A stretch of 56,743 nucleotides of DNA from NCBI GenBank assembly GCA_947445225.1, contig CANFCX010000004.1, positions 1-56,743 on the forward strand, in the 5' to 3' direction. Of this stretch, positions 1-56,743 are shown piece by piece. The position numbers and the translations under genes are program-made. The first letter of the stretch is position 1. Every line of letters begins with the position of its first letter. The notes beneath the pieces are model-generated. The model ran no database searches and was not told where the DNA came from. It saw only the letters and a list, made by a program, of their open reading frames with translations. The DNA comes from Rhodospirillales bacterium. GTDB lineage: Bacteria; Pseudomonadota; Alphaproteobacteria; CACIAM-22H2.

Positions 1-199
1 AACCTGAGGCTAGAAGCGAGAACAAACGGCTGCATCAACCAAAAACAGGCCCCGATGTGGTGAAGCAAGACCCAAAGGATCGGACATCTTGCCCGGTGAC
101 GGGATCAAAACACTATATCAGCCGAAAATTGCCATTGTTCGAGGTGGCCTTAAGGCATTGTGCGCGCCTCTCCCTCTGTCGCGTAGCGAGACAGCGCCC

Positions 200-1408
200 A
201 TGCCGCCCCCCGACCCCAACAAGAACGTCGTCATCCTTTACAAGGGCGAGACGGTCTATGACAGCATGCGCGTCATGACCGACCAGATCGGCGAGGGCCT
301 GCGTCGGCTGGGCTATCGCACCGAGGACCTCGATCTGGTGGCGCCCGGACATAGCGAGCGGCTCATCGCATTGTTCAATCGCCGGGACCTAGCCTTCTTT
401 TTCGGGTTCAACGCCTGGGGCGCGGACCTCGACCTTAATGGCCGCTCGCTTTACGACGTGACCCAGGCCCCCATGTTCAAATTCTTCCTGGATCACCCGA
501 TTTTCGGGTTCAGCCGGGTCACGGCATCGACGACCCGGCGCGGCCTGTTCTCCTTCACCTGCCGAAACCAGGCCGATTTCGTGCGCGCCCTGCTGCCCGA
601 GGACCGTGAGCCTCAGGTAATCCCTCACGGCGCCTTCGTTCCGTCCGACCCGCCTTTGCCCATGGACCGGCGCGACATCGAGATTCTGTTCGTCGGTTCG
701 GTCATCCATCCCGATTCGATCCGTGAGGGCTGGGCCAATATCGAGGATCGTGCGCGGCGCGTTCTGACCGACGCCGTCGACCTTTATATGTCGGACATGC
801 AGCAGACCTTCATTCACGCCATCCTGGGCGTGCTGGCGCGCACCGGCGCCGAGATCAACGACATCGGCGAGGCGAATTTCGCCCGCGTCGCCATCGAACT
901 CGATCGCTACATGCAGGCGCATCTTCGTTACACGACGATCGAGCGCCTGACCGACTTGCCTTTGCAGGTTTATGGCAATGGCTGGGAGGCGCTTAGGGAC
1001 AAGGGCACCCGCGCGACCTTCCACCCGGCTGAGAATTTCGGCCGTTCGATGGCGATGACCAATCGAGCCAAAATCGCCCTGCACGCCATCCCCTATTATT
1101 ACGAATCGCATGAACGCGTGTTCAACGGCATGGCGCATGGCGCCGCGGTCATGGCCAGCCGCAGCGGCTATTTCGAATCGATCTTCACGCCAGGCCGCGA
1201 TCTCCTGGTTTACGGCTTCGCCGATGCCGACCTTCCCGATCGGCTGGCGGCGCTGGCGCGCGATCCCGCCAAGCTCGCCGAGCTCGGCGCCAATGGACGC
1301 CGGGCCTGCCTAGCCGCCCATACCTGGCACCACCGCGCCGCCGATGTCGCGCGACTGGTCGCGCTTTATGGAACCGGCGCCGGTTTCGCCACCGTCGGTT
1401 CCGCCTGA
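200..1408 (+). CDS. CgeB-like glycosyltransferase family protein
   Basis: A 402-residue soluble protein that looks like a two-lobed GT-B glycosyltransferase of the CgeB / Glyco_trans_1_2 type. The N-terminal lobe opens with a beta strand (VVILYKGE) and the C-terminal lobe has the family-like segment HERVFNGMAHGAAVMAS near residues 304-320, where such enzymes bind the nucleotide sugar. The likely role is sugar transfer to a cell-surface or protein acceptor; donor and acceptor cannot be told. The reading frame extends in frame to a TTG at 89, but I chose the ATG at 200 because the upstream part is not protein-like. There is no clear Shine-Dalgarno (SD) sequence. Family fairly sure, substrate unknown. 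Confidence 0.7.
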   Translation: MPPPDPNKNVVILYKGETVYDSMRVMTDQIGEGLRRLGYRTEDLDLVAPGHSERLIALFNRRDLAFFFGFNAWGADLDLNGRSLYDVTQAPMFKFFLDHPIFGFSRVTASTTRRGLFSFTCRNQADFVRALLPEDREPQVIPHGAFVPSDPPLPMDRRDIEILFVGSVIHPDSIREGWANIEDRARRVLTDAVDLYMSDMQQTFIHAILGVLARTGAEINDIGEANFARVAIELDRYMQAHLRYTTIERLTDLPLQVYGNGWEALRDKGTRATFHPAENFGRSMAMTNRAKIALHAIPYYYESHERVFNGMAHGAAVMASRSGYFESIFTPGRDLLVYGFADADLPDRLAALARDPAKLAELGANGRRACLAAHTWHHRAADVARLVALYGTGAGFATVGSA

Positions 1409-1506
1409 CCGGCGCCCAACAGCCCATTTACGATTCGTTAGCCAGTCCCGCGCCATAAGAAGGTGCGGGTGTCCGTGAATCGGCGCCGCCTCGATTGATT
1501 TGAACC

Positions 1507-2400
1507 ATGACGGAGACGGCAGACAGCATGGTCGGCACCTCCCCTGAACAGGCTCGACAAGCCGTCGCGGTTGGCGGCTATTCCGTGGATCGCAACGTTC
1601 TCGCCGGCATTCGGCAGGCGAGCCGCGCAACCGGCGTCGATTTCGGCTATCTAATGGCGCAGGCGGCGCAGGAAAGCAGTTTCCAGTCCAACGCCCAGGC
1701 CGGCACCAGCAGCGCCACCGGTCTCTACCAATTCATTGATGGCACCTGGCTCGACATGGTGCGCGAACATGGTGCCAAACATGGGCTGGGCAATTTTGCC
1801 CGCCACATCCAGCGTGATGCACAGGGCACCGCGACAGTCGCCGATCCGGCGACACGCAAGCAGATTCTCGAATTGCGGAAGGATCCCCGCATCGCCGCCG
1901 CGCTCGGCGCCGAATTCGCCAAGGGCAACCGCGAACAGCTTGAAAACCGCTTACAGCGCCCGGTCGGCGGTGCCGAGCTGTACATGGCCCATTTCCTGGG
2001 CGCCAACGGCGCCGGCAAATTCCTGGAAGCAATCGAACGCGATGGAGATCGTCCGGCCGTGCGCCTCCTGCCCGAGGCGGCGGCGGCCAATCGCAACGTG
2101 TTCTTCGACAAGGACACCGGACGGGCCAAGAGCCTGCGCGAAATCTATCGGACGTTTCAGAAGTCGATCGACACGAAATCGCAGCTTTTCGCCGGCCTCG
2201 CCGAACCCAGCGCACCAGCGCGGGCCGCCCCCGCCCCCGCGCCCGCTCCCACCGCCCCGCCCAGGACGGTGGCCCCGACGGAGTGGACGGGACGTTATGG
2301 ATTGTCGACGTTTTCGATCCTCGCCCTCTCCGCCCTGGAAATCCTGGGCCCGGCGGGAGACCCGCAATCCAGCAGCCTGAGGCGACTCGCCAGGGTTTGA
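1507..2400 (+). CDS. Lytic transglycosylase (SLT-fold) domain protein
   Basis: 297 residues. The SLT/lysozyme-like core lies at about residues 25-180: AQESSFQ carries the probable catalytic Glu56, followed by the substrate-groove motif SATGLYQF. Such enzymes cleave the MurNAc-GlcNAc bond of peptidoglycan. An Ala/Pro-rich linker (about 235-257) leads to a short hydrophobic C-terminal stretch (about 265-280). No N-terminal signal peptide is visible, which is unusual for a periplasmic enzyme, so export may use the C-terminal hydrophobic segment or another route. Next gene downstream is the DUF3750 protein in the same direction, 79 bp away by the chosen starts. Confidence 0.75.
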   Translation: MTETADSMVGTSPEQARQAVAVGGYSVDRNVLAGIRQASRATGVDFGYLMAQAAQESSFQSNAQAGTSSATGLYQFIDGTWLDMVREHGAKHGLGNFARHIQRDAQGTATVADPATRKQILELRKDPRIAAALGAEFAKGNREQLENRLQRPVGGAELYMAHFLGANGAGKFLEAIERDGDRPAVRLLPEAAAANRNVFFDKDTGRAKSLREIYRTFQKSIDTKSQLFAGLAEPSAPARAAPAPAPAPTAPPRTVAPTEWTGRYGLSTFSILALSALEILGPAGDPQSSSLRRLARV

Positions 2401-2479
2401 GCGGTGCTGGGGCGCAAAGACTGTGGCGTCACCGGACGAAAGCAGGCACACTTTGGCCGCAGATCAGCAGCAGGTATCC

Positions 2480-3286
2480 ATGCCGCATCGCCCGCAGCCA
2501 AATTCTCCATCGACCGGCCGGCCCGGAACGGGCGGACGGCGCGGCCGTGCCTTGGCTATCGCCGCCTGCCTCATTTTCGGAGTCCCGGTGATCGCCTGCG
2601 CGGCGACCACCTTCTTTCAACCGGCGGCAACGCCGGTGGAATTGCGTTGGGGCAGCGCCGGCCTCGCACCCGACCCGGCCACGACGCCGGAGGCCGTGGT
2701 TCAGGTCTATGCCGCACGGACGCGCGGCTGGCGTGGCATCTTCGCCGACCATACCTGGATCGCCTTCAAACCCGAGGGTGCCAAGTCTTTCACCCGCTAC
2801 GAAGTCGTCGGCTTTGGCGTGCGCGAGCGTGGCACCTCGGTCCGCAGCGGCGGGCCGCCCGATGGTTACTGGGCGGGCAATCGGCCGGAACTGGTCTTCG
2901 ATCGGCGCGGTGAAGGCGTCGAAGCGATGACTGCGCGAATCGAGGAGGCCGTGGCCAGCTACCCCTATGCCGATCGATATCTGGCCTGGCCCGGCCCCAA
3001 CAGCAACACCTTCATCGCCCATATCGCGCGTAGCGTGCCCGAGCTCGGCATCGCCCTGCCCTCCACCGCCATCGGCAAGGACTTTCTAACCGATGGCGGC
3101 GTGTTCGCCCGCGCGCCCAGCGGCACCGGCTATCAGGCCTCGTTGTTCGGATTGATCGGCGTTATGGCGTCCGGCGAGGAGGGCCTGGAAATCAATCTGC
3201 TCGGCCTGAGCTTCGGCTTCGATTTCCGCAATCCCGCGCTCAAGCTTCCCGGTCTTGGCCGGATCGGGATGGCTGCGCGGGGTTAA
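2480..3286 (+). CDS. DUF3750 domain-containing membrane-anchored protein
   Basis: About 268 residues. A basic Gly/Arg-rich N terminus is followed by a hydrophobic segment (residues about 21-42, ALAIAACLIFGVPVIACAA), so it is probably inner-membrane anchored or exported. The rest matches the DUF3750 pattern: HTWIAFKPEGA, a Tyr-Glu-Val-Val-Gly-Phe-Gly strand, YLAWPGPNSNTF and a Pro-rich end. Biochemical function of the family is unknown. An in-frame GTG at 2423 would add 19 residues; I prefer the ATG at 2480. It lies between a transglycosylase and a Sel1 protein, which suggests but does not prove an envelope role. Confidence 0.75.
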   Translation: MPHRPQPNSPSTGRPGTGGRRGRALAIAACLIFGVPVIACAATTFFQPAATPVELRWGSAGLAPDPATTPEAVVQVYAARTRGWRGIFADHTWIAFKPEGAKSFTRYEVVGFGVRERGTSVRSGGPPDGYWAGNRPELVFDRRGEGVEAMTARIEEAVASYPYADRYLAWPGPNSNTFIAHIARSVPELGIALPSTAIGKDFLTDGGVFARAPSGTGYQASLFGLIGVMASGEEGLEINLLGLSFGFDFRNPALKLPGLGRIGMAARG

Positions 3287-3316
3287 CGGGCGGCGCCTTC
3301 CCATGACGAAGGACGC

Positions 3317-4552
3317 ATGAAACGCATCGTCGCAATCCTCGCATTGTTGTTCCTCGCGGCGGAAGCGCGGGCCGATTTCGCCGCCGGAATGGCCGCTTAT
3401 CAGGCGGGCAATCACGCCGCCGCCCTCGCCGAGTGGCAGCCCCTGGCCGAAACCGGCAACGCCAACGCTCAGTACATGCTCGGCCGCCTTCATGCCCGCG
3501 GCGAAGCGGTGGCCAAGGACATCGAAGCCGCGGCGAAATGGTTTGCCAAGGCCGGCGACCAGGGCATCGTTGATGCCCAAGTCTATCTCGCCCGCCTTTA
3601 CGACAAGGGTGATGGCGTTCCCCGCGACGAGGCGCAGGCGGCCAAATGGTATCGGCTGGCGGCCGAGGCCGGCATCCCCGAGGCCCAATACCGAATCGCC
3701 CAAATCTACGACCAGGGTATCGGAATCCGCGTCGATCGCGGCGAGGCCGCCCGCTGGTATCGCCAGGCCGCCGACGCCGGCTCGGGCGAGGCGCAATACC
3801 GTTTGGGTCGTATCCACGAGGCCGGCGAGGGCGTGCGCGAAGACCTCGCCGAAGCCGCCAAATGGTATCTGAAAGCCGGCGAACAGGGCGCCGCCGACGC
3901 CCAATACCGAATCGCCCGCCTCTACGAGCGTGGCACCGGAGTCGCCCGCGACGAAGCCGCGGCCACGAAATGGTATCGCGCCGCCGCCGCCGGCGGTATC
4001 GCCGATGCCCAGTACCAGGCGGCCAAACGCCTCGCCGCCGGCCTGGGCGCGCCGGCCAACGAAGCCGAAGCCTCGCGTTGGTATCTGGCCGCCGCCGCCA
4101 AGGGCATCGTTGATGCCCAGTTCCAGATCGCGCGGCGTTTTGAAAACGGTATCGGCGTCGAACGCAGTTTCGAAGACGCGGCCAAATGGTACAAACCGGC
4201 GGCCGAGCAGGGCATCACCGAAGCCGAATACGCGATCGGCCGATTCTACGCCGCCGGTCTGGGCGTGGCCGCCAACGATTCCGAGGCCGCGAAATGGCTG
4301 GCCCGGGCCGCCGACAAGGGCGTCGTCAACGCCCAATTCATGATGGGATTCGTCGCCTTCAACGGCCGCGGCGCGCCGCGCGACAATGTTCAGGCCTATG
4401 TCTGGTACACGCTGGCCGCCAGAAACTTTCCCACCGAAGCCGAACGCACCGTCGCCATCAAAGACCGCGACACCGTCGCCAAGCTGATGTCGCCCGAACA
4501 GGTCCAGCGGGCTCAGTTGATCGCCCGCGACTGGAAGCCCAAGCCGCAATAA
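3317..4552 (+). CDS. Secreted Sel1-repeat (SLR/TPR-like) protein
   Basis: 411 residues with a clean signal peptide (residues 1-19, ending AEARA) and then an almost unbroken solenoid of about ten 36-residue Sel1 repeats. The recurring pattern is A-A-K-W-Y-x-x-A-A-E-x-G-x-x-x-A-Q-Y-x-x-x-x-x-Y-x-x-G-x-G-V. Such solenoids are protein-protein scaffolds; bacterial examples act in the periplasm in envelope assembly or signalling. No enzymatic domain is present. A GAAGGA SD precedes the ATG. A second Sel1 protein, fused to a protease, lies at 43652. Partner unknown. Confidence 0.85.
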   Translation: MKRIVAILALLFLAAEARADFAAGMAAYQAGNHAAALAEWQPLAETGNANAQYMLGRLHARGEAVAKDIEAAAKWFAKAGDQGIVDAQVYLARLYDKGDGVPRDEAQAAKWYRLAAEAGIPEAQYRIAQIYDQGIGIRVDRGEAARWYRQAADAGSGEAQYRLGRIHEAGEGVREDLAEAAKWYLKAGEQGAADAQYRIARLYERGTGVARDEAAATKWYRAAAAGGIADAQYQAAKRLAAGLGAPANEAEASRWYLAAAAKGIVDAQFQIARRFENGIGVERSFEDAAKWYKPAAEQGITEAEYAIGRFYAAGLGVAANDSEAAKWLARAADKGVVNAQFMMGFVAFNGRGAPRDNVQAYVWYTLAARNFPTEAERTVAIKDRDTVAKLMSPEQVQRAQLIARDWKPKPQ

Positions 4553-4608
4553 GACCAACGGCCGGTAGCCCGGCCCGCCCGCCAACACCGACAACAGGGG
4601 ATGAGAGA

Positions 4609-5028
4609 ATGAAAGCGCGCATCAAATGGGTCGAGAACCGCGTGTTCGTCGGCGAATCCGGCAGCGGCCATGCCATCATCTGCGGCACCTCGCACGAAGG
4701 CAGCCCCCAAATCTGCGCGAGCCCGATGGAGGTTTTGTTGATCGGCGTCGGCGCTTGCACCGCCTATGACGTGGTGCACATCCTGGAGAAATCGCGTGAG
4801 CCGATTTCCGACTGTTCGGTCGAGTTGGACGCCGAGCGCGCCACCGAAGACCCAAAAGTCTTCACCAAGCTGCATATCCATTTCGTGGTCAAGGGCAAGG
4901 GCCTGAGCCCGGCCAAGGTGGAGCGCGCGGTGAAGCTGTCGGCCGAGAAATACTGCTCGGCCTCGGCGATGGTCGCCAAGACCGCGACCATCACCCATGA
5001 TTTCGAGGTCGTTGGCGATACCGCCTGA
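4609..5028 (+). CDS. OsmC/Ohr-family peroxiredoxin-like protein
   Basis: 139 residues, the normal length for the family. The two family cysteines are visible: Cys50 in VGACTAYDV and Cys116 in KYCSAS. OsmC-type proteins reduce organic hydroperoxides in the cytoplasm through these cysteines, and this one most resembles the YhfA-like subgroup whose substrate is uncertain. The ATG at 4609 has an AGGGGATGAG SD region. An overlapping ATG at 4601 opens only a two-codon frame. It lies 56 bp after the Sel1 gene and 15 bp before the channel gene, so it may be cotranscribed with both. Confidence 0.85.
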   Translation: MKARIKWVENRVFVGESGSGHAIICGTSHEGSPQICASPMEVLLIGVGACTAYDVVHILEKSREPISDCSVELDAERATEDPKVFTKLHIHFVVKGKGLSPAKVERAVKLSAEKYCSASAMVAKTATITHDFEVVGDTA

Positions 5029-5043
5029 TCGCGGCCGGCGCCG

Positions 5044-5493
5044 ATGATCTCCAATCTTGCGCTCGCCACCGCCATGGTCTGTGCGACCGTCGGCGTCCAT
5101 TTCGGCGGCCTGCTCATCTTGATGCGCATCCTGCGGTTTCGCGGACACCGCTTCCGCGCGCAGGAAAGCGTCGTCGGACAGGGCGCGCTCATCGTCAGTG
5201 TCGTGCTCGGCATCGTCGCCATCCACACCGTGGAAATCTGGCTCTATGCCCTGGTTTACCTCGCGATCGGGGCGCTCGGCGATTTCGAGACGGCGCTGTA
5301 TTTCTCGACCGTGACCTTCGCATCGCTCGGCTACGGCGACATCACGCTGTCGCCGGATTGGCGGCTGTTCGGATCGATCGAGGCGGCCAACGGATTGATC
5401 CTCTTCGCCTGGTCGACCGCGTTTTTGCTATCGGTCACGAGCCGGCTGCGCACGCTCGAACACGATTGGCTGGAGCACGACAAACCGGATTAG
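5044..5493 (+). CDS. Two-pore-domain-like potassium channel family protein
   Basis: 149 residues with three hydrophobic stretches (about 5-29, 46-75, 112-130) and a pore loop carrying the K+ selectivity filter GYGD at residues 96-99 (TFASLGYGDITL). This is the Ion_trans_2 pore fold, a minimal K+ channel of the inner membrane that would assemble as a tetramer. No RCK/TrkA-N regulatory domain follows. It begins 15 bp after OsmC and is convergent with the ABC transporter on the other strand. Confidence 0.8.
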   Translation: MISNLALATAMVCATVGVHFGGLLILMRILRFRGHRFRAQESVVGQGALIVSVVLGIVAIHTVEIWLYALVYLAIGALGDFETALYFSTVTFASLGYGDITLSPDWRLFGSIEAANGLILFAWSTAFLLSVTSRLRTLEHDWLEHDKPD

Positions 5494-5603
5494 GAACGCG
5501 CGACCGCTATCGCCCTCACCGCCGGCTGGGTCCTGGCCAAGGCGGCCGACCGCATTTCCCACATACCGGCGCCTATCGCGGCGTAGTAAAGGCGCGGCGC
5601 GCC

Positions 5604-7460
5604 CTAGCGATAGCCGGCGGCTTGAAGTTCGAACAACTCGGCGTAACGCCCGCCGGCGGCCACCAGGTCTTCATGCGCGCCGGCTTCGATGACCTTGCCG
5701 CTGTCCAGGACCAGGATGCGATCGGCCATCCGCACCGTGGAGAATCGATGCGAGATGATGACCGCCGTCTTGCCCCGGCTAAGGTCGCGGAAACGTTTGA
5801 ACACCTCGTATTCCGAGCGGGCGTCGAGCGCCGCTGTCGGCTCGTCGAGGATAAGCACGTCGGCGTCGCGCATATAGGCGCGGGCGATGGCGATCTTCTG
5901 CCATTCGCCACCCGAAAGCTCGATCCCCTCGTCAAAGCGTTTGCCGAGGGGCTGGCCATAACCCTTGGGCAGCCGCGCGACCACCAGATCGGCGAGGCTA
6001 CGCTGGGCCGCGATCCTGACGCGCTCCTGGTCGTCGGCGGCGAGGATGCGGCCCATGGCGATGTTCTCGCCAGCGGTGAAGTTGAAGCGGACGAAATCCT
6101 GGAAGATGACGCCGATATGGCTGCGGAGCTGAGCCAAATCGTATTCGCGCAAATCGTGCCCATCGAGCAGAATGCGCCCTTCGGTGGGGTCGTAGAGCCG
6201 GGCGAGCAGCTTGACGATGGTGGTCTTGCCGGCGCCGTTTTCGCCGACCAGCGCCAACACCTCGCCGGCCTTCAGCGTGAAGGCCAGGTCGCGCACGACC
6301 CAGCGATCAGAATCCGGGTAACGGAAGCTGACATTGTCGAACACGATCCCGATTCGGATCGGGCTGGGAAATGGCCTCGGGTTGGCGATGGACTTGATGT
6401 TCGGCTTGGCGTCGAAGAACGCGAACAGATCCCCCAGATACATGGTCTGCGCCGCGATCTGCGACAGCCCCAGGAGCAGGCTCTGCATCAACCCGCGCAG
6501 CCGGAGAAACGATCCGGCCAGGAAGCTCATGTCGCCGATGCTGAATTGCCCATCGACCGTGCGCCAGACGATCGCCGCATAAGCGAAGTAATAGGCGAAG
6601 GAGCCCAGCGCGGCGAAAAGCCCGCCCCATGCCGCCCGCCGCATCGCGAGCCGACGGTTGTCGCTGTAAATCTTGTCGGCGAACAGCCGGAAGCGTTCGA
6701 TGAGAAAGGCGTTGAGCCCGAACAGCTTGATTTCCTTGATCGTGTCCACGCTCGACCCGAGATAGCGGACGTAGTCGAGCTGACGGCGCTCCGGCGTGCT
6801 GGCGAAGTTGAGCCGGTAGTCCTGGGCGTTGAAATGGGTCTCGCCGAGGAAGGCCGGAACCAGCGTGAACAGCAACAGCGCGAGCAGCCACGGCGCATAA
6901 GCGAACAGGCCGGCGGCGAAGGACACGACGGTCAGCGCATCCTGCATCTGTCCGAAGACTTGGGTCAGCAGGGTCGTGCGGCTGATGACCTGGCGCCGCG
7001 CCCGCTCCAGCCCGTCCTGCTGATCGCTACGCTCGAATTGTTCGAGATCGAGGATGGCTGCGTGTTCCATGAGCAGCACGCTGGCGTGGTTGCTGTACAG
7101 CTCCGACAGCAGGCCATCGACCAGCGAACTGGCCCGCGCCAGCACGTCGGACAAGATGGCCAAGGCGAATTCGAGGCCGAGCAGCCAAGCCACGCCCAAA
7201 AGACGCCCGCTTTCAAACCAATCGCCGATCGCGTCGCCCGGCGGGGGCAGTTGGATTTGGGCCACGACCTCGTCGATGATGAGTTTGCCGACATAAAGCA
7301 TCGCCACCGGCAAGGTCGCCCGCGCCAGCCGCAGGCCAAAGCTGGCGATTGTGAGGGCCGGGCTCGCCTGCCATACCAGCGCGAACAATGCCGGTAAATG
7401 CCGGAACGCCCCGACGCGTTCGTTCAACAGCCAAGACTTTCTCGTTTTTTGGTCAGCCAT
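5604..7460 (-). CDS. ABC transporter, fused permease and ATPase (MsbA/exporter type)
   Basis: 618 residues. An N-terminal membrane domain (about 1-330, several hydrophobic helices) is fused to an ATPase domain. Walker A GENGAGKTT lies near residue 403, signature LSGGEWQ near 510, Walker B ILDEPTAAL near 537 and the switch motif ISHRFSTV just beyond. This is a half-transporter of the lipid/drug/peptide exporter type that works as a dimer in the inner membrane. The cargo cannot be predicted. Its 5' end is 62 bp from the divergent flavoprotein gene, so the two share an upstream region. Confidence 0.88.
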   Translation of the reverse strand: MADQKTRKSWLLNERVGAFRHLPALFALVWQASPALTIASFGLRLARATLPVAMLYVGKLIIDEVVAQIQLPPPGDAIGDWFESGRLLGVAWLLGLEFALAILSDVLARASSLVDGLLSELYSNHASVLLMEHAAILDLEQFERSDQQDGLERARRQVISRTTLLTQVFGQMQDALTVVSFAAGLFAYAPWLLALLLFTLVPAFLGETHFNAQDYRLNFASTPERRQLDYVRYLGSSVDTIKEIKLFGLNAFLIERFRLFADKIYSDNRRLAMRRAAWGGLFAALGSFAYYFAYAAIVWRTVDGQFSIGDMSFLAGSFLRLRGLMQSLLLGLSQIAAQTMYLGDLFAFFDAKPNIKSIANPRPFPSPIRIGIVFDNVSFRYPDSDRWVVRDLAFTLKAGEVLALVGENGAGKTTIVKLLARLYDPTEGRILLDGHDLREYDLAQLRSHIGVIFQDFVRFNFTAGENIAMGRILAADDQERVRIAAQRSLADLVVARLPKGYGQPLGKRFDEGIELSGGEWQKIAIARAYMRDADVLILDEPTAALDARSEYEVFKRFRDLSRGKTAVIISHRFSTVRMADRILVLDSGKVIEAGAHEDLVAAGGRYAELFELQAAGYR

Positions 7461-7522
7461 GGGCTGTCACGATAGGGTGCTGTCGATTCAACGTCCACGA
7501 TGTTGGCGGCGGAGGCGTGCAA

Positions 7523-8707
7523 GTGGAGATTTGGGACGTCGTTATTATCGGCGCGGGCGCGGCGGGCATGATGTGCGCGGCGCAGGCGGGAGCGCGCGGC
7601 CGTTCCGTGCTCGTCCTCGATCACGCCGCCGCGCCCGGCGAGAAAATCCGCATCTCCGGCGGCGGGCGGTGCAATTTCACCAATCGCCTTTGCGCGCCCC
7701 AACATTTCCTGTCGCAGAACCCACATTTCTGCAAATCCGCGCTGAGCCGCTACACCGCCGCCGATTTCGTCGCCTTGGTCGAACGCCACAGCATCGCCTA
7801 TCACGAAAAGACACTGGGCCAGCTTTTCTGCGACCGCGCGGCGCAACAGATCATCGACCTGCTGTTGGCGGAAATGGACCAGGCGCGGGCGACGCTGCGC
7901 CTGGCGACCGCCGTCACCCACGTTGAAAAGACCGAATCGGGTTTTCTGCTGACCCTGTCTTCGGGCGTCGAGCCGGTCCGGTGCCAGTCGCTGGTCGTGG
8001 CAAGCGGCGGCAAATCCATCCCCAAGATGGGCGCCAGCGATTTCGGCTACCGCCTCGCCGCGCGTTTTGGCGTGCCCGTCACCGAGACACGTCCGGCTCT
8101 AGTGCCGCTGATCTTCGACACGACGACCCTGGCGCGGCTGAAGCCGCTGGCCGGCATCGGCGTGCAGGCGCGGGTGGGTTGTGGCGCGACTGCGTTCGAC
8201 GAGGCGATCCTGTTCACCCATCGCGGCTTGAGCGGGCCGGCCATTCTCCAAATTTCGTCCTATTGGCGCGAGGGCCAGGACATCGTCATCGACATCTTGC
8301 CGTCGGTCGAAGTTTTCGAGGCGCTGCGCGACGTACGCCGAACCGGCGGGCGGCAAACGCCGGCCACCGTCTTGTCGGAATTTCTGCCCAAACGCCTGGC
8401 CCGCGCGATCGGGGAGGAAATGGGCATCGCCGGCAATATGGCCGATCTTTCCGATGCGACGCTGCGCGCGATCGGCGACAGGCTGAAGGCCTGGCGCCTG
8501 ACGCCATCGGGAAGCGAGGGCTACCGCACCGCCGAGGTCACGCTCGGCGGCATCGATACGCGGGCGCTCGATTCCAAGACGATGGCGGTCAAGGTGGTGC
8601 CAGGACTGTATTTCATCGGCGAGGTCGTGGACGTGACCGGCTGGCTCGGCGGCTACAATTTCCAATGGGCCTGGTCGTCGGGCTGGTGCGCCGGCCAGGT
8701 CGCCTGA
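7523..8707 (+). CDS. BaiN/HI0933-family NAD(P)/FAD-dependent oxidoreductase
   Basis: 394 residues. An FAD Rossmann motif (VVIIGAGAAG) stands at the very N terminus, followed by GEKIRISGGGRCNFTN and a C-terminal FAD contact region (VVDVTGWLGGYNFQWA), all typical of the HI0933/BaiN/YhiN flavoproteins. The physiological reaction is poorly known. I place the start at GTG 7523 because GGAGG at 7511-7515 is 7 nt upstream; GTG 7517 is too close. A 47-bp piece of this gene (8542-8588) recurs at 9239-9285, beyond a TA module. Confidence 0.85.
   Translation: MEIWDVVIIGAGAAGMMCAAQAGARGRSVLVLDHAAAPGEKIRISGGGRCNFTNRLCAPQHFLSQNPHFCKSALSRYTAADFVALVERHSIAYHEKTLGQLFCDRAAQQIIDLLLAEMDQARATLRLATAVTHVEKTESGFLLTLSSGVEPVRCQSLVVASGGKSIPKMGASDFGYRLAARFGVPVTETRPALVPLIFDTTTLARLKPLAGIGVQARVGCGATAFDEAILFTHRGLSGPAILQISSYWREGQDIVIDILPSVEVFEALRDVRRTGGRQTPATVLSEFLPKRLARAIGEEMGIAGNMADLSDATLRAIGDRLKAWRLTPSGSEGYRTAEVTLGGIDTRALDSKTMAVKVVPGLYFIGEVVDVTGWLGGYNFQWAWSSGWCAGQVA
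8542..8588 (+). repeat. 47-bp direct repeat, left copy (inside flavoprotein gene)
   Basis: This stretch of the flavoprotein gene, encoding LGGIDTRALDSKTMA, matches 9239-9285 at 45 of 47 positions in the same orientation. The mismatches are at 8576 (a to g) and 8581 (g to c). The copies are 697 bp apart and enclose the ParDE-like module. Confidence 0.9.
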
Positions 8708-8754
8708 CGGCGCCGATGTCGACGGCGGGTTTGCTTCGTCACACGGGCAGTCAT

Positions 8755-8896
8755 TCCGCAGTGTTTTGGCAGTCGCGGCGCACTGAGTGCGTAGATCCGC
8801 GATGAAACTTAGTGCCCGAGACGGGTTGTCTCCGGCGATATGGTCGCCAATCGCTTCCAAGTCTCGCTCGGCGAGCCGGGACAGCGTAACGCGCAT
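8755..8896 (-). pseudogene. Truncated ParE-like toxin (RelE/ParE superfamily)
   Basis: The first 45 or so residues read as a ParE-family toxin: LSRLAERDLEAIGDHIA, then NPSRALSFIADLR and a short Cys-Ala-Ala helix. The rest of the normal 90-100-residue fold, with its C-terminal beta sheet and active-site region, is missing. The open frame runs on antisense into the flavoprotein gene as far as 8099, so any product would carry an unrelated tail. The ATG overlaps the antitoxin stop (TAATG), as is usual in these operons. The break point near 8755 is approximate. Probably inactive. Confidence 0.7.
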
Positions 8897-9162
8897 TACC
8901 CGGCGCGTCTGCCGGCGCGCTTGCGATACTTCGCTTCCAACCGGTCAAACACCTCGTCGGCGGATCGCCTCGGGCCGCTCGCCAGGCCGGCCGCGATCGC
9001 CGCGCGCATTTCTTCGTGATGCATCTTGGCGTTGGCGTATTGATCCTCAAGCAGACGCAGCCCGGCGCGAACCACCTCGCTGGCGTTGTTGTAGCGCCCC
9101 GATTTCACCTGTTTCTGGATAAAGCTCTCGAAATGGGGGCTGAGGGCGACGCTGGTGGGCAT
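8896..9162 (-). CDS. ParD-like type II antitoxin (ribbon-helix-helix)
   Basis: 88 residues. The N terminus (SVALSPHFESFIQKQVKSG) and the RYNNASEVVRAGLRLLED segment are the ribbon-helix-helix DNA-binding core of ParD/CopG-type antitoxins; the remaining part would wrap the toxin. It should bind its own promoter and neutralise a ParE toxin, but the toxin downstream is truncated. A TTAGGAGG SD lies 6 nt before the ATG and a palindromic operator lies just upstream. The frame is intact. Confidence 0.85.
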   Translation of the reverse strand: MPTSVALSPHFESFIQKQVKSGRYNNASEVVRAGLRLLEDQYANAKMHHEEMRAAIAAGLASGPRRSADEVFDRLEAKYRKRAGRRAG

Positions 9163-9168
9163 GGCGAG

Positions 9169-9220
9169 CCTCCTAACAGTTAATAATGATTATTAAGTCG
9201 GGACCGGGGCGGCTCGTCAA
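9169..9220 (-). promoter_or_regulatory. parD promoter, operator palindrome and SD
   Basis: Read on the minus strand: TTGACG (-35, 9220-9215), then an AT-rich -10 region inside the perfect 17-bp palindrome ttaataatgattattaa (9180-9196), then AGGAGG (9174-9169). The palindrome overlapping the -10 region is the expected autorepression site for a ribbon-helix-helix antitoxin. Site inferred from sequence only. Confidence 0.65.
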
Positions 9221-9238
9221 GGTTGGCGGGGTCGTTAG

Positions 9239-9285
9239 GCTCGGCGGCATCGATACGCGGGCGCTCGATTCCGAGACCATGGCGG
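9239..9285 (+). repeat. 47-bp direct repeat, right copy (flavoprotein fragment)
   Basis: Copy of 8542-8588 with two mismatches. In the flavoprotein frame it still encodes LGGIDTRALDSETMA and then meets a TGA at 9288-9290. One mismatch is a Lys-to-Glu change and the other is synonymous. No other recognisable flavoprotein sequence surrounds it. Confidence 0.9.
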
Positions 9286-9375
9286 CGTGAGGCTGGACGA
9301 AGCCAATCGTCATCGGTGCCGCAACGACGTACACTTTCGGGACGCACCGATATCGACCCTATACACCTCGCCGCC

Positions 9376-10392
9376 ATGATCCCGTCGCGCACCTTCACCA
9401 TCTTCCTCGCCTTCGGCGCCATCGGCGGCATCGTCTTCCGCCTCTTGTTTGATTCGGCGAACGAGCGCGAGTGGGGGCATTTCGCGCAGAGCGCGACGCA
9501 AGGGCTGCTGCTGGCCGCGGCGCTGTGGGCGGTCGATGCCGCGGTTGGTGCCGCCGAGGCCCGGCTCAAAACGCGACCGCCGCTGCCGATCAGCCTGGCC
9601 GTCCGTTCAATCGCACTCACCGCGGCGATCGTGGTGTCGCTGATCGCAAGCGAGTCGCTGTTCATGCGCGCCATTCCGTCCTGGGCCTGGTTCGCCAAGA
9701 CGATCCCCCTCGCTTTGGCGTTGGCGCTGCCGATAAGTTTCCTGTTTCAGGCCGCGGTCAGCGTCGCCCGCCTGATCGGTATCGAGGAAATCCTGAGCTT
9801 CCTGCTCGGTCGCTACCGGCGCCCGATCGCGGAGGATCGCATCGTGCTGTTCGCCGACGTGATCGGCTCGACGCGGATCGCCGAGAGTCTGGGCGAAACC
9901 CGGACCCAAAAACTTCTCGCCGAGATGTTTCGGTGCATCGACCCGGTCTTCCGCGAGCGCGGCGGCCGGATCGTGACCTATGTCGGCGACGAGGTCGTCG
10001 TCACCTGGCCGGGAGCGGCGGGGAACGCCGATCTATGCCTTGATTGCGGTTGCGCCTTGACCACGATCCTGGCGCGCCGTGCGCCGCAATTCCTAAGCGA
10101 TTACGGCGTCGCGCCGGAACTACGCGTCACCGCCCATGCCGGCGACGTGGCCATTGGGGAAATCGGCGAAAGCCGCAAGCAGATCGCGTTGTTGGGTGAC
10201 GTCGTCAACGTCGCCGCCCGAATCCAGGAATTGGGCAAGACGTTGGATGCGCGATTCATCGTCTCGGCCGAATTGCTCGGCCGGGCCGGGCCGGCTTGGG
10301 GCCGACGGTCGCGACCGTTGGGGCCTCAAGTCTTGCGCGGGCGCTCCCGGGAAATCGAGCTGTTCTCGGTCGCGGCCGATATCGGGACTTAG
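9376..10392 (+). CDS. Membrane-bound class III adenylate/guanylate cyclase
   Basis: 338 residues. Four hydrophobic segments (about residues 5-25, 45-60, 75-100, 105-130) form an N-terminal membrane domain. A class III cyclase domain starts near residue 155: LFADVIGSTRIAE carries the first metal-binding Asp, RIVTYVGDEVVV the second, and GDVAIGEIGESRKQIALLGDVVNVAARIQ the conserved C-terminal signature. It would make cAMP (or cGMP) from the NTP at the inner face of the membrane. In-frame sequence extends upstream to 9223, but it runs through the repeat, so I chose the ATG at 9376. No clear SD. Confidence 0.82.
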   Translation: MIPSRTFTIFLAFGAIGGIVFRLLFDSANEREWGHFAQSATQGLLLAAALWAVDAAVGAAEARLKTRPPLPISLAVRSIALTAAIVVSLIASESLFMRAIPSWAWFAKTIPLALALALPISFLFQAAVSVARLIGIEEILSFLLGRYRRPIAEDRIVLFADVIGSTRIAESLGETRTQKLLAEMFRCIDPVFRERGGRIVTYVGDEVVVTWPGAAGNADLCLDCGCALTTILARRAPQFLSDYGVAPELRVTAHAGDVAIGEIGESRKQIALLGDVVNVAARIQELGKTLDARFIVSAELLGRAGPAWGRRSRPLGPQVLRGRSREIELFSVAADIGT

Positions 10393-10399
10393 GCCGCGG

Positions 10400-10894
10400 T
10401 CAGCAGCGCGTGAGGCGCGGCGCGCCCAGGTCGGTCAGCTCCGCCCCGTGGATCAGCCTCTCAATCCCCGCCCAATACGCTGCCGCCTCGCACATTGGAC
10501 ATGGCCGAGAGGACGAATAAAGCGTGCATCCGGTCAGGTCGCGCCGGCCGAGACGCTGGGCTGCGTCGCGAATCGCCTCCATTTCGGCATGGGCTGTGGG
10601 ATCGTTGCGCGTCACCACCGCGCTCGCGGCCTGGCCAACAATGCGGCCCTCGCGCGCGATCACGGCCCCGAAGGACTGATCGCCGGCGTCTTGGGCCCGC
10701 CGCCGCATTTCCAAGGCGCGGTCCATCAGGGTGCGCGGCGCCGCGTCGGGCGGCTGTGCGATGGGTTCCGCCGCCTCGCCGGCGCGCGGCTGTCGCGAAC
10801 GGGCGGAAAGCGACAGTCCCAAACCGATAGCGGCGGCCCCGGCCAGCCACAGGCGGCGGGAAAGGGTCAATGGCGCGACGCGACGAAGCCTCAT
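10400..10894 (-). CDS. Exported nucleoside/cytidine deaminase family protein
   Basis: 164 residues. Zinc-deaminase motifs are intact: His102-Ala-Glu104 and P-C132-P-M-C135, as in the tRNA-adenosine/guanine deaminase branch (TadA, GuaD). It would hydrolytically deaminate a nucleobase or nucleoside. Unlike those cytoplasmic enzymes it starts with a twin-arginine-like signal: SRRLWL at residues 12-17 and a hydrophobic stretch to about 30. That predicts export to the periplasm, or a lipid-bilayer anchor. Convergent with the cyclase gene, 8 bp apart. Confidence 0.78.
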   Translation of the reverse strand: MRLRRVAPLTLSRRLWLAGAAAIGLGLSLSARSRQPRAGEAAEPIAQPPDAAPRTLMDRALEMRRRAQDAGDQSFGAVIAREGRIVGQAASAVVTRNDPTAHAEMEAIRDAAQRLGRRDLTGCTLYSSSRPCPMCEAAAYWAGIERLIHGAELTDLGAPRLTRC

Positions 10895-11074
10895 GGCCGG
10901 ATCATCGTAGAGCGCGGCGGCGCGCCGGTCGAGATGATCGAGGGCTGGCCGACGCGGCGCGCGGCGGTAACCTCGCGACTAGTTTATTGGCATGAATTTA
11001 GCCTTTCGGTGTTTATGGCACACGGCGTCTGCTTCATCGGGGCTGGGCGTTTAACCGTATCGTAGGAGGAATCC

Positions 11075-11977
11075 ATGGAACGCATTGTGGAACGCAAGAA
11101 GGCTCAGGAATTCCCGCAGGGGCTTCTTGATTTGTTCGACGGCTATGTGCATGGCGGCATCAGCCGCCGCGAATTCTTGGACGGCGCCGAGAAATACGCC
11201 GTCGGCGGCGTGACGGCGGCAGCGCTGTTTGCGATGCTCAAGCCGAACTATGCCTGGGCCTTGCAGGTTCCGGCCGACGACAAGCGGATCAAGTCCAGCC
11301 GCGAAACGGTTGCCTCGCCCGAGGGCAATGGCAGCATCAAGGGTTACATGGTGCGGCCGGCGACCGATGCCCGCCTGCCCGTGGTCCTCGTCATCCACGA
11401 AAATCGCGGCCTCAATCCCTATATCGAAGACGTGGCGCGCCGGTTGGCGATCGCCAATTTCATCGCCTTCGCGCCCGATGGATTGACCTCGGTTGGCGGC
11501 TATCCCGGCGATGACGAAAAGGCGGCGCCGGCGTTCGCTAGCGTCAACGGCCCCAAGATGCTGAACGATTTCCACGCCGCGGCGGCTTGGTTGAAAGCCC
11601 GCCCCGATGGCACTGGCAAGCTCGGCGCGGTCGGCTTTTGTTATGGCGGCGGCGTCGTCAATCAGCTCGCTATCCGCATGGGTTCCGATCTTTCCGCGGG
11701 CGTTCCCTACTATGGCGCCCAACCGGCCGCGGCCGATGTGGCCAAGATCAAGACCCCGATCAACGCGCAATATGGCGAACTCGACACCCGCATCACCGGC
11801 GGCTGGGCCGCGTACGACACCGCGCTGACCGAGGCTAAGGTGCCGCATGAAGGCCATGTCTACAAAGCCGCCAATCACGGCTTCCACAACGACACCACGC
11901 CCCGTTTCGACGAAGCGGCGGCCAAGGAAGCCTGGCAGCGCACGTTGGACTGGTTCAACAAGTATCTGCGGGCCTAA
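11075..11977 (+). CDS. Dienelactone hydrolase family protein with Tat-type signal
   Basis: 300 residues. An alpha/beta hydrolase of the dienelactone hydrolase family: the nucleophile elbow GFCYGGG has Cys189, and the acid (YGELDTR region) and NHGFHND histidine follow. The N terminus has a twin-arginine motif SRREFL at residues 30-35 and a hydrophobic stretch ending near ALQVPAD (about 65), so Tat export is likely; the 29-residue leader before the motif is long. The natural substrate is unclear. AGGAGG directly precedes the ATG, and a strong terminator follows at 12041. Confidence 0.85.
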   Translation: MERIVERKKAQEFPQGLLDLFDGYVHGGISRREFLDGAEKYAVGGVTAAALFAMLKPNYAWALQVPADDKRIKSSRETVASPEGNGSIKGYMVRPATDARLPVVLVIHENRGLNPYIEDVARRLAIANFIAFAPDGLTSVGGYPGDDEKAAPAFASVNGPKMLNDFHAAAAWLKARPDGTGKLGAVGFCYGGGVVNQLAIRMGSDLSAGVPYYGAQPAAADVAKIKTPINAQYGELDTRITGGWAAYDTALTEAKVPHEGHVYKAANHGFHNDTTPRFDEAAAKEAWQRTLDWFNKYLRA

Positions 11978-12040
11978 AACCAAACCCGCAACGCCCCAGC
12001 GCGCGCCTGCTTCGGCCGCGTTGAGGGTCGTCTTCGCAAC

Positions 12041-12077
12041 AACGGCCGCGGTCGATGAGACCGCGGCCGTTTTCTTG
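12041..12077 (+). terminator. Rho-independent terminator after dienelactone hydrolase gene
   Basis: Perfect 13-bp stem aacggccgcggtc / gaccgcggccgtt with a 5-nt loop, followed by ttcttg. It stands 63 bp after the hydrolase stop codon and points along the plus strand. Confidence 0.85.
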
Positions 12078-12128
12078 TTCGGTGGGGGCTGTAGCGCGCA
12101 AGCGACGCCTCTCCCCAATCGAGGGAAG

Positions 12129-12156
12129 TTGACACAGCCCCACGGCGCAATAAGAT
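12129..12156 (+). promoter_or_regulatory. Sigma-70-type promoter for the DUF1344 gene
   Basis: A perfect -35 hexamer TTGACA (12129-12134) is followed after 16 bp by TAAGAT (12151-12156), a fair -10. It lies about 105 bp before the ATG at 12262, between the upstream terminator and the gene. Inferred from sequence only. Confidence 0.55.
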
Positions 12157-12261
12157 TTGCCGTCGACATTCGGCCACGGGAGGAAGTGCATTAACCTTTC
12201 GATGAAGTGTAAGGGTGCATGTCCGTTTGCATGAACGAACTTCAACCAAGAGGAGGGAATA

Positions 12262-12537
12262 ATGAGGCCGTTATTCGCGCCGCTCGTTGCGGGTTTGCTT
12301 CTGGTAACAGCGCCGATTGCCCACGCCGCCGATGCCGCGGGTGCAATCAAGACGATCAACACAACACAGCGAAACATCACGATGGAGGACGGCAAGGTCT
12401 ATAGCGTCCCCGGCACGATGGACCTGGCCAAGATCAAGGTGGGCGACAGGGTGAAGATTACGTATGTCCCCTCCACGCCGATTTGGAAAGGGCTTGGCAT
12501 CGACGGCTTTATCGAAGCCTTGGCGCCGGGAAACTGA
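12262..12537 (+). CDS. Small secreted DUF1344 protein
   Basis: 91 residues. A signal peptide (about 1-22, ending IAHA) is followed by a compact beta-rich domain: AAGAIKTINTTQRNITMEDGKVYSVP..., LAKIKVGDRVKITY. This is the DUF1344 pattern, a small periplasmic domain of unknown role found mainly in alphaproteobacteria. A GAGGAGGG SD precedes the ATG. Own promoter at 12129 and terminator at 12572 make it look like a single-gene unit. Confidence 0.8.
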   Translation: MRPLFAPLVAGLLLVTAPIAHAADAAGAIKTINTTQRNITMEDGKVYSVPGTMDLAKIKVGDRVKITYVPSTPIWKGLGIDGFIEALAPGN

Positions 12538-12571
12538 TCGGCGACCGCCCGAACCACCAGTCATCCGTTTG

Positions 12572-12603
12572 AACGCCGCCGAGCACCCCTCGGCGGCGTT
12601 TTC
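12572..12603 (+). terminator. Rho-independent terminator after DUF1344 gene
   Basis: Perfect 12-bp stem aacgccgccgag / ctcggcggcgtt with a 5-nt loop, then a short T run (four T at 12599-12602). It begins 35 bp after the DUF1344 stop, on the plus strand. Confidence 0.85.
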
Positions 12604-12674
12604 GTAGGCATTCCTATCAATCCGACGCCCCAAGGCGGAGAATGCGTCGTGTTGGATCGGTGGAGGGGTGTCGG

Positions 12675-13127
12675 ATGAACCGCTTAGCGCTTGCCGCGAT
12701 CGTTCTTTGGGGCGCCACAATCGCTGCCGCCGGGTACCTGTTCGTCTACGGGTACACGACGACGGAACCCGACGGACGGCAGGCCGTCGGGCTGAACGAC
12801 CAGGAGAGGGAACACGTCTTGGGCGAGATGCGCGGTCTGCTCCAGGCGGTCGGCGAGATAACGGCCGCGCTCGTGCATGACGACATGGCGCAGATAGCCA
12901 AGGCCGCGAGCGCCGTCGGGCTGGTGGCTACGCAGTCCGAGTCGCCCGCGTTGATGGCCAAGCTCCCGCTCGACTTCAAACAAATGGGCCTGCGCGTGCA
13001 TGCCGGATTCGACGAGATGGCGACGGCGGCATCGGCTGGCGCTTCGGCGCAGAAGATCGCGGGTCTGTTGGCCGATCAACTCGCGATCTGCGTCGGCTGC
13101 CACGCGAGCTACAAATTCGCCCGTTGA
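12675..13127 (+). CDS. Cytochrome c'-like (class II) single-haem protein
   Basis: 150 residues. A hydrophobic N terminus (about residues 3-25) acts as a signal peptide or anchor. A helical region follows, and the only CxxCH haem-attachment motif, CVGCH, is at residues 139-143, twelve residues from the C terminus. A C-terminal haem site after a four-helix body is the hallmark of class II cytochromes c (cytochrome c' / c-556). It would bind one haem c in the periplasm. Start ATG 12675 has GGAGGGG upstream. Electron-transfer partner not evident nearby. Confidence 0.75.
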   Translation: MNRLALAAIVLWGATIAAAGYLFVYGYTTTEPDGRQAVGLNDQEREHVLGEMRGLLQAVGEITAALVHDDMAQIAKAASAVGLVATQSESPALMAKLPLDFKQMGLRVHAGFDEMATAASAGASAQKIAGLLADQLAICVGCHASYKFAR

Positions 13128-13365
13128 GGCATGATGGTGTCCTGCAAGCCGCCTTTATGACTTCTAGGTTTGCTGAGGACTTGGAATGGTCGCGAAGTAA
13201 GCGTAACGGGCTCCGACGCTCGCTTCAGTCGCTCGGTCATTTCCCGATTCTCCGATCGAAGCCGCGCATGAACGCGGATTCCGCATTGCGTCCCCGGAAA
13301 TCGAACTTGGGCACGCTGCTGGCCGCCGTTTTCAGGCCCGAGGCAGCGTGTTGGCGGCGTGTGTA

Positions 13366-13674
13366 TCATGCGGCGACCGTCAGCGGCCGGGCACGGTTGA
13401 TCCGCTCGCGTTCGTGCGGCGAGTGCATCGCTTCCCAAAGGTCGCTGCGCCGCTGCACGTTCAGCCAGAAATCCGGACTGTTGCCGAACACGCGGGCGAG
13501 GATGAGGGCTGTCGCGGCGGTCACAGTACGACGCTCGTTGCACAATTCGTTGACGTGCTTGCGTTGCACACCCATCGCTTCGGCCAGCGCGGCTTGAGTC
13601 AGGCCCATCGGTTTCATGAACTCTTCGATCAGAATTTCTCCAACGCTCGCCGGCTTGCGCTTCGTCATCAACAT
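13366..13674 (-). CDS. higA: HigA-family antitoxin (XRE helix-turn-helix)
   Basis: 102 residues, complete. The family opening SVGEILIEEFMKPMGLTQAALAEAMGV leads into an XRE-type helix-turn-helix (VQRKHVNELCNERRTVTAATALILARVFG) and the HigA tail motif PDFWLNVQRRSDL. It should neutralise HigB and repress the operon. The toxin gene lies immediately upstream (8 bp), the normal higBA order, but is frameshifted. A second ATG at 13668 is also possible. Confidence 0.88.
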   Translation of the reverse strand: MLMTKRKPASVGEILIEEFMKPMGLTQAALAEAMGVQRKHVNELCNERRTVTAATALILARVFGNSPDFWLNVQRRSDLWEAMHSPHERERINRARPLTVAA

Positions 13675-13682
13675 AGGTCACC

Positions 13683-13978
13683 TCACCGATAGCTGTGGTC
13701 GTCCAGATAGACGCCTGTTGCTTCGCCTCGGCCGCCATCCCACTCGAAGACGAGTCGCCATTGTTTGTTGACGCGGATCGAATGGAGGCCCGCCAGATTG
13801 CCGTGTAATTTTTCGAAATGGTTGCTGGGCGGCACCCGCAAGTCCTGATCCATCGTCGCGTCGTCGATCATCTGGATCTTACGGAATAAGCGGCTTCGAG
13901 ATCGGATGGGATTTTCTTCGATCGAACGTCGCCGACGAAGAAATCTGGCAACCAGGCATCTCGAAAGCTGACGATCAT
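13683..13978 (-). pseudogene. higB: HigB toxin gene with a -1 frameshift
   Basis: The N-terminal part (MIVSFRDAWLPDFFVGDVRSKKIPSDLEAA, in two pieces of one frame) and the C-terminal part (FRKIQMIDDATMDQDLRVP, then SIRVNKQWRLVFEWDGG) are both clear HigB sequence but lie in different frames. The junction is at about 13883-13891, where one missing base turns an expected A-A-L-F-R-K into a frame ending at TGA a few codons later. Restoring one base gives a normal-length toxin of about 98 residues. HigB is a ribosome-dependent mRNA endonuclease. It is either inactivated, sequenced wrongly or read by frameshifting. Confidence 0.8.
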
Positions 13979-14329
13979 TTCGCAGATCCATCCTGTGTCA
14001 ATGTACCACTCCGCAGTACAAATACAAACCCGGCATGCAAAACGGCGCATGAACCTTACTAAATGGTCCGCAGTGGTCGTACCGAGTCGGGAATGGGGGG
14101 CCGCGAGGCCGAGCGGCGACGGCCGGTCAGGGCGGCACGCCGTCGACCACGGCATCGGCGGGCCGGCGCGGCGCTATAAACAAGCTGACTCTTTGGCCCG
14201 GCGGCCTTATGGTCTCGGACGACGGCCCGCGCGCCCTGGGAATGCCGTCGCCAGGACCCTTCCCGACATCACCGCAGCCCGACATCGCAAACGTCCGCGA
14301 TGACGCCCTTCGTTTGGAGCCACGCCGCC
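13979..14329. other. Intergenic region between higB and the ABC-F gene
   Basis: 351 bp. The left end holds the likely higB promoter region. From about 14050 onward it is GC-rich with no convincing gene, terminator or conserved motif. It must also contain the promoter for the divergent ABC-F gene, which I could not place. Confidence 0.5.
14002..14020 (-). promoter_or_regulatory. Candidate higBA operator
   Basis: tgtaccactccgcagtaca is an interrupted inverted repeat (arms tgtac/gtaca) 24 bp upstream of the higB ATG. On the minus strand it lies between a possible TTGTAT (-35) and TACATT (-10). HigA proteins bind such sites. Weak evidence. Confidence 0.4.
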
Positions 14330-15937
14330 ATGTTGAGCATCGACAACCTGACCATACGCATCGCCGGCCGCGAGATCATCGGCGGCGCCACGGCCAATCT
14401 CCCCGCCGGCCGGCGCATCGGCTTGGTCGGCCGCAACGGCGCCGGCAAATCCACGCTGCTGAAAGCGGTCTTGGGACAGATCGCAGCCGACGGCGGCAAC
14501 GTCTCATGGCCGCGCGACTGGCGCATCGGCGAGGTGGCGCAGGAAGCGCCGAGCGGCGATATCAGCCTGCTCGACACGGTGCTGGCGGCCGATCGTGAAC
14601 GCAGTGAGCTGCTGCTCGCGGCGGAGACCGAGACCGAACCGGATGCGCTCGGCGACATCTACACGCGGCTGACCGCGATCGATGCCTATTCCGCGCCGTC
14701 GCGCGCCGCCGCCATCCTCGCCGGCCTCGGCTTTTCGGCGGATGAACAATTGCGTCCGTGTTCGGAATTTTCCGGCGGCTGGCGCATGCGCGTGGCCTTG
14801 GCCGCCATTTTGTTCTCCGACCCCGATTTGCTGCTGCTCGACGAACCCACGAACTATCTCGATCTCGAAGGTGTCTTGTGGCTCCAGGATTTTCTGCGCC
14901 GTTGCCGCGGTACGGTGTTGATCGTCAGCCACGACCGCGATCTGTTGAACACCGCCGCGGAATTCATTCTTCACCTCGAACACGGCAAGCTCACGCTCTA
15001 CACCGGCAACTACGACACCTTCGTCGCGACGCGCACGGCCCGGCGCGCCCTCGATGCCGCCTCGGCCAAGAAGCAGGAGGCCGCGCGGGCGCATTTGCAA
15101 TCCTTCGTCGATCGCTTCAAGGCCAAGGCGTCGAAGGCGCGCCAGGCCCAGAGCCGCATGAAAATGCTGGCCAAGATGCAGACCATCGAGATGCCGGTCG
15201 ACGAACATGTCGCGCCCATCCGCATCCCCAAGCCGGTCGAGGCCAGCCCGCCGCTTATCGCCATGACCGACGCCGCGGTGGGCTACGAGCCCGGCAAACC
15301 GATCCTCACCCATATGTCGGCGCGCTTCGATCCCGACGACCGCATCGCTTTGTTGGGCAAAAACGGCAACGGCAAATCGACCCTCGCGAAATTGCTCGCC
15401 AATAAGATCCCGCTCATGGGCGGCGAGTTGGTGCGGGCGCGCAAATGGGTGCCGGGTTATTTCGCCCAGCACCAATTGGAGGAACTGGACGGGGAGCTCA
15501 CGCCCATCCAGACGCTGTCGCATTTGCGCCCCAAGCTGGCGCTAGAGCAGGTGCGCGCGCAATTGGGCGGCTTTGGCTTTTCGTCCAACAAGGCGATGAC
15601 GAAGGTCGCCAGCCTGTCGGGCGGCGAACGCGCGCGGCTCATGCTGGCGCTCGCCACGCTGGACAAGCCCAACATGCTGATCCTGGACGAGCCCACCAAC
15701 CATCTCGATATCGACGCCCGCGCCGAATTGCTGAAGGCCCTAAACGATTTCGACGGCGCCGTGATCCTGGTCAGCCACGACCGGCGCCTTCTGGAGACGA
15801 CCGCGGACCGCTTCCTGCTCATCGCCAATGGCCGGGTCGAACCCTTCGACGGCGACCTCGACGACTACCGCCGCTTCTTGCTGTCGGGCGACAACACCCC
15901 GACGCGACGCGACGCCAAATCCGCCCGCGCCGCGTAG
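14330..15937 (+). CDS. ABC-F family ATPase (Uup/YheS type)
   Basis: 535 residues, no membrane segments. Two ABC domains in tandem: Walker A GRNGAGKSTLL, signature FSGGW and Walker B LLLLDEPTNYL in the first; GKNGNGKSTLAKL, LSGGERARL and ILDEPTNHL in the second. A charged helical linker between them (about residues 235-300, rich in Lys/Ala/Arg/Met) is the P-site tRNA interaction motif of ABC-F proteins. These act on the ribosome rather than transporting. I chose ATG 14330 with TTGGAG upstream; an ATG at 14300 would add 10 residues. Confidence 0.88.
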   Translation: MLSIDNLTIRIAGREIIGGATANLPAGRRIGLVGRNGAGKSTLLKAVLGQIAADGGNVSWPRDWRIGEVAQEAPSGDISLLDTVLAADRERSELLLAAETETEPDALGDIYTRLTAIDAYSAPSRAAAILAGLGFSADEQLRPCSEFSGGWRMRVALAAILFSDPDLLLLDEPTNYLDLEGVLWLQDFLRRCRGTVLIVSHDRDLLNTAAEFILHLEHGKLTLYTGNYDTFVATRTARRALDAASAKKQEAARAHLQSFVDRFKAKASKARQAQSRMKMLAKMQTIEMPVDEHVAPIRIPKPVEASPPLIAMTDAAVGYEPGKPILTHMSARFDPDDRIALLGKNGNGKSTLAKLLANKIPLMGGELVRARKWVPGYFAQHQLEELDGELTPIQTLSHLRPKLALEQVRAQLGGFGFSSNKAMTKVASLSGGERARLMLALATLDKPNMLILDEPTNHLDIDARAELLKALNDFDGAVILVSHDRRLLETTADRFLLIANGRVEPFDGDLDDYRRFLLSGDNTPTRRDAKSARAA

Positions 15938-16053
15938 AACGCGCGAAATTGGGGATTCTCCGCCGATGATCGATTGGCGAGTGTACCCCCGGCAGCCCGT
16001 GCGATAGGCTTCCCAGCCGTGGGCCTCGTAACGCCGATCGCGAGGACAATCCC

Positions 16054-18873
16054 ATGACAGCCGACGTGATCGGCCGACGCGATCAATTCAATTCGGTGCC
16101 GAACCCGATGAACACGCCAAGACCCAGCGATAGCCTCGAAACCGACGCGCCGCTTCGCCAAGACATCCGGCTTCTCGGGCGCATCCTCGGCGAGACGATT
16201 CGCGGCCAGGAGGGCGAACATGTCTTCGACCTCGTCGAAACCATACGCAAGACGGCGGTGCGCTTCCATCGCGCCGCCGACGAGGCCGATCGGCAGCATC
16301 TTCAGGCGATTACAAGCGGACTTCCGACCGATCAAGCCACCCGAATCATCCGCGCCTTCAGCTATTTTTCCCACCTCTCGAACATCGCGGAGGACCAGCA
16401 CCATCTGCGTCGCCGCAGGGCCCAGGCCATCGCCGGCGGCGCGCCGCTTGAAGGCTCGATCGCTTATGCGCTGAACCGGGCCAAAGAGGCGGGAATCTCG
16501 CGCCAGCAATTGCAGGCATTCTTCGACCGCGCCCTGTGTGCCCCCGTCCTGACGGCGCACCCCACCGAGGTTCGGCGCAAAAGTTCGATCGACCGCGAGT
16601 TGGACATCGCCGACCTCTTGGATCGGCGCGACCGCGTGGCGATGACGCCCGAGGAATCGACGGCCACCCGCAAGGCGCTCCGCCGCGCGATCCTCACTTT
16701 GTGGCAGACGAGCATTTTGCGTGAATCGCGACTGCGGGTGATCGACGAGGTCACGAACGGCCTCGCCTATTACGAACGCACGTTTCTTCGCGAACTGCCG
16801 CGCCTGTACGCACAGATGGAAGACCAACTTGGGTCGATCGATCCGGCGTGGCAAGGCATGGGCGTTCGCTCATTTCTGCGTTTGGGAAGCTGGATTGGCG
16901 GCGACCGCGACGGCAATCCCTACGTCACGGCCGAGGTCTTGCGTCAAACGCTGCGGATGCAGGGTGGGATGGGATTCCGCTTTTATCTCGAGGAGATCCA
17001 CCTCCTGGGCTCCGAACTGCCGCTCGACGGGCGCATCGTGCAGGTTACCGACTCCTTGGGCCGACTGGCGGACGCCTCACCCGACCGCTCACCCCGGCGC
17101 CAGGACGAGCCGTACCGCCGCGCCATCACCGGAATCTACGCACGCCTGGCGGCAACGGCGTGGGCCGTCGATCGGATCGAAGCACCCTACCAGGCCGTGG
17201 GCGAGGCACCGGCCTATTCCAGCGCGGCGGAGCTCAATGCCGAACTCGCGGTCATCGATCAATCGCTTACCGCCAACGGCTCCGCCGTACTTGCCCGCGG
17301 CCGCCTGCGCGAACTCCGCCGCGCGATCGACGTTTTCGGATTCCACCTGGCCACGGTCGACCTGCGCCAGAATTCGGACGTCCATGAACGTGTCGCCGGC
17401 GAGCTGTTGGAAACCGTCGGCGTGACCGCGTCGTATGGCGCGTCAAGCGAGGACGCCCGAATCGCCCTTCTGCTTAGCGAGTTGCGCAGCGCCCGGCCGC
17501 TGGTGTCGCCCCACGTTACTTACTCCGACGAGACCACCAGCGAACTGGCTATCCTACGCACCGCGGCCGAAGGGCAAGCGCGATACGGAAGGGACGCGAT
17601 CGGAAATTACATCATCTCCAAAACCGATGGCGTGTCGGACATCCTCGAGGCGGCGATCCTATTGAAAGAGGGCGGTCTGCTGCGCCCAAACGAAGGGCGA
17701 TTGGACGTCAATATCGTGCCCCTGTTCGAAACCATCGACGACCTGCGGCGATGCGGTCAGGTGATGGATCGGTTGTTCGCGCTCCCCGAATACATGCGTT
17801 TACTCAAGTCGCGCGGACGGATTCAGGAGGTCATGCTGGGTTATTCGGACAGCAACAAGGATGGGGGATACCTGACCTCAACCTGGGAGCTGTACAAAGC
17901 CGAAGTCGCGCTGATCGAGACGTTTCGGCGGCACGATGTGGCCTTGCGCCTGTTCCACGGTCGCGGCGGCTCGGTCGGCCGCGGCGGCGGTCCAACCTAC
18001 CAGGCCATCCTCGCCCAGCCCGCCGACGCGTTGCAGGGTTCGATCCGCGTCACCGAACAGGGTGAGGTGATCGCCGCGAAGTATTCCAACGCCGAGGTCG
18101 GCCGGGGCAATCTGGAGACCCTTGCCGCGGCGACGCTGGAGGCATCGCTTCTGAAGTCCGAGGGTGCCGCGCCGCGCGCGGCCTATGTCGCCGCGTTGGA
18201 GGAACTATCCGCCTACGCCTTTCGCGCTTACCGCCACCTCGTGTACGAAACCGAGGGGTTCGAGCGGTATTTCCGTGAATCAACGGTGATCGGCGAAGTC
18301 GCCAGCCTCAACATCGGAAGCCGACCCGCATCGCGTACGCGTTCGACGAGCATCGAAAGCCTGCGCGCCATCCCCTGGGTGTTCAGCTGGGCCCAATGTC
18401 GCCTCATGCTGCCGGGCTGGTTTGGCTTTGGAACGGCCGTCAAGACCTGGACCGCGCGCGCCCCCAAGGGAATGGCGATGCTGCAGGAGATGTATCGGGA
18501 TTGGCCATTCTTCGCGACGATGTTGTCGAACCTGGACATGGTGCTGGCGAAGAGCGACATCGCCATTGCTTCACGGTACGCCGAGTTGGTGTCGGTGCCG
18601 GAATTGCGGGAGGCAATTTTCGAACGCCTTCGCGCCGAGTGGCAGGACTCAGTGGATGCGGTCTTGGCCATCATGGGCCAGCGCACGCTGCTGGAGCGAA
18701 ATCCCGAGCTGGCCCGCTCGATCCACAATCGCTACCCCTATATCGATGCGCTCCATCACGTGCAGATCGAGCTCCTCAAACGCCACCGCGCGGGTCCCGT
18801 GGACGAAGGGGTCATCCAAGGCATCCACACGAGCATCAACGGAATCGCCGCCGGGCTGCGCAACAGCGGTTAA
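16054..18873 (+). CDS. ppc: Phosphoenolpyruvate carboxylase
   Basis: 939 residues, full length. It carboxylates PEP with bicarbonate to oxaloacetate, replenishing the TCA cycle. Motifs are complete: [12 protein letters not shown] with catalytic His169, [14 protein letters not shown], the [14 protein letters not shown] loop and GSRPASR. The C terminus ends RNSG, not the common QNTG, but keeps the terminal Gly. A GAGGA SD lies 8 nt before the ATG. Stand-alone gene; the serine-glyoxylate aminotransferase 5 kb away could join it in C1/C2 metabolism, but nothing shows linkage. Confidence 0.95.
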
Positions 18874-18917
18874 CCCACGCCCGTTGCCGGAGGCGGCGCT
18901 ACGCTCGCAGAGAGCGA

Positions 18918-19184
18918 TCAGTTCTTTCCCGTCTTCTCCGCCAGCCAGGTCTTGATCAAGGACTGATAGGGGACATCACGCTTGTTGGCGGCAATCTTGA
19001 TGCGATCGAGAAGTGTCACCGGCAGGCGCAGAGAAATCGAGGTCGTCGACGGCTTGAGGTTCGGCAAGCGCACACGTTCGGCCTTATTCCAGTCAACATA
19101 GTCGCTGGAGGCATGTGTCTCCCAGAAGCGCCTCTCCTCCGCCTCGCTCCGAAATTCCGGAATGGACTTAAGCTTCCTGTTCAT
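18918..19184 (-). CDS. brnA: BrnA-type antitoxin (CopG/RHH family)
   Basis: 88 residues. Charged N terminus with the BrnA-like WETHASSDYVDW segment, then a ribbon-helix-helix region (TTSISLRLPVTLLDRIKIAANKR) and the helix VPYQSLIKTWLAEK. It should bind BrnT and repress the operon. The ATG overlaps the end of brnT by 17 bp, and the gene follows the toxin, the usual brnTA order. The frame is intact. Confidence 0.85.
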   Translation of the reverse strand: MNRKLKSIPEFRSEAEERRFWETHASSDYVDWNKAERVRLPNLKPSTTSISLRLPVTLLDRIKIAANKRDVPYQSLIKTWLAEKTGKN

Positions 19185-19470
19185 AACGCACCCGTTCCTT
19201 GCGATGCATGGTCCGCGCGGAAATCACTCTAATCAGCCTGCCGTCATCGCGAAGCGTGAAGCTGATATGAAGAAGTCGCCCGGTTTCCGTGCGGCCCAAG
19301 GCATGAAATCTCGATTCGCGACCGCCGTGGCCGACATCCTCAACGATCAGCAAAGGGTCGTTGAAGAAGATCTGTTCGGCTTCGGCCTGGCTGACATCGT
19401 GCTTTTCGACGCTCTTGCGGCTGTTGCCTTCATCCCAGTCGAAGCCCTCTATCCGCCCTAGATCAAGCAT
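19168..19470 (-). CDS. brnT: BrnT-type toxin ribonuclease
   Basis: 100 residues. Reads as BrnT throughout: GFDWDEGNSRKSVEKHDVS, AEQIFFNDPLLIVED, RFHALGRTETGRLLHISFTLRDDGRLIRVISART, a RelE-like fold that cleaves RNA. The start at ATG 19470 is three bases from a perfect palindrome. An upstream ATG at 19485 lies inside the palindrome and would add five residues. Of the TA modules here this is the only one of familiar type with both genes apparently intact. Confidence 0.85.
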   Translation of the reverse strand: MLDLGRIEGFDWDEGNSRKSVEKHDVSQAEAEQIFFNDPLLIVEDVGHGGRESRFHALGRTETGRLLHISFTLRDDGRLIRVISARTMHRKERVRYEQEA

Positions 19471-19473
19471 TGT

Positions 19474-19492
19474 GTATATTACCATAATATAC
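19474..19492 (-). promoter_or_regulatory. brnTA operator palindrome
   Basis: gtatattaccataatatac is a perfect inverted repeat (8-bp arms, 3-bp centre) ending 3 bp before the chosen brnT ATG. Its AT-rich arms contain -10-like hexamers (TATTAT, TAATAT). With TAATAT as -10, transcription would start at or next to the ATG. Likely BrnA-binding site. Confidence 0.7.
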
Positions 19493-19697
19493 GCCTGCCG
19501 CCAGGGCGTGTTGTTGCGACGGCTGGCGAGTGATTCTGTTGCCTGGGGTAGGGCAAGGCATCGCGCAAAATACGGCCAGTCCAAACAACCAGGACCAGAT
19601 CAACCCGAAGGCATCGGCCTTACCGCCTAAGGTCGATTGTTCTCGGCCGTGCCGCGGTCGCCTGGCCGTTGGGTCAATTCCAGGGACTTGATCCAAT

Positions 19698-19784
19698 TGG
19701 TGCCCGCTGGGGGACTCGAACCCCCACCCCCTTGCGGGGAACGGATTTTAAGTCCGTTGCGTCTACCGGTTTCGCCAAGCGGGC
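19698..19784 (-). tRNA. tRNA-Leu (UAA)
   Basis: 87 nt on the minus strand, with encoded CCA. Acceptor arms GCCCGCT / AGCGGGC pair, the D-arm, a long leucine-type variable arm (CCCCGCAAGGGGG region) and a TTCGAGT T-arm are present. The anticodon loop CTTAAAA gives anticodon UAA. Confidence 0.95.
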
Positions 19785-19850
19785 CCGCTTGAGGCGGCAC
19801 ACAACCGCAGCGGACCCTCGGCGTCAACCGTCGATCTTGGGAAGACCCGT

Positions 19851-20387
19851 CTACGCCATCCGCCAGGCTTGAGCGCCGCCGGCGGAAGGATCGTCCTGCA
19901 TCGCCAGCAGCCTGCGGTCGGCGAAGGGTATCGGGCGTTGGCGCCGCCGCCGATCCGGGCCGACAAAGTTCGGCGCCTTCACGAAAGGCCGGGGCAGCGC
20001 AAAGGTCAGCGCGATATGGGCCAGCAGGGCGTTGGCCGAGATCGGCTTGACCAGGATTTCATTCACGCCGGCGTCGCGCGCGTCGAACACGATCTTCAGG
20101 CTCGGCGCGGATGACACCAGGATGATCGGCACGGCCGCGTCGGTCGTGTGTTCTTCCTGGCGGATGATTCGCGTGAATTCGATGCCGTTGACCGGGACCA
20201 TGTGGCGGTCCGTGATGATCAAATCGGGGTCCATCCGCGCCATTTCGCGCAAGGCGTGGGACAGGTTGGCGGCGGCGCGGATCAGGCCGACACCGGCGAA
20301 GGTAAGAATATTTCTAATTTCGTCCGTAAGCTCCAGGTCGTCGGTGACCAGGAGCACGCTGTTGCGGCTGAAATCGTGATCCGTCAT
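19851..20387 (-). CDS. Stand-alone receiver protein with basic C-terminal tail
   Basis: 178 residues. Residues about 10-130 are a CheY-like receiver: acidic pair Asp16-Asp17, phosphoacceptor Asp60 (LIITDRHM), conserved Lys114 (ILVKPI). There is no DNA-binding or enzymatic output domain. After it comes a short basic tail, RPFVKAPNFVGPDRRRR (residues 133-149) and then ADRR, closely matching the tail of the receiver at 37335. Probably a single-domain phosphorelay protein. Its SD (GGAGG, 6 nt before the ATG) is inside a 7-bp hairpin. Confidence 0.82.
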   Translation of the reverse strand: MTDHDFSRNSVLLVTDDLELTDEIRNILTFAGVGLIRAAANLSHALREMARMDPDLIITDRHMVPVNGIEFTRIIRQEEHTTDAAVPIILVSSAPSLKIVFDARDAGVNEILVKPISANALLAHIALTFALPRPFVKAPNFVGPDRRRRQRPIPFADRRLLAMQDDPSAGGAQAWRMA

Positions 20388-20391
20388 GAAA

Positions 20392-20413
20392 ATCCTCCAC
20401 CGTTCGGGAGGAT
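20392..20413 (-). promoter_or_regulatory. Hairpin sequestering the SD of the receiver gene
   Basis: On the minus strand, ATCCTCC - CGAACGGT - GGAGGAT is a perfect 7-bp stem with an 8-nt loop ending 5 nt before the ATG. Its 3' arm is the SD itself. Could control translation; also resembles a small terminator because TTTC follows. Confidence 0.55.
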
Positions 20414-20475
20414 AACTGCAATTGGCAGGCCAGCGGGCGGCCTTGGTTTCCCCGCCGTTCTGGCCGGCGGAATCT

Positions 20476-20505
20476 GCCTACCCGGAAAAATTTGCCGGGT
20501 TAGGC
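20476..20505. other. Intergenic hairpin between TPP-enzyme and receiver genes
   Basis: gcctacccgg and ccgggttaggc pair with one bulged base (about 10 bp) around an AT-rich 9-nt loop. It lies 17 bp after the TPP-enzyme stop. It may be a terminator for that gene but has no T run. Confidence 0.4.
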
Positions 20506-20521
20506 GGCACAACTTGCCCGG

Positions 20522-22216
20522 TCAGTCGCGAATTGCGCGCGCCTTGGCCCGGATGGCCGACAGGCTCGCCCGCGTCGTGATCAACTCCGGATCGATCATC
20601 AGCTCCAGCACCGGCGCCCTGCCCGCGGCCAGCGCGCGCTCCATCGCCGGGATGAAATCGGCGGTCCGGGCCACCACGTCGCCATGGGCGCCCACGGCGC
20701 GGGCGAGGGCCACGAAATCGGGGTTAACCAGATCGGTGGCAATGACACGGCCGGGATAGGCGCGCTCCTGGTGCATGCGGATCGTGCCGTACATGCCGTT
20801 GTTGAAGACCAGGATTACCGGCGCCGCGCCATATTGAAACGCCGTTGCCAGTTCCTGGCCGCTCATCATGAAGCCGCCATCGCCCACGCAAGCCACGACG
20901 ATGCGGCCGGGATGGGTAAGTTTCGCGGCGATCGCGGCGGGCACGGCATATCCCATGGCCCCGCTTGTCGGCCCGAGCTGCCGGCCGGGCCGGCGATAAC
21001 ACAGGAAACGCTGCGCCCAGCCGCTGAAATTGCCGGCATCCACGGTCACGATGGCGTCCGCCGGCAGCCAATCGCGCAGGCGCAGCATGGCCTTGCCGGG
21101 ATCGAACGCGGCGTCATGGGGCATGGGTTTCAGGGAGGCCATATAGTCGCCGCGCGCTTCCTCCAGCCAGGCCCGGCGGCGCCTGAAATCCGTCTTCGGC
21201 AGCGCGGCCGCCGCGGTCGCGAATTCCGGCGTGCCCGAATGGATGCCGAGCGTGGGCACGAAGACGCGGCCAAGTTCGCCGGCATCGGGATACACATGCA
21301 CCAGGCGCTGGCGCGGCATCGGCGCCTCCAGCAGGGTGTACCCCTGGGTGGTCATTTCCCCCAGCCGGGCGCCGACGGCGACGATCAGGTCCGCCCGCCG
21401 CGCCCGTTCGATCAGCGCGGGCGGCCCGGCGATGCCCAATTCACCGGCGTAGTTGGGGTGGTCGTTCGGGAAGCTGTCTTGACGGCGGAACGAACACGCC
21501 ACCGGCAAGCCGTGGGCCTCGGCAAACGCGGCGATGTCGCGGCAGGCCTCGTCGCTCCAACCGCCGCCGCCGACGATCATCAATGGCCGTTCCGCCTCGG
21601 CCAGCAGGAGACGCAGCCGTTCGAGATCATCCGCCCCGGGTTGGGGCCGCTCCGCGCGGGCGGGCGGGCTGTCCCCCGCCTCCGCCGTTTCCGTCAGCAC
21701 ATCCTCCGGCAAAGCGAGCACGACCGGCCCCGGCCGCCCGGAGGTCGCGACCCGGAAAGCCTCGCCGATGATTTCCGGGATACGGTCCGTGCGGTCGATC
21801 TGCGCCACCCATTTGGCGAGCCCGCCAAACACGCGGACAAAATCGATCTCCTGAAACGCCTCGCGGCCGAGATGGGCGCGCGACACCTGCCCGGCCAACA
21901 GGATCATCGGCGTCGAATCCTGAAAGGAGGTATGAACGCCGATGCTGGCATGGCAGGCACCGGGACCGCGCGTGACCAGGCAAATCCCCGGCCGCCCGGT
22001 CAGCTTGCCTTGGGCCTCGGCCATGTTGGCGGCGCCGGCTTCATGGCGGCAGGCGATCACGCGAATTGCGGGTGTGTCGTACAGCGCGTCGAGGATGGGA
22101 AGGTAACTTTCCCCCGGCACGCAGAACACGGTGTCGGCGCCATGAAGCCGTAAGGCATCGACCAGGATGCGCCCGCCATTGCGCGATCGTGGGGCCGTCG
22201 TCCGATCCTCTCCCAT
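20522..22216 (-). CDS. Thiamine-pyrophosphate enzyme, acetolactate-synthase-like large subunit
   Basis: 564 residues with the three-domain TPP-enzyme plan. N-terminal PYR domain: FCVPGESYLPILDAL, the proton-relay Glu in RHEAGAANMAEA, and RGPGACHAS. Middle domain near 200-330. C-terminal PP domain with the TPP-binding motif GDGGFMMSG...NNGMYGT. It most resembles acetolactate synthase, but similar enzymes include benzoylformate decarboxylase and sulfoacetaldehyde acetyltransferase, so the substrate is open. No small regulatory subunit (ilvN) is adjacent. I chose ATG 22216; longer versions overlap the divergent gene. Confidence 0.82.
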   Translation of the reverse strand: MGEDRTTAPRSRNGGRILVDALRLHGADTVFCVPGESYLPILDALYDTPAIRVIACRHEAGAANMAEAQGKLTGRPGICLVTRGPGACHASIGVHTSFQDSTPMILLAGQVSRAHLGREAFQEIDFVRVFGGLAKWVAQIDRTDRIPEIIGEAFRVATSGRPGPVVLALPEDVLTETAEAGDSPPARAERPQPGADDLERLRLLLAEAERPLMIVGGGGWSDEACRDIAAFAEAHGLPVACSFRRQDSFPNDHPNYAGELGIAGPPALIERARRADLIVAVGARLGEMTTQGYTLLEAPMPRQRLVHVYPDAGELGRVFVPTLGIHSGTPEFATAAAALPKTDFRRRRAWLEEARGDYMASLKPMPHDAAFDPGKAMLRLRDWLPADAIVTVDAGNFSGWAQRFLCYRRPGRQLGPTSGAMGYAVPAAIAAKLTHPGRIVVACVGDGGFMMSGQELATAFQYGAAPVILVFNNGMYGTIRMHQERAYPGRVIATDLVNPDFVALARAVGAHGDVVARTADFIPAMERALAAGRAPVLELMIDPELITTRASLSAIRAKARAIRD

Positions 22217-22325
22217 GGCGGCCAATAGAAGTAGCCCGGCGACTTGTGTCAATTGCGCTTCTGAAGACGCTGCCGTTAGGGTATCGGTTCCCGACCAAAC
22301 CTTAAGGATCGAGGCAGAATCCGCC

Positions 22326-23498
22326 ATGGGTGTTATCCCGCGCATCGCCGAATTGCAGGCCGAGATGGAAGGCTGGAGGCACGATCTCCACGCCCATCCC
22401 GAACTCGCCTTCGCCGAACACCGCACCGCCGATTTCGTCGCGGCGAAGCTCCAGGCCTTCGGCATCGCGGTCCATCGCGGCCTGGCCGGCACCGGCGTCG
22501 TCGGCAGCCTGCGCGCCGGCAAGGGCGACCGCGCGCTCGGCCTGCGCGCCGACATGGATGCCCTGCCCATCGCCGAGATGAACGATTTCGCCCATCGGTC
22601 CACGCAGCCCGGAAAGATGCATGCCTGCGGCCATGACGGGCACACGACGATGCTTCTGGGCGCCGCGAAATACCTGGCCGAAACCAAGGGATTCGACGGC
22701 ACCGTCCATTTCATCTTCCAGCCGGCGGAAGAAAACGAAGGCGGCGGGCGCCGCATGGTCGAAGAAGGGCTGTTCGAGAAATTCCCGGTCGAGGCGGTCT
22801 ACGGCCTGCACAATTATCCCGGCATCGCCGCCGGCCGCTTCGCCGTGCGGCCCGGCCCGATGATGGCGTCGTTCGATGTTTTCGAGATCGTCGTGACCGG
22901 GCGCGGCGTCCATGCCGCCATGCCGCATCACGGCGCCGATCCGGTTGTCGCCGGCGCGGCGATCGTCGGCGCCTTGCAGACCATCGCCAGCCGCAATACC
23001 GATCCGCTTGAGCCGGTCGTCGTCAGCGTCACGCAGTTTCACGCCGGCGATACCTGGAACGTCATCCCCGAACAGGCCGTGTTGCGCGGTACCACCCGCG
23101 CCTTCCGGCCCGAAATCCAGGACGCAACCGAAGCCGCCATCCGCCGCATCGTCGCCGGCGTTGCGACCGGGCTCGGTGTCACCGCCTCGGTACGGTACGA
23201 ACGACGCTACCCGCCAACCATCAACAGCGCCGCCGAGACCGAAACCGCGGCCCGTGCCGCCGCGGCCGTCACCGGCGCCCAAGGGGTCGCCCGCGACCTG
23301 GCGCCCGGCATGGGCGCCGAGGATTTCGCCTTCATGCTCCAGGCGCGGCCGGGCAGCTATGTCTGGCTCGGCAATGGCAATAGTGAAGGCGGGTGTTTCC
23401 TGCACAACCCGCGTTATGATTTCAACGACGCCATCCTGACCGTGGGCGCCAGCTATTGGGCGCGGTTGGTCGAAATGGAGATGCCGGCGACACGTTAG
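22326..23498 (+). CDS. M20 family metallo-amidohydrolase (hippurate hydrolase type)
   Basis: 390 residues. Typical M20D features: DMDALPIAE, the metal ligands in HACGHDGHTTMLLG, FIFQPAEENEGGG with the catalytic Glu pair, and a dimerisation domain (about residues 185-300). Such enzymes remove acyl groups from N-acyl amino acids in the cytoplasm (hippurate, N-acetyl or indole-acetyl conjugates). Divergent from the TPP-enzyme gene, 109 bp between starts, so shared control is possible. Confidence 0.87.
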   Translation: MGVIPRIAELQAEMEGWRHDLHAHPELAFAEHRTADFVAAKLQAFGIAVHRGLAGTGVVGSLRAGKGDRALGLRADMDALPIAEMNDFAHRSTQPGKMHACGHDGHTTMLLGAAKYLAETKGFDGTVHFIFQPAEENEGGGRRMVEEGLFEKFPVEAVYGLHNYPGIAAGRFAVRPGPMMASFDVFEIVVTGRGVHAAMPHHGADPVVAGAAIVGALQTIASRNTDPLEPVVVSVTQFHAGDTWNVIPEQAVLRGTTRAFRPEIQDATEAAIRRIVAGVATGLGVTASVRYERRYPPTINSAAETETAARAAAAVTGAQGVARDLAPGMGAEDFAFMLQARPGSYVWLGNGNSEGGCFLHNPRYDFNDAILTVGASYWARLVEMEMPATR

Positions 23499-23517
23499 GC
23501 CGGATTGGGCGACGCCG

Positions 23518-24342
23518 CTATTTGCCCTGGAAAACAGGTTTCTTCTTGGCGAGGAACGCTTGGTATCCGGCGCGGTAATCTTCGGTGCCGAAGGCGGCGT
23601 AGGCTTCGTCGAATTCCTTGCGGCTCAAGGGCCGGGGATCGGAAAGGCGGCGGGCGAATTTCTTGTGCCAGCGATTGACGAGAGGCGCGCCGTCGGCGAT
23701 GCGGCGGGCGACTTCATAGGTTTCCGCCCCGACCCTATCGTCGGGGACTACACGGGTGACGAGGCCCTTGTCGCGCGCCTCGGCGGCGTCGAAAACGCGG
23801 CCCTCCAGCAGGATTTCCAGCGCCGCCCCCCGCCCGACCAGTTCGATCAGCGCCGCGATCTCGGGGTAGGCCATAACCACCCCGATGCGGTTGATCGGCA
23901 CGCCGAAGCGGCTCGATTGCCCGCATATCCGCAGATCGCACATGATCGCCAGTTCCAGCGCGCCGCCCACGCACAGCCCCTTGATCAGCGCGATCGTGGG
24001 ATGGCGGCAGTCGCCGATGGCGGCCATGGTGTCGTGCATGATCGCACCGTATTGGCGCGCCTGTTCGGGGTCGCCGCGTTCGCTTTCGAATTCCGCGATG
24101 TCCGCGCCGGGACCGAAGGCCTTGTCGCCGGCCCCGCGCAACACGACGCAACGGGGTTCTTCCTTCGCCGACAAATCGCGCATGGCCTCGCCCAGGCCGA
24201 TCCACATCGGTTTGTTGAGCGCGTTGAGTTTTTCCGGGCGATTGAGGACGACCGTGGCGATATCGGGCTGCGTCCATTCGACGAGGACGAGATCGCGCGC
24301 GCGCGCCCCTTCCGGCGTTGTTTCCGCGCGCGAACCCGTCAA
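23518..24342 (-). CDS. Enoyl-CoA hydratase/isomerase family protein
   Basis: 274 residues from TTG 24342. Crotonase-fold motifs: VVLNRPEKLNALN, the CoA/oxyanion loop AFGPGADIAEFE and GLCVGGALELAIMCDLRI with a family Glu. It would hydrate or isomerise an acyl-CoA, but crotonases vary widely. No ATG fits the N terminus. A CTG at 24381 sits 7 nt after an excellent AGGAG (24389-24393) and would add 13 residues, so the true start is uncertain. It follows the aminotransferase gene on the same strand and is probably cotranscribed. Confidence 0.83.
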   Translation of the reverse strand: MTGSRAETTPEGARARDLVLVEWTQPDIATVVLNRPEKLNALNKPMWIGLGEAMRDLSAKEEPRCVVLRGAGDKAFGPGADIAEFESERGDPEQARQYGAIMHDTMAAIGDCRHPTIALIKGLCVGGALELAIMCDLRICGQSSRFGVPINRIGVVMAYPEIAALIELVGRGAALEILLEGRVFDAAEARDKGLVTRVVPDDRVGAETYEVARRIADGAPLVNRWHKKFARRLSDPRPLSRKEFDEAYAAFGTEDYRAGYQAFLAKKKPVFQGK

Positions 24343-24398
24343 TGAAGGATTCGGGCGTCTGGGATCGCGGGTGCGCGGCAGGGAGGCTCTCCTGGCCT

Positions 24399-25607
24399 TT
24401 AGGCGCTGGCCGCCTTCTTTGCCCGATTTCCCGCCGCCGCTTCGCCACCGGCCAGAAAGTCGAGCGCCGCCAGTACGCCGCCTCGTTGGCATGGCACGCC
24501 GGCCAGGTCCAACCCCATTTCCACGCCGCACAACGCGCCGGCCAACGATAATTCGTTGATGTAGCCGATATGCCCGATGCGAAACACCTTGCCCTTGACC
24601 TTCCCGAGCCCGGCGCCCAGCGACATGTCGAACCCATCGAGGATGACCTTGCGGATGGCGTCGCCGTCGAAACCCGTAGGCGCCAACACGGCCGTCACAA
24701 CAGGGCTCGCCTCGCGGTCGTCGAGGGCCAGGACTTCGAGCCCCCAGCCGCGCACCGCCCGCCGCGTCGCTTCGGCCAGCCGCAGGTGGCGGGCGAAGAC
24801 GTTTTCCAGCCCCTCATCCTCGAGAACCGCGATGGTTTCCCTCAGCCCAAACATTAAGGTCACGGGCGGGGTATACGGGAATGAGCCGGTGTCGTTAGCG
24901 GCGATGTACGGACCCCAGTCCCAGAATGAGCGCGGGAATTTCGCGTCGCGCGACGCGGCGATCGCCTTCGCCGAGATGGCGTTAAGGCCCATTCCCGGCG
25001 GCAGCATAAGGCCCTTCTGCGAGCCCGCCACGCTCACGTCCACCGCCCATTCGTCATGCCGATAGTCCATCGCGCCGAGCGAAGACACCGCATCGACCAT
25101 CAACAGCGCCGGGTGGCTCACCCGATCCATGGCGCGGCGGATGTCGGCGATGCGGCTGACGACGCCGGTCGAGGTTTCGTTGTGCACCGCCATGACCGCC
25201 TTGATGCGACGGCCGCGATCCTCGGCCAGCTTGGACTCGGCCGTGGCCACGTCGATGGCGTGCCGCCAATCGCCGGGAACGAAATCCACATCCAGCCCGA
25301 ACCGCAGCGCCATGTCGCGCCACAGCGTGCCGAACTGTCCGGTTTCGAACATCAGCACCCTGTCGCCGGGCGACAGCGTGTTGACGATAGCCACCTCCCA
25401 GGCGCCGGTCCCCGAGCCGGGGAAAATGGCCAGCTTGTCCTTGGTGCGGAAAATCCGCCGCATGGACTCGATGAGTTCACGGGCGAAGGCAAAGAATTCC
25501 GGCCCCCGATGGTCGATCGGGGGTTTGTTCAAGGCCCGCAGGATACGATCGGGAATATTGGTAGGTCCCGGAACCTGAAGAAAATGGCGTCCGCCGCGAT
25601 GGGTCAT
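24399..25607 (-). CDS. Serine/alanine-glyoxylate aminotransferase (class V)
   Basis: 402 residues. A fold-type I PLP enzyme: GPTNIPDRILRAL at the N terminus, AIFPGSGTGAWEVA for phosphate binding, VDAVSSLGAMDY and the PLP Lys198 in SVAGSQKGLMLPPG. It transfers the amino group from serine or alanine to glyoxylate, giving hydroxypyruvate or pyruvate and glycine, as in the serine cycle or glyoxylate disposal. A strong AGGAGGGGG SD decides for ATG 25607 over the upstream ATG at 25649. No other serine-cycle gene adjoins it. Confidence 0.88.
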   Translation of the reverse strand: MTHRGGRHFLQVPGPTNIPDRILRALNKPPIDHRGPEFFAFARELIESMRRIFRTKDKLAIFPGSGTGAWEVAIVNTLSPGDRVLMFETGQFGTLWRDMALRFGLDVDFVPGDWRHAIDVATAESKLAEDRGRRIKAVMAVHNETSTGVVSRIADIRRAMDRVSHPALLMVDAVSSLGAMDYRHDEWAVDVSVAGSQKGLMLPPGMGLNAISAKAIAASRDAKFPRSFWDWGPYIAANDTGSFPYTPPVTLMFGLRETIAVLEDEGLENVFARHLRLAEATRRAVRGWGLEVLALDDREASPVVTAVLAPTGFDGDAIRKVILDGFDMSLGAGLGKVKGKVFRIGHIGYINELSLAGALCGVEMGLDLAGVPCQRGGVLAALDFLAGGEAAAGNRAKKAASA

Positions 25608-25751
25608 AGCTCCCCCTCCTGGGGAACGCGGATTATGCATGGCTGACAATGGGGTTCAAGTTTCCGTTACATTGCGGACCTATCAATCGGCGAGGCTGCG
25701 TTGAGAGTCGCCCTGGCGGCTTCTCGACTAATTGAAGCGGAGACCATCGTG

Positions 25752-26075
25752 ATGAATGCAACTCTGGGCGACGTGGACGCCGAAACGGCGAAAAAATGGC
25801 TCGATGGCGGCGAGGCTGTCCTGGTTGACGTGCGCGAACCAGGCGAACATGCGCGCGAACGTATCCCGGGATCGACCCTGCTGCCGCTTTCCGGCTTCGA
25901 TCCCGCGGATTACAGCGCGTTTTCCGGCAAACGAATCGTTATCCACTGCGCCTCGGGAAAACGTTCCCGCATCGTCGGCGCACGGCTGTTGTCCTCGGGC
26001 GTGGCGGATGTCTTCATCCTGGAGGGCGATGTGTTCGGCTGGCGGGACGCCGGATTTCCCACCGAAACCGGTTGA
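25752..26075 (+). CDS. Rhodanese-like sulfurtransferase domain protein
   Basis: 107 residues: a single rhodanese domain with VLVDVREPGEH, then the active loop HCASGKRSR carrying Cys66. Such proteins carry sulfur as a persulfide, or act as single-domain redox/phosphatase-like proteins. No signal peptide. The ATG at 25752 has a GCGGAGA SD region. Starts divergently from the aminotransferase gene. Confidence 0.85.
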   Translation: MNATLGDVDAETAKKWLDGGEAVLVDVREPGEHARERIPGSTLLPLSGFDPADYSAFSGKRIVIHCASGKRSRIVGARLLSSGVADVFILEGDVFGWRDAGFPTETG

Positions 26076-26089
26076 AACCCGAATTCAGT

Positions 26090-26533
26090 CTATTTCGGCG
26101 GTTCAAACCGTCTCATCCAGGCGGTCGCCCGGCTGAGAAACTGGCGTTTGTTGCGTGTCTGCCACTCGGTAAATCGCCAAGGCGACCGGCCGCTCACTGC
26201 CCTCGTGGGCAGGAAGGCACGGGCCGCTTCACGCCGTCTTCCAGAGCAGCGCACGGTAACCGAGGCGAGGCGATATTCGGCGGCTTCGAAATGCGCTAGC
26301 CGCGCGCTGCCCAGTGCCCCGATGCCATGGACCAGCAAACCGTTCAGCCGACCGCGTGGCGATCGCAACAGGATGGGGTAACTGCCGGCGACTGCGCGCA
26401 CGCGTCGATAGCCGGACAAGATCGCGGGCTCGATGTGTAAGGACTCGGCGCCGGGTCCGAGCACAATTCGGCGAATATCGGCATCCATCAGGGTGCCATA
26501 GAAGAAATAGGGCGGTTGGGCGGCCGCCCTCAA
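26090..26533 (-). CDS. Gamma-glutamylcyclotransferase-like (AIG2) protein
   Basis: 147 residues. The N-terminal [13 protein letters not shown] is the signature of the gamma-glutamylcyclotransferase fold, which converts gamma-glutamyl peptides to 5-oxoproline. The central part ([30 protein letters not shown]) also fits. The start is TTG 26533, overlapping the preceding gene's TGA (TTGA), with GGCGGG upstream. The C terminus is basic. Last gene of the sugar-nucleotide block. Confidence 0.75.
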
Positions 26534-27924
26534 TGCCCGCCGCCAAGGCCCGTGGCGTCGAGACCGCTGCGGCTGAGTTGATCGACCAACGCCGCCCGCA
26601 GCCGCTCCAGACCCGCGCTCGATGCCGACTCGCACCGGGCGACGAGAACGTCCTGGGTGTTCGAAGCGCGTAACAACCACCAGCCATCCTCGGTCCGCAC
26701 GCGCACGCCATCCACGGTTTGCATGCGGGCGCCGGCTCGTTCCAATCTTGCCCTGATCTCATCGACGACGGCGAATTTGCGCCCCTCGGAGCAAGTGAAA
26801 CGAAGCTCCGGCGTGTTCACCGCCGCGGGGAGCCGATCACGCAATGCCGCGAGACTCATGTCCCCGCGCGCCAGGATTTCGAGAAGCCGGATCGCGGCAT
26901 ATTGGGCGTCGTCGAAACCGTACCAACGATCGGCAAAGAAAATATGGCCGCTCATCTCGCCAGCCAGCGGCGCGCCGGTCTCCATCATCTTGGCCTTGAT
27001 CAGGGAATGGCCGGTGCGCCACATCAGGGGTTTGCCGCCCATGCGCGCGATTTCGTCGAACAGCACCTGACTCGCCTTCACATCGGCGATGATGGTGGCG
27101 CCGGGTTGATTCTTCAACACTGGCTCGGCGAGGACAACCATGAGCTGGTCACCCCACAGGATACGGCCCCTGCCGTCGACAACGCCGATGCGGTCGCCGT
27201 CGCCGTCGAGGCCGATACCCAGATCGGCCTTTTCCCGCGCCACCGCCGCCTGAAGCTGAACGAGATTTTCCGCCACCGTCGGATCGGGATGGTGGGCGGG
27301 AAAGGTGCCATCGACCTTTTCGTTGAGCAGGACGTGCCGGCCCGGCAATCGGGCCGCCAATCGCGACACGATCGGCCCGGAAGCGCCATTGCCGGAATCC
27401 CACACCACGGTCAGATCGCGCCAGCCGGCGACCTCGGACATCAGGCGGTCGACATAGGCGTCCATTACCGCGACATCGGCGACACTGCCGGCACCGGAGG
27501 CGAAATCGCCCGACGCGGCGATTGTTCCCAGCGCCTGGATCTCGGCACCGTGGAGTGTTCCCTTGCCGAGCATCAGCTTGAAGCCGTTGTACTCCGCCGG
27601 GTTATGCGAGCCCGTCACCATGACGCCGGCGTCGAGGCCGAGGTGGCGGACCGCGAAATACAACATCGGCGTCGGCCCCATCCCGGCGCGATGCACGGAA
27701 AGACCGCAGCGCTTCAAGCCATCAACGACGGCTTCTTCCATCTCCGGCGAGCTAAGGCGGCCATCGCGGCCGACGGCGACGCGCCGCCCGCCGGCGCGGG
27801 CGACCATGGTGCCGAAGGCCCGGCCAAGCGCGCGCGCATCGTCAGCCGACAGGGTTTGGCCGACGATGCCGCGGACATCGTATTCGCGCAGCAGCGTCGG
27901 ATTAAATCGATGAGATAGGTTCAC
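26530..27924 (-). CDS. Phosphomannomutase/phosphoglucomutase
   Basis: 464 residues, alpha-D-phosphohexomutase family. N-terminal REYDVRGI, the phosphoserine loop [12 protein letters not shown] with Ser106, the metal loop [13 protein letters not shown] and the sugar-binding GEMSGH are all present. It interconverts 6- and 1-phosphates of mannose or glucose. The GTG start overlaps the stop of ugd (GTGA). Beside galU and ugd, its likely job is glucose-1-phosphate supply for UDP-glucose, though mannose-1-phosphate cannot be excluded. Confidence 0.9.
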
Positions 27925-29252
27925 GGCTTTGGCGGGGCGAAGGCCGCCATCGGCCGCCCCACGCAGACATAGTGGAAACCCGCCGCCGCCATATCGACCG
28001 GATTGTAGATGTTGCGCAGATCGACGATGACTTTCTCGACCAAAAGGGACCGCACGCGATCGAGATCGAGCGAACGGAATTCGTTCCATTCGGTGATGAT
28101 CGCCAAGGCATGGGCGCCTTCCAGCGTGGAATAAGTGTCGTCGCACCACACGACATCGGAAAGTCGCTTCTTGGCCTCGTTCATGCCCTCGGGATCGAAG
28201 GCACGAACCGTCGCCCCGGCCGCTTGCAGGGCGGGAATGATGTCGAGGCTCGCACTGTCGCGCATGTCGTCGGTGTTGGGCTTAAAGGTCAGGCCGAGCA
28301 CGGCGATGGTCCGTCCACGCACCGAGCCGCCGCAGGCCTGGATGATCCTCGCCGCCATTGTTTTCTTGCGGGCATCGTTGACCGCGGCCACGGTTTCGAC
28401 GATGCGCAGCGGCGCCCCGGCCTCCTGCGCGGTCCGCACCAGGGCCAGCGTATCCTTGGGAAAACACGAGCCGCCGTAGCCGGGGCCGGCGTGGAGAAAT
28501 TTCCGCCCGATACGGCCATCGAGTCCCATGCCGCGCGCCACGTCATGCACGTCGGCGCCGACCTTTTCGCAAAGGTCCGCGATTTCGTTGATATAGGTGA
28601 TCTTGACCGCGAGAAAGGCGTTGGCCGCGTATTTGATCAACTCCGCCGTCTCGATCGACGTAAAGACGATCGGTGTCTCGATCAAATAAAGCGGGCGGTA
28701 AAGGGCGCGCATCACCTCGCGCGCGCGTTCGGTATCGGCGCCGATGACAACGCGGTCCGGCCGCATGAAATCGTTGATCGCGGAGCCTTCGCGCAGGAAT
28801 TCGGGGTTGGAGACGACGTCGAACGTGCCTTTCGGCGAGACCGCGCGGATTCGTTCAGCTACCTGCCGCCCGGTGCCCACCGGCACCGTCGATTTCGTGA
28901 CCACCACGGTGTGGCCGCCGATGGCGCGGCCGATTTCCTCGGCGGCGCTGAAGACGAAGGAAAGGTCGGCATGGCCATCGCCGCGGCGGCTTGGCGTTCC
29001 GACGGCGATGAACACGGCATCGGCACCCTTCACGGCCGCGCCCAGATCGGTGGTGAAGGACAGACGCCCGGCGCGGGCGTTGTTCGCCACCAAGCTTTCC
29101 AGCCCAGGTTCGAAGATCGGAATTTCTCCGCGCTGCAGCCGCGCGATCTTGTCGGCGTCTTTGTCGACGCAAACGACGTTGACCCCGAATTCCGAGAAGC
29201 AGGCACCGGAAACAAGCCCGACATAGCCGGTGCCGATCATGGCAATACGCAT
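27921..29252 (-). CDS. ugd: UDP-glucose 6-dehydrogenase
   Basis: 443 residues. An N-terminal NAD Rossmann motif ([16 protein letters not shown]), [11 protein letters not shown], the catalytic Cys263 in [11 protein letters not shown], and [12 protein letters not shown] in the C-terminal UDP-binding domain. It oxidises UDP-glucose to UDP-glucuronate with two NAD+. It lies between galU (34 bp upstream) and the phosphohexomutase (4-bp overlap), so the block can make UDP-glucuronate for capsule, LPS or exopolysaccharide. Confidence 0.94.
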
Positions 29253-29286
29253 GTGGATTCCCTAATAACCGTCCGGCGATAACGGT

Positions 29287-30162
29287 TCAGACCGCCGAAT
29301 AATTCCTAAGAACGCGCCGCATGTCGTCGCCGAGGCCGGGACGTTTGAGCGCGAAGGCCAGATTTGCCTCGAGAAAGCCGATCTTGTCGCCGCAATCGAA
29401 GCGGCGGCCCTCGAATCGCAAGCCATGAAACGGCAGGCGTCCGATCATCGTGGCGAGCGCGTCGGTGAGTTGAATCTCACCGCCGGCGCCCCGGCGCTGA
29501 AGGTCCAGATGCTCGAAGACCTGGGGCTGGAGGATATATCGGCCGATGACCGCCAGCCGCGACGGCGCCCGGCGCGGGTCCGGCTTTTCGACCAGGCCCT
29601 TGACCTCGACCAAGCGGCCGTCGTCATGGCCGATGTCCAGGATGCCGTAACGCGACGTATGTTCCGGAGCGACCTCCATCACGGCGATCACGTTTCCACC
29701 CACCTCGCGGTAGACGTCCATCATTTGGCGCAGGCACGGCGTCTCCGAGAGGATGAGGTCATCGGCGAGCAACACGGCGAAGGGTTCGTCGCCGACCAGA
29801 TTGCGGGCGCACCAGACGGCGTGGCCGAGGCCCAACGGAGATTGCTGACGGGTATAAGCGACGCGGCCCGGCCGCGGCACGAGCGCTTCCAGGGCCGCCA
29901 GCTCCGCCGTTTTTCCCCGTTCGGTCAACAGATCGTGTAGTTCATAACTGTGGTCGAAATGGTCCTCGATCGCGGTCTTGCCGCGGCCGGTCACGAAGAT
30001 CAGGTCCTCGACGCCAGCCGCCATCGTTTCTTCCACCGCGTATTGGATCAGCGGCTTGTCGACGATGGGGAGCATTTCCTTGGGCATTGCCTTGGTCGCG
30101 GGCAAGAATCGCGTGCCAAGGCCGCCGACCGGGAAAATGGCCTTGCGGACGGGAACGGGCAT
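29287..30162 (-). CDS. galU: UTP-glucose-1-phosphate uridylyltransferase
   Basis: 291 residues. GGLGTRFLPATKAMPKEMLP at the N terminus is the GalU nucleotidyl-transfer motif; LADDLIL and the FEGRRFDCGDKIGFLEAN ending also fit. It makes UDP-glucose from glucose-1-phosphate and UTP. ATG 30162 has no other in-frame start nearby. First enzyme of the three-gene sugar-nucleotide set. Confidence 0.94.
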   Translation of the reverse strand: MPVPVRKAIFPVGGLGTRFLPATKAMPKEMLPIVDKPLIQYAVEETMAAGVEDLIFVTGRGKTAIEDHFDHSYELHDLLTERGKTAELAALEALVPRPGRVAYTRQQSPLGLGHAVWCARNLVGDEPFAVLLADDLILSETPCLRQMMDVYREVGGNVIAVMEVAPEHTSRYGILDIGHDDGRLVEVKGLVEKPDPRRAPSRLAVIGRYILQPQVFEHLDLQRRGAGGEIQLTDALATMIGRLPFHGLRFEGRRFDCGDKIGFLEANLAFALKRPGLGDDMRRVLRNYSAV

Positions 30163-30244
30163 CGGGAATGTGCGCTTTTTGGTGTCGATCGGTTTCCGCA
30201 GGAGCGGTTTGTTGCATAGCGGCGGTGCCGAGGCAAGAACCGCT

Positions 30245-30940
30245 TCAGCCTTGAAGAAGCACGTCGCGAGCCTGGTTGATCTTGGACGCCAGATAGGTGG
30301 AGCCGCCGGTGTCGGGGTGAAGCTTCGCCATGAGCCGGCGATGGGCGTCCTTGACCTCCGCCGGCCCGGCCCCGGCGTCCAGGCCAAGAATATGGCGAGC
30401 CTCGTCCGGGGTCATCGCCGATGCCGCCGATCCCCGATTGCCTCCACCCGCCGCCTTGGCCTGCCAATCGGGTTCGGTGCGGTTGAGATAGGCCTCGAGA
30501 ATGGCGGCGCTTTGCGGGTCTTCGATCCGGCATTCGGCCAGCAGGGCCAGCAGTTCCTCCGCGTTCAATTCGGCAAGTCGGCGTCCCCGCGCCCGGCCCT
30601 CCAGCACGACGCCCTCCATGATTCCGGTGTCGAGATCCAGCGAGGCGCGCAAATATCGCGTCTCGATTTTCGAGCTTCGACCGGCGGAATTTTTGCCCCC
30701 GCCCCGGGCTTTGTAGTCGCTCCGCAGCTTCGCGATCCAAGGCAGTGCCAGCGGCAGCAATCCGACGATGAAGGCGAAACGTCCGGTGAGAGTCAGGTAA
30801 AGCCCGACACCGGCGGCGATGACGACTCCTCCCCAACGCAGCACGCTGGCCACATTTCCGGCATTGGCCATGCCGAAGGCCTTCATCCCGTAGAAAATAA
30901 CAACCAGGGCAATCAGGCCAAGTGCCGCGAACACAAACAT
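30245..30940 (-). CDS. Tim14-like J-domain protein with N-terminal membrane anchor
   Basis: 231 residues. Two hydrophobic segments (about 1-22 and 35-68) precede a soluble helical part and a C-terminal J domain (about 178-231). The J domain has the HPD triad in LHPDTGG, followed directly by STYLASKINQARDVLL. This anchor-plus-short-C-terminal-J layout and the exact end match the mitochondrial Tim14/Pam18 type. Function in bacteria: probably stimulates DnaK near the membrane. It starts 5 bp after the VWA gene and lies upstream of galU. Confidence 0.82.
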   Translation of the reverse strand: MFVFAALGLIALVVIFYGMKAFGMANAGNVASVLRWGGVVIAAGVGLYLTLTGRFAFIVGLLPLALPWIAKLRSDYKARGGGKNSAGRSSKIETRYLRASLDLDTGIMEGVVLEGRARGRRLAELNAEELLALLAECRIEDPQSAAILEAYLNRTEPDWQAKAAGGGNRGSAASAMTPDEARHILGLDAGAGPAEVKDAHRRLMAKLHPDTGGSTYLASKINQARDVLLQG

Positions 30941-30945
30941 GGTGC

Positions 30946-31653
30946 CTAGCCGATCTGTCGTGCGATGAGGGGAACCGGGCCGCCGCGGCTGCGGCTGAAA
31001 TCGGTCAGCGCCCGGCGCCCGCCCGCGGCGAAAACCGCGACCGCCGCCAACAGATCGCGGAGTTGCTTGGCGCTGCCGGCGTCGAAGTGGCAATAGGCCC
31101 CGCGGGTCAGCTTGGCGACCGCTTGGAACGTCCGCGCCGCCAATGGATCTCCGCCCTCCTGGAACATGAACGCCGGCACGCCCAACAGGCCGAGTTCGCC
31201 GGCCAAGGCCACGATCTCGTCCTCGCCTTCTTCCATGCAGTCGCCGACGAAAACCAGGGCATTGACCCTTTTCCGGCGCGTCTCGGCCAGGGAATGGCGC
31301 AGCACGCTTGCGATCTGGGTCTGTCCGCCACGGCACCGAACTTCGGCCATGCGGCCGATGAGCGACGCGGAATCGGCGAGCCAGCCCGTGGCATCGAACT
31401 CACCGAAGCCGCCATAGTGGACAAGCTGTATGTCCAATCCGCCAAGCGTCTCGGTTTGGGCGAACATTTCGCCCTGGATGCGGCAGGCATTGTCCCAGGC
31501 CGGCTCGCGGCTCGCGGTTGCGTCCATGGCGAAGATCAGGCGGCCGCGCGCCGCCGCCGACTGCAGCACGGGCATCGCGTTAACTTGGCGAAGGAATGCC
31601 TCGACCTCGCCGCTGGTCGACTTCGCCGGCAAATTCGGATCATTCTTGCCCAT
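30946..31653 (-). CDS. VWA domain-containing protein
   Basis: 235 residues, soluble. A von Willebrand A fold from about residue 38: MIDAS-type metal site IFAMDATASRE (Asp44-x-Thr46-x-Ser48, a variant of DxSxS), GGQTQIASVL for the loop with Thr, and ALVFVGDCMEE for the distal Asp. VWA proteins bind partners through a metal, often with an AAA+ ATPase, but none is adjacent. Cotranscribed with the J-protein (5 bp). Function unknown. Confidence 0.78.
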   Translation of the reverse strand: MGKNDPNLPAKSTSGEVEAFLRQVNAMPVLQSAAARGRLIFAMDATASREPAWDNACRIQGEMFAQTETLGGLDIQLVHYGGFGEFDATGWLADSASLIGRMAEVRCRGGQTQIASVLRHSLAETRRKRVNALVFVGDCMEEGEDEIVALAGELGLLGVPAFMFQEGGDPLAARTFQAVAKLTRGAYCHFDAGSAKQLRDLLAAVAVFAAGGRRALTDFSRSRGGPVPLIARQIG

Positions 31654-31798
31654 AAGCGAGACCCAGTTCCCTCTCCGAGTACCAGAGGTCTAAGTTGGTG
31701 CCGCCCACCTCCGGTGTCCAGAGCGACACCCTTGGCAGTTGACGGGCGAACCGCCGGCTCTTCAAAGTGCCGGGACATCCTAGCGCGATTCGGACGCA

Positions 31799-32947
31799 AT
31801 GATTGAGGAAGTCGAGTGCATCGTTGTCGGCGCGGGTGTCATCGGTCTGGCGATCGCCCGCAGGCTCGCCATGGACGGACGGGAAGTTCTCGTCCTCGAA
31901 TCCGCGGATGGCATCGGCTCGGAGACCAGTTCGCGCAACAGCGAAGTCATCCATGCCGGGCTGTATTACCCGCGGGATCAGATCAAGACCCGATTCTGCG
32001 TCGCTGGCCGCAAGGCGCTTTATGCCTATTGTGAGGAAAGGGGGATCGCACATCGGCGGATCGGCAAGTTGATCGTGGCGACCAATGAAGGCGAAATCGC
32101 CTACCTCCGCCGCATCGAGGATCAGGCCAAGGCCAATGGCGTCGAGGATCTGTACCGTGTGGAAGCCGGCGAGGCGCGGCGGCTTGAGCCCGAAGTCAAC
32201 TGCGTCGCCGCCCTGATGTCGCCATCGACCGGCATTATCGACAGCCACGCCCTGATGTTGTCGCTGCAAGGCGACGCCACCGCCCATGGCGCCAGCTTCA
32301 GCTTTCGCACCCCGGCGCTGGGCGCCATCGCAACCGAATCGGGGTTCGTCGTCGATGCCGGCGGGAAAGAGGCCTACCGCCTGGCGTGCCGGATATTGGT
32401 CAACGCCGCAGGCCTTTCCGCGCAAGGATTCGCCGCGGCGGTGGAAGGGCTGCCGAAACAAACCATTCCGCGCCTTTACCCCGCCAAGGGAAATTATTTC
32501 ACCATGTCCGGGCGGTCGCCATTCGGACGCCTGATCTATCCGGTTCCGGTCCCGGGCGGCCTCGGCATCCATGTGACATTGGACCTTGCCGGGCAGGCGC
32601 GCTTCGGGCCCGATGTCGAATGGGTCGATTCCCTCGACTACAATGTCGATCCCGCCCGCGCGGCACGGTTTTATTCCGATATTCGCCGTTATTATCCGGG
32701 GCTCGCCGATGGCGCGCTGCTCCCCGGTTATTCCGGTATCCGCCCAAAATTAAGCGGACCGGGGATGCCGGCGGCGGATTTTTCGATCCAGGGCGCGGCC
32801 GACCATGGTCTGGCCGGATTGATCAACCTCTACGGGATCGAATCGCCGGGACTCACGGCCTGCCTGGCTATCGCCGATCACGTCGGGACTCTGGTGTCCA
32901 CCGAGACCGTGGGCGGTCGGAAACCGGCCCGGGTAACAACCAATTGA
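31799..32947 (+). CDS. L-2-hydroxyglutarate-oxidase-like FAD-dependent oxidoreductase
   Basis: 382 residues, DAO-family flavoprotein. ECIVVGAGVIGLAIARRLA at the N terminus binds FAD; SSRNSEVIHAGLYYP, LYPAKGNYF, PVPGGLGIHVTLDLAG and the C-terminal GIESPGLTACLAIAD are typical of LhgO/L2HGDH-like enzymes, which oxidise L-2-hydroxyglutarate to 2-oxoglutarate and pass electrons onward. Substrate is inferred from family resemblance. Divergent from the VWA gene, 145 bp between. Confidence 0.83.
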   Translation: MIEEVECIVVGAGVIGLAIARRLAMDGREVLVLESADGIGSETSSRNSEVIHAGLYYPRDQIKTRFCVAGRKALYAYCEERGIAHRRIGKLIVATNEGEIAYLRRIEDQAKANGVEDLYRVEAGEARRLEPEVNCVAALMSPSTGIIDSHALMLSLQGDATAHGASFSFRTPALGAIATESGFVVDAGGKEAYRLACRILVNAAGLSAQGFAAAVEGLPKQTIPRLYPAKGNYFTMSGRSPFGRLIYPVPVPGGLGIHVTLDLAGQARFGPDVEWVDSLDYNVDPARAARFYSDIRRYYPGLADGALLPGYSGIRPKLSGPGMPAADFSIQGAADHGLAGLINLYGIESPGLTACLAIADHVGTLVSTETVGGRKPARVTTN

Positions 32948-32988
32948 TGGTATTTGATTCCGCGTTGCCTTCGGCTAACTATACCATC
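32946..32988. other. Inverted repeat between LhgO-like and YHS genes
   Basis: gatggtat (32946-32953) and ataccatc (32981-32988) are perfect 8-bp arms around 27 nt. It begins in the LhgO-like stop codon and ends 41 bp before the YHS start. Role unknown; no T run. Confidence 0.4.
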
Positions 32989-33029
32989 GTTCCGTTGCGC
33001 CCAACTCATGGGTGAAGGGAGGTGTGGCG

Positions 33030-33506
33030 ATGAACATGGTTCGTTCTATTGATCGGCGCGCCGCGCTTTTGCTCATCGGCGCGGCCTTCGCCGGTCCGCG
33101 AGCCGTCACCCTGGCGTTGGCCGCAACCCCTGGAATCGCCAACGAGGACGGCCTCGCCATCAAGGGTTATGACCCGGTTGCCTATTGGACCGAAAGCCGG
33201 CCGGTCAAAGGCGATCCTTTGGTGACCTACCGTTGGGGCGGCGTGGAATGGCGGTTCGCAAGCCCTTCCAATCGCGACATGTTCATCCAGAACCCGGAGA
33301 AATTCCTGCCGCAATTCGGCGGCTATTGTTCCTATGGCATGTCGCTCGGGCGGCCGCTTCAGCCCGATCCCACGCAATGGCGAATCGTCCAGGACAAGCT
33401 GTACTTGCACAACAATGCCAACGCCCTCCAGCGTTGGGTGCAGGACATCCCGGGCATGATCGCCAAGGCCAACGAAAATTGGCCGAAGGTCAAGGCCGCG
33501 CCCTAA
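33030..33506 (+). CDS. Exported YHS domain protein
   Basis: 158 residues. A Tat-like or Sec signal (SIDRRAALLLIGAAF, then an Ala-rich stretch) covers about residues 1-32. A YHS-type domain follows: GLAIKGYDPVAYW, VTYRWGGVEWRFASPSNRDMF, FLPQFGGYCSYGM. YHS domains are thought to bind metal; the role here is unknown. ATG 33030 has GGGAGG 7 nt upstream. Confidence 0.8.
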   Translation: MNMVRSIDRRAALLLIGAAFAGPRAVTLALAATPGIANEDGLAIKGYDPVAYWTESRPVKGDPLVTYRWGGVEWRFASPSNRDMFIQNPEKFLPQFGGYCSYGMSLGRPLQPDPTQWRIVQDKLYLHNNANALQRWVQDIPGMIAKANENWPKVKAAP

Positions 33507-33548
33507 TTCGCGCTGAGGGTGTTCGGCGCAGCGCCGCCTTCGGCTGAC

Positions 33549-36500
33549 TTAGCTAAACTCACCTTCACCCGGATCGTCCTCGTCCAGCGACAACAGCGCG
33601 GCGTTTCCCCCTTGCGCCGTGGTGTTTGTCGCCACGCTCCGTTCGACGGCGAAGCGATGCAGATAAAACGGGCCGCCGGCCTTGGGGCCGGTCCCGGACA
33701 GCCCCTCCCCGCCAAAAGGCTGCACACCGACGACCGCGCCAATCATGTTGCGGTTGACGTAGAAATTGCCGATCCGCAGGCGGCGGCGGACGTGCTCGAC
33801 CGTGCTTTCGATGCGGCTGTGGATGCCGAAGGTGAGGCCATAACCCGACCCCTCGATGGCGTCGAGCACCTTATCCAGCTTGCCGGATTCATAACGGATC
33901 ACATGGAGAATCGGCCCGAAGACCTCACCCCCGATCCGTTCGATCGTGTCGATTTCGAAGACGCAGGGCGCAAAGAAGGTCCCAAAAGCGCAGGATTCGG
34001 GAAGCGCGAGGCGGCGGATGAGACGCGCCTGCGCGTCCATCCGCGCCGCGTGGCGGGCCAGCATATCGCGCGCGGATTCATCGATCACCGGCCCGATATC
34101 CGTTTCCAGCAAACCCGGGTCGCCGATGACGAGATCGCTCATCGCACCGGCGAGCATGTCGACGATACGCGGCGCGACATCGTCTTGCACAAAGAGCACG
34201 CGCAGAGACGAACAGCGCTGCCCCGCGCTGTTGAAGGCCGAGGTCAGGATATCCGGAACTACCTGTTCGGCCAGGGCGGAGGAATCGACGATCATGGCAT
34301 TGATCCCGCCGGTTTCGGCGATGAAGGGCACGATCGGACCCTGCCGTCTGGCGAGGTTAAGGTTAATCGCCCGCGCGGTCTCGGTGGAGCCGGTGAAGGC
34401 AACGCCGCCAATACGGGGATCTGCGACCAGACGGCCGCCGACGCTCTCCCCGTCTCCGGGCAACAGGTGCAGAACCTCCCCCGGAATGCCGCAATCATGG
34501 AAAAGGCGCACGATGCGCGCGGCGATCAGCGGCGTTTGCTCCGCCGGTTTGGCGAGTACTGCGTTGCCCGCGGCCAGCGCCGCCGCCACTTGGCCGGTGA
34601 AGATCGCCAGCGGGAAATTCCACGGGCTGATGCAGGCAAACACCCCGCGCCCGCGCAGCCCGATCTCGTCGCGCCCGCCGGTGGGGCCAGCCAGCACCTT
34701 CGGCGCGCCGAATTCGGCGCGGCACCGCGCGGCGTAGTAGCGGCAAAAATCGACGCCCTCGCGCAATTCCGCCACGGCATACGCCACGGTCCGGCCCCCT
34801 TCGCGGACACACAAACTCAGCAGTTCCGGCGCATGCTGCTCGAAGCCATCGGCGACGCGTTCGAGCGCCTCCGCCCGCGTCTCGGACGGCGTTAAATCCC
34901 ATGCCGGAGCGGCCTGTGCCGCGGCCGTTAGGGCGGCATCAATGTCGGCCTCGCGCGATTGCCCAACCTCGCCGAGAACGCGGCGCCGGTCGCTGGGATC
35001 GGTGATCGGTTCGGCCTTGCCGACCGCCAAGGATTGACCGCCGACGATCGGGCCCGATACGCGAATTTGGCCGGCGGCATCGGCCATCGCCTTGGCCAAC
35101 CAACGCAGGGTGGGCCGGTCGGTCAGGTCGTAGCCGCGGGCGTTGCGCCGCGCATCCCCATAGAGATTCGCCGGCAGCGGAATCCTCGGATGCGGTTTTG
35201 GGTTGATCGCGCGGAGCCTCGCGATGGGATCGGCGACGAGCGCCTCGACGGGCGCGCGTTCATCCACGATCCGGTTGACGAAGGAGGTATTGGCCCCGTT
35301 TTCCAAGAGCCGCCGCACCAAATAGGGCAGCAGGTCTTCATGGGAACCAACCGGCGCATAGACGCGACACCGGCGTCCCGCGCCGCCATCGGTCACGATG
35401 TCATGCAGCGCCTCGCCCATGCCGTGCAGCCGCTGAAATTCGAACTCGGCGGCACGGCCGGCCATTTCCTCCACCGCCGCGACGGTATGGGCGTTGTGAG
35501 TGGCAAATTGGGGATAGAAGGCGCCGGGGTTCGCCAGCAAAAGGCGGGCGCAGGCAAGAAACGAGACATCCGTGGCCAGCTTGCGGGTGTAGACCGGGTA
35601 GCCGGCGAGCCCGCGTTCCTGGCTGCGTTTGATTTCGCTGTCCCAATAGGCGCCCTTGACCAGACGCACCATCAGGCGGCGCCCGGCCGCGATCCCGGCA
35701 AGCCAATCGATCACCGCCGGGGCGCGCTTCTGATAGGCCTGGACGGCAAGACCGAAACCGTCCCATCCCTTGAGCCGCGGATCGTCGAGGATTCCGGCGA
35801 TGACGTCCAACGACAGATCGAGCGTCTCCGCTTCCTCCGCATCGATCGTGAGTCCGATGCCGTGGTGTTTGGCCTGCGCCGCAAGCTCGGCGGCGACGGG
35901 GACAAGCTCGGCGAGCACACGTTCGCGTTGGGCGAATTCAAAACGCGGGTGCAACGCCGACAATTTCACCGAAATACCGGGGCCTTCCACCGGCCCGCGA
36001 CCCCGCGCCTCGCGGCCGATGGCGGTGATCGCCGCCGCGTAGGACTCGGCATAACGCCGCGCATCGTCGCGCGTCCGCGCCGCCTCGCCCAGCATGTCGA
36101 AGGAGTAGCGGTAGCCGCGGCTCTCCGCCTCCCGCGCCCGGTCCAGGGCTTCGTCGATGGTTCGGCCCATCACGAACTGACGGGCAAGGATACGCATGGC
36201 GCCGGCCACGGCCTGGCGGATCAGCACCTCGCTGCCCTGGGCCAGGAGGCGTCGAAGCACGGACACAAGATCGCTCCCGCCGGTTTCGGGGCGCAGCAGT
36301 TTTCCGGTCAACATCAGGGTCCAGGTGGACGCGTTGACGAAAAGGGACACGCCGTGGCCCAGATGCCTGTCCCAATCAGCGCCGCTGAGTTTGTCGCGGA
36401 TCAGCCGGTTGGCGGTTTCATCGTCGGGTATGCGGAGGAGCGCCTCGGCCAAACACATGAGCACCACGCCTTCCTCGCTCGACAACCCGTATTCGAGGAG

Positions 36501-36710
36501 GAAGGCGTCGAGTCCGCCCTGGCCAATTCTTCGCCGTCGGACTTCGACGACCAGGCCGCGAGCGGCATGGCCGATGCGGTCGATCGCCTCGGATTTGAAG
36601 CCCGCGGTGGCGAACAACGCTTCGGCACATGCGGTTTCGTCCGCCCGGTAAAGCGCCTCTATCGCGGGCCGCGACGACTCCGCCGGAACCGATGCGAAGA
36701 TGAACCTCAC
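33549..36710 (-). CDS. putA: Bifunctional proline dehydrogenase / glutamate-semialdehyde dehydrogenase PutA
   Basis: 1053 residues. The FAD proline dehydrogenase barrel occupies about residues 150-470 (KLSALHPRFEF, RLVKGAYWDSEIK, FATHNAHTVAAV). The aldehyde dehydrogenase module follows at about 520-1000, with Glu799 (FIAETGGIN) and catalytic Cys833 (GQRCSSLR). Together they oxidise proline to glutamate with P5C channelled between sites. There is no ribbon-helix-helix DNA-binding domain at the N terminus, so this is the non-repressor type. Transcribed toward the convergent YHS gene. Confidence 0.94.
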   Translation of the reverse strand: MRFIFASVPAESSRPAIEALYRADETACAEALFATAGFKSEAIDRIGHAARGLVVEVRRRRIGQGGLDAFLLEYGLSSEEGVVLMCLAEALLRIPDDETANRLIRDKLSGADWDRHLGHGVSLFVNASTWTLMLTGKLLRPETGGSDLVSVLRRLLAQGSEVLIRQAVAGAMRILARQFVMGRTIDEALDRAREAESRGYRYSFDMLGEAARTRDDARRYAESYAAAITAIGREARGRGPVEGPGISVKLSALHPRFEFAQRERVLAELVPVAAELAAQAKHHGIGLTIDAEEAETLDLSLDVIAGILDDPRLKGWDGFGLAVQAYQKRAPAVIDWLAGIAAGRRLMVRLVKGAYWDSEIKRSQERGLAGYPVYTRKLATDVSFLACARLLLANPGAFYPQFATHNAHTVAAVEEMAGRAAEFEFQRLHGMGEALHDIVTDGGAGRRCRVYAPVGSHEDLLPYLVRRLLENGANTSFVNRIVDERAPVEALVADPIARLRAINPKPHPRIPLPANLYGDARRNARGYDLTDRPTLRWLAKAMADAAGQIRVSGPIVGGQSLAVGKAEPITDPSDRRRVLGEVGQSREADIDAALTAAAQAAPAWDLTPSETRAEALERVADGFEQHAPELLSLCVREGGRTVAYAVAELREGVDFCRYYAARCRAEFGAPKVLAGPTGGRDEIGLRGRGVFACISPWNFPLAIFTGQVAAALAAGNAVLAKPAEQTPLIAARIVRLFHDCGIPGEVLHLLPGDGESVGGRLVADPRIGGVAFTGSTETARAINLNLARRQGPIVPFIAETGGINAMIVDSSALAEQVVPDILTSAFNSAGQRCSSLRVLFVQDDVAPRIVDMLAGAMSDLVIGDPGLLETDIGPVIDESARDMLARHAARMDAQARLIRRLALPESCAFGTFFAPCVFEIDTIERIGGEVFGPILHVIRYESGKLDKVLDAIEGSGYGLTFGIHSRIESTVEHVRRRLRIGNFYVNRNMIGAVVGVQPFGGEGLSGTGPKAGGPFYLHRFAVERSVATNTTAQGGNAALLSLDEDDPGEGEFS

Positions 36711-36821
36711 GCCGAGGCAACCCTCGAAGGGGTGAACAGGATGTCTTGGCCGCTAGTAGCCGAAATCGGTGGCCCTCGGTCGCGCCGGCGGTCTCGGGCG
36801 CTAAAATGCGCGCCGCGCCGC

Positions 36822-37301
36822 TCAGCCCTTGTATTTGGCGACCGCCGCCTCAAGACCGTTCGCGATGGCTTGGCCGAGCTTGCCGCCATCAGCCTCGATC
36901 TTCTGCGAGATCACGGCCGCGACGGAATCGACATGGGCGCGGATGACGGAAATTTCCTTGTCGCCAACATCGGCGCGCTCTTCGACGAAATTGCACAGGG
37001 AATTGCAGAACCGCGTTATCAGCGGATAACCAAAGCTGCCGCCCTGGCCCTTCATGTCGTGGGAAATCTGAAACAGATCGATCAGGTGTTTCTTGCGTCC
37101 CGCCGTGTCCGACACGATCCTGTTGCAGGCGTCGCGCAGCCGCGTGATGTCGTCCTGCACCCATTTCTCATAGTCGCTCTTCATCCCGGCGACGGCCAAT
37201 TCGGCGCGCGCGACCAACTCCGGATCGATGCCCTTTCCCGGCCCGACTTTGGACTTCAATAGATTCGGCGGGGTTATGATCTGCTTGTTGTCCTCGCCCA
37301 T
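36822..37301 (-). CDS. Hpt-type phosphotransfer protein
   Basis: 159 residues, all helical and soluble. Residues 77-92 read FQISHDMKGQGGSFGY: His81 with the HxxKG pattern of histidine phosphotransfer domains. It would relay phosphate between a sensor kinase and receiver proteins. No kinase gene is in the window. It follows the receiver gene (37335) on the same strand by 33 bp, so the pair is likely cotranscribed and may interact. The Hpt call rests on the short motif and the helical plan. Confidence 0.72.
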   Translation of the reverse strand: MGEDNKQIITPPNLLKSKVGPGKGIDPELVARAELAVAGMKSDYEKWVQDDITRLRDACNRIVSDTAGRKKHLIDLFQISHDMKGQGGSFGYPLITRFCNSLCNFVEERADVGDKEISVIRAHVDSVAAVISQKIEADGGKLGQAIANGLEAAVAKYKG

Positions 37302-37334
37302 GACGTCTCCTGTGGGGACACTACCCCGTTAAAA

Positions 37335-37901
37335 CTAGGTACGCGCCACGACCTTGGTCGGGGCGGATTGCTCGTTGGCGGCGCCGCCAGTCCTGGCGCC
37401 CGCCGAGGTCGGGGCACCGGAGCCGCGGCGTTCGGGTCCAGAAAAAGGTTCGTTCTTGCGTCGGCGATCGGGCCCGAAATAGGTCTTGGTCCGCACGAAC
37501 GGCCGCGGACTCTCGATAATGGCGACGAGCCGTTTGGCCAGGGAGCGGGCCGTGATCGGCTTGGCCAGGAATTCGGTCACTCCAGCGTCCCGCGCCTCGA
37601 CGATCCTCTTCAATTCCGTATAACCGGTCATCATGATGATCGGCAGAAAGGGGTTGGGGCTGTCCTTGGCGGTGCGCGTCATTCGGATGAAATCGATTCC
37701 GTTGCCATTTTCCATTTCCCAGTCGACGATCACGATGTCGATGTTGCCTTCCTTGACCTCTTGAAAGGCGGCATTGCCGTCGCGGGCCTCCACGATTTGT
37801 TTGGCGCCCAACGTGCCCAAAAGGATGCGCATGAGGTGCCGCATCGGCTGGCGATCATCGACCACCAGAAATCGTAGTTTTTCAAGGTTCAGGCCAGCCA
37901 T
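37335..37901 (-). CDS. Receiver protein with basic C-terminal tail, next to Hpt
   Basis: 188 residues. Receiver at about 8-130: Asp15-Asp16 pair, phosphoacceptor Asp60 (VIVDWEM), Thr92 (MMTGYT), Lys114 (LAKPIT). No output domain. The tail, RPFVRTKTYFGPDRRR (133-148) and then SGPERRG, is the same type as in the receiver at 19851, with the same residue numbering for Asp60, Lys114 and the GPDRRR motif. The rest of the C terminus is Ala/Gly/Thr-rich and probably disordered. Upstream partner of the Hpt gene. Confidence 0.82.
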   Translation of the reverse strand: MAGLNLEKLRFLVVDDRQPMRHLMRILLGTLGAKQIVEARDGNAAFQEVKEGNIDIVIVDWEMENGNGIDFIRMTRTAKDSPNPFLPIIMMTGYTELKRIVEARDAGVTEFLAKPITARSLAKRLVAIIESPRPFVRTKTYFGPDRRRKNEPFSGPERRGSGAPTSAGARTGGAANEQSAPTKVVART

Positions 37902-38183
37902 GGAAGAGCCTTCATCAGCCGTTCTTACAATCCGGGCATCGTCCCGGGGAAAAATGAAAACGCCAATCCTTGCCGGGGATTATAGACGGCCAACCCGGTA
38001 CCAGTGAACCGATTATCAAATGTTGGGGCATTTCATCGCTAAATCTTCGGTTGGGTCAGGTCGGGGACTTGATTGCGCCCAGCCGCGGATTATCTGTTGG
38101 AACAAGGACCGGCAACCGCCAGTTCGGTTTGTATTGCGTGCCAAAAAGGGGCGAGGTGGCCGCATCGTCGCAGGAGGATCGCG

Positions 38184-38426
38184 ATGGTGGGACAGAAATT
38201 TTGGGCCGGAGACCCTTGCCCTAAGACCGCAGTTTACGGCCAATATAGCGACCACGATCACAGCTACGCCGGACCGCAGGCCGACCGTACCATAACCAAG
38301 GGCCGGCTCTTTCCGGCTTCCCGACGCGGTTACCATTTCGAGGAAAAGGAAGGGATAGCGGCCGGCGGAACGGACTCCGAACCAAGGCCGGCCGGCGGTG
38401 GTCGGCCCTACCAACCCCCGGTTTGA
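38184..38426 (+). CDS. Small YjzC-like protein
   Basis: 80 residues. The N-terminal half (MVGQKFWAGDPCPKTAVYGQ, then GPQADRTITKGRLFPASRRGYHF) has the pattern of the small YjzC-type proteins, a family of unknown function. The tail is Gly/Pro-rich. A strong AGGAGG (38172-38177) precedes the ATG by 6 nt, which is the main reason to accept this short gene. Its last 19 bp overlap the end of the opposing HCCA-isomerase-like gene. Confidence 0.6.
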   Translation: MVGQKFWAGDPCPKTAVYGQYSDHDHSYAGPQADRTITKGRLFPASRRGYHFEEKEGIAAGGTDSEPRPAGGGRPYQPPV

Positions 38427-39010
38427 AGCCAGCGGTCGATCTGCGACAACCGATCGTGGCCCCAGAAGGGTTCGCCTTCGGCGAACACAAAAGGCGAACC
38501 GAAAACACCGCGTTGCACCGCCGCTTCCGTCTCGTCCCTCAGCACCTGCTTGATCGCCGGGTCCTGGATGCCGGCGAGCAGGTCGCTGGGTTCGATCGTT
38601 AGCAGATCCGCGATTTCAGCCACCGACTCGGGTGCGGATAGATCGCGTCCCGCGCCCCAATGCGCCTGGTAGAGCATCTTCGCCAACGGCTTGAACATCG
38701 ACGGATCGCGGCCCTTGATCCAATAACAGGCGCGGCTCGCCGCGAGCGAATTCATCGGCATGACCGGCGGCAGCTTCACCGGAGTCGCCAACAACCGCGC
38801 GCTGCGCTCCACGTCGCGCCTGAAATAGTCGCTTTTCAGCGGCGTCTCCGCGAGGGGTTTGGCGCCTGTCAGCTTAAACGCCGCGCCCAGCATGATCGGA
38901 TGCCACTCCACGAGCCGGCCATGACGCGCGGCGATCCCGTCGATATCCAGGCTGGCGAAATAACCATAGGGCGAGGCGAAATCGAAATAGAAATCGAGCG
39001 GCGCCAGCAT
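38408..39010 (-). CDS. 2-hydroxychromene-2-carboxylate isomerase-like (DsbA-fold) protein
   Basis: 200 residues. The opening LDFYFDFASPYGYFAS is the DsbA/HCCA-isomerase thioredoxin-like start with Ser in place of the redox CxxC, and the C-terminal GVFGSPFVFAEGEPFWGHDRL is the conserved cis-Pro region. Such enzymes isomerise 2-hydroxychromene-2-carboxylate with glutathione in naphthalene degradation, or act as general glutathione transferases; a degradation context is not seen. ATG 39010 with GAGGGA upstream. Followed upstream by an SDR gene. Confidence 0.8.
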   Translation of the reverse strand: MLAPLDFYFDFASPYGYFASLDIDGIAARHGRLVEWHPIMLGAAFKLTGAKPLAETPLKSDYFRRDVERSARLLATPVKLPPVMPMNSLAASRACYWIKGRDPSMFKPLAKMLYQAHWGAGRDLSAPESVAEIADLLTIEPSDLLAGIQDPAIKQVLRDETEAAVQRGVFGSPFVFAEGEPFWGHDRLSQIDRWLQTGGW

Positions 39011-39029
39011 TGCTTCCCTCGCGGTCAGG

Positions 39030-39713
39030 CTACCATTCGACGATGGAGCCGTCGTAATTGAAGAACTTGCCGCTGTCTTTGACCTGAAGACCATCGAATA
39101 GGGAGCGCAAACGGCCAATGCTGTCGGCGACCGCCATCGGCGCGCGCGGTCCGCCCATATCCGTCTTTACCCAGCCGGGATGAACCACCACTGCCGTGAT
39201 TCCGCGAGGAGCCACATCGATCGCAAGGCTGCGAAAACCGGCGTTGAGAGCGGCCTTGCTCGAGCGATAGACAACCATGCCGCCGGAGGTGTTGTCGCCG
39301 ATGCTGCCCATGCGGCTCGTGATGCCGACGATCGTCTTCTTCCGCGACGCGGCCACGTGTTCGACAAAGGCCTCCGCCATTTTCACGGGCGCCAGCGCAT
39401 TGATCTTCAATACGCCGAGCCACGCGTCGTAATCGATGCCGCCGAACCGGTCGTCATCGGGACCATAAACCCCGGCATTGCAAAGAAGCAGGTCGACAGC
39501 CGTGCCCTTGAGCGACTTCGCGAGCGCATCGATGGCGGCAAAATCCGCGACATCAAGCGGGTGCACCTCCACGCCTTTTCCCGATTCGGCCAGGGACTTT
39601 GCCTTTCCCGGAAGACGGCAGGTGGCAATAACGCGCCAGCCGGCTTGGGCATATTGGCGAGCGAATTCGAGCCCGAGCCCGCGGCCGGCGCCGGTGATGA
39701 GGATTGTCGACAT
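39030..39713 (-). CDS. Short-chain dehydrogenase/reductase (SDR)
   Basis: 227 residues, classical SDR. TGAGRGLG binds the nucleotide, LLLCNAGVYG contains the NAG motif, GITSRMGS has the catalytic Ser and VVYRSSKAALN the YxxxK pair. The reaction substrate is unknown. It lies 19 bp upstream of the HCCA-isomerase-like gene and 11 bp after the DUF1761 gene, suggesting one transcript. Confidence 0.86.
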   Translation of the reverse strand: MSTILITGAGRGLGLEFARQYAQAGWRVIATCRLPGKAKSLAESGKGVEVHPLDVADFAAIDALAKSLKGTAVDLLLCNAGVYGPDDDRFGGIDYDAWLGVLKINALAPVKMAEAFVEHVAASRKKTIVGITSRMGSIGDNTSGGMVVYRSSKAALNAGFRSLAIDVAPRGITAVVVHPGWVKTDMGGPRAPMAVADSIGRLRSLFDGLQVKDSGKFFNYDGSIVEW

Positions 39714-39724
39714 GCCGCCGTCGG

Positions 39725-40141
39725 TTAGCGCCAGAATCCGATGACGAGGCCCATCAGCGCGAGATAAACGAATTGGTAGCTTGCGTCGATGACGAAGGCG
39801 GCCAAGGGTTTTCCGGAAAACATATTGGCGCTCAGGGCGAGCGGCGCCGCGAAACCGGCCCAGATGAGCAATCCGAGACCTAGTCCTTCCATCCAGCCCG
39901 CGATCCCGATCCAAACGCTGAGTAATGCGATGACAAAGGCAATGGCGAGGTTGCAGACCACCGAGACGGCGACCGCGACCGCGGGACTTCTGACGTTTTT
40001 CATCGCCTCCATTTTCTCGGGTGTATGCCCATTGGCCTTCATCCAGGCCTCGGCGAACAACACCGGCGAATACCACAAGGCCCCGAGCGCGGCGGCTATG
40101 AAGGTCGCCGCGATCACCGCCAAATAGTTCACCTCCCCCAT
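39725..40141 (-). CDS. DUF1761 membrane protein
   Basis: 138 residues with four hydrophobic helices. NYLAVIAATFIAAALGALWYS and the Pro-rich FAAPLALSANMFSGK and DASYQFVYLALMGLVIG segments match DUF1761, small inner-membrane proteins of unknown function. ATG 40141 with AGGAGGGGG upstream, in the same direction as the SDR. Confidence 0.8.
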   Translation of the reverse strand: MGEVNYLAVIAATFIAAALGALWYSPVLFAEAWMKANGHTPEKMEAMKNVRSPAVAVAVSVVCNLAIAFVIALLSVWIGIAGWMEGLGLGLLIWAGFAAPLALSANMFSGKPLAAFVIDASYQFVYLALMGLVIGFWR

Positions 40142-40164
40142 GGATTCCCCCTCCTGATATTTAG

Positions 40165-40563
40165 CTATCGTATCGAGCGAATCTCGACGCCCAAATCCAG
40201 ATCCAACCATCTCTTGTCGGCGGTCAGGGCGGGCAGATCCCGCAGCCTCGCCAAGGCGAGGCACATACGGTCGCCTAGCGAAAGGCCGGCCTTGCGCGAT
40301 TGACGCCGCAACGTGGCGGAAGCGAAGGCGAGGTCGGCGTCGCAGGGCGCCACCTCGATACCCAGAGCCCCGATGATCTCGCGGATTTCCGAGTCCTTAA
40401 CCCCGTGGTCGGCCAGCTTTGCCGCGACCTCCGCGACATTGACGGCGGACGCGACGGAATCGGGAATATGCTCTCGCACGGCTTCGGCGCCGGGCTCCCC
40501 GATCAACAATGCCAGGATCGCCGAGGCATCGAGGACGACCTTACCGCCTTTCGCCGTCTTCAC
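40165..40563 (-). CDS. PIN-domain toxin (VapC-like)
   Basis: 132 residues. A PIN ribonuclease fold: VVLDASAILALLIGEPGAE with the first acidic residue Asp12, NVAEVAAKLAD with the Glu, LSLGDRMCLALARL and LTADKRWLDLDLGV with the last Asp. It would cleave RNA using a metal ion. The gene overlaps the upstream antitoxin gene by 23 bp. All acidic active-site positions are present. Confidence 0.88.
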   Translation of the reverse strand: MKTAKGGKVVLDASAILALLIGEPGAEAVREHIPDSVASAVNVAEVAAKLADHGVKDSEIREIIGALGIEVAPCDADLAFASATLRRQSRKAGLSLGDRMCLALARLRDLPALTADKRWLDLDLGVEIRSIR

Positions 40564-41044
40564 GCGCAGCCTCGACCCGCCGCTCGGCGAGCAGTTCGTC
40601 GGTCAGGCTGGTCCCTGCCGGTACATATTTGGCGACGAGGCTTTGCACTCGCCGAATCGCGGCATCCCGCCCGATCAGCCGAACTTCGTCGCGTTCGACA
40701 GCCATCAACGCTTGCCCTCCTTCTTCGAGGCCAAGCACCCGGCGGTATGCCACGGGAATGACAACGCGCCCGTCACGTCCCACTTCAACCCGGACGTGCT
40801 TTGGGGCGGGGTCGATCAGGTCATTTTTTCCGCGAGTAGCACGAACTCCCTCAAGCCGTTGGGCGGCGGCGCTGAGAACACCCTTTCGTCGGAGGTCCGA
40901 GCGATAAAAAGTAGGATAACCCTTGCGCTTTTCCCAATCCTCCTGGGGGAAGCGGTCCCGCAAAATCCTGAGCACCTCGGCATTCGTCTTTCCACCCTGG
41001 ATAGCTTCGCAGGCAACGCTGGTGAATGAATTGCGAGATTTCAT
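40541..41044 (-). CDS. AbrB-type antitoxin with extra N-terminal domain
   Basis: 167 residues, about twice the length of usual VapB antitoxins. The second half has an AbrB/SpoVT swapped-hairpin domain (VRVEVGRDGRVVIPVAYRR VLGLEEG) and a C-terminal helical tail with LTDELLAERRVEAAREDG that would bind the toxin. Residues 1-80 (TNAEVLRILRDRFPQEDW, YPTFYRSDLRRKGVL) form an additional Arg/Lys-rich helical region that I do not recognise. GGAGG lies 7 nt before ATG 41044; a GTG at 41047 is closer than ideal. Confidence 0.75.
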   Translation of the reverse strand: MKSRNSFTSVACEAIQGGKTNAEVLRILRDRFPQEDWEKRKGYPTFYRSDLRRKGVLSAAAQRLEGVRATRGKNDLIDPAPKHVRVEVGRDGRVVIPVAYRRVLGLEEGGQALMAVERDEVRLIGRDAAIRRVQSLVAKYVPAGTSLTDELLAERRVEAAREDGERR

Positions 41045-41100
41045 CACCGGTCCTCCATTAAATTGATTCTAGCCTTAATAAGACCAAATGTCGATAAATG

Positions 41101-41129
41101 TTGTTATGACACTATAACATTATTGTCAA
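41101..41129 (-). promoter_or_regulatory. vapBC-like promoter and operator
   Basis: Minus strand: TTGACA (41129-41124), 17 bp, then TAACAA (41106-41101). A 6-bp inverted repeat, TGTTAT and ATAACA with a 6-bp centre (41102-41119), covers the spacer and the -10. It sits in a strongly AT-rich patch about 60 bp before the antitoxin ATG. Probable autorepression site. Confidence 0.6.
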
Positions 41130-41150
41130 GTGCCTGCTAGGCGAAGCGAG

Positions 41151-42545
41151 TCACAGCAGCAGCCACGTCGCCAAACCGAGGAAGGAGAAGAAGCCGAGCA
41201 CATCGGTGGTCGTGGTCAGAAACGGCCCCGCGCTGACCGCCGGGTCGAGATCGAACCGGTCTATGGCGAGCGGTATGGCGATCCCGGCGAAACCGGCCCA
41301 GACCATGTTGAAAACCATGGACGCGGCGAGAACGCCACCGAGTTTCGCATCGTCGAACCAAAATCCCGCGCCACTGCCGATGATGGCGGCGAAAACCACG
41401 CCGTTCAGCGCGCCGACCGACAGCTCTTTCACCACAACGCGGGCGGCGTTTGCCGGCGTCAGGGCCCGTGTCGCCAGCGCCCGCACCGTCACCGTCACCA
41501 CTTGCATACCCGCATTGCCGCCCATCGCGGCGACGATCGGCATCAACACCGCCAGCGCGACGATGCGGTCGATGGCCACCGTGAATTGAAGGATGACGGT
41601 GGACGCTATGACCGTGTTGATCAGCGTTACCAGCAGCCACCGGATGCGGCCGCGCGCGGTGTCCATGGCGGGGGTGTGGATGTCGCTTTCGCTGACGCCG
41701 CCGAGGCGCATCAAATCTTCTTCGGCTTCCTCTTCGATGACATCGACCACGTCGTCGACGGTCACGGTGCCGACCAATCGGCCGAAATGATCGACCACCG
41801 GGGCAGAAACCAAATCGTGCTGTTTGAACAGAAAGGCGACATCTTCCTGGTCCATCGTCACCGGCACGGTCTTCATGTCGGCCTCGATGATCTCGCCGAT
41901 TTTGAGCGGCCGTTTGGTGCGGAGCAGGCGGTTGAGCGCCACGGTGCCGATCGGTCGATGTTTGGCGTCGACGACGAAGAGATCGTAGAAATCCTCCGGA
42001 AGGTCGGCGCTCTCGCGCATGTAGTCGATGGTGTCGCCGACCGTCCAGAACGTCGGGACGGCGACAAAATCGCGCTGCATGAGGCGGCCGGCGCTGCGTT
42101 CGGGAAAGGCGAGACCCTCTTCGAGCTGTTTACGCAGCGCCGCCGGAATTTTCTGCAGGACCTGCCTGCGCTTTCCTTCCTCCAACCCCTCGATCAGATA
42201 AAGCGCGTCGTCGGAATCGAGCCTGGCGATCGCCCCGGCAAGGACCTCGGTTCCGAGTTGCTCGGCAACCTCGTCGCGAACCGTTTCGTCGAGTTCGGGA
42301 AGAACTTCCGGATCGAAGCGATCGCGGATGATCTCCACGAAAGCGTGCCGGTCCCCCGGCCCCAGCCCTTCGAGCAAATCGGCGGTGTCGGCGTAATGCA
42401 GGGATTGGATGAGTTTCTCGACGACCGCGACCTCGCCCGCCGCCAGCGCCTCGGCGACGGAGGCAATCAGCTCCGGCTTCAGCCCGACTTCATCTTCACC
42501 CGCGGGCTCGGGTGGCGACGGATCCGAAGGCTGATTGTCGCTCAT
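41151..42545 (-). CDS. mgtE: Magnesium transporter MgtE
   Basis: 464 residues. N-terminal MgtE_N helical domain (about 25-140), two CBS domains (about 145-265), then five membrane helices in the C-terminal third with the pore signature (NAGMQ) and a C-terminal ALATW ending. MgtE is a Mg2+ channel gated by Mg2+ binding to the cytosolic domains. No SD is obvious. The 171-bp upstream region, between it and tRNA-Leu, holds two strong hairpins. Confidence 0.93.
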   Translation of the reverse strand: MSDNQPSDPSPPEPAGEDEVGLKPELIASVAEALAAGEVAVVEKLIQSLHYADTADLLEGLGPGDRHAFVEIIRDRFDPEVLPELDETVRDEVAEQLGTEVLAGAIARLDSDDALYLIEGLEEGKRRQVLQKIPAALRKQLEEGLAFPERSAGRLMQRDFVAVPTFWTVGDTIDYMRESADLPEDFYDLFVVDAKHRPIGTVALNRLLRTKRPLKIGEIIEADMKTVPVTMDQEDVAFLFKQHDLVSAPVVDHFGRLVGTVTVDDVVDVIEEEAEEDLMRLGGVSESDIHTPAMDTARGRIRWLLVTLINTVIASTVILQFTVAIDRIVALAVLMPIVAAMGGNAGMQVVTVTVRALATRALTPANAARVVVKELSVGALNGVVFAAIIGSGAGFWFDDAKLGGVLAASMVFNMVWAGFAGIAIPLAIDRFDLDPAVSAGPFLTTTTDVLGFFSFLGLATWLLL

Positions 42546-42566
42546 GGACCCACGCGGCGGTCACCG

Positions 42567-42587
42567 GCCGGCACTTGCGGTGCCGGC
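42567..42587 (-). other. Hairpin 22 bp before mgtE
   Basis: gccggcac and gtgccggc pair perfectly around a 5-nt loop. It lies in the mgtE leader on the minus strand, 22 bp from the ATG. Confidence 0.6.
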
Positions 42588-42615
42588 GCCGGCGATGTTA
42601 GAGGCTCCCAGCGGG

Positions 42616-42659
42616 CTTCGGCACGGGTTGCGGCCGGTGAAGGCCGCAACCCGCCGAAG
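42616..42659 (-). other. Long hairpin between tRNA-Leu and mgtE
   Basis: An 11-bp perfect stem, gggttgcggcc / ggccgcaaccc with a 6-nt loop, is extended by cttcggc / gccgaag across a 2-nt bulge: 18 pairs in all. It lies 58 bp downstream of the tRNA and has no T run on either strand. It could be a processing/termination structure for the tRNA or a leader element of mgtE. Confidence 0.6.
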
Positions 42660-42716
42660 GGCGTCAGGAGTTCAAATGGCAAAGCACAGCTTTCGCAAAA
42701 GCGGCGCTATCGAATT

Positions 42717-42803
42717 TGGTGCGGTCGAGAAGACTCGAACTTCCACGGGATTGCTCCCACAGCGACCTCAACGCTGCGCGTCTACCAGTTCCGCCACGAC
42801 CGC
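42717..42803 (-). tRNA. tRNA-Leu (GAG)
   Basis: 87 nt on the minus strand with encoded CCA. Acceptor GCGGTCG / CGACCGC pairs, long variable arm, TTCGAGT T-loop. Anticodon loop TTGAGGT gives anticodon GAG. Confidence 0.95.
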
Positions 42804-42922
42804 CAGCGCGGATCGTAGCCATGACCGATCCGCCCATCGTTCCGTCCCTGTCGCTAGATGACGCCGGGAATAGCAAATCGTCACGCCCTCCGCAAGCGGC
42901 CCAGGAGGCCACCGCGGAGAAA

Positions 42923-43609
42923 ATGACCCAGTCGCGTGACATTGAGTGGCGGATCGACGACCGGCCGGTCGATTACGCGGGCGCCGTGGCCGAAATGGAA
43001 GCGCGGGTAGCCGCCATTCGTACCGGTGAAGCGCCGGAATTGGTGTGGCTCCTGAGCCATCCGGCCCTTTACACGGCCGGGACCAGCGCCCGGCCCGAAG
43101 ATTTGATCTTGCCGGATGATCTGCCGGTGTTCCGAAGTGGCCGCGGCGGCCAGTACACCTATCACGGCCCCGGACAACGTATTGCCTATGTCCTCCTCGA
43201 TCTCGGCCGGCGCGGTCGCGACATAAGGCATTTTGTCACCGGCTTGGAGGCATGGATGATCGCCGCCTTGGATCGTTTCAACATTAAAGGGGAAAGACGT
43301 CCGGGGCGAGTTGGCATCTGGGTCGATCGCGGTGGCGGTCGCGAGGACAAGATCGGCGCGGTCGGCGTACGCATTCGGCATTGGGTGAGCTTTCACGGCC
43401 TGTCGCTCAACGTTGACCCGGACTTGCGGCATTATCGCGGTATCGTGCCCTGTGGCATCCGGCAGGATGGACGATATGGCGTCACATCGCTTACCGATCT
43501 CGGTATCCCGGTCGGCTCGGCCGAGGTCGATTCGGCTCTAATCGAGACCTTCCCCCCCATTTTTGGTGGTACGACGGCGCCGCTCTCCAAAACCGCCGCC
43601 AATTTGTGA
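42923..43609 (+). CDS. lipB: Octanoyltransferase (lipoate biosynthesis)
   Basis: 228 residues. LipB motifs: [46 protein letters not shown] with catalytic Lys, and GIVPCGI with Cys177 that forms the octanoyl thioester. It moves octanoate from acyl carrier protein onto lipoyl domains of 2-oxoacid dehydrogenases, the first step of lipoate synthesis. ATG 42923 follows GGAG by 5 nt; ATG 42821 is an alternative, just after the tRNA. No lipA nearby. Confidence 0.92.
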
Positions 43610-43651
43610 TATTATTTGCGTTGGAATTGGCTAACTCTCGGAGATGCTGAC

Positions 43652-45322
43652 GTGAAGCGAGCTGTCTGGTTCGCGATACTGTTCTTGGTCTGCTCCCCAG
43701 CAGCGGCGGGCATGAACGAAGGTGTCGCCGCGCTCCAGAAGGGGGATTACGCCACCGCCTGGCGCGAGTTTCGACCCCTGGCCGAAGCGGGCGATGCTCG
43801 AGCCCAATTCAATGTCGCCCTGCTTTACGCTGAAGGCCGCGGAACCGCCCAGAACGACGCCGAGGCGGCAAAATGGTACCGGCGATCGGCCGAACAAGGC
43901 AATGCGGCGGCCCAAAACAATTTGGGGGCGCTCTACAATCAAGGTCGCGGCGTCGACCAGAACCCCGCCGAGGCTGTGAATTGGTTCCGCAAGGCGGCGG
44001 AGCAGGGCATTTCGCAGGCGCAGCTCAATCTCGGCCTTGCCCTGATAAACGGCCGCGGCGTTACCAAGAATGCGCCGGAGGCGGCGGCATTGTTGGCGCG
44101 GGCGGCCAAACAGGGAGAGCCCAACGCGCAAAATGCGCTTGGCGCCCTCTATGAAAACGGCGACGGGCTGGAGAAAGACGCCGTTCAGGCCTATGTCTGG
44201 TTCAATCTTGCCGCTTCCCGGCTCCCAGCGGGTGCGGCGCGTGACCGTGCGACCGCCAGCCGTGACCGGGTGGTCAAGCTGCTAACCGCGGCGCAACGAG
44301 CGCAAGGCCAGCAGATCGCGGCAGCCTTCCAGCCGAAATCGGAAATCGCCAGTGTCGCCGCGCCCAGCGCGCCCGCCGCGGTCGGCCCGTCGGCCGATTT
44401 GGTCCGTTCGGTGCAGGCCATGCTCGCCGGACTCGGCTATGACCCTGGTGCCGCCGATGGCACCTTCGGCGCCAAGACACGCGCGGCCATCAGCGCCTTC
44501 CAGGAACGTGTCGCGCTGCCCGTGGATGGCCAAATCTCGACGCCCTTGCTTGCGCGGCTGCGCGACGCCGCCACCGCCGCCGGGCTCAACGTGCCGGGGC
44601 AGGCGAGTCGATCGACCGCGGTCCTTCCGCCGAACGTGCGCCCGCAACAACCGGCGACTCAGGAAAGGCCTCGAACCGCGGGCCCGACGATGACGGGCAG
44701 TGGCAGCGGCATCGTCATCAGCCGCGACGGCCACATTCTAACCAACAACCATGTCATTCTCGGCTGCCAGGAAGTGCGCGCCCGCCCGCCTGGCGCCGCC
44801 GCCGCCGTGGCCGTCGCGGTCGTCGCGTTCAACCAGGGCGACGATTTGGCCTTGCTCAAGCTGCCGTCCCCGGCGCCCGGCTTTGCGCGGTTTCGCGATG
44901 GCACGACGATCCGGGCCGGCGAAGACGTGGTTGTCGTCGGCTATCCGTTGCGCGGGCTTCTGTCGTCCGACGCCAGCGTCACCACCGGCGCGGTCAGCGC
45001 GCTGTCCGGCCTGCGCGACGACGCCCGCTATCTGCAGATCACCGCCCCGGTCCAGCCGGGCAATAGCGGTGGGCCGCTGCTCGACATGAGCGGCAGCGTC
45101 GTGGGCGTTGTTGTCAGCAAGCTTAACGCCCTCAAGATCGCCCAGACGACCGGCGACATTCCGCAGAACGTCAATTTCGCCATCAAGACGGCGACGGCGC
45201 GAAAATTCCTCGACGCCAACCGCGTGCCCTATGAAACCGCTCGCGGCGGCGCTGAAATGCGGGCGGCCGATATCGGCGATCTAGCCAGGGGCTTCACGCT
45301 GTCGGTAGAGTGCTGGAAGTAA
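43652..45322 (+). CDS. Sel1-repeat / peptidoglycan-binding / S1-type protease fusion
   Basis: 556 residues in three modules. A signal peptide (about 1-20, CSPAAAG) leads to about four to five Sel1 repeats (about 25-180, AEAAKWYRRSAEQGNAAAQNNLG type). Next is a PG_binding_1 domain (about 250-305, MLAGLGYDPGAADGTFGAKTR). Last is a trypsin-like serine protease (about 345-535) with His367 (TNNHVI), Asp398 (GDDLALLK) and Ser472 (PGNSGGP). A secreted protease anchored to peptidoglycan is the likely picture. Start GTG 43652 with GGAG upstream. The acylphosphatase gene converges on it. Confidence 0.85.
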   Translation: MKRAVWFAILFLVCSPAAAGMNEGVAALQKGDYATAWREFRPLAEAGDARAQFNVALLYAEGRGTAQNDAEAAKWYRRSAEQGNAAAQNNLGALYNQGRGVDQNPAEAVNWFRKAAEQGISQAQLNLGLALINGRGVTKNAPEAAALLARAAKQGEPNAQNALGALYENGDGLEKDAVQAYVWFNLAASRLPAGAARDRATASRDRVVKLLTAAQRAQGQQIAAAFQPKSEIASVAAPSAPAAVGPSADLVRSVQAMLAGLGYDPGAADGTFGAKTRAAISAFQERVALPVDGQISTPLLARLRDAATAAGLNVPGQASRSTAVLPPNVRPQQPATQERPRTAGPTMTGSGSGIVISRDGHILTNNHVILGCQEVRARPPGAAAAVAVAVVAFNQGDDLALLKLPSPAPGFARFRDGTTIRAGEDVVVVGYPLRGLLSSDASVTTGAVSALSGLRDDARYLQITAPVQPGNSGGPLLDMSGSVVGVVVSKLNALKIAQTTGDIPQNVNFAIKTATARKFLDANRVPYETARGGAEMRAADIGDLARGFTLSVECWK

Positions 45323-45323
45323 C

Positions 45324-45611
45324 TCAGTCCGTCGGCGCCTGAACGAAAGTCCGGCTCCCATCGTCCGCGGCCGTGGCGATGTCGATGGAATCGACCTTTG
45401 CCTCCGGAGGCCCCCGCCGGCAAAGTCCGACCATCTCGTCAACCGCGGCGGCGGGCCCGATGAACAACGCCTCGACCGAACCGTCGCGGCGATTACGGAC
45501 CCACCCGCGCACCTTGCGCCGATTGGCCTGATCGACGGTCCAGCCCCGAAACCATACACCTTGGACCCGTCCGACGATGCGGACGGTCACCGCCTTTTCG
45601 AGATCGGTCAC
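45324..45611 (-). CDS. Acylphosphatase
   Basis: 95 residues, normal length. VRIVGRVQGVWFRGWTVDQA carries the catalytic Arg22, and GWVRNRRDGSVE carries Asn40. It hydrolyses acyl phosphates such as acetyl or carbamoyl phosphate. Start GTG 45611 overlaps the stop of pccA (GTGTGA), so it is translationally coupled to the carboxylase genes. Only a thematic link, not a known step of that pathway. Confidence 0.9.
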   Translation of the reverse strand: MTDLEKAVTVRIVGRVQGVWFRGWTVDQANRRKVRGWVRNRRDGSVEALFIGPAAAVDEMVGLCRRGPPEAKVDSIDIATAADDGSRTFVQAPTD

Positions 45612-47593
45612 ACGAATTCCAATATCGGCTGATCGACGGCCAAGCTGGCGCCGGGCTGGGCATGGATCCGCGCGATGCGCCCGTCGCGGTCCGAGCGCAG
45701 AATGTTTTCCATTTTCATCGCCTCGACCACGGCCAACTCCTCGCCCGCCTTCACGTCCTGCCCCGGTTTCACGGCGACGGTCTTGAGCAAACCGGGCATC
45801 GGCGACAGGAGAAACTGGGTCGTATCGCGGCCGCGCTTCTTCGGCATGAGCCGCCACAGCTCGGCCGTGCGCTCGGCGAGCAGCATGACATCGAATTCGA
45901 CGCCGGCATGGAGAAGGCGGTAACCGATTCGGCGGCGCTGCACCTGCACCGTCATCATATCGCCATCGACCGAGGCGCTGAAAAGCGGCGAGCCGAAGGT
46001 CCAATGCCCGCGCACGGTAAAAACCCTGTCGTCCATGGCGACATCGCAACCTTCGGCCGCGGGCGCCACGCTGAGCGATCTTTGCCCATCGCCGAGAACG
46101 GCCACCCAGTCCTCGGGAATTCTTGGGCCATGGCCAACCAATTGCCCGTCGATCGAGGCCTCGCGTTCGATGCACTGACGATGGACGGCGGCGGCGAGCG
46201 CCAACAACTGGCGCGTCAATTCAACCGAAGGGCGCACGCCGCTAAACCCACCGGGGAATTCTTCGTCGATGAAATTCGTCGACAGGCGGCCGGATGCGAA
46301 ACGGCGGGTCGCCACCGTGGCCGCGAGAAAACTCATATTATGGCTGATGCCACGAATGTGGAACGCATCGAGCGCCGCGCGCAGACGGGCGATCGCCTGC
46401 CCGCGGCTCCGACCGAAGGCGATAAGCTTGGCGATCATCGGGTCGTAGTGGATACCGATTTCGCCGCCCTCGACGACCCCGGAATCGATGCGGATGCCCT
46501 CCATGTCCATTGGCGGCCGGTAATGGGTCAGGCGACCGATCGACGGCAGGAAATTGCGTAGCGGATCCTCGGCGCAGAGTCGCGCTTCGATCGCCCAACC
46601 GGTCAGCCGAACGTCCGTTTGGCGTAGCGGCAAATTCTCTCCCGCCGCGATTCGAATCATGATCTCGACCAGATCGAGGCCGGTGACTGCTTCGGTCACC
46701 GGATGTTCGACCTGAAGGCGCGTATTCATCTCCAGGAAATAGAACCGCCCGGACTGGTCAACAACGAACTCAACCGTCCCGGCCGAGGTGTAGCCGACGG
46801 CCCGGGCAAGCGCCACGGCCTGTTGTCCCATGGCTTCGCGTGTGGCGGCGTCGATGAAAGGGCTAGGCGCTTCCTCGATGATTTTCTGGTGACGACGCTG
46901 GATCGAACATTCCCGTTCCCCCAGGTGAATGATATTGCCGCTGCGGTCGCCCAGAATCTGGATTTCGATGTGGCGCGGCTCTTCGATGTAGCGCTCGATG
47001 AACAGCCGATCGTCCCCGAAACTTGCTTTGGCCTCACCCGCCGCTAATCTGAAACCTTCGCGAACTTCGGCATCGTTGCGCGCGACACGCATGCCCTTGC
47101 CGCCGCCGCCGGCCGCGGCCTTCACCATCACGGGATAACCGACGCGACGCGCGATCTTGACCGCCGAAGCCACGTCTGCGATGGCGTCGAGATGGCCGGG
47201 AATGGTGTTGATGCCGATTTTCTCCGCCAGCTTCTTGGCTGCGATCTTGTCGCCCATCGCGGCGATCGCCTTGGCCGGCGGGCCGATGAAGGCGACCTTC
47301 GCTTTTTCAAGCGCCTTGGGGAATGCCGGGTTTTCGGACAGGAACCCGTAACCCGGATGGACGGCCTCGGCCCCGGTCTCCTTGCAGGCCTTAACGATGG
47401 CATCGATACGTAGGTAACTCGAAACCGCCGGCGGCGGGCCGATCAGAACCGCCTCATCGGCCTCGCGAACATGCAGGGCATCGGCATCGGCATCGGAATA
47501 CACCGCAACGGTCTTGATGCCCATGCGGCGCGCCGTGCGGATGATCCGGCACGCAATCTCGCCGCGGTTGGCGATCAATATTTTCGAGAACAT
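45608..47593 (-). CDS. pccA: Propionyl-CoA carboxylase alpha subunit (biotin carboxylase + biotin carrier)
   Basis: 661 residues. Biotin carboxylase at about 1-445: FSKILIANRGEIACRI, AAGGGGKGMRV for ATP, FLEMNTRLQVEHPVTE. A linker domain follows, then a C-terminal biotin carrier with the biotinyl Lys627 in VEAMKMEN. With the beta subunit it carboxylates propionyl-CoA to methylmalonyl-CoA, for propionate and odd-chain or branched amino-acid breakdown. Related 3-methylcrotonyl or acetyl-CoA carboxylases cannot be fully excluded. Starts 4 bp after pccB. Confidence 0.9.
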   Translation of the reverse strand: MFSKILIANRGEIACRIIRTARRMGIKTVAVYSDADADALHVREADEAVLIGPPPAVSSYLRIDAIVKACKETGAEAVHPGYGFLSENPAFPKALEKAKVAFIGPPAKAIAAMGDKIAAKKLAEKIGINTIPGHLDAIADVASAVKIARRVGYPVMVKAAAGGGGKGMRVARNDAEVREGFRLAAGEAKASFGDDRLFIERYIEEPRHIEIQILGDRSGNIIHLGERECSIQRRHQKIIEEAPSPFIDAATREAMGQQAVALARAVGYTSAGTVEFVVDQSGRFYFLEMNTRLQVEHPVTEAVTGLDLVEIMIRIAAGENLPLRQTDVRLTGWAIEARLCAEDPLRNFLPSIGRLTHYRPPMDMEGIRIDSGVVEGGEIGIHYDPMIAKLIAFGRSRGQAIARLRAALDAFHIRGISHNMSFLAATVATRRFASGRLSTNFIDEEFPGGFSGVRPSVELTRQLLALAAAVHRQCIEREASIDGQLVGHGPRIPEDWVAVLGDGQRSLSVAPAAEGCDVAMDDRVFTVRGHWTFGSPLFSASVDGDMMTVQVQRRRIGYRLLHAGVEFDVMLLAERTAELWRLMPKKRGRDTTQFLLSPMPGLLKTVAVKPGQDVKAGEELAVVEAMKMENILRSDRDGRIARIHAQPGASLAVDQPILEFV

Positions 47594-47597
47594 CAAA

Positions 47598-49130
47598 TCA
47601 CAAGGGGATGTTGTCGTGTTTCTTCCAAGGATTTTCGAGCTTCTTGTCGCGCAGCATGGCGAGCGCGCGGCAGATTCGCCGGCGCGTTGAATGGGGCATG
47701 ATGACATCGTCGATGAAGCCGCGATGGGCCGCGATGAACGGGCTGGCGAATTTCCGTCGGTAATCCTCGGTCCGGTCCGCTACTTTCTGCCGGTCGCCGA
47801 GATCGCCGCGGAAGATGATTTCGACCGCCCCTTTCGGGCCCATCACGGCGATTTCCGCCGTCGGCCAGGCATAGTTCACGTCGCCGCGCAGATGTTTCGA
47901 ACTCATGACGTCGTAGGCGCCGCCATAGGCCTTACGGGTAATGACCGTAACCTTCGGCACGGTCGCCTCGGCGAAGGCATACAACAACTTGGCGCCGTGG
48001 CGGATGATGCCGCCATGTTCTTGGGCAGTGCCGGGTAGGAAACCGGGGACGTCCACGAACGTCACAATCGGGATGTCGAAACAATCGCAAAACCGGACAA
48101 ATCGCGCCGCCTTGATCGACGAAGCGATGTCGAGGCAACCCGCCAGAACCATGGGCTGGTTCGCCACGAAACCAACGGTCTGGCCCTCCAGCCGCCCAAA
48201 ACCAATGACGATGTTGCCGGCATAATCGGGCTGCAATTCAAAGAAATCGCCCTCGTCCGCGACCTTGTGGATAAGTTCCTTGATGTCATAGGACTTGTTC
48301 GGGCTGGCGGGAACCAGGGTGTCGAGTGACGTTTCGATGCGATCGTGGAGATCCTCGGTCGGTCGTGCCGGGGCCTTGGCGCGGTTCGAGGTTGGCAGAA
48401 AATCGACGAAACGGCGAAGCTGCAGCAACGCCTCGATGTCATTGGCGAAAGCCAAATCGGCGATGCCGGATTTCGTTGAATGCGTCGACGCGCCGCCGAG
48501 CTGTTCATGGGTCACGGCCTCGTGGGTCACGGTTTTCACCACGTCGGGGCCAGTCACGAACATGTAGGACGAATCCCGGACCATGAAAATGAAATCGGTC
48601 ATCGCCGGCGAATAAACCGCGCCCCCGGCGCAGGGCCCCATGATCAGCGAAATCTGGGGAATCACGCCAGACGCCAACACATTGCGCTGAAATACCTGGG
48701 CATAACCGGCGAGCGAGGCGACACCTTCCTGAATTCGGGCGCCGCCCGAATCGTTAAGGCCGATGACCGGGGCGCCGACCTTCAGCGCCTGATCCATGAT
48801 CTTGCAGATTTTCTCGGCATGGGCCTCGGACAGCGCGCCGCCGAAGACGGTGAAATCCTGGCTGAAAATGAACACCTTGCGGCCATTGATCGTGCCCCAG
48901 CCAGTGACGACACCGTCGCCGGGAATTTTCTGGTCGGCGAGGCCGAAATCCGCCGAGCGATGCTCGACGAACATGTCGTATTCCTCGAATGAATCGGCGT
49001 CGAGCAGGACATCGATTCGCTCGCGCGCCGTCAGCTTGCCCTTGGCGTGTTGCGCGGCGACCCGGCGCGCGCCGCCGCCCGCCCTTGCCTGTGCGCGCTT
49101 TTCTTCGAGCTGCCGGAGAATATCCTGCAT
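47598..49130 (-). CDS. pccB: Propionyl-CoA carboxylase beta subunit (carboxyltransferase)
   Basis: 510 residues. Carboxyltransferase crotonase-like halves: [25 protein letters not shown] with [12 protein letters not shown], and the C-terminal [24 protein letters not shown] and [12 protein letters not shown] of PCC-type subunits. It transfers CO2 from biotin to propionyl-CoA. A GGGGCGGGG stretch precedes the ATG. First of pccB-pccA-acylphosphatase. Confidence 0.92.
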
Positions 49131-49205
49131 CCCCGCCCCTGATCGGTTACACCGCGAAGGCCAATCCGTACCACCAACACGGCGCTGGTGCCAGTGACCG
49201 CCCGC

Positions 49206-49901
49206 CTATGTGCCCGCGGTGGCAAACACGGCGGCGGCGGCGGCCAGGGTCTGGCGCCGCTCGGCCCGGCTTCGAACCGCGTCGGGATCGTCTCCCCAGC
49301 GCTCGGCCTGGAAGAGTTCGTCAAGCTGGGACGTCGCCGCGGCTTCATCGGCATCAAGTCGGCCTTCGGCCAAGGCGAGCCCGATAATCAGCGAACCCGC
49401 CGCCGCCACCGCCGCCTCCAGCGCAGCCAGTCGCAGATCGTCGAAGGCGTTGACGGTCTTGTGCAAGTTGGCGAGTGCTGCAGCCGGCTGCGGACAGGGC
49501 GCGATTGCGTCAACCACGCCGAGCCGCGCGCCAAAACGCCCCGCCGCCCAATCGATCAGGGGTTGCCACTGCGTCGCCTGGCGTTGCGCCAGCGCCAGTG
49601 GCGATTCGGCGCGGTAGCAAATCAAGTCGGTGCCGGCGAACGCGGCGACCCTGTCGACGACGGCCGCGCGGCCGGCGGCGTTGCGATCGATCGCCGCACC
49701 CGCGATCCGCGTCAGCGGCATCGCGGCGGGGTCAAGCTTTTCGCCCTGCCCTCGCCACTCCGCGGCGATGGCTTCGGCGAGGACGGCATGGGCGACGACC
49801 AAGGGTTCACCTCGCCCGGTGCGGACGGGTTTTCCATCGAGGGTCACGGTGAAGCCGCCATCGCCAGCGACGATCGCGACCTCGCGCCAGAATCGCTTCA
49901 T
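49206..49901 (-). CDS. ATP12-family F1-ATPase assembly chaperone
   Basis: 231 residues. KRFWREVAIVAGDGGFTVTLDGKPVRTGRGEPLVV at the N terminus and CYRAESPLALAQRQATQWQPLIDWA in the middle are hallmarks of ATP12, which holds the F1 alpha subunit before assembly. It occurs in mitochondria and alphaproteobacteria, so it is a taxonomic pointer. The ATG overlaps the AsmA stop by 4 bp. Separated from pccB by 75 bp. Confidence 0.88.
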   Translation of the reverse strand: MKRFWREVAIVAGDGGFTVTLDGKPVRTGRGEPLVVAHAVLAEAIAAEWRGQGEKLDPAAMPLTRIAGAAIDRNAAGRAAVVDRVAAFAGTDLICYRAESPLALAQRQATQWQPLIDWAAGRFGARLGVVDAIAPCPQPAAALANLHKTVNAFDDLRLAALEAAVAAAGSLIIGLALAEGRLDADEAAATSQLDELFQAERWGDDPDAVRSRAERRQTLAAAAAVFATAGT

Positions 49902-52162
49902 CTGAACAGGCGTTGTAATCCCTGACCGAGCCCCTCGAGCAGACCGGGTGCCGGCTGCGGTGGTGGTTGTTGTTGCGCCGGGGGCTGGGTCGACGCCGGT
50001 CGACCCGGCGGGTTCGCTGACGCAACGGCCAGACACGGATTGGCCTCGTTCGTGCCGCCGGAGACGAAGGGCACGAGCAGGCCAAGCGGATTGATCGCCG
50101 CGCCGGCAAGGGCGCCGGCCACACCCCTGGCGACGCTGGCCGGATCGGGAAGGAAACTCGGCGAACCGAGCGTGCCGCCGATGCGCACGGGCACCGCCAG
50201 GCTGAGCAGACTCGCTTCCTTCGGGCGCGGGGTGATTGTGAGATCGAGGCGTTCATTGGCCAGGTTGACGGTGCCTTCGCCACGCACGGTGATTCGCGCC
50301 GTGTCCAAGATCAACGCGCGGGAAGTGGCGACGCCATTGGCCACGTCGAACCGCGTGACCAGACAATTCAGCTTGGTGTCCTGCTCGCCCATACCCCAAG
50401 GGGCCAATCCCTTGATTAGGTCGGCGGCGAGGAAATCGGCATATTTCGTGGCCAGCCGACCCTCGCCGACGGCCAGGCCGATATGGCCCTGAAGCCCACC
50501 GGCAAGCCCGCGCAGATCGCGCGCCGGCCCCTTCAGGTCGATCTCCGCGTCCACCTTGCCGCCGGATAATAGATCGGTAAGTTTCATCTCGTTGAGCAAA
50601 CCGCCCAGCCCCATCGACCGTAGGTTCACCTTCATCGAAACTTGCGCCGTCTTGGCCGCGGCCGTCACTTCCCCGTCGAACCTGCCGCCAGCCAGTTGGG
50701 CCGCCGGCCTGACGCGCAATTCGCCCTCGGTGAGGGCGACATCGAGTGCCACCGATTGGAGGGTGAACCCGGCCGCATTGATCCGATCTGCCTTGAGCTT
50801 GAGGTCGGCATCCGCGCCGAGCAACAGATCGAGGGGAATTGGCAGGTCGGGAATTACCCGGCCATCGCCGCGCGGCGCGGCGGCGGCTGGGCCGCTCGCG
50901 GCGGCCGGCTGGCTGGGTTTTCCGCCGCTGCCCAGGGCATCAATGTCGAGAAGTCTTGCCACGAGATCGGCCCGCAGCCGGGGCCGCACGCCGGTGATCG
51001 CGATCGACGCGGTGCCGGCCAGGTCGCTTTGCCCCGCCTTGATGTCGATTCCGGTCAACGCGTAACCGCCTTGGCCATCGGCGGCGCGCAGCGAAAGACG
51101 CAGCGGCGCCAAGGCCGCCAAATTCGTTCCGGCGAGGGCGTTGAGGGGCGTCAGATCCTTGCCCTCCGCGGTCACGGCAAGGTCGATGCCGGCGGGTTTG
51201 GTCACATCCGAGACGCTACCCTCGAAACGGACGAGCAAGAGTTCGGCTTTGCCGATTTCAACCTTGAGGTCGGACACCGCCGGAGCACCCGCCCGCTCCG
51301 AAATCCTGGCGGAAAGGTTAAGCGGACCCACCGGCGGCAGCGCCCGCCCGGCCAGACGCGCCAACTCGGCTAATTCAGGCGCGGATGCGGTGGCGGTCAG
51401 ATCGTAACCCTTGCCCTCCAAAGGCGCCGCGATCATGCCGTCGATCTTGACCGTCATGCTGGCGATCTTGGCATCGACGCTCACCGGCCAGGGCCGGGCT
51501 TGTCCCAGATGCGCCAACGCCCCAAGAGTCGCCTGCGCCGCGATCGGAACGTCGTCGGCGCCCGCCTCAAGGTCGAGGCGTAGCGGACTGTCCACGCCAT
51601 CGGCCTTGCCGATCAGCTTGGCGACAACGATGCGGTGCCGCGCCCCTGTCTTCGCGTCGCGATAGACGATGGTGGCATCGCGGATTTCGACCTCGTTGAC
51701 GGTGGGCAATCGGGCCGGACCTCCGGGCGGCGCGGCGGGCGCGGGCGCGGGCGCGGCCGGCGCGCCAGCGCCGGCGATCACCCAATTGCCGCGGCCCTGG
51801 GTATCCGTTTCCAGGAGGACATCCGGGCCGATGAGGATCAGGCGCCGGACCCGGATGTCGCCGACGATCAGGGGCAGCAGCTCGACCTCCGCCTCGAGGC
51901 TCCGGAGTTTGATCATCTCCGGCCGCGATCCGCCGGGCACGTTGGCGAAGGTCAGGTCCTCGACTTTCAGCCGCGGGCTAGGCAACAGCGCAAAACCGAG
52001 GTCGCCGGCGATGACGAGGTCGCGCCCGGTGGCCGCCTTGGCCTGCTCCGCGATCAGGCTCCGGTATTGGTTGAAATCCGTGTACTGAATGATGGCGATG
52101 ACGGCCACGGCGGCGCCGACCAGGATCGCGGTCGTCGCGATGGCAACGGTCTTCAAGCGCAT
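49898..52162 (-). CDS. AsmA family envelope protein
   Basis: 754 residues. One N-terminal membrane helix (about 5-27) then a long periplasmic beta-rich chain. The opening after the helix, DFNQYRSLIAEQAKAATGRDLVIAGDL, and the C-terminal LDLTITPRPKE and VRIGGTLGSPSFLPDP match AsmA. AsmA-like proteins form hydrophobic grooves for moving lipids across the periplasm. An Ala/Pro-rich segment at about 130-145 and a Gln/Pro-rich segment near the C terminus are low complexity. Overlaps the HAD gene by 10 bp. Confidence 0.85.
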   Translation of the reverse strand: MRLKTVAIATTAILVGAAVAVIAIIQYTDFNQYRSLIAEQAKAATGRDLVIAGDLGFALLPSPRLKVEDLTFANVPGGSRPEMIKLRSLEAEVELLPLIVGDIRVRRLILIGPDVLLETDTQGRGNWVIAGAGAPAAPAPAPAAPPGGPARLPTVNEVEIRDATIVYRDAKTGARHRIVVAKLIGKADGVDSPLRLDLEAGADDVPIAAQATLGALAHLGQARPWPVSVDAKIASMTVKIDGMIAAPLEGKGYDLTATASAPELAELARLAGRALPPVGPLNLSARISERAGAPAVSDLKVEIGKAELLLVRFEGSVSDVTKPAGIDLAVTAEGKDLTPLNALAGTNLAALAPLRLSLRAADGQGGYALTGIDIKAGQSDLAGTASIAITGVRPRLRADLVARLLDIDALGSGGKPSQPAAASGPAAAAPRGDGRVIPDLPIPLDLLLGADADLKLKADRINAAGFTLQSVALDVALTEGELRVRPAAQLAGGRFDGEVTAAAKTAQVSMKVNLRSMGLGGLLNEMKLTDLLSGGKVDAEIDLKGPARDLRGLAGGLQGHIGLAVGEGRLATKYADFLAADLIKGLAPWGMGEQDTKLNCLVTRFDVANGVATSRALILDTARITVRGEGTVNLANERLDLTITPRPKEASLLSLAVPVRIGGTLGSPSFLPDPASVARGVAGALAGAAINPLGLLVPFVSGGTNEANPCLAVASANPPGRPASTQPPAQQQPPPQPAPGLLEGLGQGLQRLFR

Positions 52163-52845
52163 TGTCGTGCCTCCGTGAGTTGGACGACCGCCGGGGGCAG
52201 ATCGCCAAAGGAATTGACCAGGACATCGGCGCCGGCCGCCAACAGATCTTCAGCGGGATGATAGCCCCATGCGACGGCGATACCGCCACACCCGGCGTTG
52301 CGGGCCATCGCGATGTCGAAGGTGGTATCTCCGATCATGATTGTGTCCACGGCGGTCGCCCCGGCTTCGGCCATGGCTTTGCGCAACATCTCGGGGTGGG
52401 GCTTGCTGGGACCGTCATCGGCCGTCTGCAAGGTGACAAAACGATCGGTCAGCCCGTGGCGCTCGAGCGCCGAACGCAAGCCGCGGCGCGATTTCCCAGT
52501 GGCGACCCCCAAAGCAAAGCCATCGCCGATCAGCGCGGCGATAGCCTCCCTCGCGCCGGGATAAAGGGGTTCGTCATGTTCGTCGCGTTGGCGCAGCCCG
52601 GCGAATTCCCGCTTATAGGTCTCGGCGATTCGGGTGTGGAACACGCCATCGAGGCCGGCGGCAAGTTCGGCGACGGCTTCGACCAGCGAAAGGCCGACGA
52701 CGCGGCGCACCGCGCCCGCTTCGGGCACGGCGAGACCGTGCCCGGCGAACGCGGCCCCCATCGCCGCGACGATCATGTGCTGGCTGTCGAGAAGTGTGCC
52801 ATCACAATCGAAGACGGCGAGCCTTGGGCGCGGGAGCGGCGTCAT
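52153..52845 (-). CDS. HAD-superfamily phosphatase (phosphoglycolate phosphatase-like)
   Basis: 230 residues. HAD motif I DCDGTLLDS with nucleophile Asp13 and Asp15, motif II VATGKSRRG, motif III SKPHPEMLR and motif IV IGDTTFDIAMA. It has the C1-type helical cap of Gph/YjjG enzymes. Substrate unknown. Lies 41 bp after the pseudouridine synthase gene, on the same strand. Confidence 0.87.
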   Translation of the reverse strand: MTPLPRPRLAVFDCDGTLLDSQHMIVAAMGAAFAGHGLAVPEAGAVRRVVGLSLVEAVAELAAGLDGVFHTRIAETYKREFAGLRQRDEHDEPLYPGAREAIAALIGDGFALGVATGKSRRGLRSALERHGLTDRFVTLQTADDGPSKPHPEMLRKAMAEAGATAVDTIMIGDTTFDIAMARNAGCGGIAVAWGYHPAEDLLAAGADVLVNSFGDLPPAVVQLTEARQCA

Positions 52846-52886
52846 GGGGCGACTCTTGTGCCGAAATGCAGCCGAGGCAAGGTGAA

Positions 52887-53876
52887 TTAGCCGGCGCCTT
52901 CGGCCAGGGTGTCGCCCTCGCCGGCGGCGTCGAAACCGAAGAATTCCCAAGACTGCCGCATATGGTCCGGAAGGTCCGCGCGCACGGTCAACGCCGTCCC
53001 GTCGGGAAGCGGCAGAACGATGCCACGGGCATGGAGATGAAGGTCGCGCGAGAAGTCCCCGCTGAGGAACGCCTGAGGCCCCCCATATTTGCCGTCTCCA
53101 AGGATCGGCGTGCCCAGCGAAAGGCAGTGCACCCGCAGTTGATGGGTGCGCCCGGTCAACGGTTCCAGCGCCAACCACGCGGCCTTCTTGCCGGCATGAT
53201 CGACGACCGCGTATTCGGTGATGGCGCGTTTGCCGCCTTCGTCATCCTCCACGACCCGCTCTCCTTCCAGCCCCGCCACCTTCGCCAAGGGAAGGTCGAT
53301 GCGGCCGCGATGCGGTCGCGGAACACCGACGACCAACGCCCAATACAGCTTGCGTACGGCCTTGGTCCGAAAGGCCTCGGCCAGCCGCGCGGCGACGCGC
53401 GCCGTCCGCGCCAGGACCAAGACGCCGCTGGTGTCGCGATCGAGCCGGTGGACCAGGCGTGGCCGATCGGCACTGCCAAATCTCAGGGCATCGAGCATGC
53501 CGTCGAGTGAACGGGTGATGCCGGTGCCCCCCTGTACGGCCAGACCGGGCGGCTTGTTGATGACGATCATGTCCGCGTCGCGATGAAGAACGAGCGATTG
53601 CAGCCATGCAGAGTCCCGGGCGGCGACCTGCGGCGTCTTCTTGGGCGCGGCCGGTTTGTCCGACGCGGGCGCGGTCATCGGCGGCACGCGGATGGTCTGG
53701 CCGGCGGCCAGGCGGGCATTCGCCTTCGCCCGCTTGCCGTCGATGCGGACCTTGCCGGTGCGCAGAAGCTTTTCCAGTTGGCCGTGCGGAAGGTCGGGGA
53801 AGTGACGGCGAAACCATCGGTCGAGCCGGAGATCGGCTTCGTCCTCGGCGACGCTGCGTTGTTCGACGCCGGTCAT
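52887..53876 (-). CDS. RluA/RluC-family pseudouridine synthase
   Basis: 329 residues. An N-terminal S4 RNA-binding domain (RLDRWFRRHFPDLPHGQLEKL) precedes the synthase domain, where HRLDRDTSG holds catalytic Asp146. RLALEPLTGRTHQLRVH is also typical. It isomerises uridines in 23S rRNA, most likely RluC-like (large-subunit positions). The ATG overlaps the end of crcB by 4 bp. Confidence 0.88.
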   Translation of the reverse strand: MTGVEQRSVAEDEADLRLDRWFRRHFPDLPHGQLEKLLRTGKVRIDGKRAKANARLAAGQTIRVPPMTAPASDKPAAPKKTPQVAARDSAWLQSLVLHRDADMIVINKPPGLAVQGGTGITRSLDGMLDALRFGSADRPRLVHRLDRDTSGVLVLARTARVAARLAEAFRTKAVRKLYWALVVGVPRPHRGRIDLPLAKVAGLEGERVVEDDEGGKRAITEYAVVDHAGKKAAWLALEPLTGRTHQLRVHCLSLGTPILGDGKYGGPQAFLSGDFSRDLHLHARGIVLPLPDGTALTVRADLPDHMRQSWEFFGFDAAGEGDTLAEGAG

Positions 53877-54253
53877 CCCGCCACCAGCCGCACGAGGCGA
53901 AGTCCGGCGACGAGGCCGCCCAGGCCCAGGAGAAGCGATGCCAGCACATAGGACAAAGCCGGGATCCAGGCGCCACGCTCGATCAACACAAAGATATCGA
54001 GGGAAAATGCGGAATAGGTCGTGAACCCGCCGAGAATGCCGACGATCAAGAAGGCGCGGATTTCGGGACTCGGCGACCAGAGCAGCGTCATCGCCTCGGC
54101 CAGCGCGCCAATGGCGAAGGAGCCGATCAGATTAACGATCAGGGTGCCCCACGGAAAATCGAGCCCAAGGCGATCCCCCGCCCAGGCGACCACGCCGTAG
54201 CGCGCAACCGATCCAAGCGCTCCGCCCAATGCCACCGCCATGAGAGTCTTCAT
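53873..54253 (-). CDS. crcB: Fluoride exporter CrcB/Fluc
   Basis: 126 residues, four membrane helices. GGALGSVARYGV, the conserved GTLIVNLIGSFAIG and GFTTYSAFSLD are Fluc fluoride-channel motifs; two chains form the F- pore. The stop overlaps rluC-like start and its ATG overlaps the rarA stop, so it is embedded in the operon. No fluoride riboswitch is visible in front of it. Confidence 0.92.
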   Translation of the reverse strand: MKTLMAVALGGALGSVARYGVVAWAGDRLGLDFPWGTLIVNLIGSFAIGALAEAMTLLWSPSPEIRAFLIVGILGGFTTYSAFSLDIFVLIERGAWIPALSYVLASLLLGLGGLVAGLRLVRLVAG

Positions 54254-55560
54254 GCGTTACCGCTCTTTCGGTCCCGCAGACCCTGCCAATAATCGAGTCT
54301 CTTTTTGATTTCGCGCTCGAAACCACGTTCGACCGGGGCATAGAAAACCTGCCGCTCAATGCCATCGGGGAAATGATTCTGGCCGGAAAAGCCACCCTGC
54401 TCGTCATGGTCGTAGCGGTAGCCCTCGCCATAACCAAGTTCGCGCATGAGCCGCGTCGGCGCGTTGACGCTGTGCGACGGCGGCGGCAGAGACCCGGTGG
54501 CGCGGGCGGCGGCTTGCGCGGCCGCAAACGCGCGGTAGGCCGCGTTGGATTTGGGCGCCGTCGCCAGATAGATCGCGCATTGAGCGATGGCCAGTTCGCC
54601 TTCCGGCGAGCCGAGAAAATCATAAGCGTCCTTGGCGGCGACCGCTTGAGTCAACGCCGCGGGATCGGCCAGGCCGATATCCTCCACGGCAAACCGCACG
54701 AAACGACGCGCGATGTAGAGCGGGTCCTCGCCGCCGGCCAGCATGCGGGCGAGCCAATACAGCGTGGCATCCACGTCCGATCCGCGCATGGATTTGTGCA
54801 GCGCGCTGATCAGGTTGAAATGACCGTCCTGGCTCTTGTCGTAAAGCGGCGCGCGATGCTGTACGGCGCGGGCGAGCCCGGCCGGGTCGAGCGCCGTGCC
54901 CGTTGGCAGCAGGAACAACTCCTCGACCAGATTGTAGAGATAACGGCCATCGCCATCGGCCATGGCCAGAAGCGCCACGCGGGCGTCCCTATCCAACGGC
55001 AGCGCGCGACCCTCCGCCCGTTCGGCGCGCGCCAGCAAAACCTCCAGCGCATCGGAATCCAGGCGCTTCAGAACCAGCACCTGGCAACGCGACAACAACG
55101 CCGCGTTCAACTCGAAAGATGGATTTTCCGTGGTTGCGCCGACCAGGATCACGGTGCCGTCCTCGACATAGGGCAAAAAGCCATCCTGCTGCGAACGGTT
55201 GAACCGGTGGATTTCATCAATGAAAAGCAGCGTGCCGCCGCCGGTCTCGCGCCGCCGCCGCGCTTCATCGAACACCTTGCGCAAATCCGCGACCCCGGAA
55301 AACACCGCGGACAAGGCGGTAAAGTGAGCCTCCGTCGCTTCCGCCAGCAGACGCGCGATCGTCGTCTTTCCGGTGCCTGGCGGTCCCCACAACACGATCG
55401 AGGCCGGGCGGCGCGCGGCCACCATGCGCCCAAGCGGGCCGCCGGGTCCCAACAGATGGTCCTGCCCAACCACCTCGGCCAGCGCGGTGGGCCGCAACCG
55501 GTCGGCCAGGGGACGCGGCGCGGTCTGGGAGAACAAGGTGTTTTCGGCTCGGCTCTTCAT
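54250..55560 (-). CDS. rarA: Replication-associated recombination AAA+ ATPase RarA (MgsA)
   Basis: 436 residues. AAA+ module: GPPGTGKTTIARLL (Walker A, about 53-66) and LLFIDEIHRFNRSQQD (Walker B). The C-terminal oligomerisation region has HFNLISALHKSMRGSD and DPLYIARRFVRFA. RarA works at stalled replication forks. First gene of the rarA-crcB-rluC-HAD-asmA-ATP12 run; rpoA-rplQ stand upstream behind a terminator. Confidence 0.94.
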   Translation of the reverse strand: MKSRAENTLFSQTAPRPLADRLRPTALAEVVGQDHLLGPGGPLGRMVAARRPASIVLWGPPGTGKTTIARLLAEATEAHFTALSAVFSGVADLRKVFDEARRRRETGGGTLLFIDEIHRFNRSQQDGFLPYVEDGTVILVGATTENPSFELNAALLSRCQVLVLKRLDSDALEVLLARAERAEGRALPLDRDARVALLAMADGDGRYLYNLVEELFLLPTGTALDPAGLARAVQHRAPLYDKSQDGHFNLISALHKSMRGSDVDATLYWLARMLAGGEDPLYIARRFVRFAVEDIGLADPAALTQAVAAKDAYDFLGSPEGELAIAQCAIYLATAPKSNAAYRAFAAAQAAARATGSLPPPSHSVNAPTRLMRELGYGEGYRYDHDEQGGFSGQNHFPDGIERQVFYAPVERGFEREIKKRLDYWQGLRDRKSGNA

Positions 55561-55614
55561 CGGAAATCAGGACGAACGGGCGCGAACAAGCGCCAACTGT
55601 GGCCAATATAACGG

Positions 55615-55638
55615 AAAAAGGGCGGCCGAGCCGCCCTT
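55615..55638 (-). terminator. Rho-independent terminator of the rpoA-rplQ operon
   Basis: aagggcggc / gccgccctt pair perfectly with a 3-nt loop. On the minus strand a T run (five T, plus-strand 55615-55619) follows. It is 58 bp after the rplQ stop and separates it from rarA. Confidence 0.88.
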
Positions 55639-55695
55639 CATCCACCCGCCGGCAGAACCAGCGATATCCGCAATCCGAAGTTTACTGCGCGCGAC

Positions 55696-56130
55696 TTACG
55701 CCGCGGGCTGCTCGGCGGCGGCTGCGGCCGCCGCGGCCGCGGCGGCCCGATCGGGCGCACCCTTGGCCTCGGGATCGCGATCAACCAGTTCGATAACCGC
55801 CATCGCCGCCATGTCGCCATAACGATGGCCAGCCCGCAGCACCCGCGTATAACCGCCGAGCCGCTTGGCATAACGTTGCGCCAAGGCTCCAAAAAGTTTC
55901 TCGGCAAGTTCGGTATCGCGCAGGACCGACAGCGCCTGGCGCCGTGCGTGAAGGCCACCGCGTTTGCCGAGCGTGATCAGTTTCTCGACCACCGGCCGCA
56001 ATTCCTTGGCCTTGGGAAGCGTCGTCTTGATTTGTTCATGCAGAAGCAGCGAAGCCGCCATATTGGCGAACATCGCCTTGCGATGGCTTGTGGTCCGACT
56101 CAGTTTGCGACCGCTTACTCCATGGCGCAT
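55696..56130 (-). CDS. rplQ: 50S ribosomal protein L17
   Basis: 144 residues. [24 protein letters not shown] at the N terminus, [13 protein letters not shown] and the [19 protein letters not shown] core are diagnostic for L17. The C terminus is an Ala-rich tail typical of alphaproteobacteria. It follows rpoA by 35 bp. Terminator downstream at 55615. Confidence 0.97.
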
Positions 56131-56165
56131 GCCACGTACTCCTTCGCTTTAGACCGCCGGGCGGC

Positions 56166-56743
56166 TCAATACGGTTCTTCGAGCTTCTTGGCGAGGTCTT
56201 CGATGTTCTCGGGCGGCCAGTTCGGAATCTGCATGCCCAGATGCAAACCCATCTGGGACAGTACTTCCTTGATCTCGTTCAAGGACTTACGGCCGAAATT
56301 TGGGGTCCGCAGCATCTCGGCCTCGGTCTTTTGCACGAGATCGCCGATATAGATGATGTTGTCGTTCTTCAAACAATTTGCGGAACGAACCGAAAGCTCG
56401 AGTTCGTCGACCTTACGCAGCAAATTGCGGTTGAAGGGAAGATCGGCTGCCTTTTCTTCGGCGGCCGCGGTCTTCGGCTCCTCGAAATTGATGAAGAGCT
56501 GGAGCTGGTCCTGGAGAATACGCGCGGCGAGCGCCACCGAATCCTCGGGCGTGACGGCGCCATTGGTTTCAACCCGCAAGGACAGCTTGTCATAGTCGGT
56601 GACCTGGCCGACGCGCGTGTTTTCCACTTTGTAGGAAACGCGGCGCACGGGGCTGTACAAGGCATCGACCGGGATCAGCCCGATGGGGGTGTCCGTGGCG
56701 CGAATCGTGGTGCCGGCGACGTAGCCTTTACCGGTCTGCACCG
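56166..56743 (-). CDS. rpoA: RNA polymerase alpha subunit, C-terminal part (cut by window edge)
   Basis: About 192 residues of the C-terminal half; the 5' part lies beyond the right edge. The NTD end ([23 protein letters not shown]) is followed by a linker and the alpha[48 protein letters not shown], which binds UP-element DNA and activators. Complete reading frame through the window. Confidence 0.97.

Follow-up and report, generated by a model that had tools for sequence, protein, structure and literature searches.

A predicted secreted Sel1-PG_binding_1 serine protease with an HtrA-like fold and a C-terminal tail in place of a PDZ domain

Gene organization and domain architecture

The window analysed was a stretch of 56,743 nucleotides from a Rhodospirillales bacterium (contig CANFCX010000004.1, assembly GCA_947445225.1). 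Positions 43652-45322 of the + strand contained an open reading frame with a GTG start and 556 codons before the stop; the mechanical ORF list gave an upstream TTG (43616) as the start of this gene. The encoded protein comprised, in order, Sel1 repeats, a PG_binding_1 domain, an HtrA-like protease and a C-terminal tail (C-tail). An earlier note on this DNA had described a signal peptide, Sel1 repeats, a peptidoglycan-binding domain and a protease in one secreted chain, and this description held, with all three domains above their Pfam cut-offs and the signal peptide recognised by eye.

The putative type I signal peptide (residues 1-19, 43652-43708, + strand) was read by eye from the translation, with cleavage predicted after AAA and before G and with no lipobox; a signal peptide was also present in the genus relatives L038 and L039. 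Four Sel1 repeats followed on the + strand at 43796-43903, 43904-44008, 44012-44116 and 44120-44218 (43796-44218 as a whole). Pfam gave E 7.2e-35 and 118.6 bits against a cut-off of 30.7 over 4 stretches, and the four repeats exceeding the cut-off agree with the four to five counted earlier. Helical caps flanked the repeats in the AlphaFold2 model, where the helices ran from residues 16-29 to 213-225. The PG_binding_1 domain (residues 249-303, 44393-44560, + strand) matched Pfam at E 2.2e-15 and 57 bits against a cut-off of 23, and its closest solved chain by sequence was soluble lytic transglycosylase B3 (E 2.4e-8).

The Trypsin_2 protease domain (residues 351-486, 44702-45109, + strand; E 4e-28, above the curated cut-off) lay within an HtrA-like fold over about residues 343-526. 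The His-Asp-Ser triad, called complete in the earlier note, was found as His367 (44750-44752), Asp398 (44843-44845) and Ser472 in the motif GNSGGP (45065-45067), all on the + strand. Cys372 (44765-44767, + strand) stands five residues after the catalytic His and Cys554 (45311-45313, + strand) is the third residue from the C-terminus. The C-tail itself (residues 527-556, 45230-45319, + strand) takes the position at which the PDZ domain starts in HtrA proteases. The only cysteines of the protein were those at 14, 372 and 554; loss of the first with the signal peptide should leave just two in the mature protein.

AlphaFold2 modelling of the full chain from 86 rows gave a mean pLDDT of 89.1 and a pTM of 0.53. 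Residues 233-244 and 319-341 had pLDDT under 50 and were low-confidence linkers, the latter being the flexible linker at 44606-44674 (+ strand). The protein was modelled as folded bodies on flexible linkers, with their mutual arrangement predicted without confidence. The dN/dS of the window protein against each of the two genus relatives was 0.06-0.24 in the Sel1, PG_binding_1 and protease parts; together with the mean pLDDT, this indicates that the ORF and its domain chain are more than chance.

Genomic neighbourhood

The upstream gene lipB (42824-43609, + strand; LplA-B_cat, E 3.3e-33) ended 42 bp before the GTG of the protease gene, and the two are possibly co-transcribed. A promoter scan showed two promoter-like sites, the first inside lipB some 390 bp upstream and the second on the opposite strand, and the terminator scan showed no terminator-like site on the + strand. 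A tRNA-Leu (gag) gene was located at 42717-42803 (- strand), directly upstream of lipB, and a second tRNA-Leu (taa) at 19698-19784.

Among the fetched loci, with flanks of up to 5 kb, the two genus relatives alone shared the surroundings made up of lipB, an acylphosphatase-like gene (labelled by eye) and PccAB, and the neighbourhood was rejected as an operon clue for this reason. The clusters of flanking ORFs from L038 to L117 were mostly lineage-specific, and none beyond the genus named a pathway. Two clusters crossed lineages, short-chain dehydrogenases at 12 loci and TctC-type receptors at 10 loci, each with one member confirmed by Pfam and both being very large families. A short-chain dehydrogenase ORF was close beside the core gene at L070, L081, L084, L085, L073 and L103, which are of unrelated lineages; this adjacency may be due to chance, the family being very large.

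Protease core, C-terminal tail and cysteine pair

Structure comparison assigned the catalytic domain to the HtrA fold, with a DegS-type chain (5jd8) aligned over residues 344-525 (Z 22.6, rmsd 1.9, 163 residues aligned). No PDZ domain was found in the window protein by the Pfam scan at E 0.1, and the chain stops about 30 residues past the catalytic domain. AlphaFold2 predicted a strand (528-531), a helix (538-545) and a strand (549-555) in the C-tail, which was folded with high confidence when the core was modelled alone (pLDDT 92.9, pTM 0.90). Among the 50 PDB matches listed, alignments ended at core-model residue 189-191 of 221 and left the C-tail uncovered, and a known match may exist at a lower rank. 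PHROG matches were limited to shared domains. The domain order, the intact triad, the folded tail replacing a PDZ domain and the conserved cysteine pair are all computed features of this protein.

HtrA/Deg proteases (DegS, DegP, DegQ; TIGR02037) have the fold and the triad in common with the window protein, and the degP_htrA_DO model matched at E 1.6e-28, but the score of 99.8 bits was below the cut-off of 416.2. They also have a C-terminal PDZ domain, where the window protein has a 30-residue tail instead, with Sel1 and PG_binding_1 in front. Two defining marks of HtrA, the PDZ domain and a score above the family cut-off, were thus absent, and "HtrA-like, lacking PDZ" describes the protein better than HtrA proper.

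Conservation was scored in 86 non-redundant core proteins including the window protein (6 of 92 matches were dropped as duplicates), a set that came largely from scanning with peptides of the query itself as seeds and is therefore biased to the query. The earlier note had named loss of the catalytic residues in relatives as a reason for doubt, and they were conserved: His and Asp were kept in 86/86 proteins and Ser in 85/86, while an even sample of the class had the full triad in 42/44 relatives. Cys372 was kept in 80/86 and Cys554 in 83/86 core proteins, and both cysteines in 40/44 of the even sample. The distance from Ser to the C-terminus was 79-87 residues in 79/86 proteins. The outliers were L051 (41, its frame ending early), L079 (311) and L094, L097, L099, L100 and L117 (189-191). 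The last five carried about 105 extra residues beyond the conserved Cys tail, and this added part had no Pfam match in the scanned L094, L100 and L117.

Altered triads were seen in L093 (Ser to Gly), L182 (Asp to Glu) and L183 (His to Gln and Ser to Gly). Both L183 (209-1714, - strand, QDG) and L093 (4740-7253, HDG) bear Sel1 repeats and are, judging from these residues, possible pseudo-proteases.

Over 146 rows, in which some genes are present twice from two collections and from which L051 with its early frame end was excluded, both cysteines were found in 133, neither in 8 and one in 5. The five single-cysteine rows (L104, L110, L112, L114 and L165) were all TerD proteins by Pfam and had no signal peptide by eye, and a TerD-bearing relative on a Pseudomonas plasmid kept the tail with neither cysteine. 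These TerD rows would fit a disulfide needed solely in the oxidising periplasm. Three relatives (L181, L189 and L192) had a secretion signal by eye yet neither cysteine. Two changes per cysteine sufficed on the tree. Its 2 independent pairs pointed in opposite directions, which gave the coupling of the two positions no independent support. We infer a Cys372-Cys554 disulfide that would clamp the C-tail.

Distribution of the core and its front modules

In the even class sample the core was found in at least 41 of 289 genomes at E 1e-40, and in a phylum sample in at least 17 of 299 genomes at the same threshold, with up to 10 candidates per genome scored in both. The class sample gave 49 matches, and removal of three partial ones (G312, G219 and G113) and of L180, which has an in-frame stop, left the window protein and 44 others.

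Front modules were labelled with home-made HMMs for Sel1 and PG_binding_1, part of the set being checked by Pfam. Among the 86 core proteins, window protein included, 16 had Sel1 with PG_binding_1, 21 had Sel1 only, 16 had PG_binding_1 only and 33 had neither; the cultivable relatives Zavarzinia and Paramagnetospirillum fell into the Sel1-only class. The 45 proteins of the even sample were divided into 7 with both modules (in five genomes including that of the window), 13 with Sel1 only, 4 with PG_binding_1 only and 21 with neither; modules were under-counted in these figures, some "neither" rows being cut by contig or locus ends (e.g. L105, L115 and L175). Pfam scans of part of the remaining rows detected MORN fronts in L019, L150, L170, L179, L190 and L191 and TPR fronts in L084 and L192, while some scanned core proteins had no named front module. 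A cytochrome c domain preceded the core in L182 (2626-3756), where His-Glu-Ser stood at the aligned triad positions. In L083 the Sel1 part (4482-5639) and the PG_binding/protease part (5712-6845) were two successive ORFs, which could be a broken or a naturally split version; the locus was labelled P because its Sel1 part sits in the separate upstream ORF. Plasmid records matching the core were mostly from Pseudomonas (116/129), and one of them, L223 from a Pseudomonas aeruginosa plasmid (2452-3588), is the TerD-trypsin fusion with the tail kept and neither cysteine; its neighbours were ATP-grasp, phosphoribosyltransferase, phosphatase and StiP-family genes.

A tree of 129 rows was built, a quick tree with long branches in which 8 pairs of zero branch length were the same genes twice. 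The Sel1-PG_binding label needed 8 changes on it, 3 of them forced by supported branches, which means that gain, loss or exchange of modules happened repeatedly. A single origin of the combination was rejected on these counts, gain and loss being indistinguishable. Sel1 occurred with PG_binding_1 in 21/129 tree rows (18 distinct genes without the second copies) in several parts of the tree. This recurrence bears on the view that common modules were put together by chance and have no joint function. All three modules are indeed common among bacteria, but their repeated co-occurrence in separate tree parts and the low dN/dS across all three domains make such an assembly very improbable.

In 30/32 PG-bearing rows, no more than 75 residues separated the end of PG_binding_1 from the catalytic His, the exceptions being L092 and L102. 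Such closeness could let binding influence the active site, as a signalling or processing role would have it, in which PG_binding_1 senses peptidoglycan fragments or the wall state and switches the protease, and a regulator bound by Sel1 is cut rather than degraded. Periplasmic repeat proteins are contained in regulatory complexes, according to two reports (PMC10746161, PMC8980812). However, the linker between PG_binding_1 and the protease is predicted to be disordered, which is more in keeping with a tether than with a rigid switch, two PG-bearing proteins of the even sample (L166 and L172) had the domain far from the core, and no regulator gene was linked. Signalling is considered improbable, although less so than chance assembly.

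Sel1 divergence between members of the genus

The window and L038 were 89-96% identical in 150-base bins across the gene, with a Sel1 dS of 0.24 and no jump. Against L039, identity was 87-99% over lipB, PccAB and the protease, fell to 61-76% across the signal peptide and Sel1 (43650-44399) and rose to 84% in the next bin. The dS values against L039 were 0.99 for the signal peptide, 1.54 for Sel1, 0.42 for PG_binding_1 and 0.22 for the protease, and the neighbours had 0.25 (lipB) and 0.28 (PccA and PccB). The dN/dS of the divergent Sel1 part was still low (0.14). Strong local Sel1 divergence within the genus is thereby observed alongside the diversity of front modules among relatives.

The simplest reading of these identities is that recombination exchanged the Sel1 recognition half while the enzyme was kept. 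A paralog as donor of the L039 half found no support, paralogs in G001 and G002 being 41-54% identical over parts against 67% for the G001 allele, and a donor paralog may be absent from the incomplete G002 assembly. General hypervariability of Sel1 genes was not seen in two further ones from the genus, which were 82-96% identical where aligned, although the second lacked about 216 bases in G001, equal to two repeats. The divergent half is known from a single metagenome-assembled genome (L039, SHVT01000048), in which it might be a chimera of the assembly.

Strong divergence in one genus relative would also be produced by an arms race, with exchangeable fronts that recognise competitor or phage proteins in conflict or defence. 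This idea can draw on L066 (4218-5843), where Rap1a, named for immunity proteins, stands ahead of PG_binding_1 and the protease core by Pfam, on the TerD-fused relatives carried by Pseudomonas plasmids, and on a match of the protease part to the protease end of the PADLOC model RT-Protease_XI (residues 350-490 against profile positions 349-486 of 506, E 8.7e-16). That match, however, spans the shared protease domain only, and the Pfam scan found no reverse transcriptase domain in the window protein, so the protein does not qualify as an RT-Protease. PADLOC had no match in seven nearby genes, and the low dN/dS of the diverged part speaks against an arms race. A defence role is regarded as doubtful, and less probable than signalling.

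Sel1 proteins and proteases of the genome

The genome contained 11 Sel1 ORFs with 48 repeats. The stand-alone Sel1 protein pointed out in the earlier note was present at 3317-4552 and had 8 Sel1 stretches by Pfam, but a link with the protease was not supported, as it is one of the 11 and lies 39 kb away. No ortholog of it was found in G001 or G002 (best matches 44% and 41%), but one may have been missed, since the G001 contig concerned starts close to window position 4354 and completeness of G002 is 74%. Three ORFs carried PG_binding_1 at E 0.001, and two of these joined it to Sel1: the window protein and a protease-less Sel1-PG_binding_1 protein on contig C6. The latter (L197, 1247-2452) was directly followed by another Sel1 gene.

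Two DegP-like proteases with PDZ domains (L193 and L194) and a third trypsin-like protein without PDZ in Pfam (L195) were also encoded. Quality control is the role of many HtrA proteases. With its HtrA-like catalytic domain, the window protein could act as a general envelope quality-control protease whose Sel1 repeats bind misfolded proteins broadly for degradation at the wall, a role proposed in the earlier note. The two DegP-like PDZ proteases already in the genome make it less likely, the patchy occurrence of the core in the class and phylum samples also speaks against it, and the strongly varying front ends suit specific partners better. General quality control is judged unlikely, though the most probable of the alternatives weighed here.

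Proposed function

We propose, with about even confidence, that the window protein works in the periplasm as a soluble serine endoprotease and carries both a Sel1 adaptor and a wall tether in the same chain. After removal of the signal peptide, PG_binding_1 would tether the protease to peptidoglycan, and the Sel1 solenoid on its flexible linker would capture a protein partner and present it to the HtrA-like active site. This partner would most likely be an envelope or wall-acting protein, such as a wall enzyme or its regulator. The C-tail would close the catalytic domain in the place of the PDZ domain, probably through the Cys372-Cys554 disulfide, and specificity would come from the front modules instead of a PDZ domain reading substrate ends.

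Selection of partners by Sel1, as the earlier note suggested, is consistent with a Sel1 half that diverges or is replaced, and a role of the middle domain in holding the enzyme to the wall is plausible; PG_binding_1 may nevertheless act here without binding peptidoglycan. The protein would have proteolytic activity and bind peptidoglycan, and its substrates, by analogy with LbcA-CtpA and NlpI-Prc, would lie in the control of wall enzymes.

The relatives may, with slightly less confidence, be united in an unnamed HtrA-derived family in which the PDZ domain is replaced by a disulfide-latched C-tail and the front recognition modules are exchangeable, with wall-acting Sel1/PG_binding members and cytoplasmic TerD members without the complete cysteine pair. 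As part of the same tentative reading, it would be a "plug-and-play" receptor-protease family of the envelope with Sel1, PG_binding, MORN, TPR, TerD, Rap1a and cytochrome c fronts. If this is true, substrate choice would be directly testable by exchanging front halves, perhaps repeating a swap that evolution has already made in this genus, and a branch of HtrA working without PDZ would be defined. The known periplasmic proteases that control wall enzymes use separate helical-repeat adaptors; here, adaptor, tether and protease are fused.

Comparison with known systems

The literature searched, which included few subscription journals and some sources in part, contained no experiment on any family member and neither a function for nor a mention of the Sel1-PG_binding_1-trypsin order in the parts covered. 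The earlier note had held that a common architecture of known function would argue against its proposal; the architecture did recur (16/86 core proteins, 7/45 in the even sample), but no known function was found in the literature searched. A 2008 survey of prokaryotic serine proteases names a single Tryp-(Sel1)6 protein and a single TerD-Tryp protein, both with modules like those seen here joined to a trypsin-like domain; its authors report no tested function for them, and its covered parts include no Sel1-PG_binding_1-trypsin protein (PMC2605481).

A parallel in principle is the pairing of a helical-repeat adaptor with a periplasmic serine protease that acts on wall hydrolases. The TPR lipoprotein LbcA partners CtpA of Pseudomonas aeruginosa, which degrades wall hydrolases, with NlpI-Prc of Escherichia coli as a parallel (PMC6050968). 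Adaptor and protease are separate in those systems, whereas the window protein is one chain; CtpA and Prc are C-terminal processing proteases, whereas the window protein has a Trypsin_2, HtrA-like domain and is thus not such a system. PodJ of Caulobacter crescentus has periplasmic TPR and peptidoglycan-binding domains but, in the part of the report covered, is a membrane-spanning scaffold without a described protease (PMC8980812), unlike the window protein. IltA (PA3978), a periplasmic protein with secreted Sel1 repeats like those of the window protein, binds the lytic transglycosylase MltF and inhibits it, but is a small stand-alone inhibitor of 17 kDa (PMC10746161).

The trypsin-like protease MarP (NF033740) matched the window protein over residues 350-490 at E 1.2e-24, but the 87.1 bits were below the NCBIfam cut-off of 250. 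MarP is not known to have a PDZ domain and contains a disulfide. The match of the MarP chain 3k6z to the core profile stopped at position 147 of 214.
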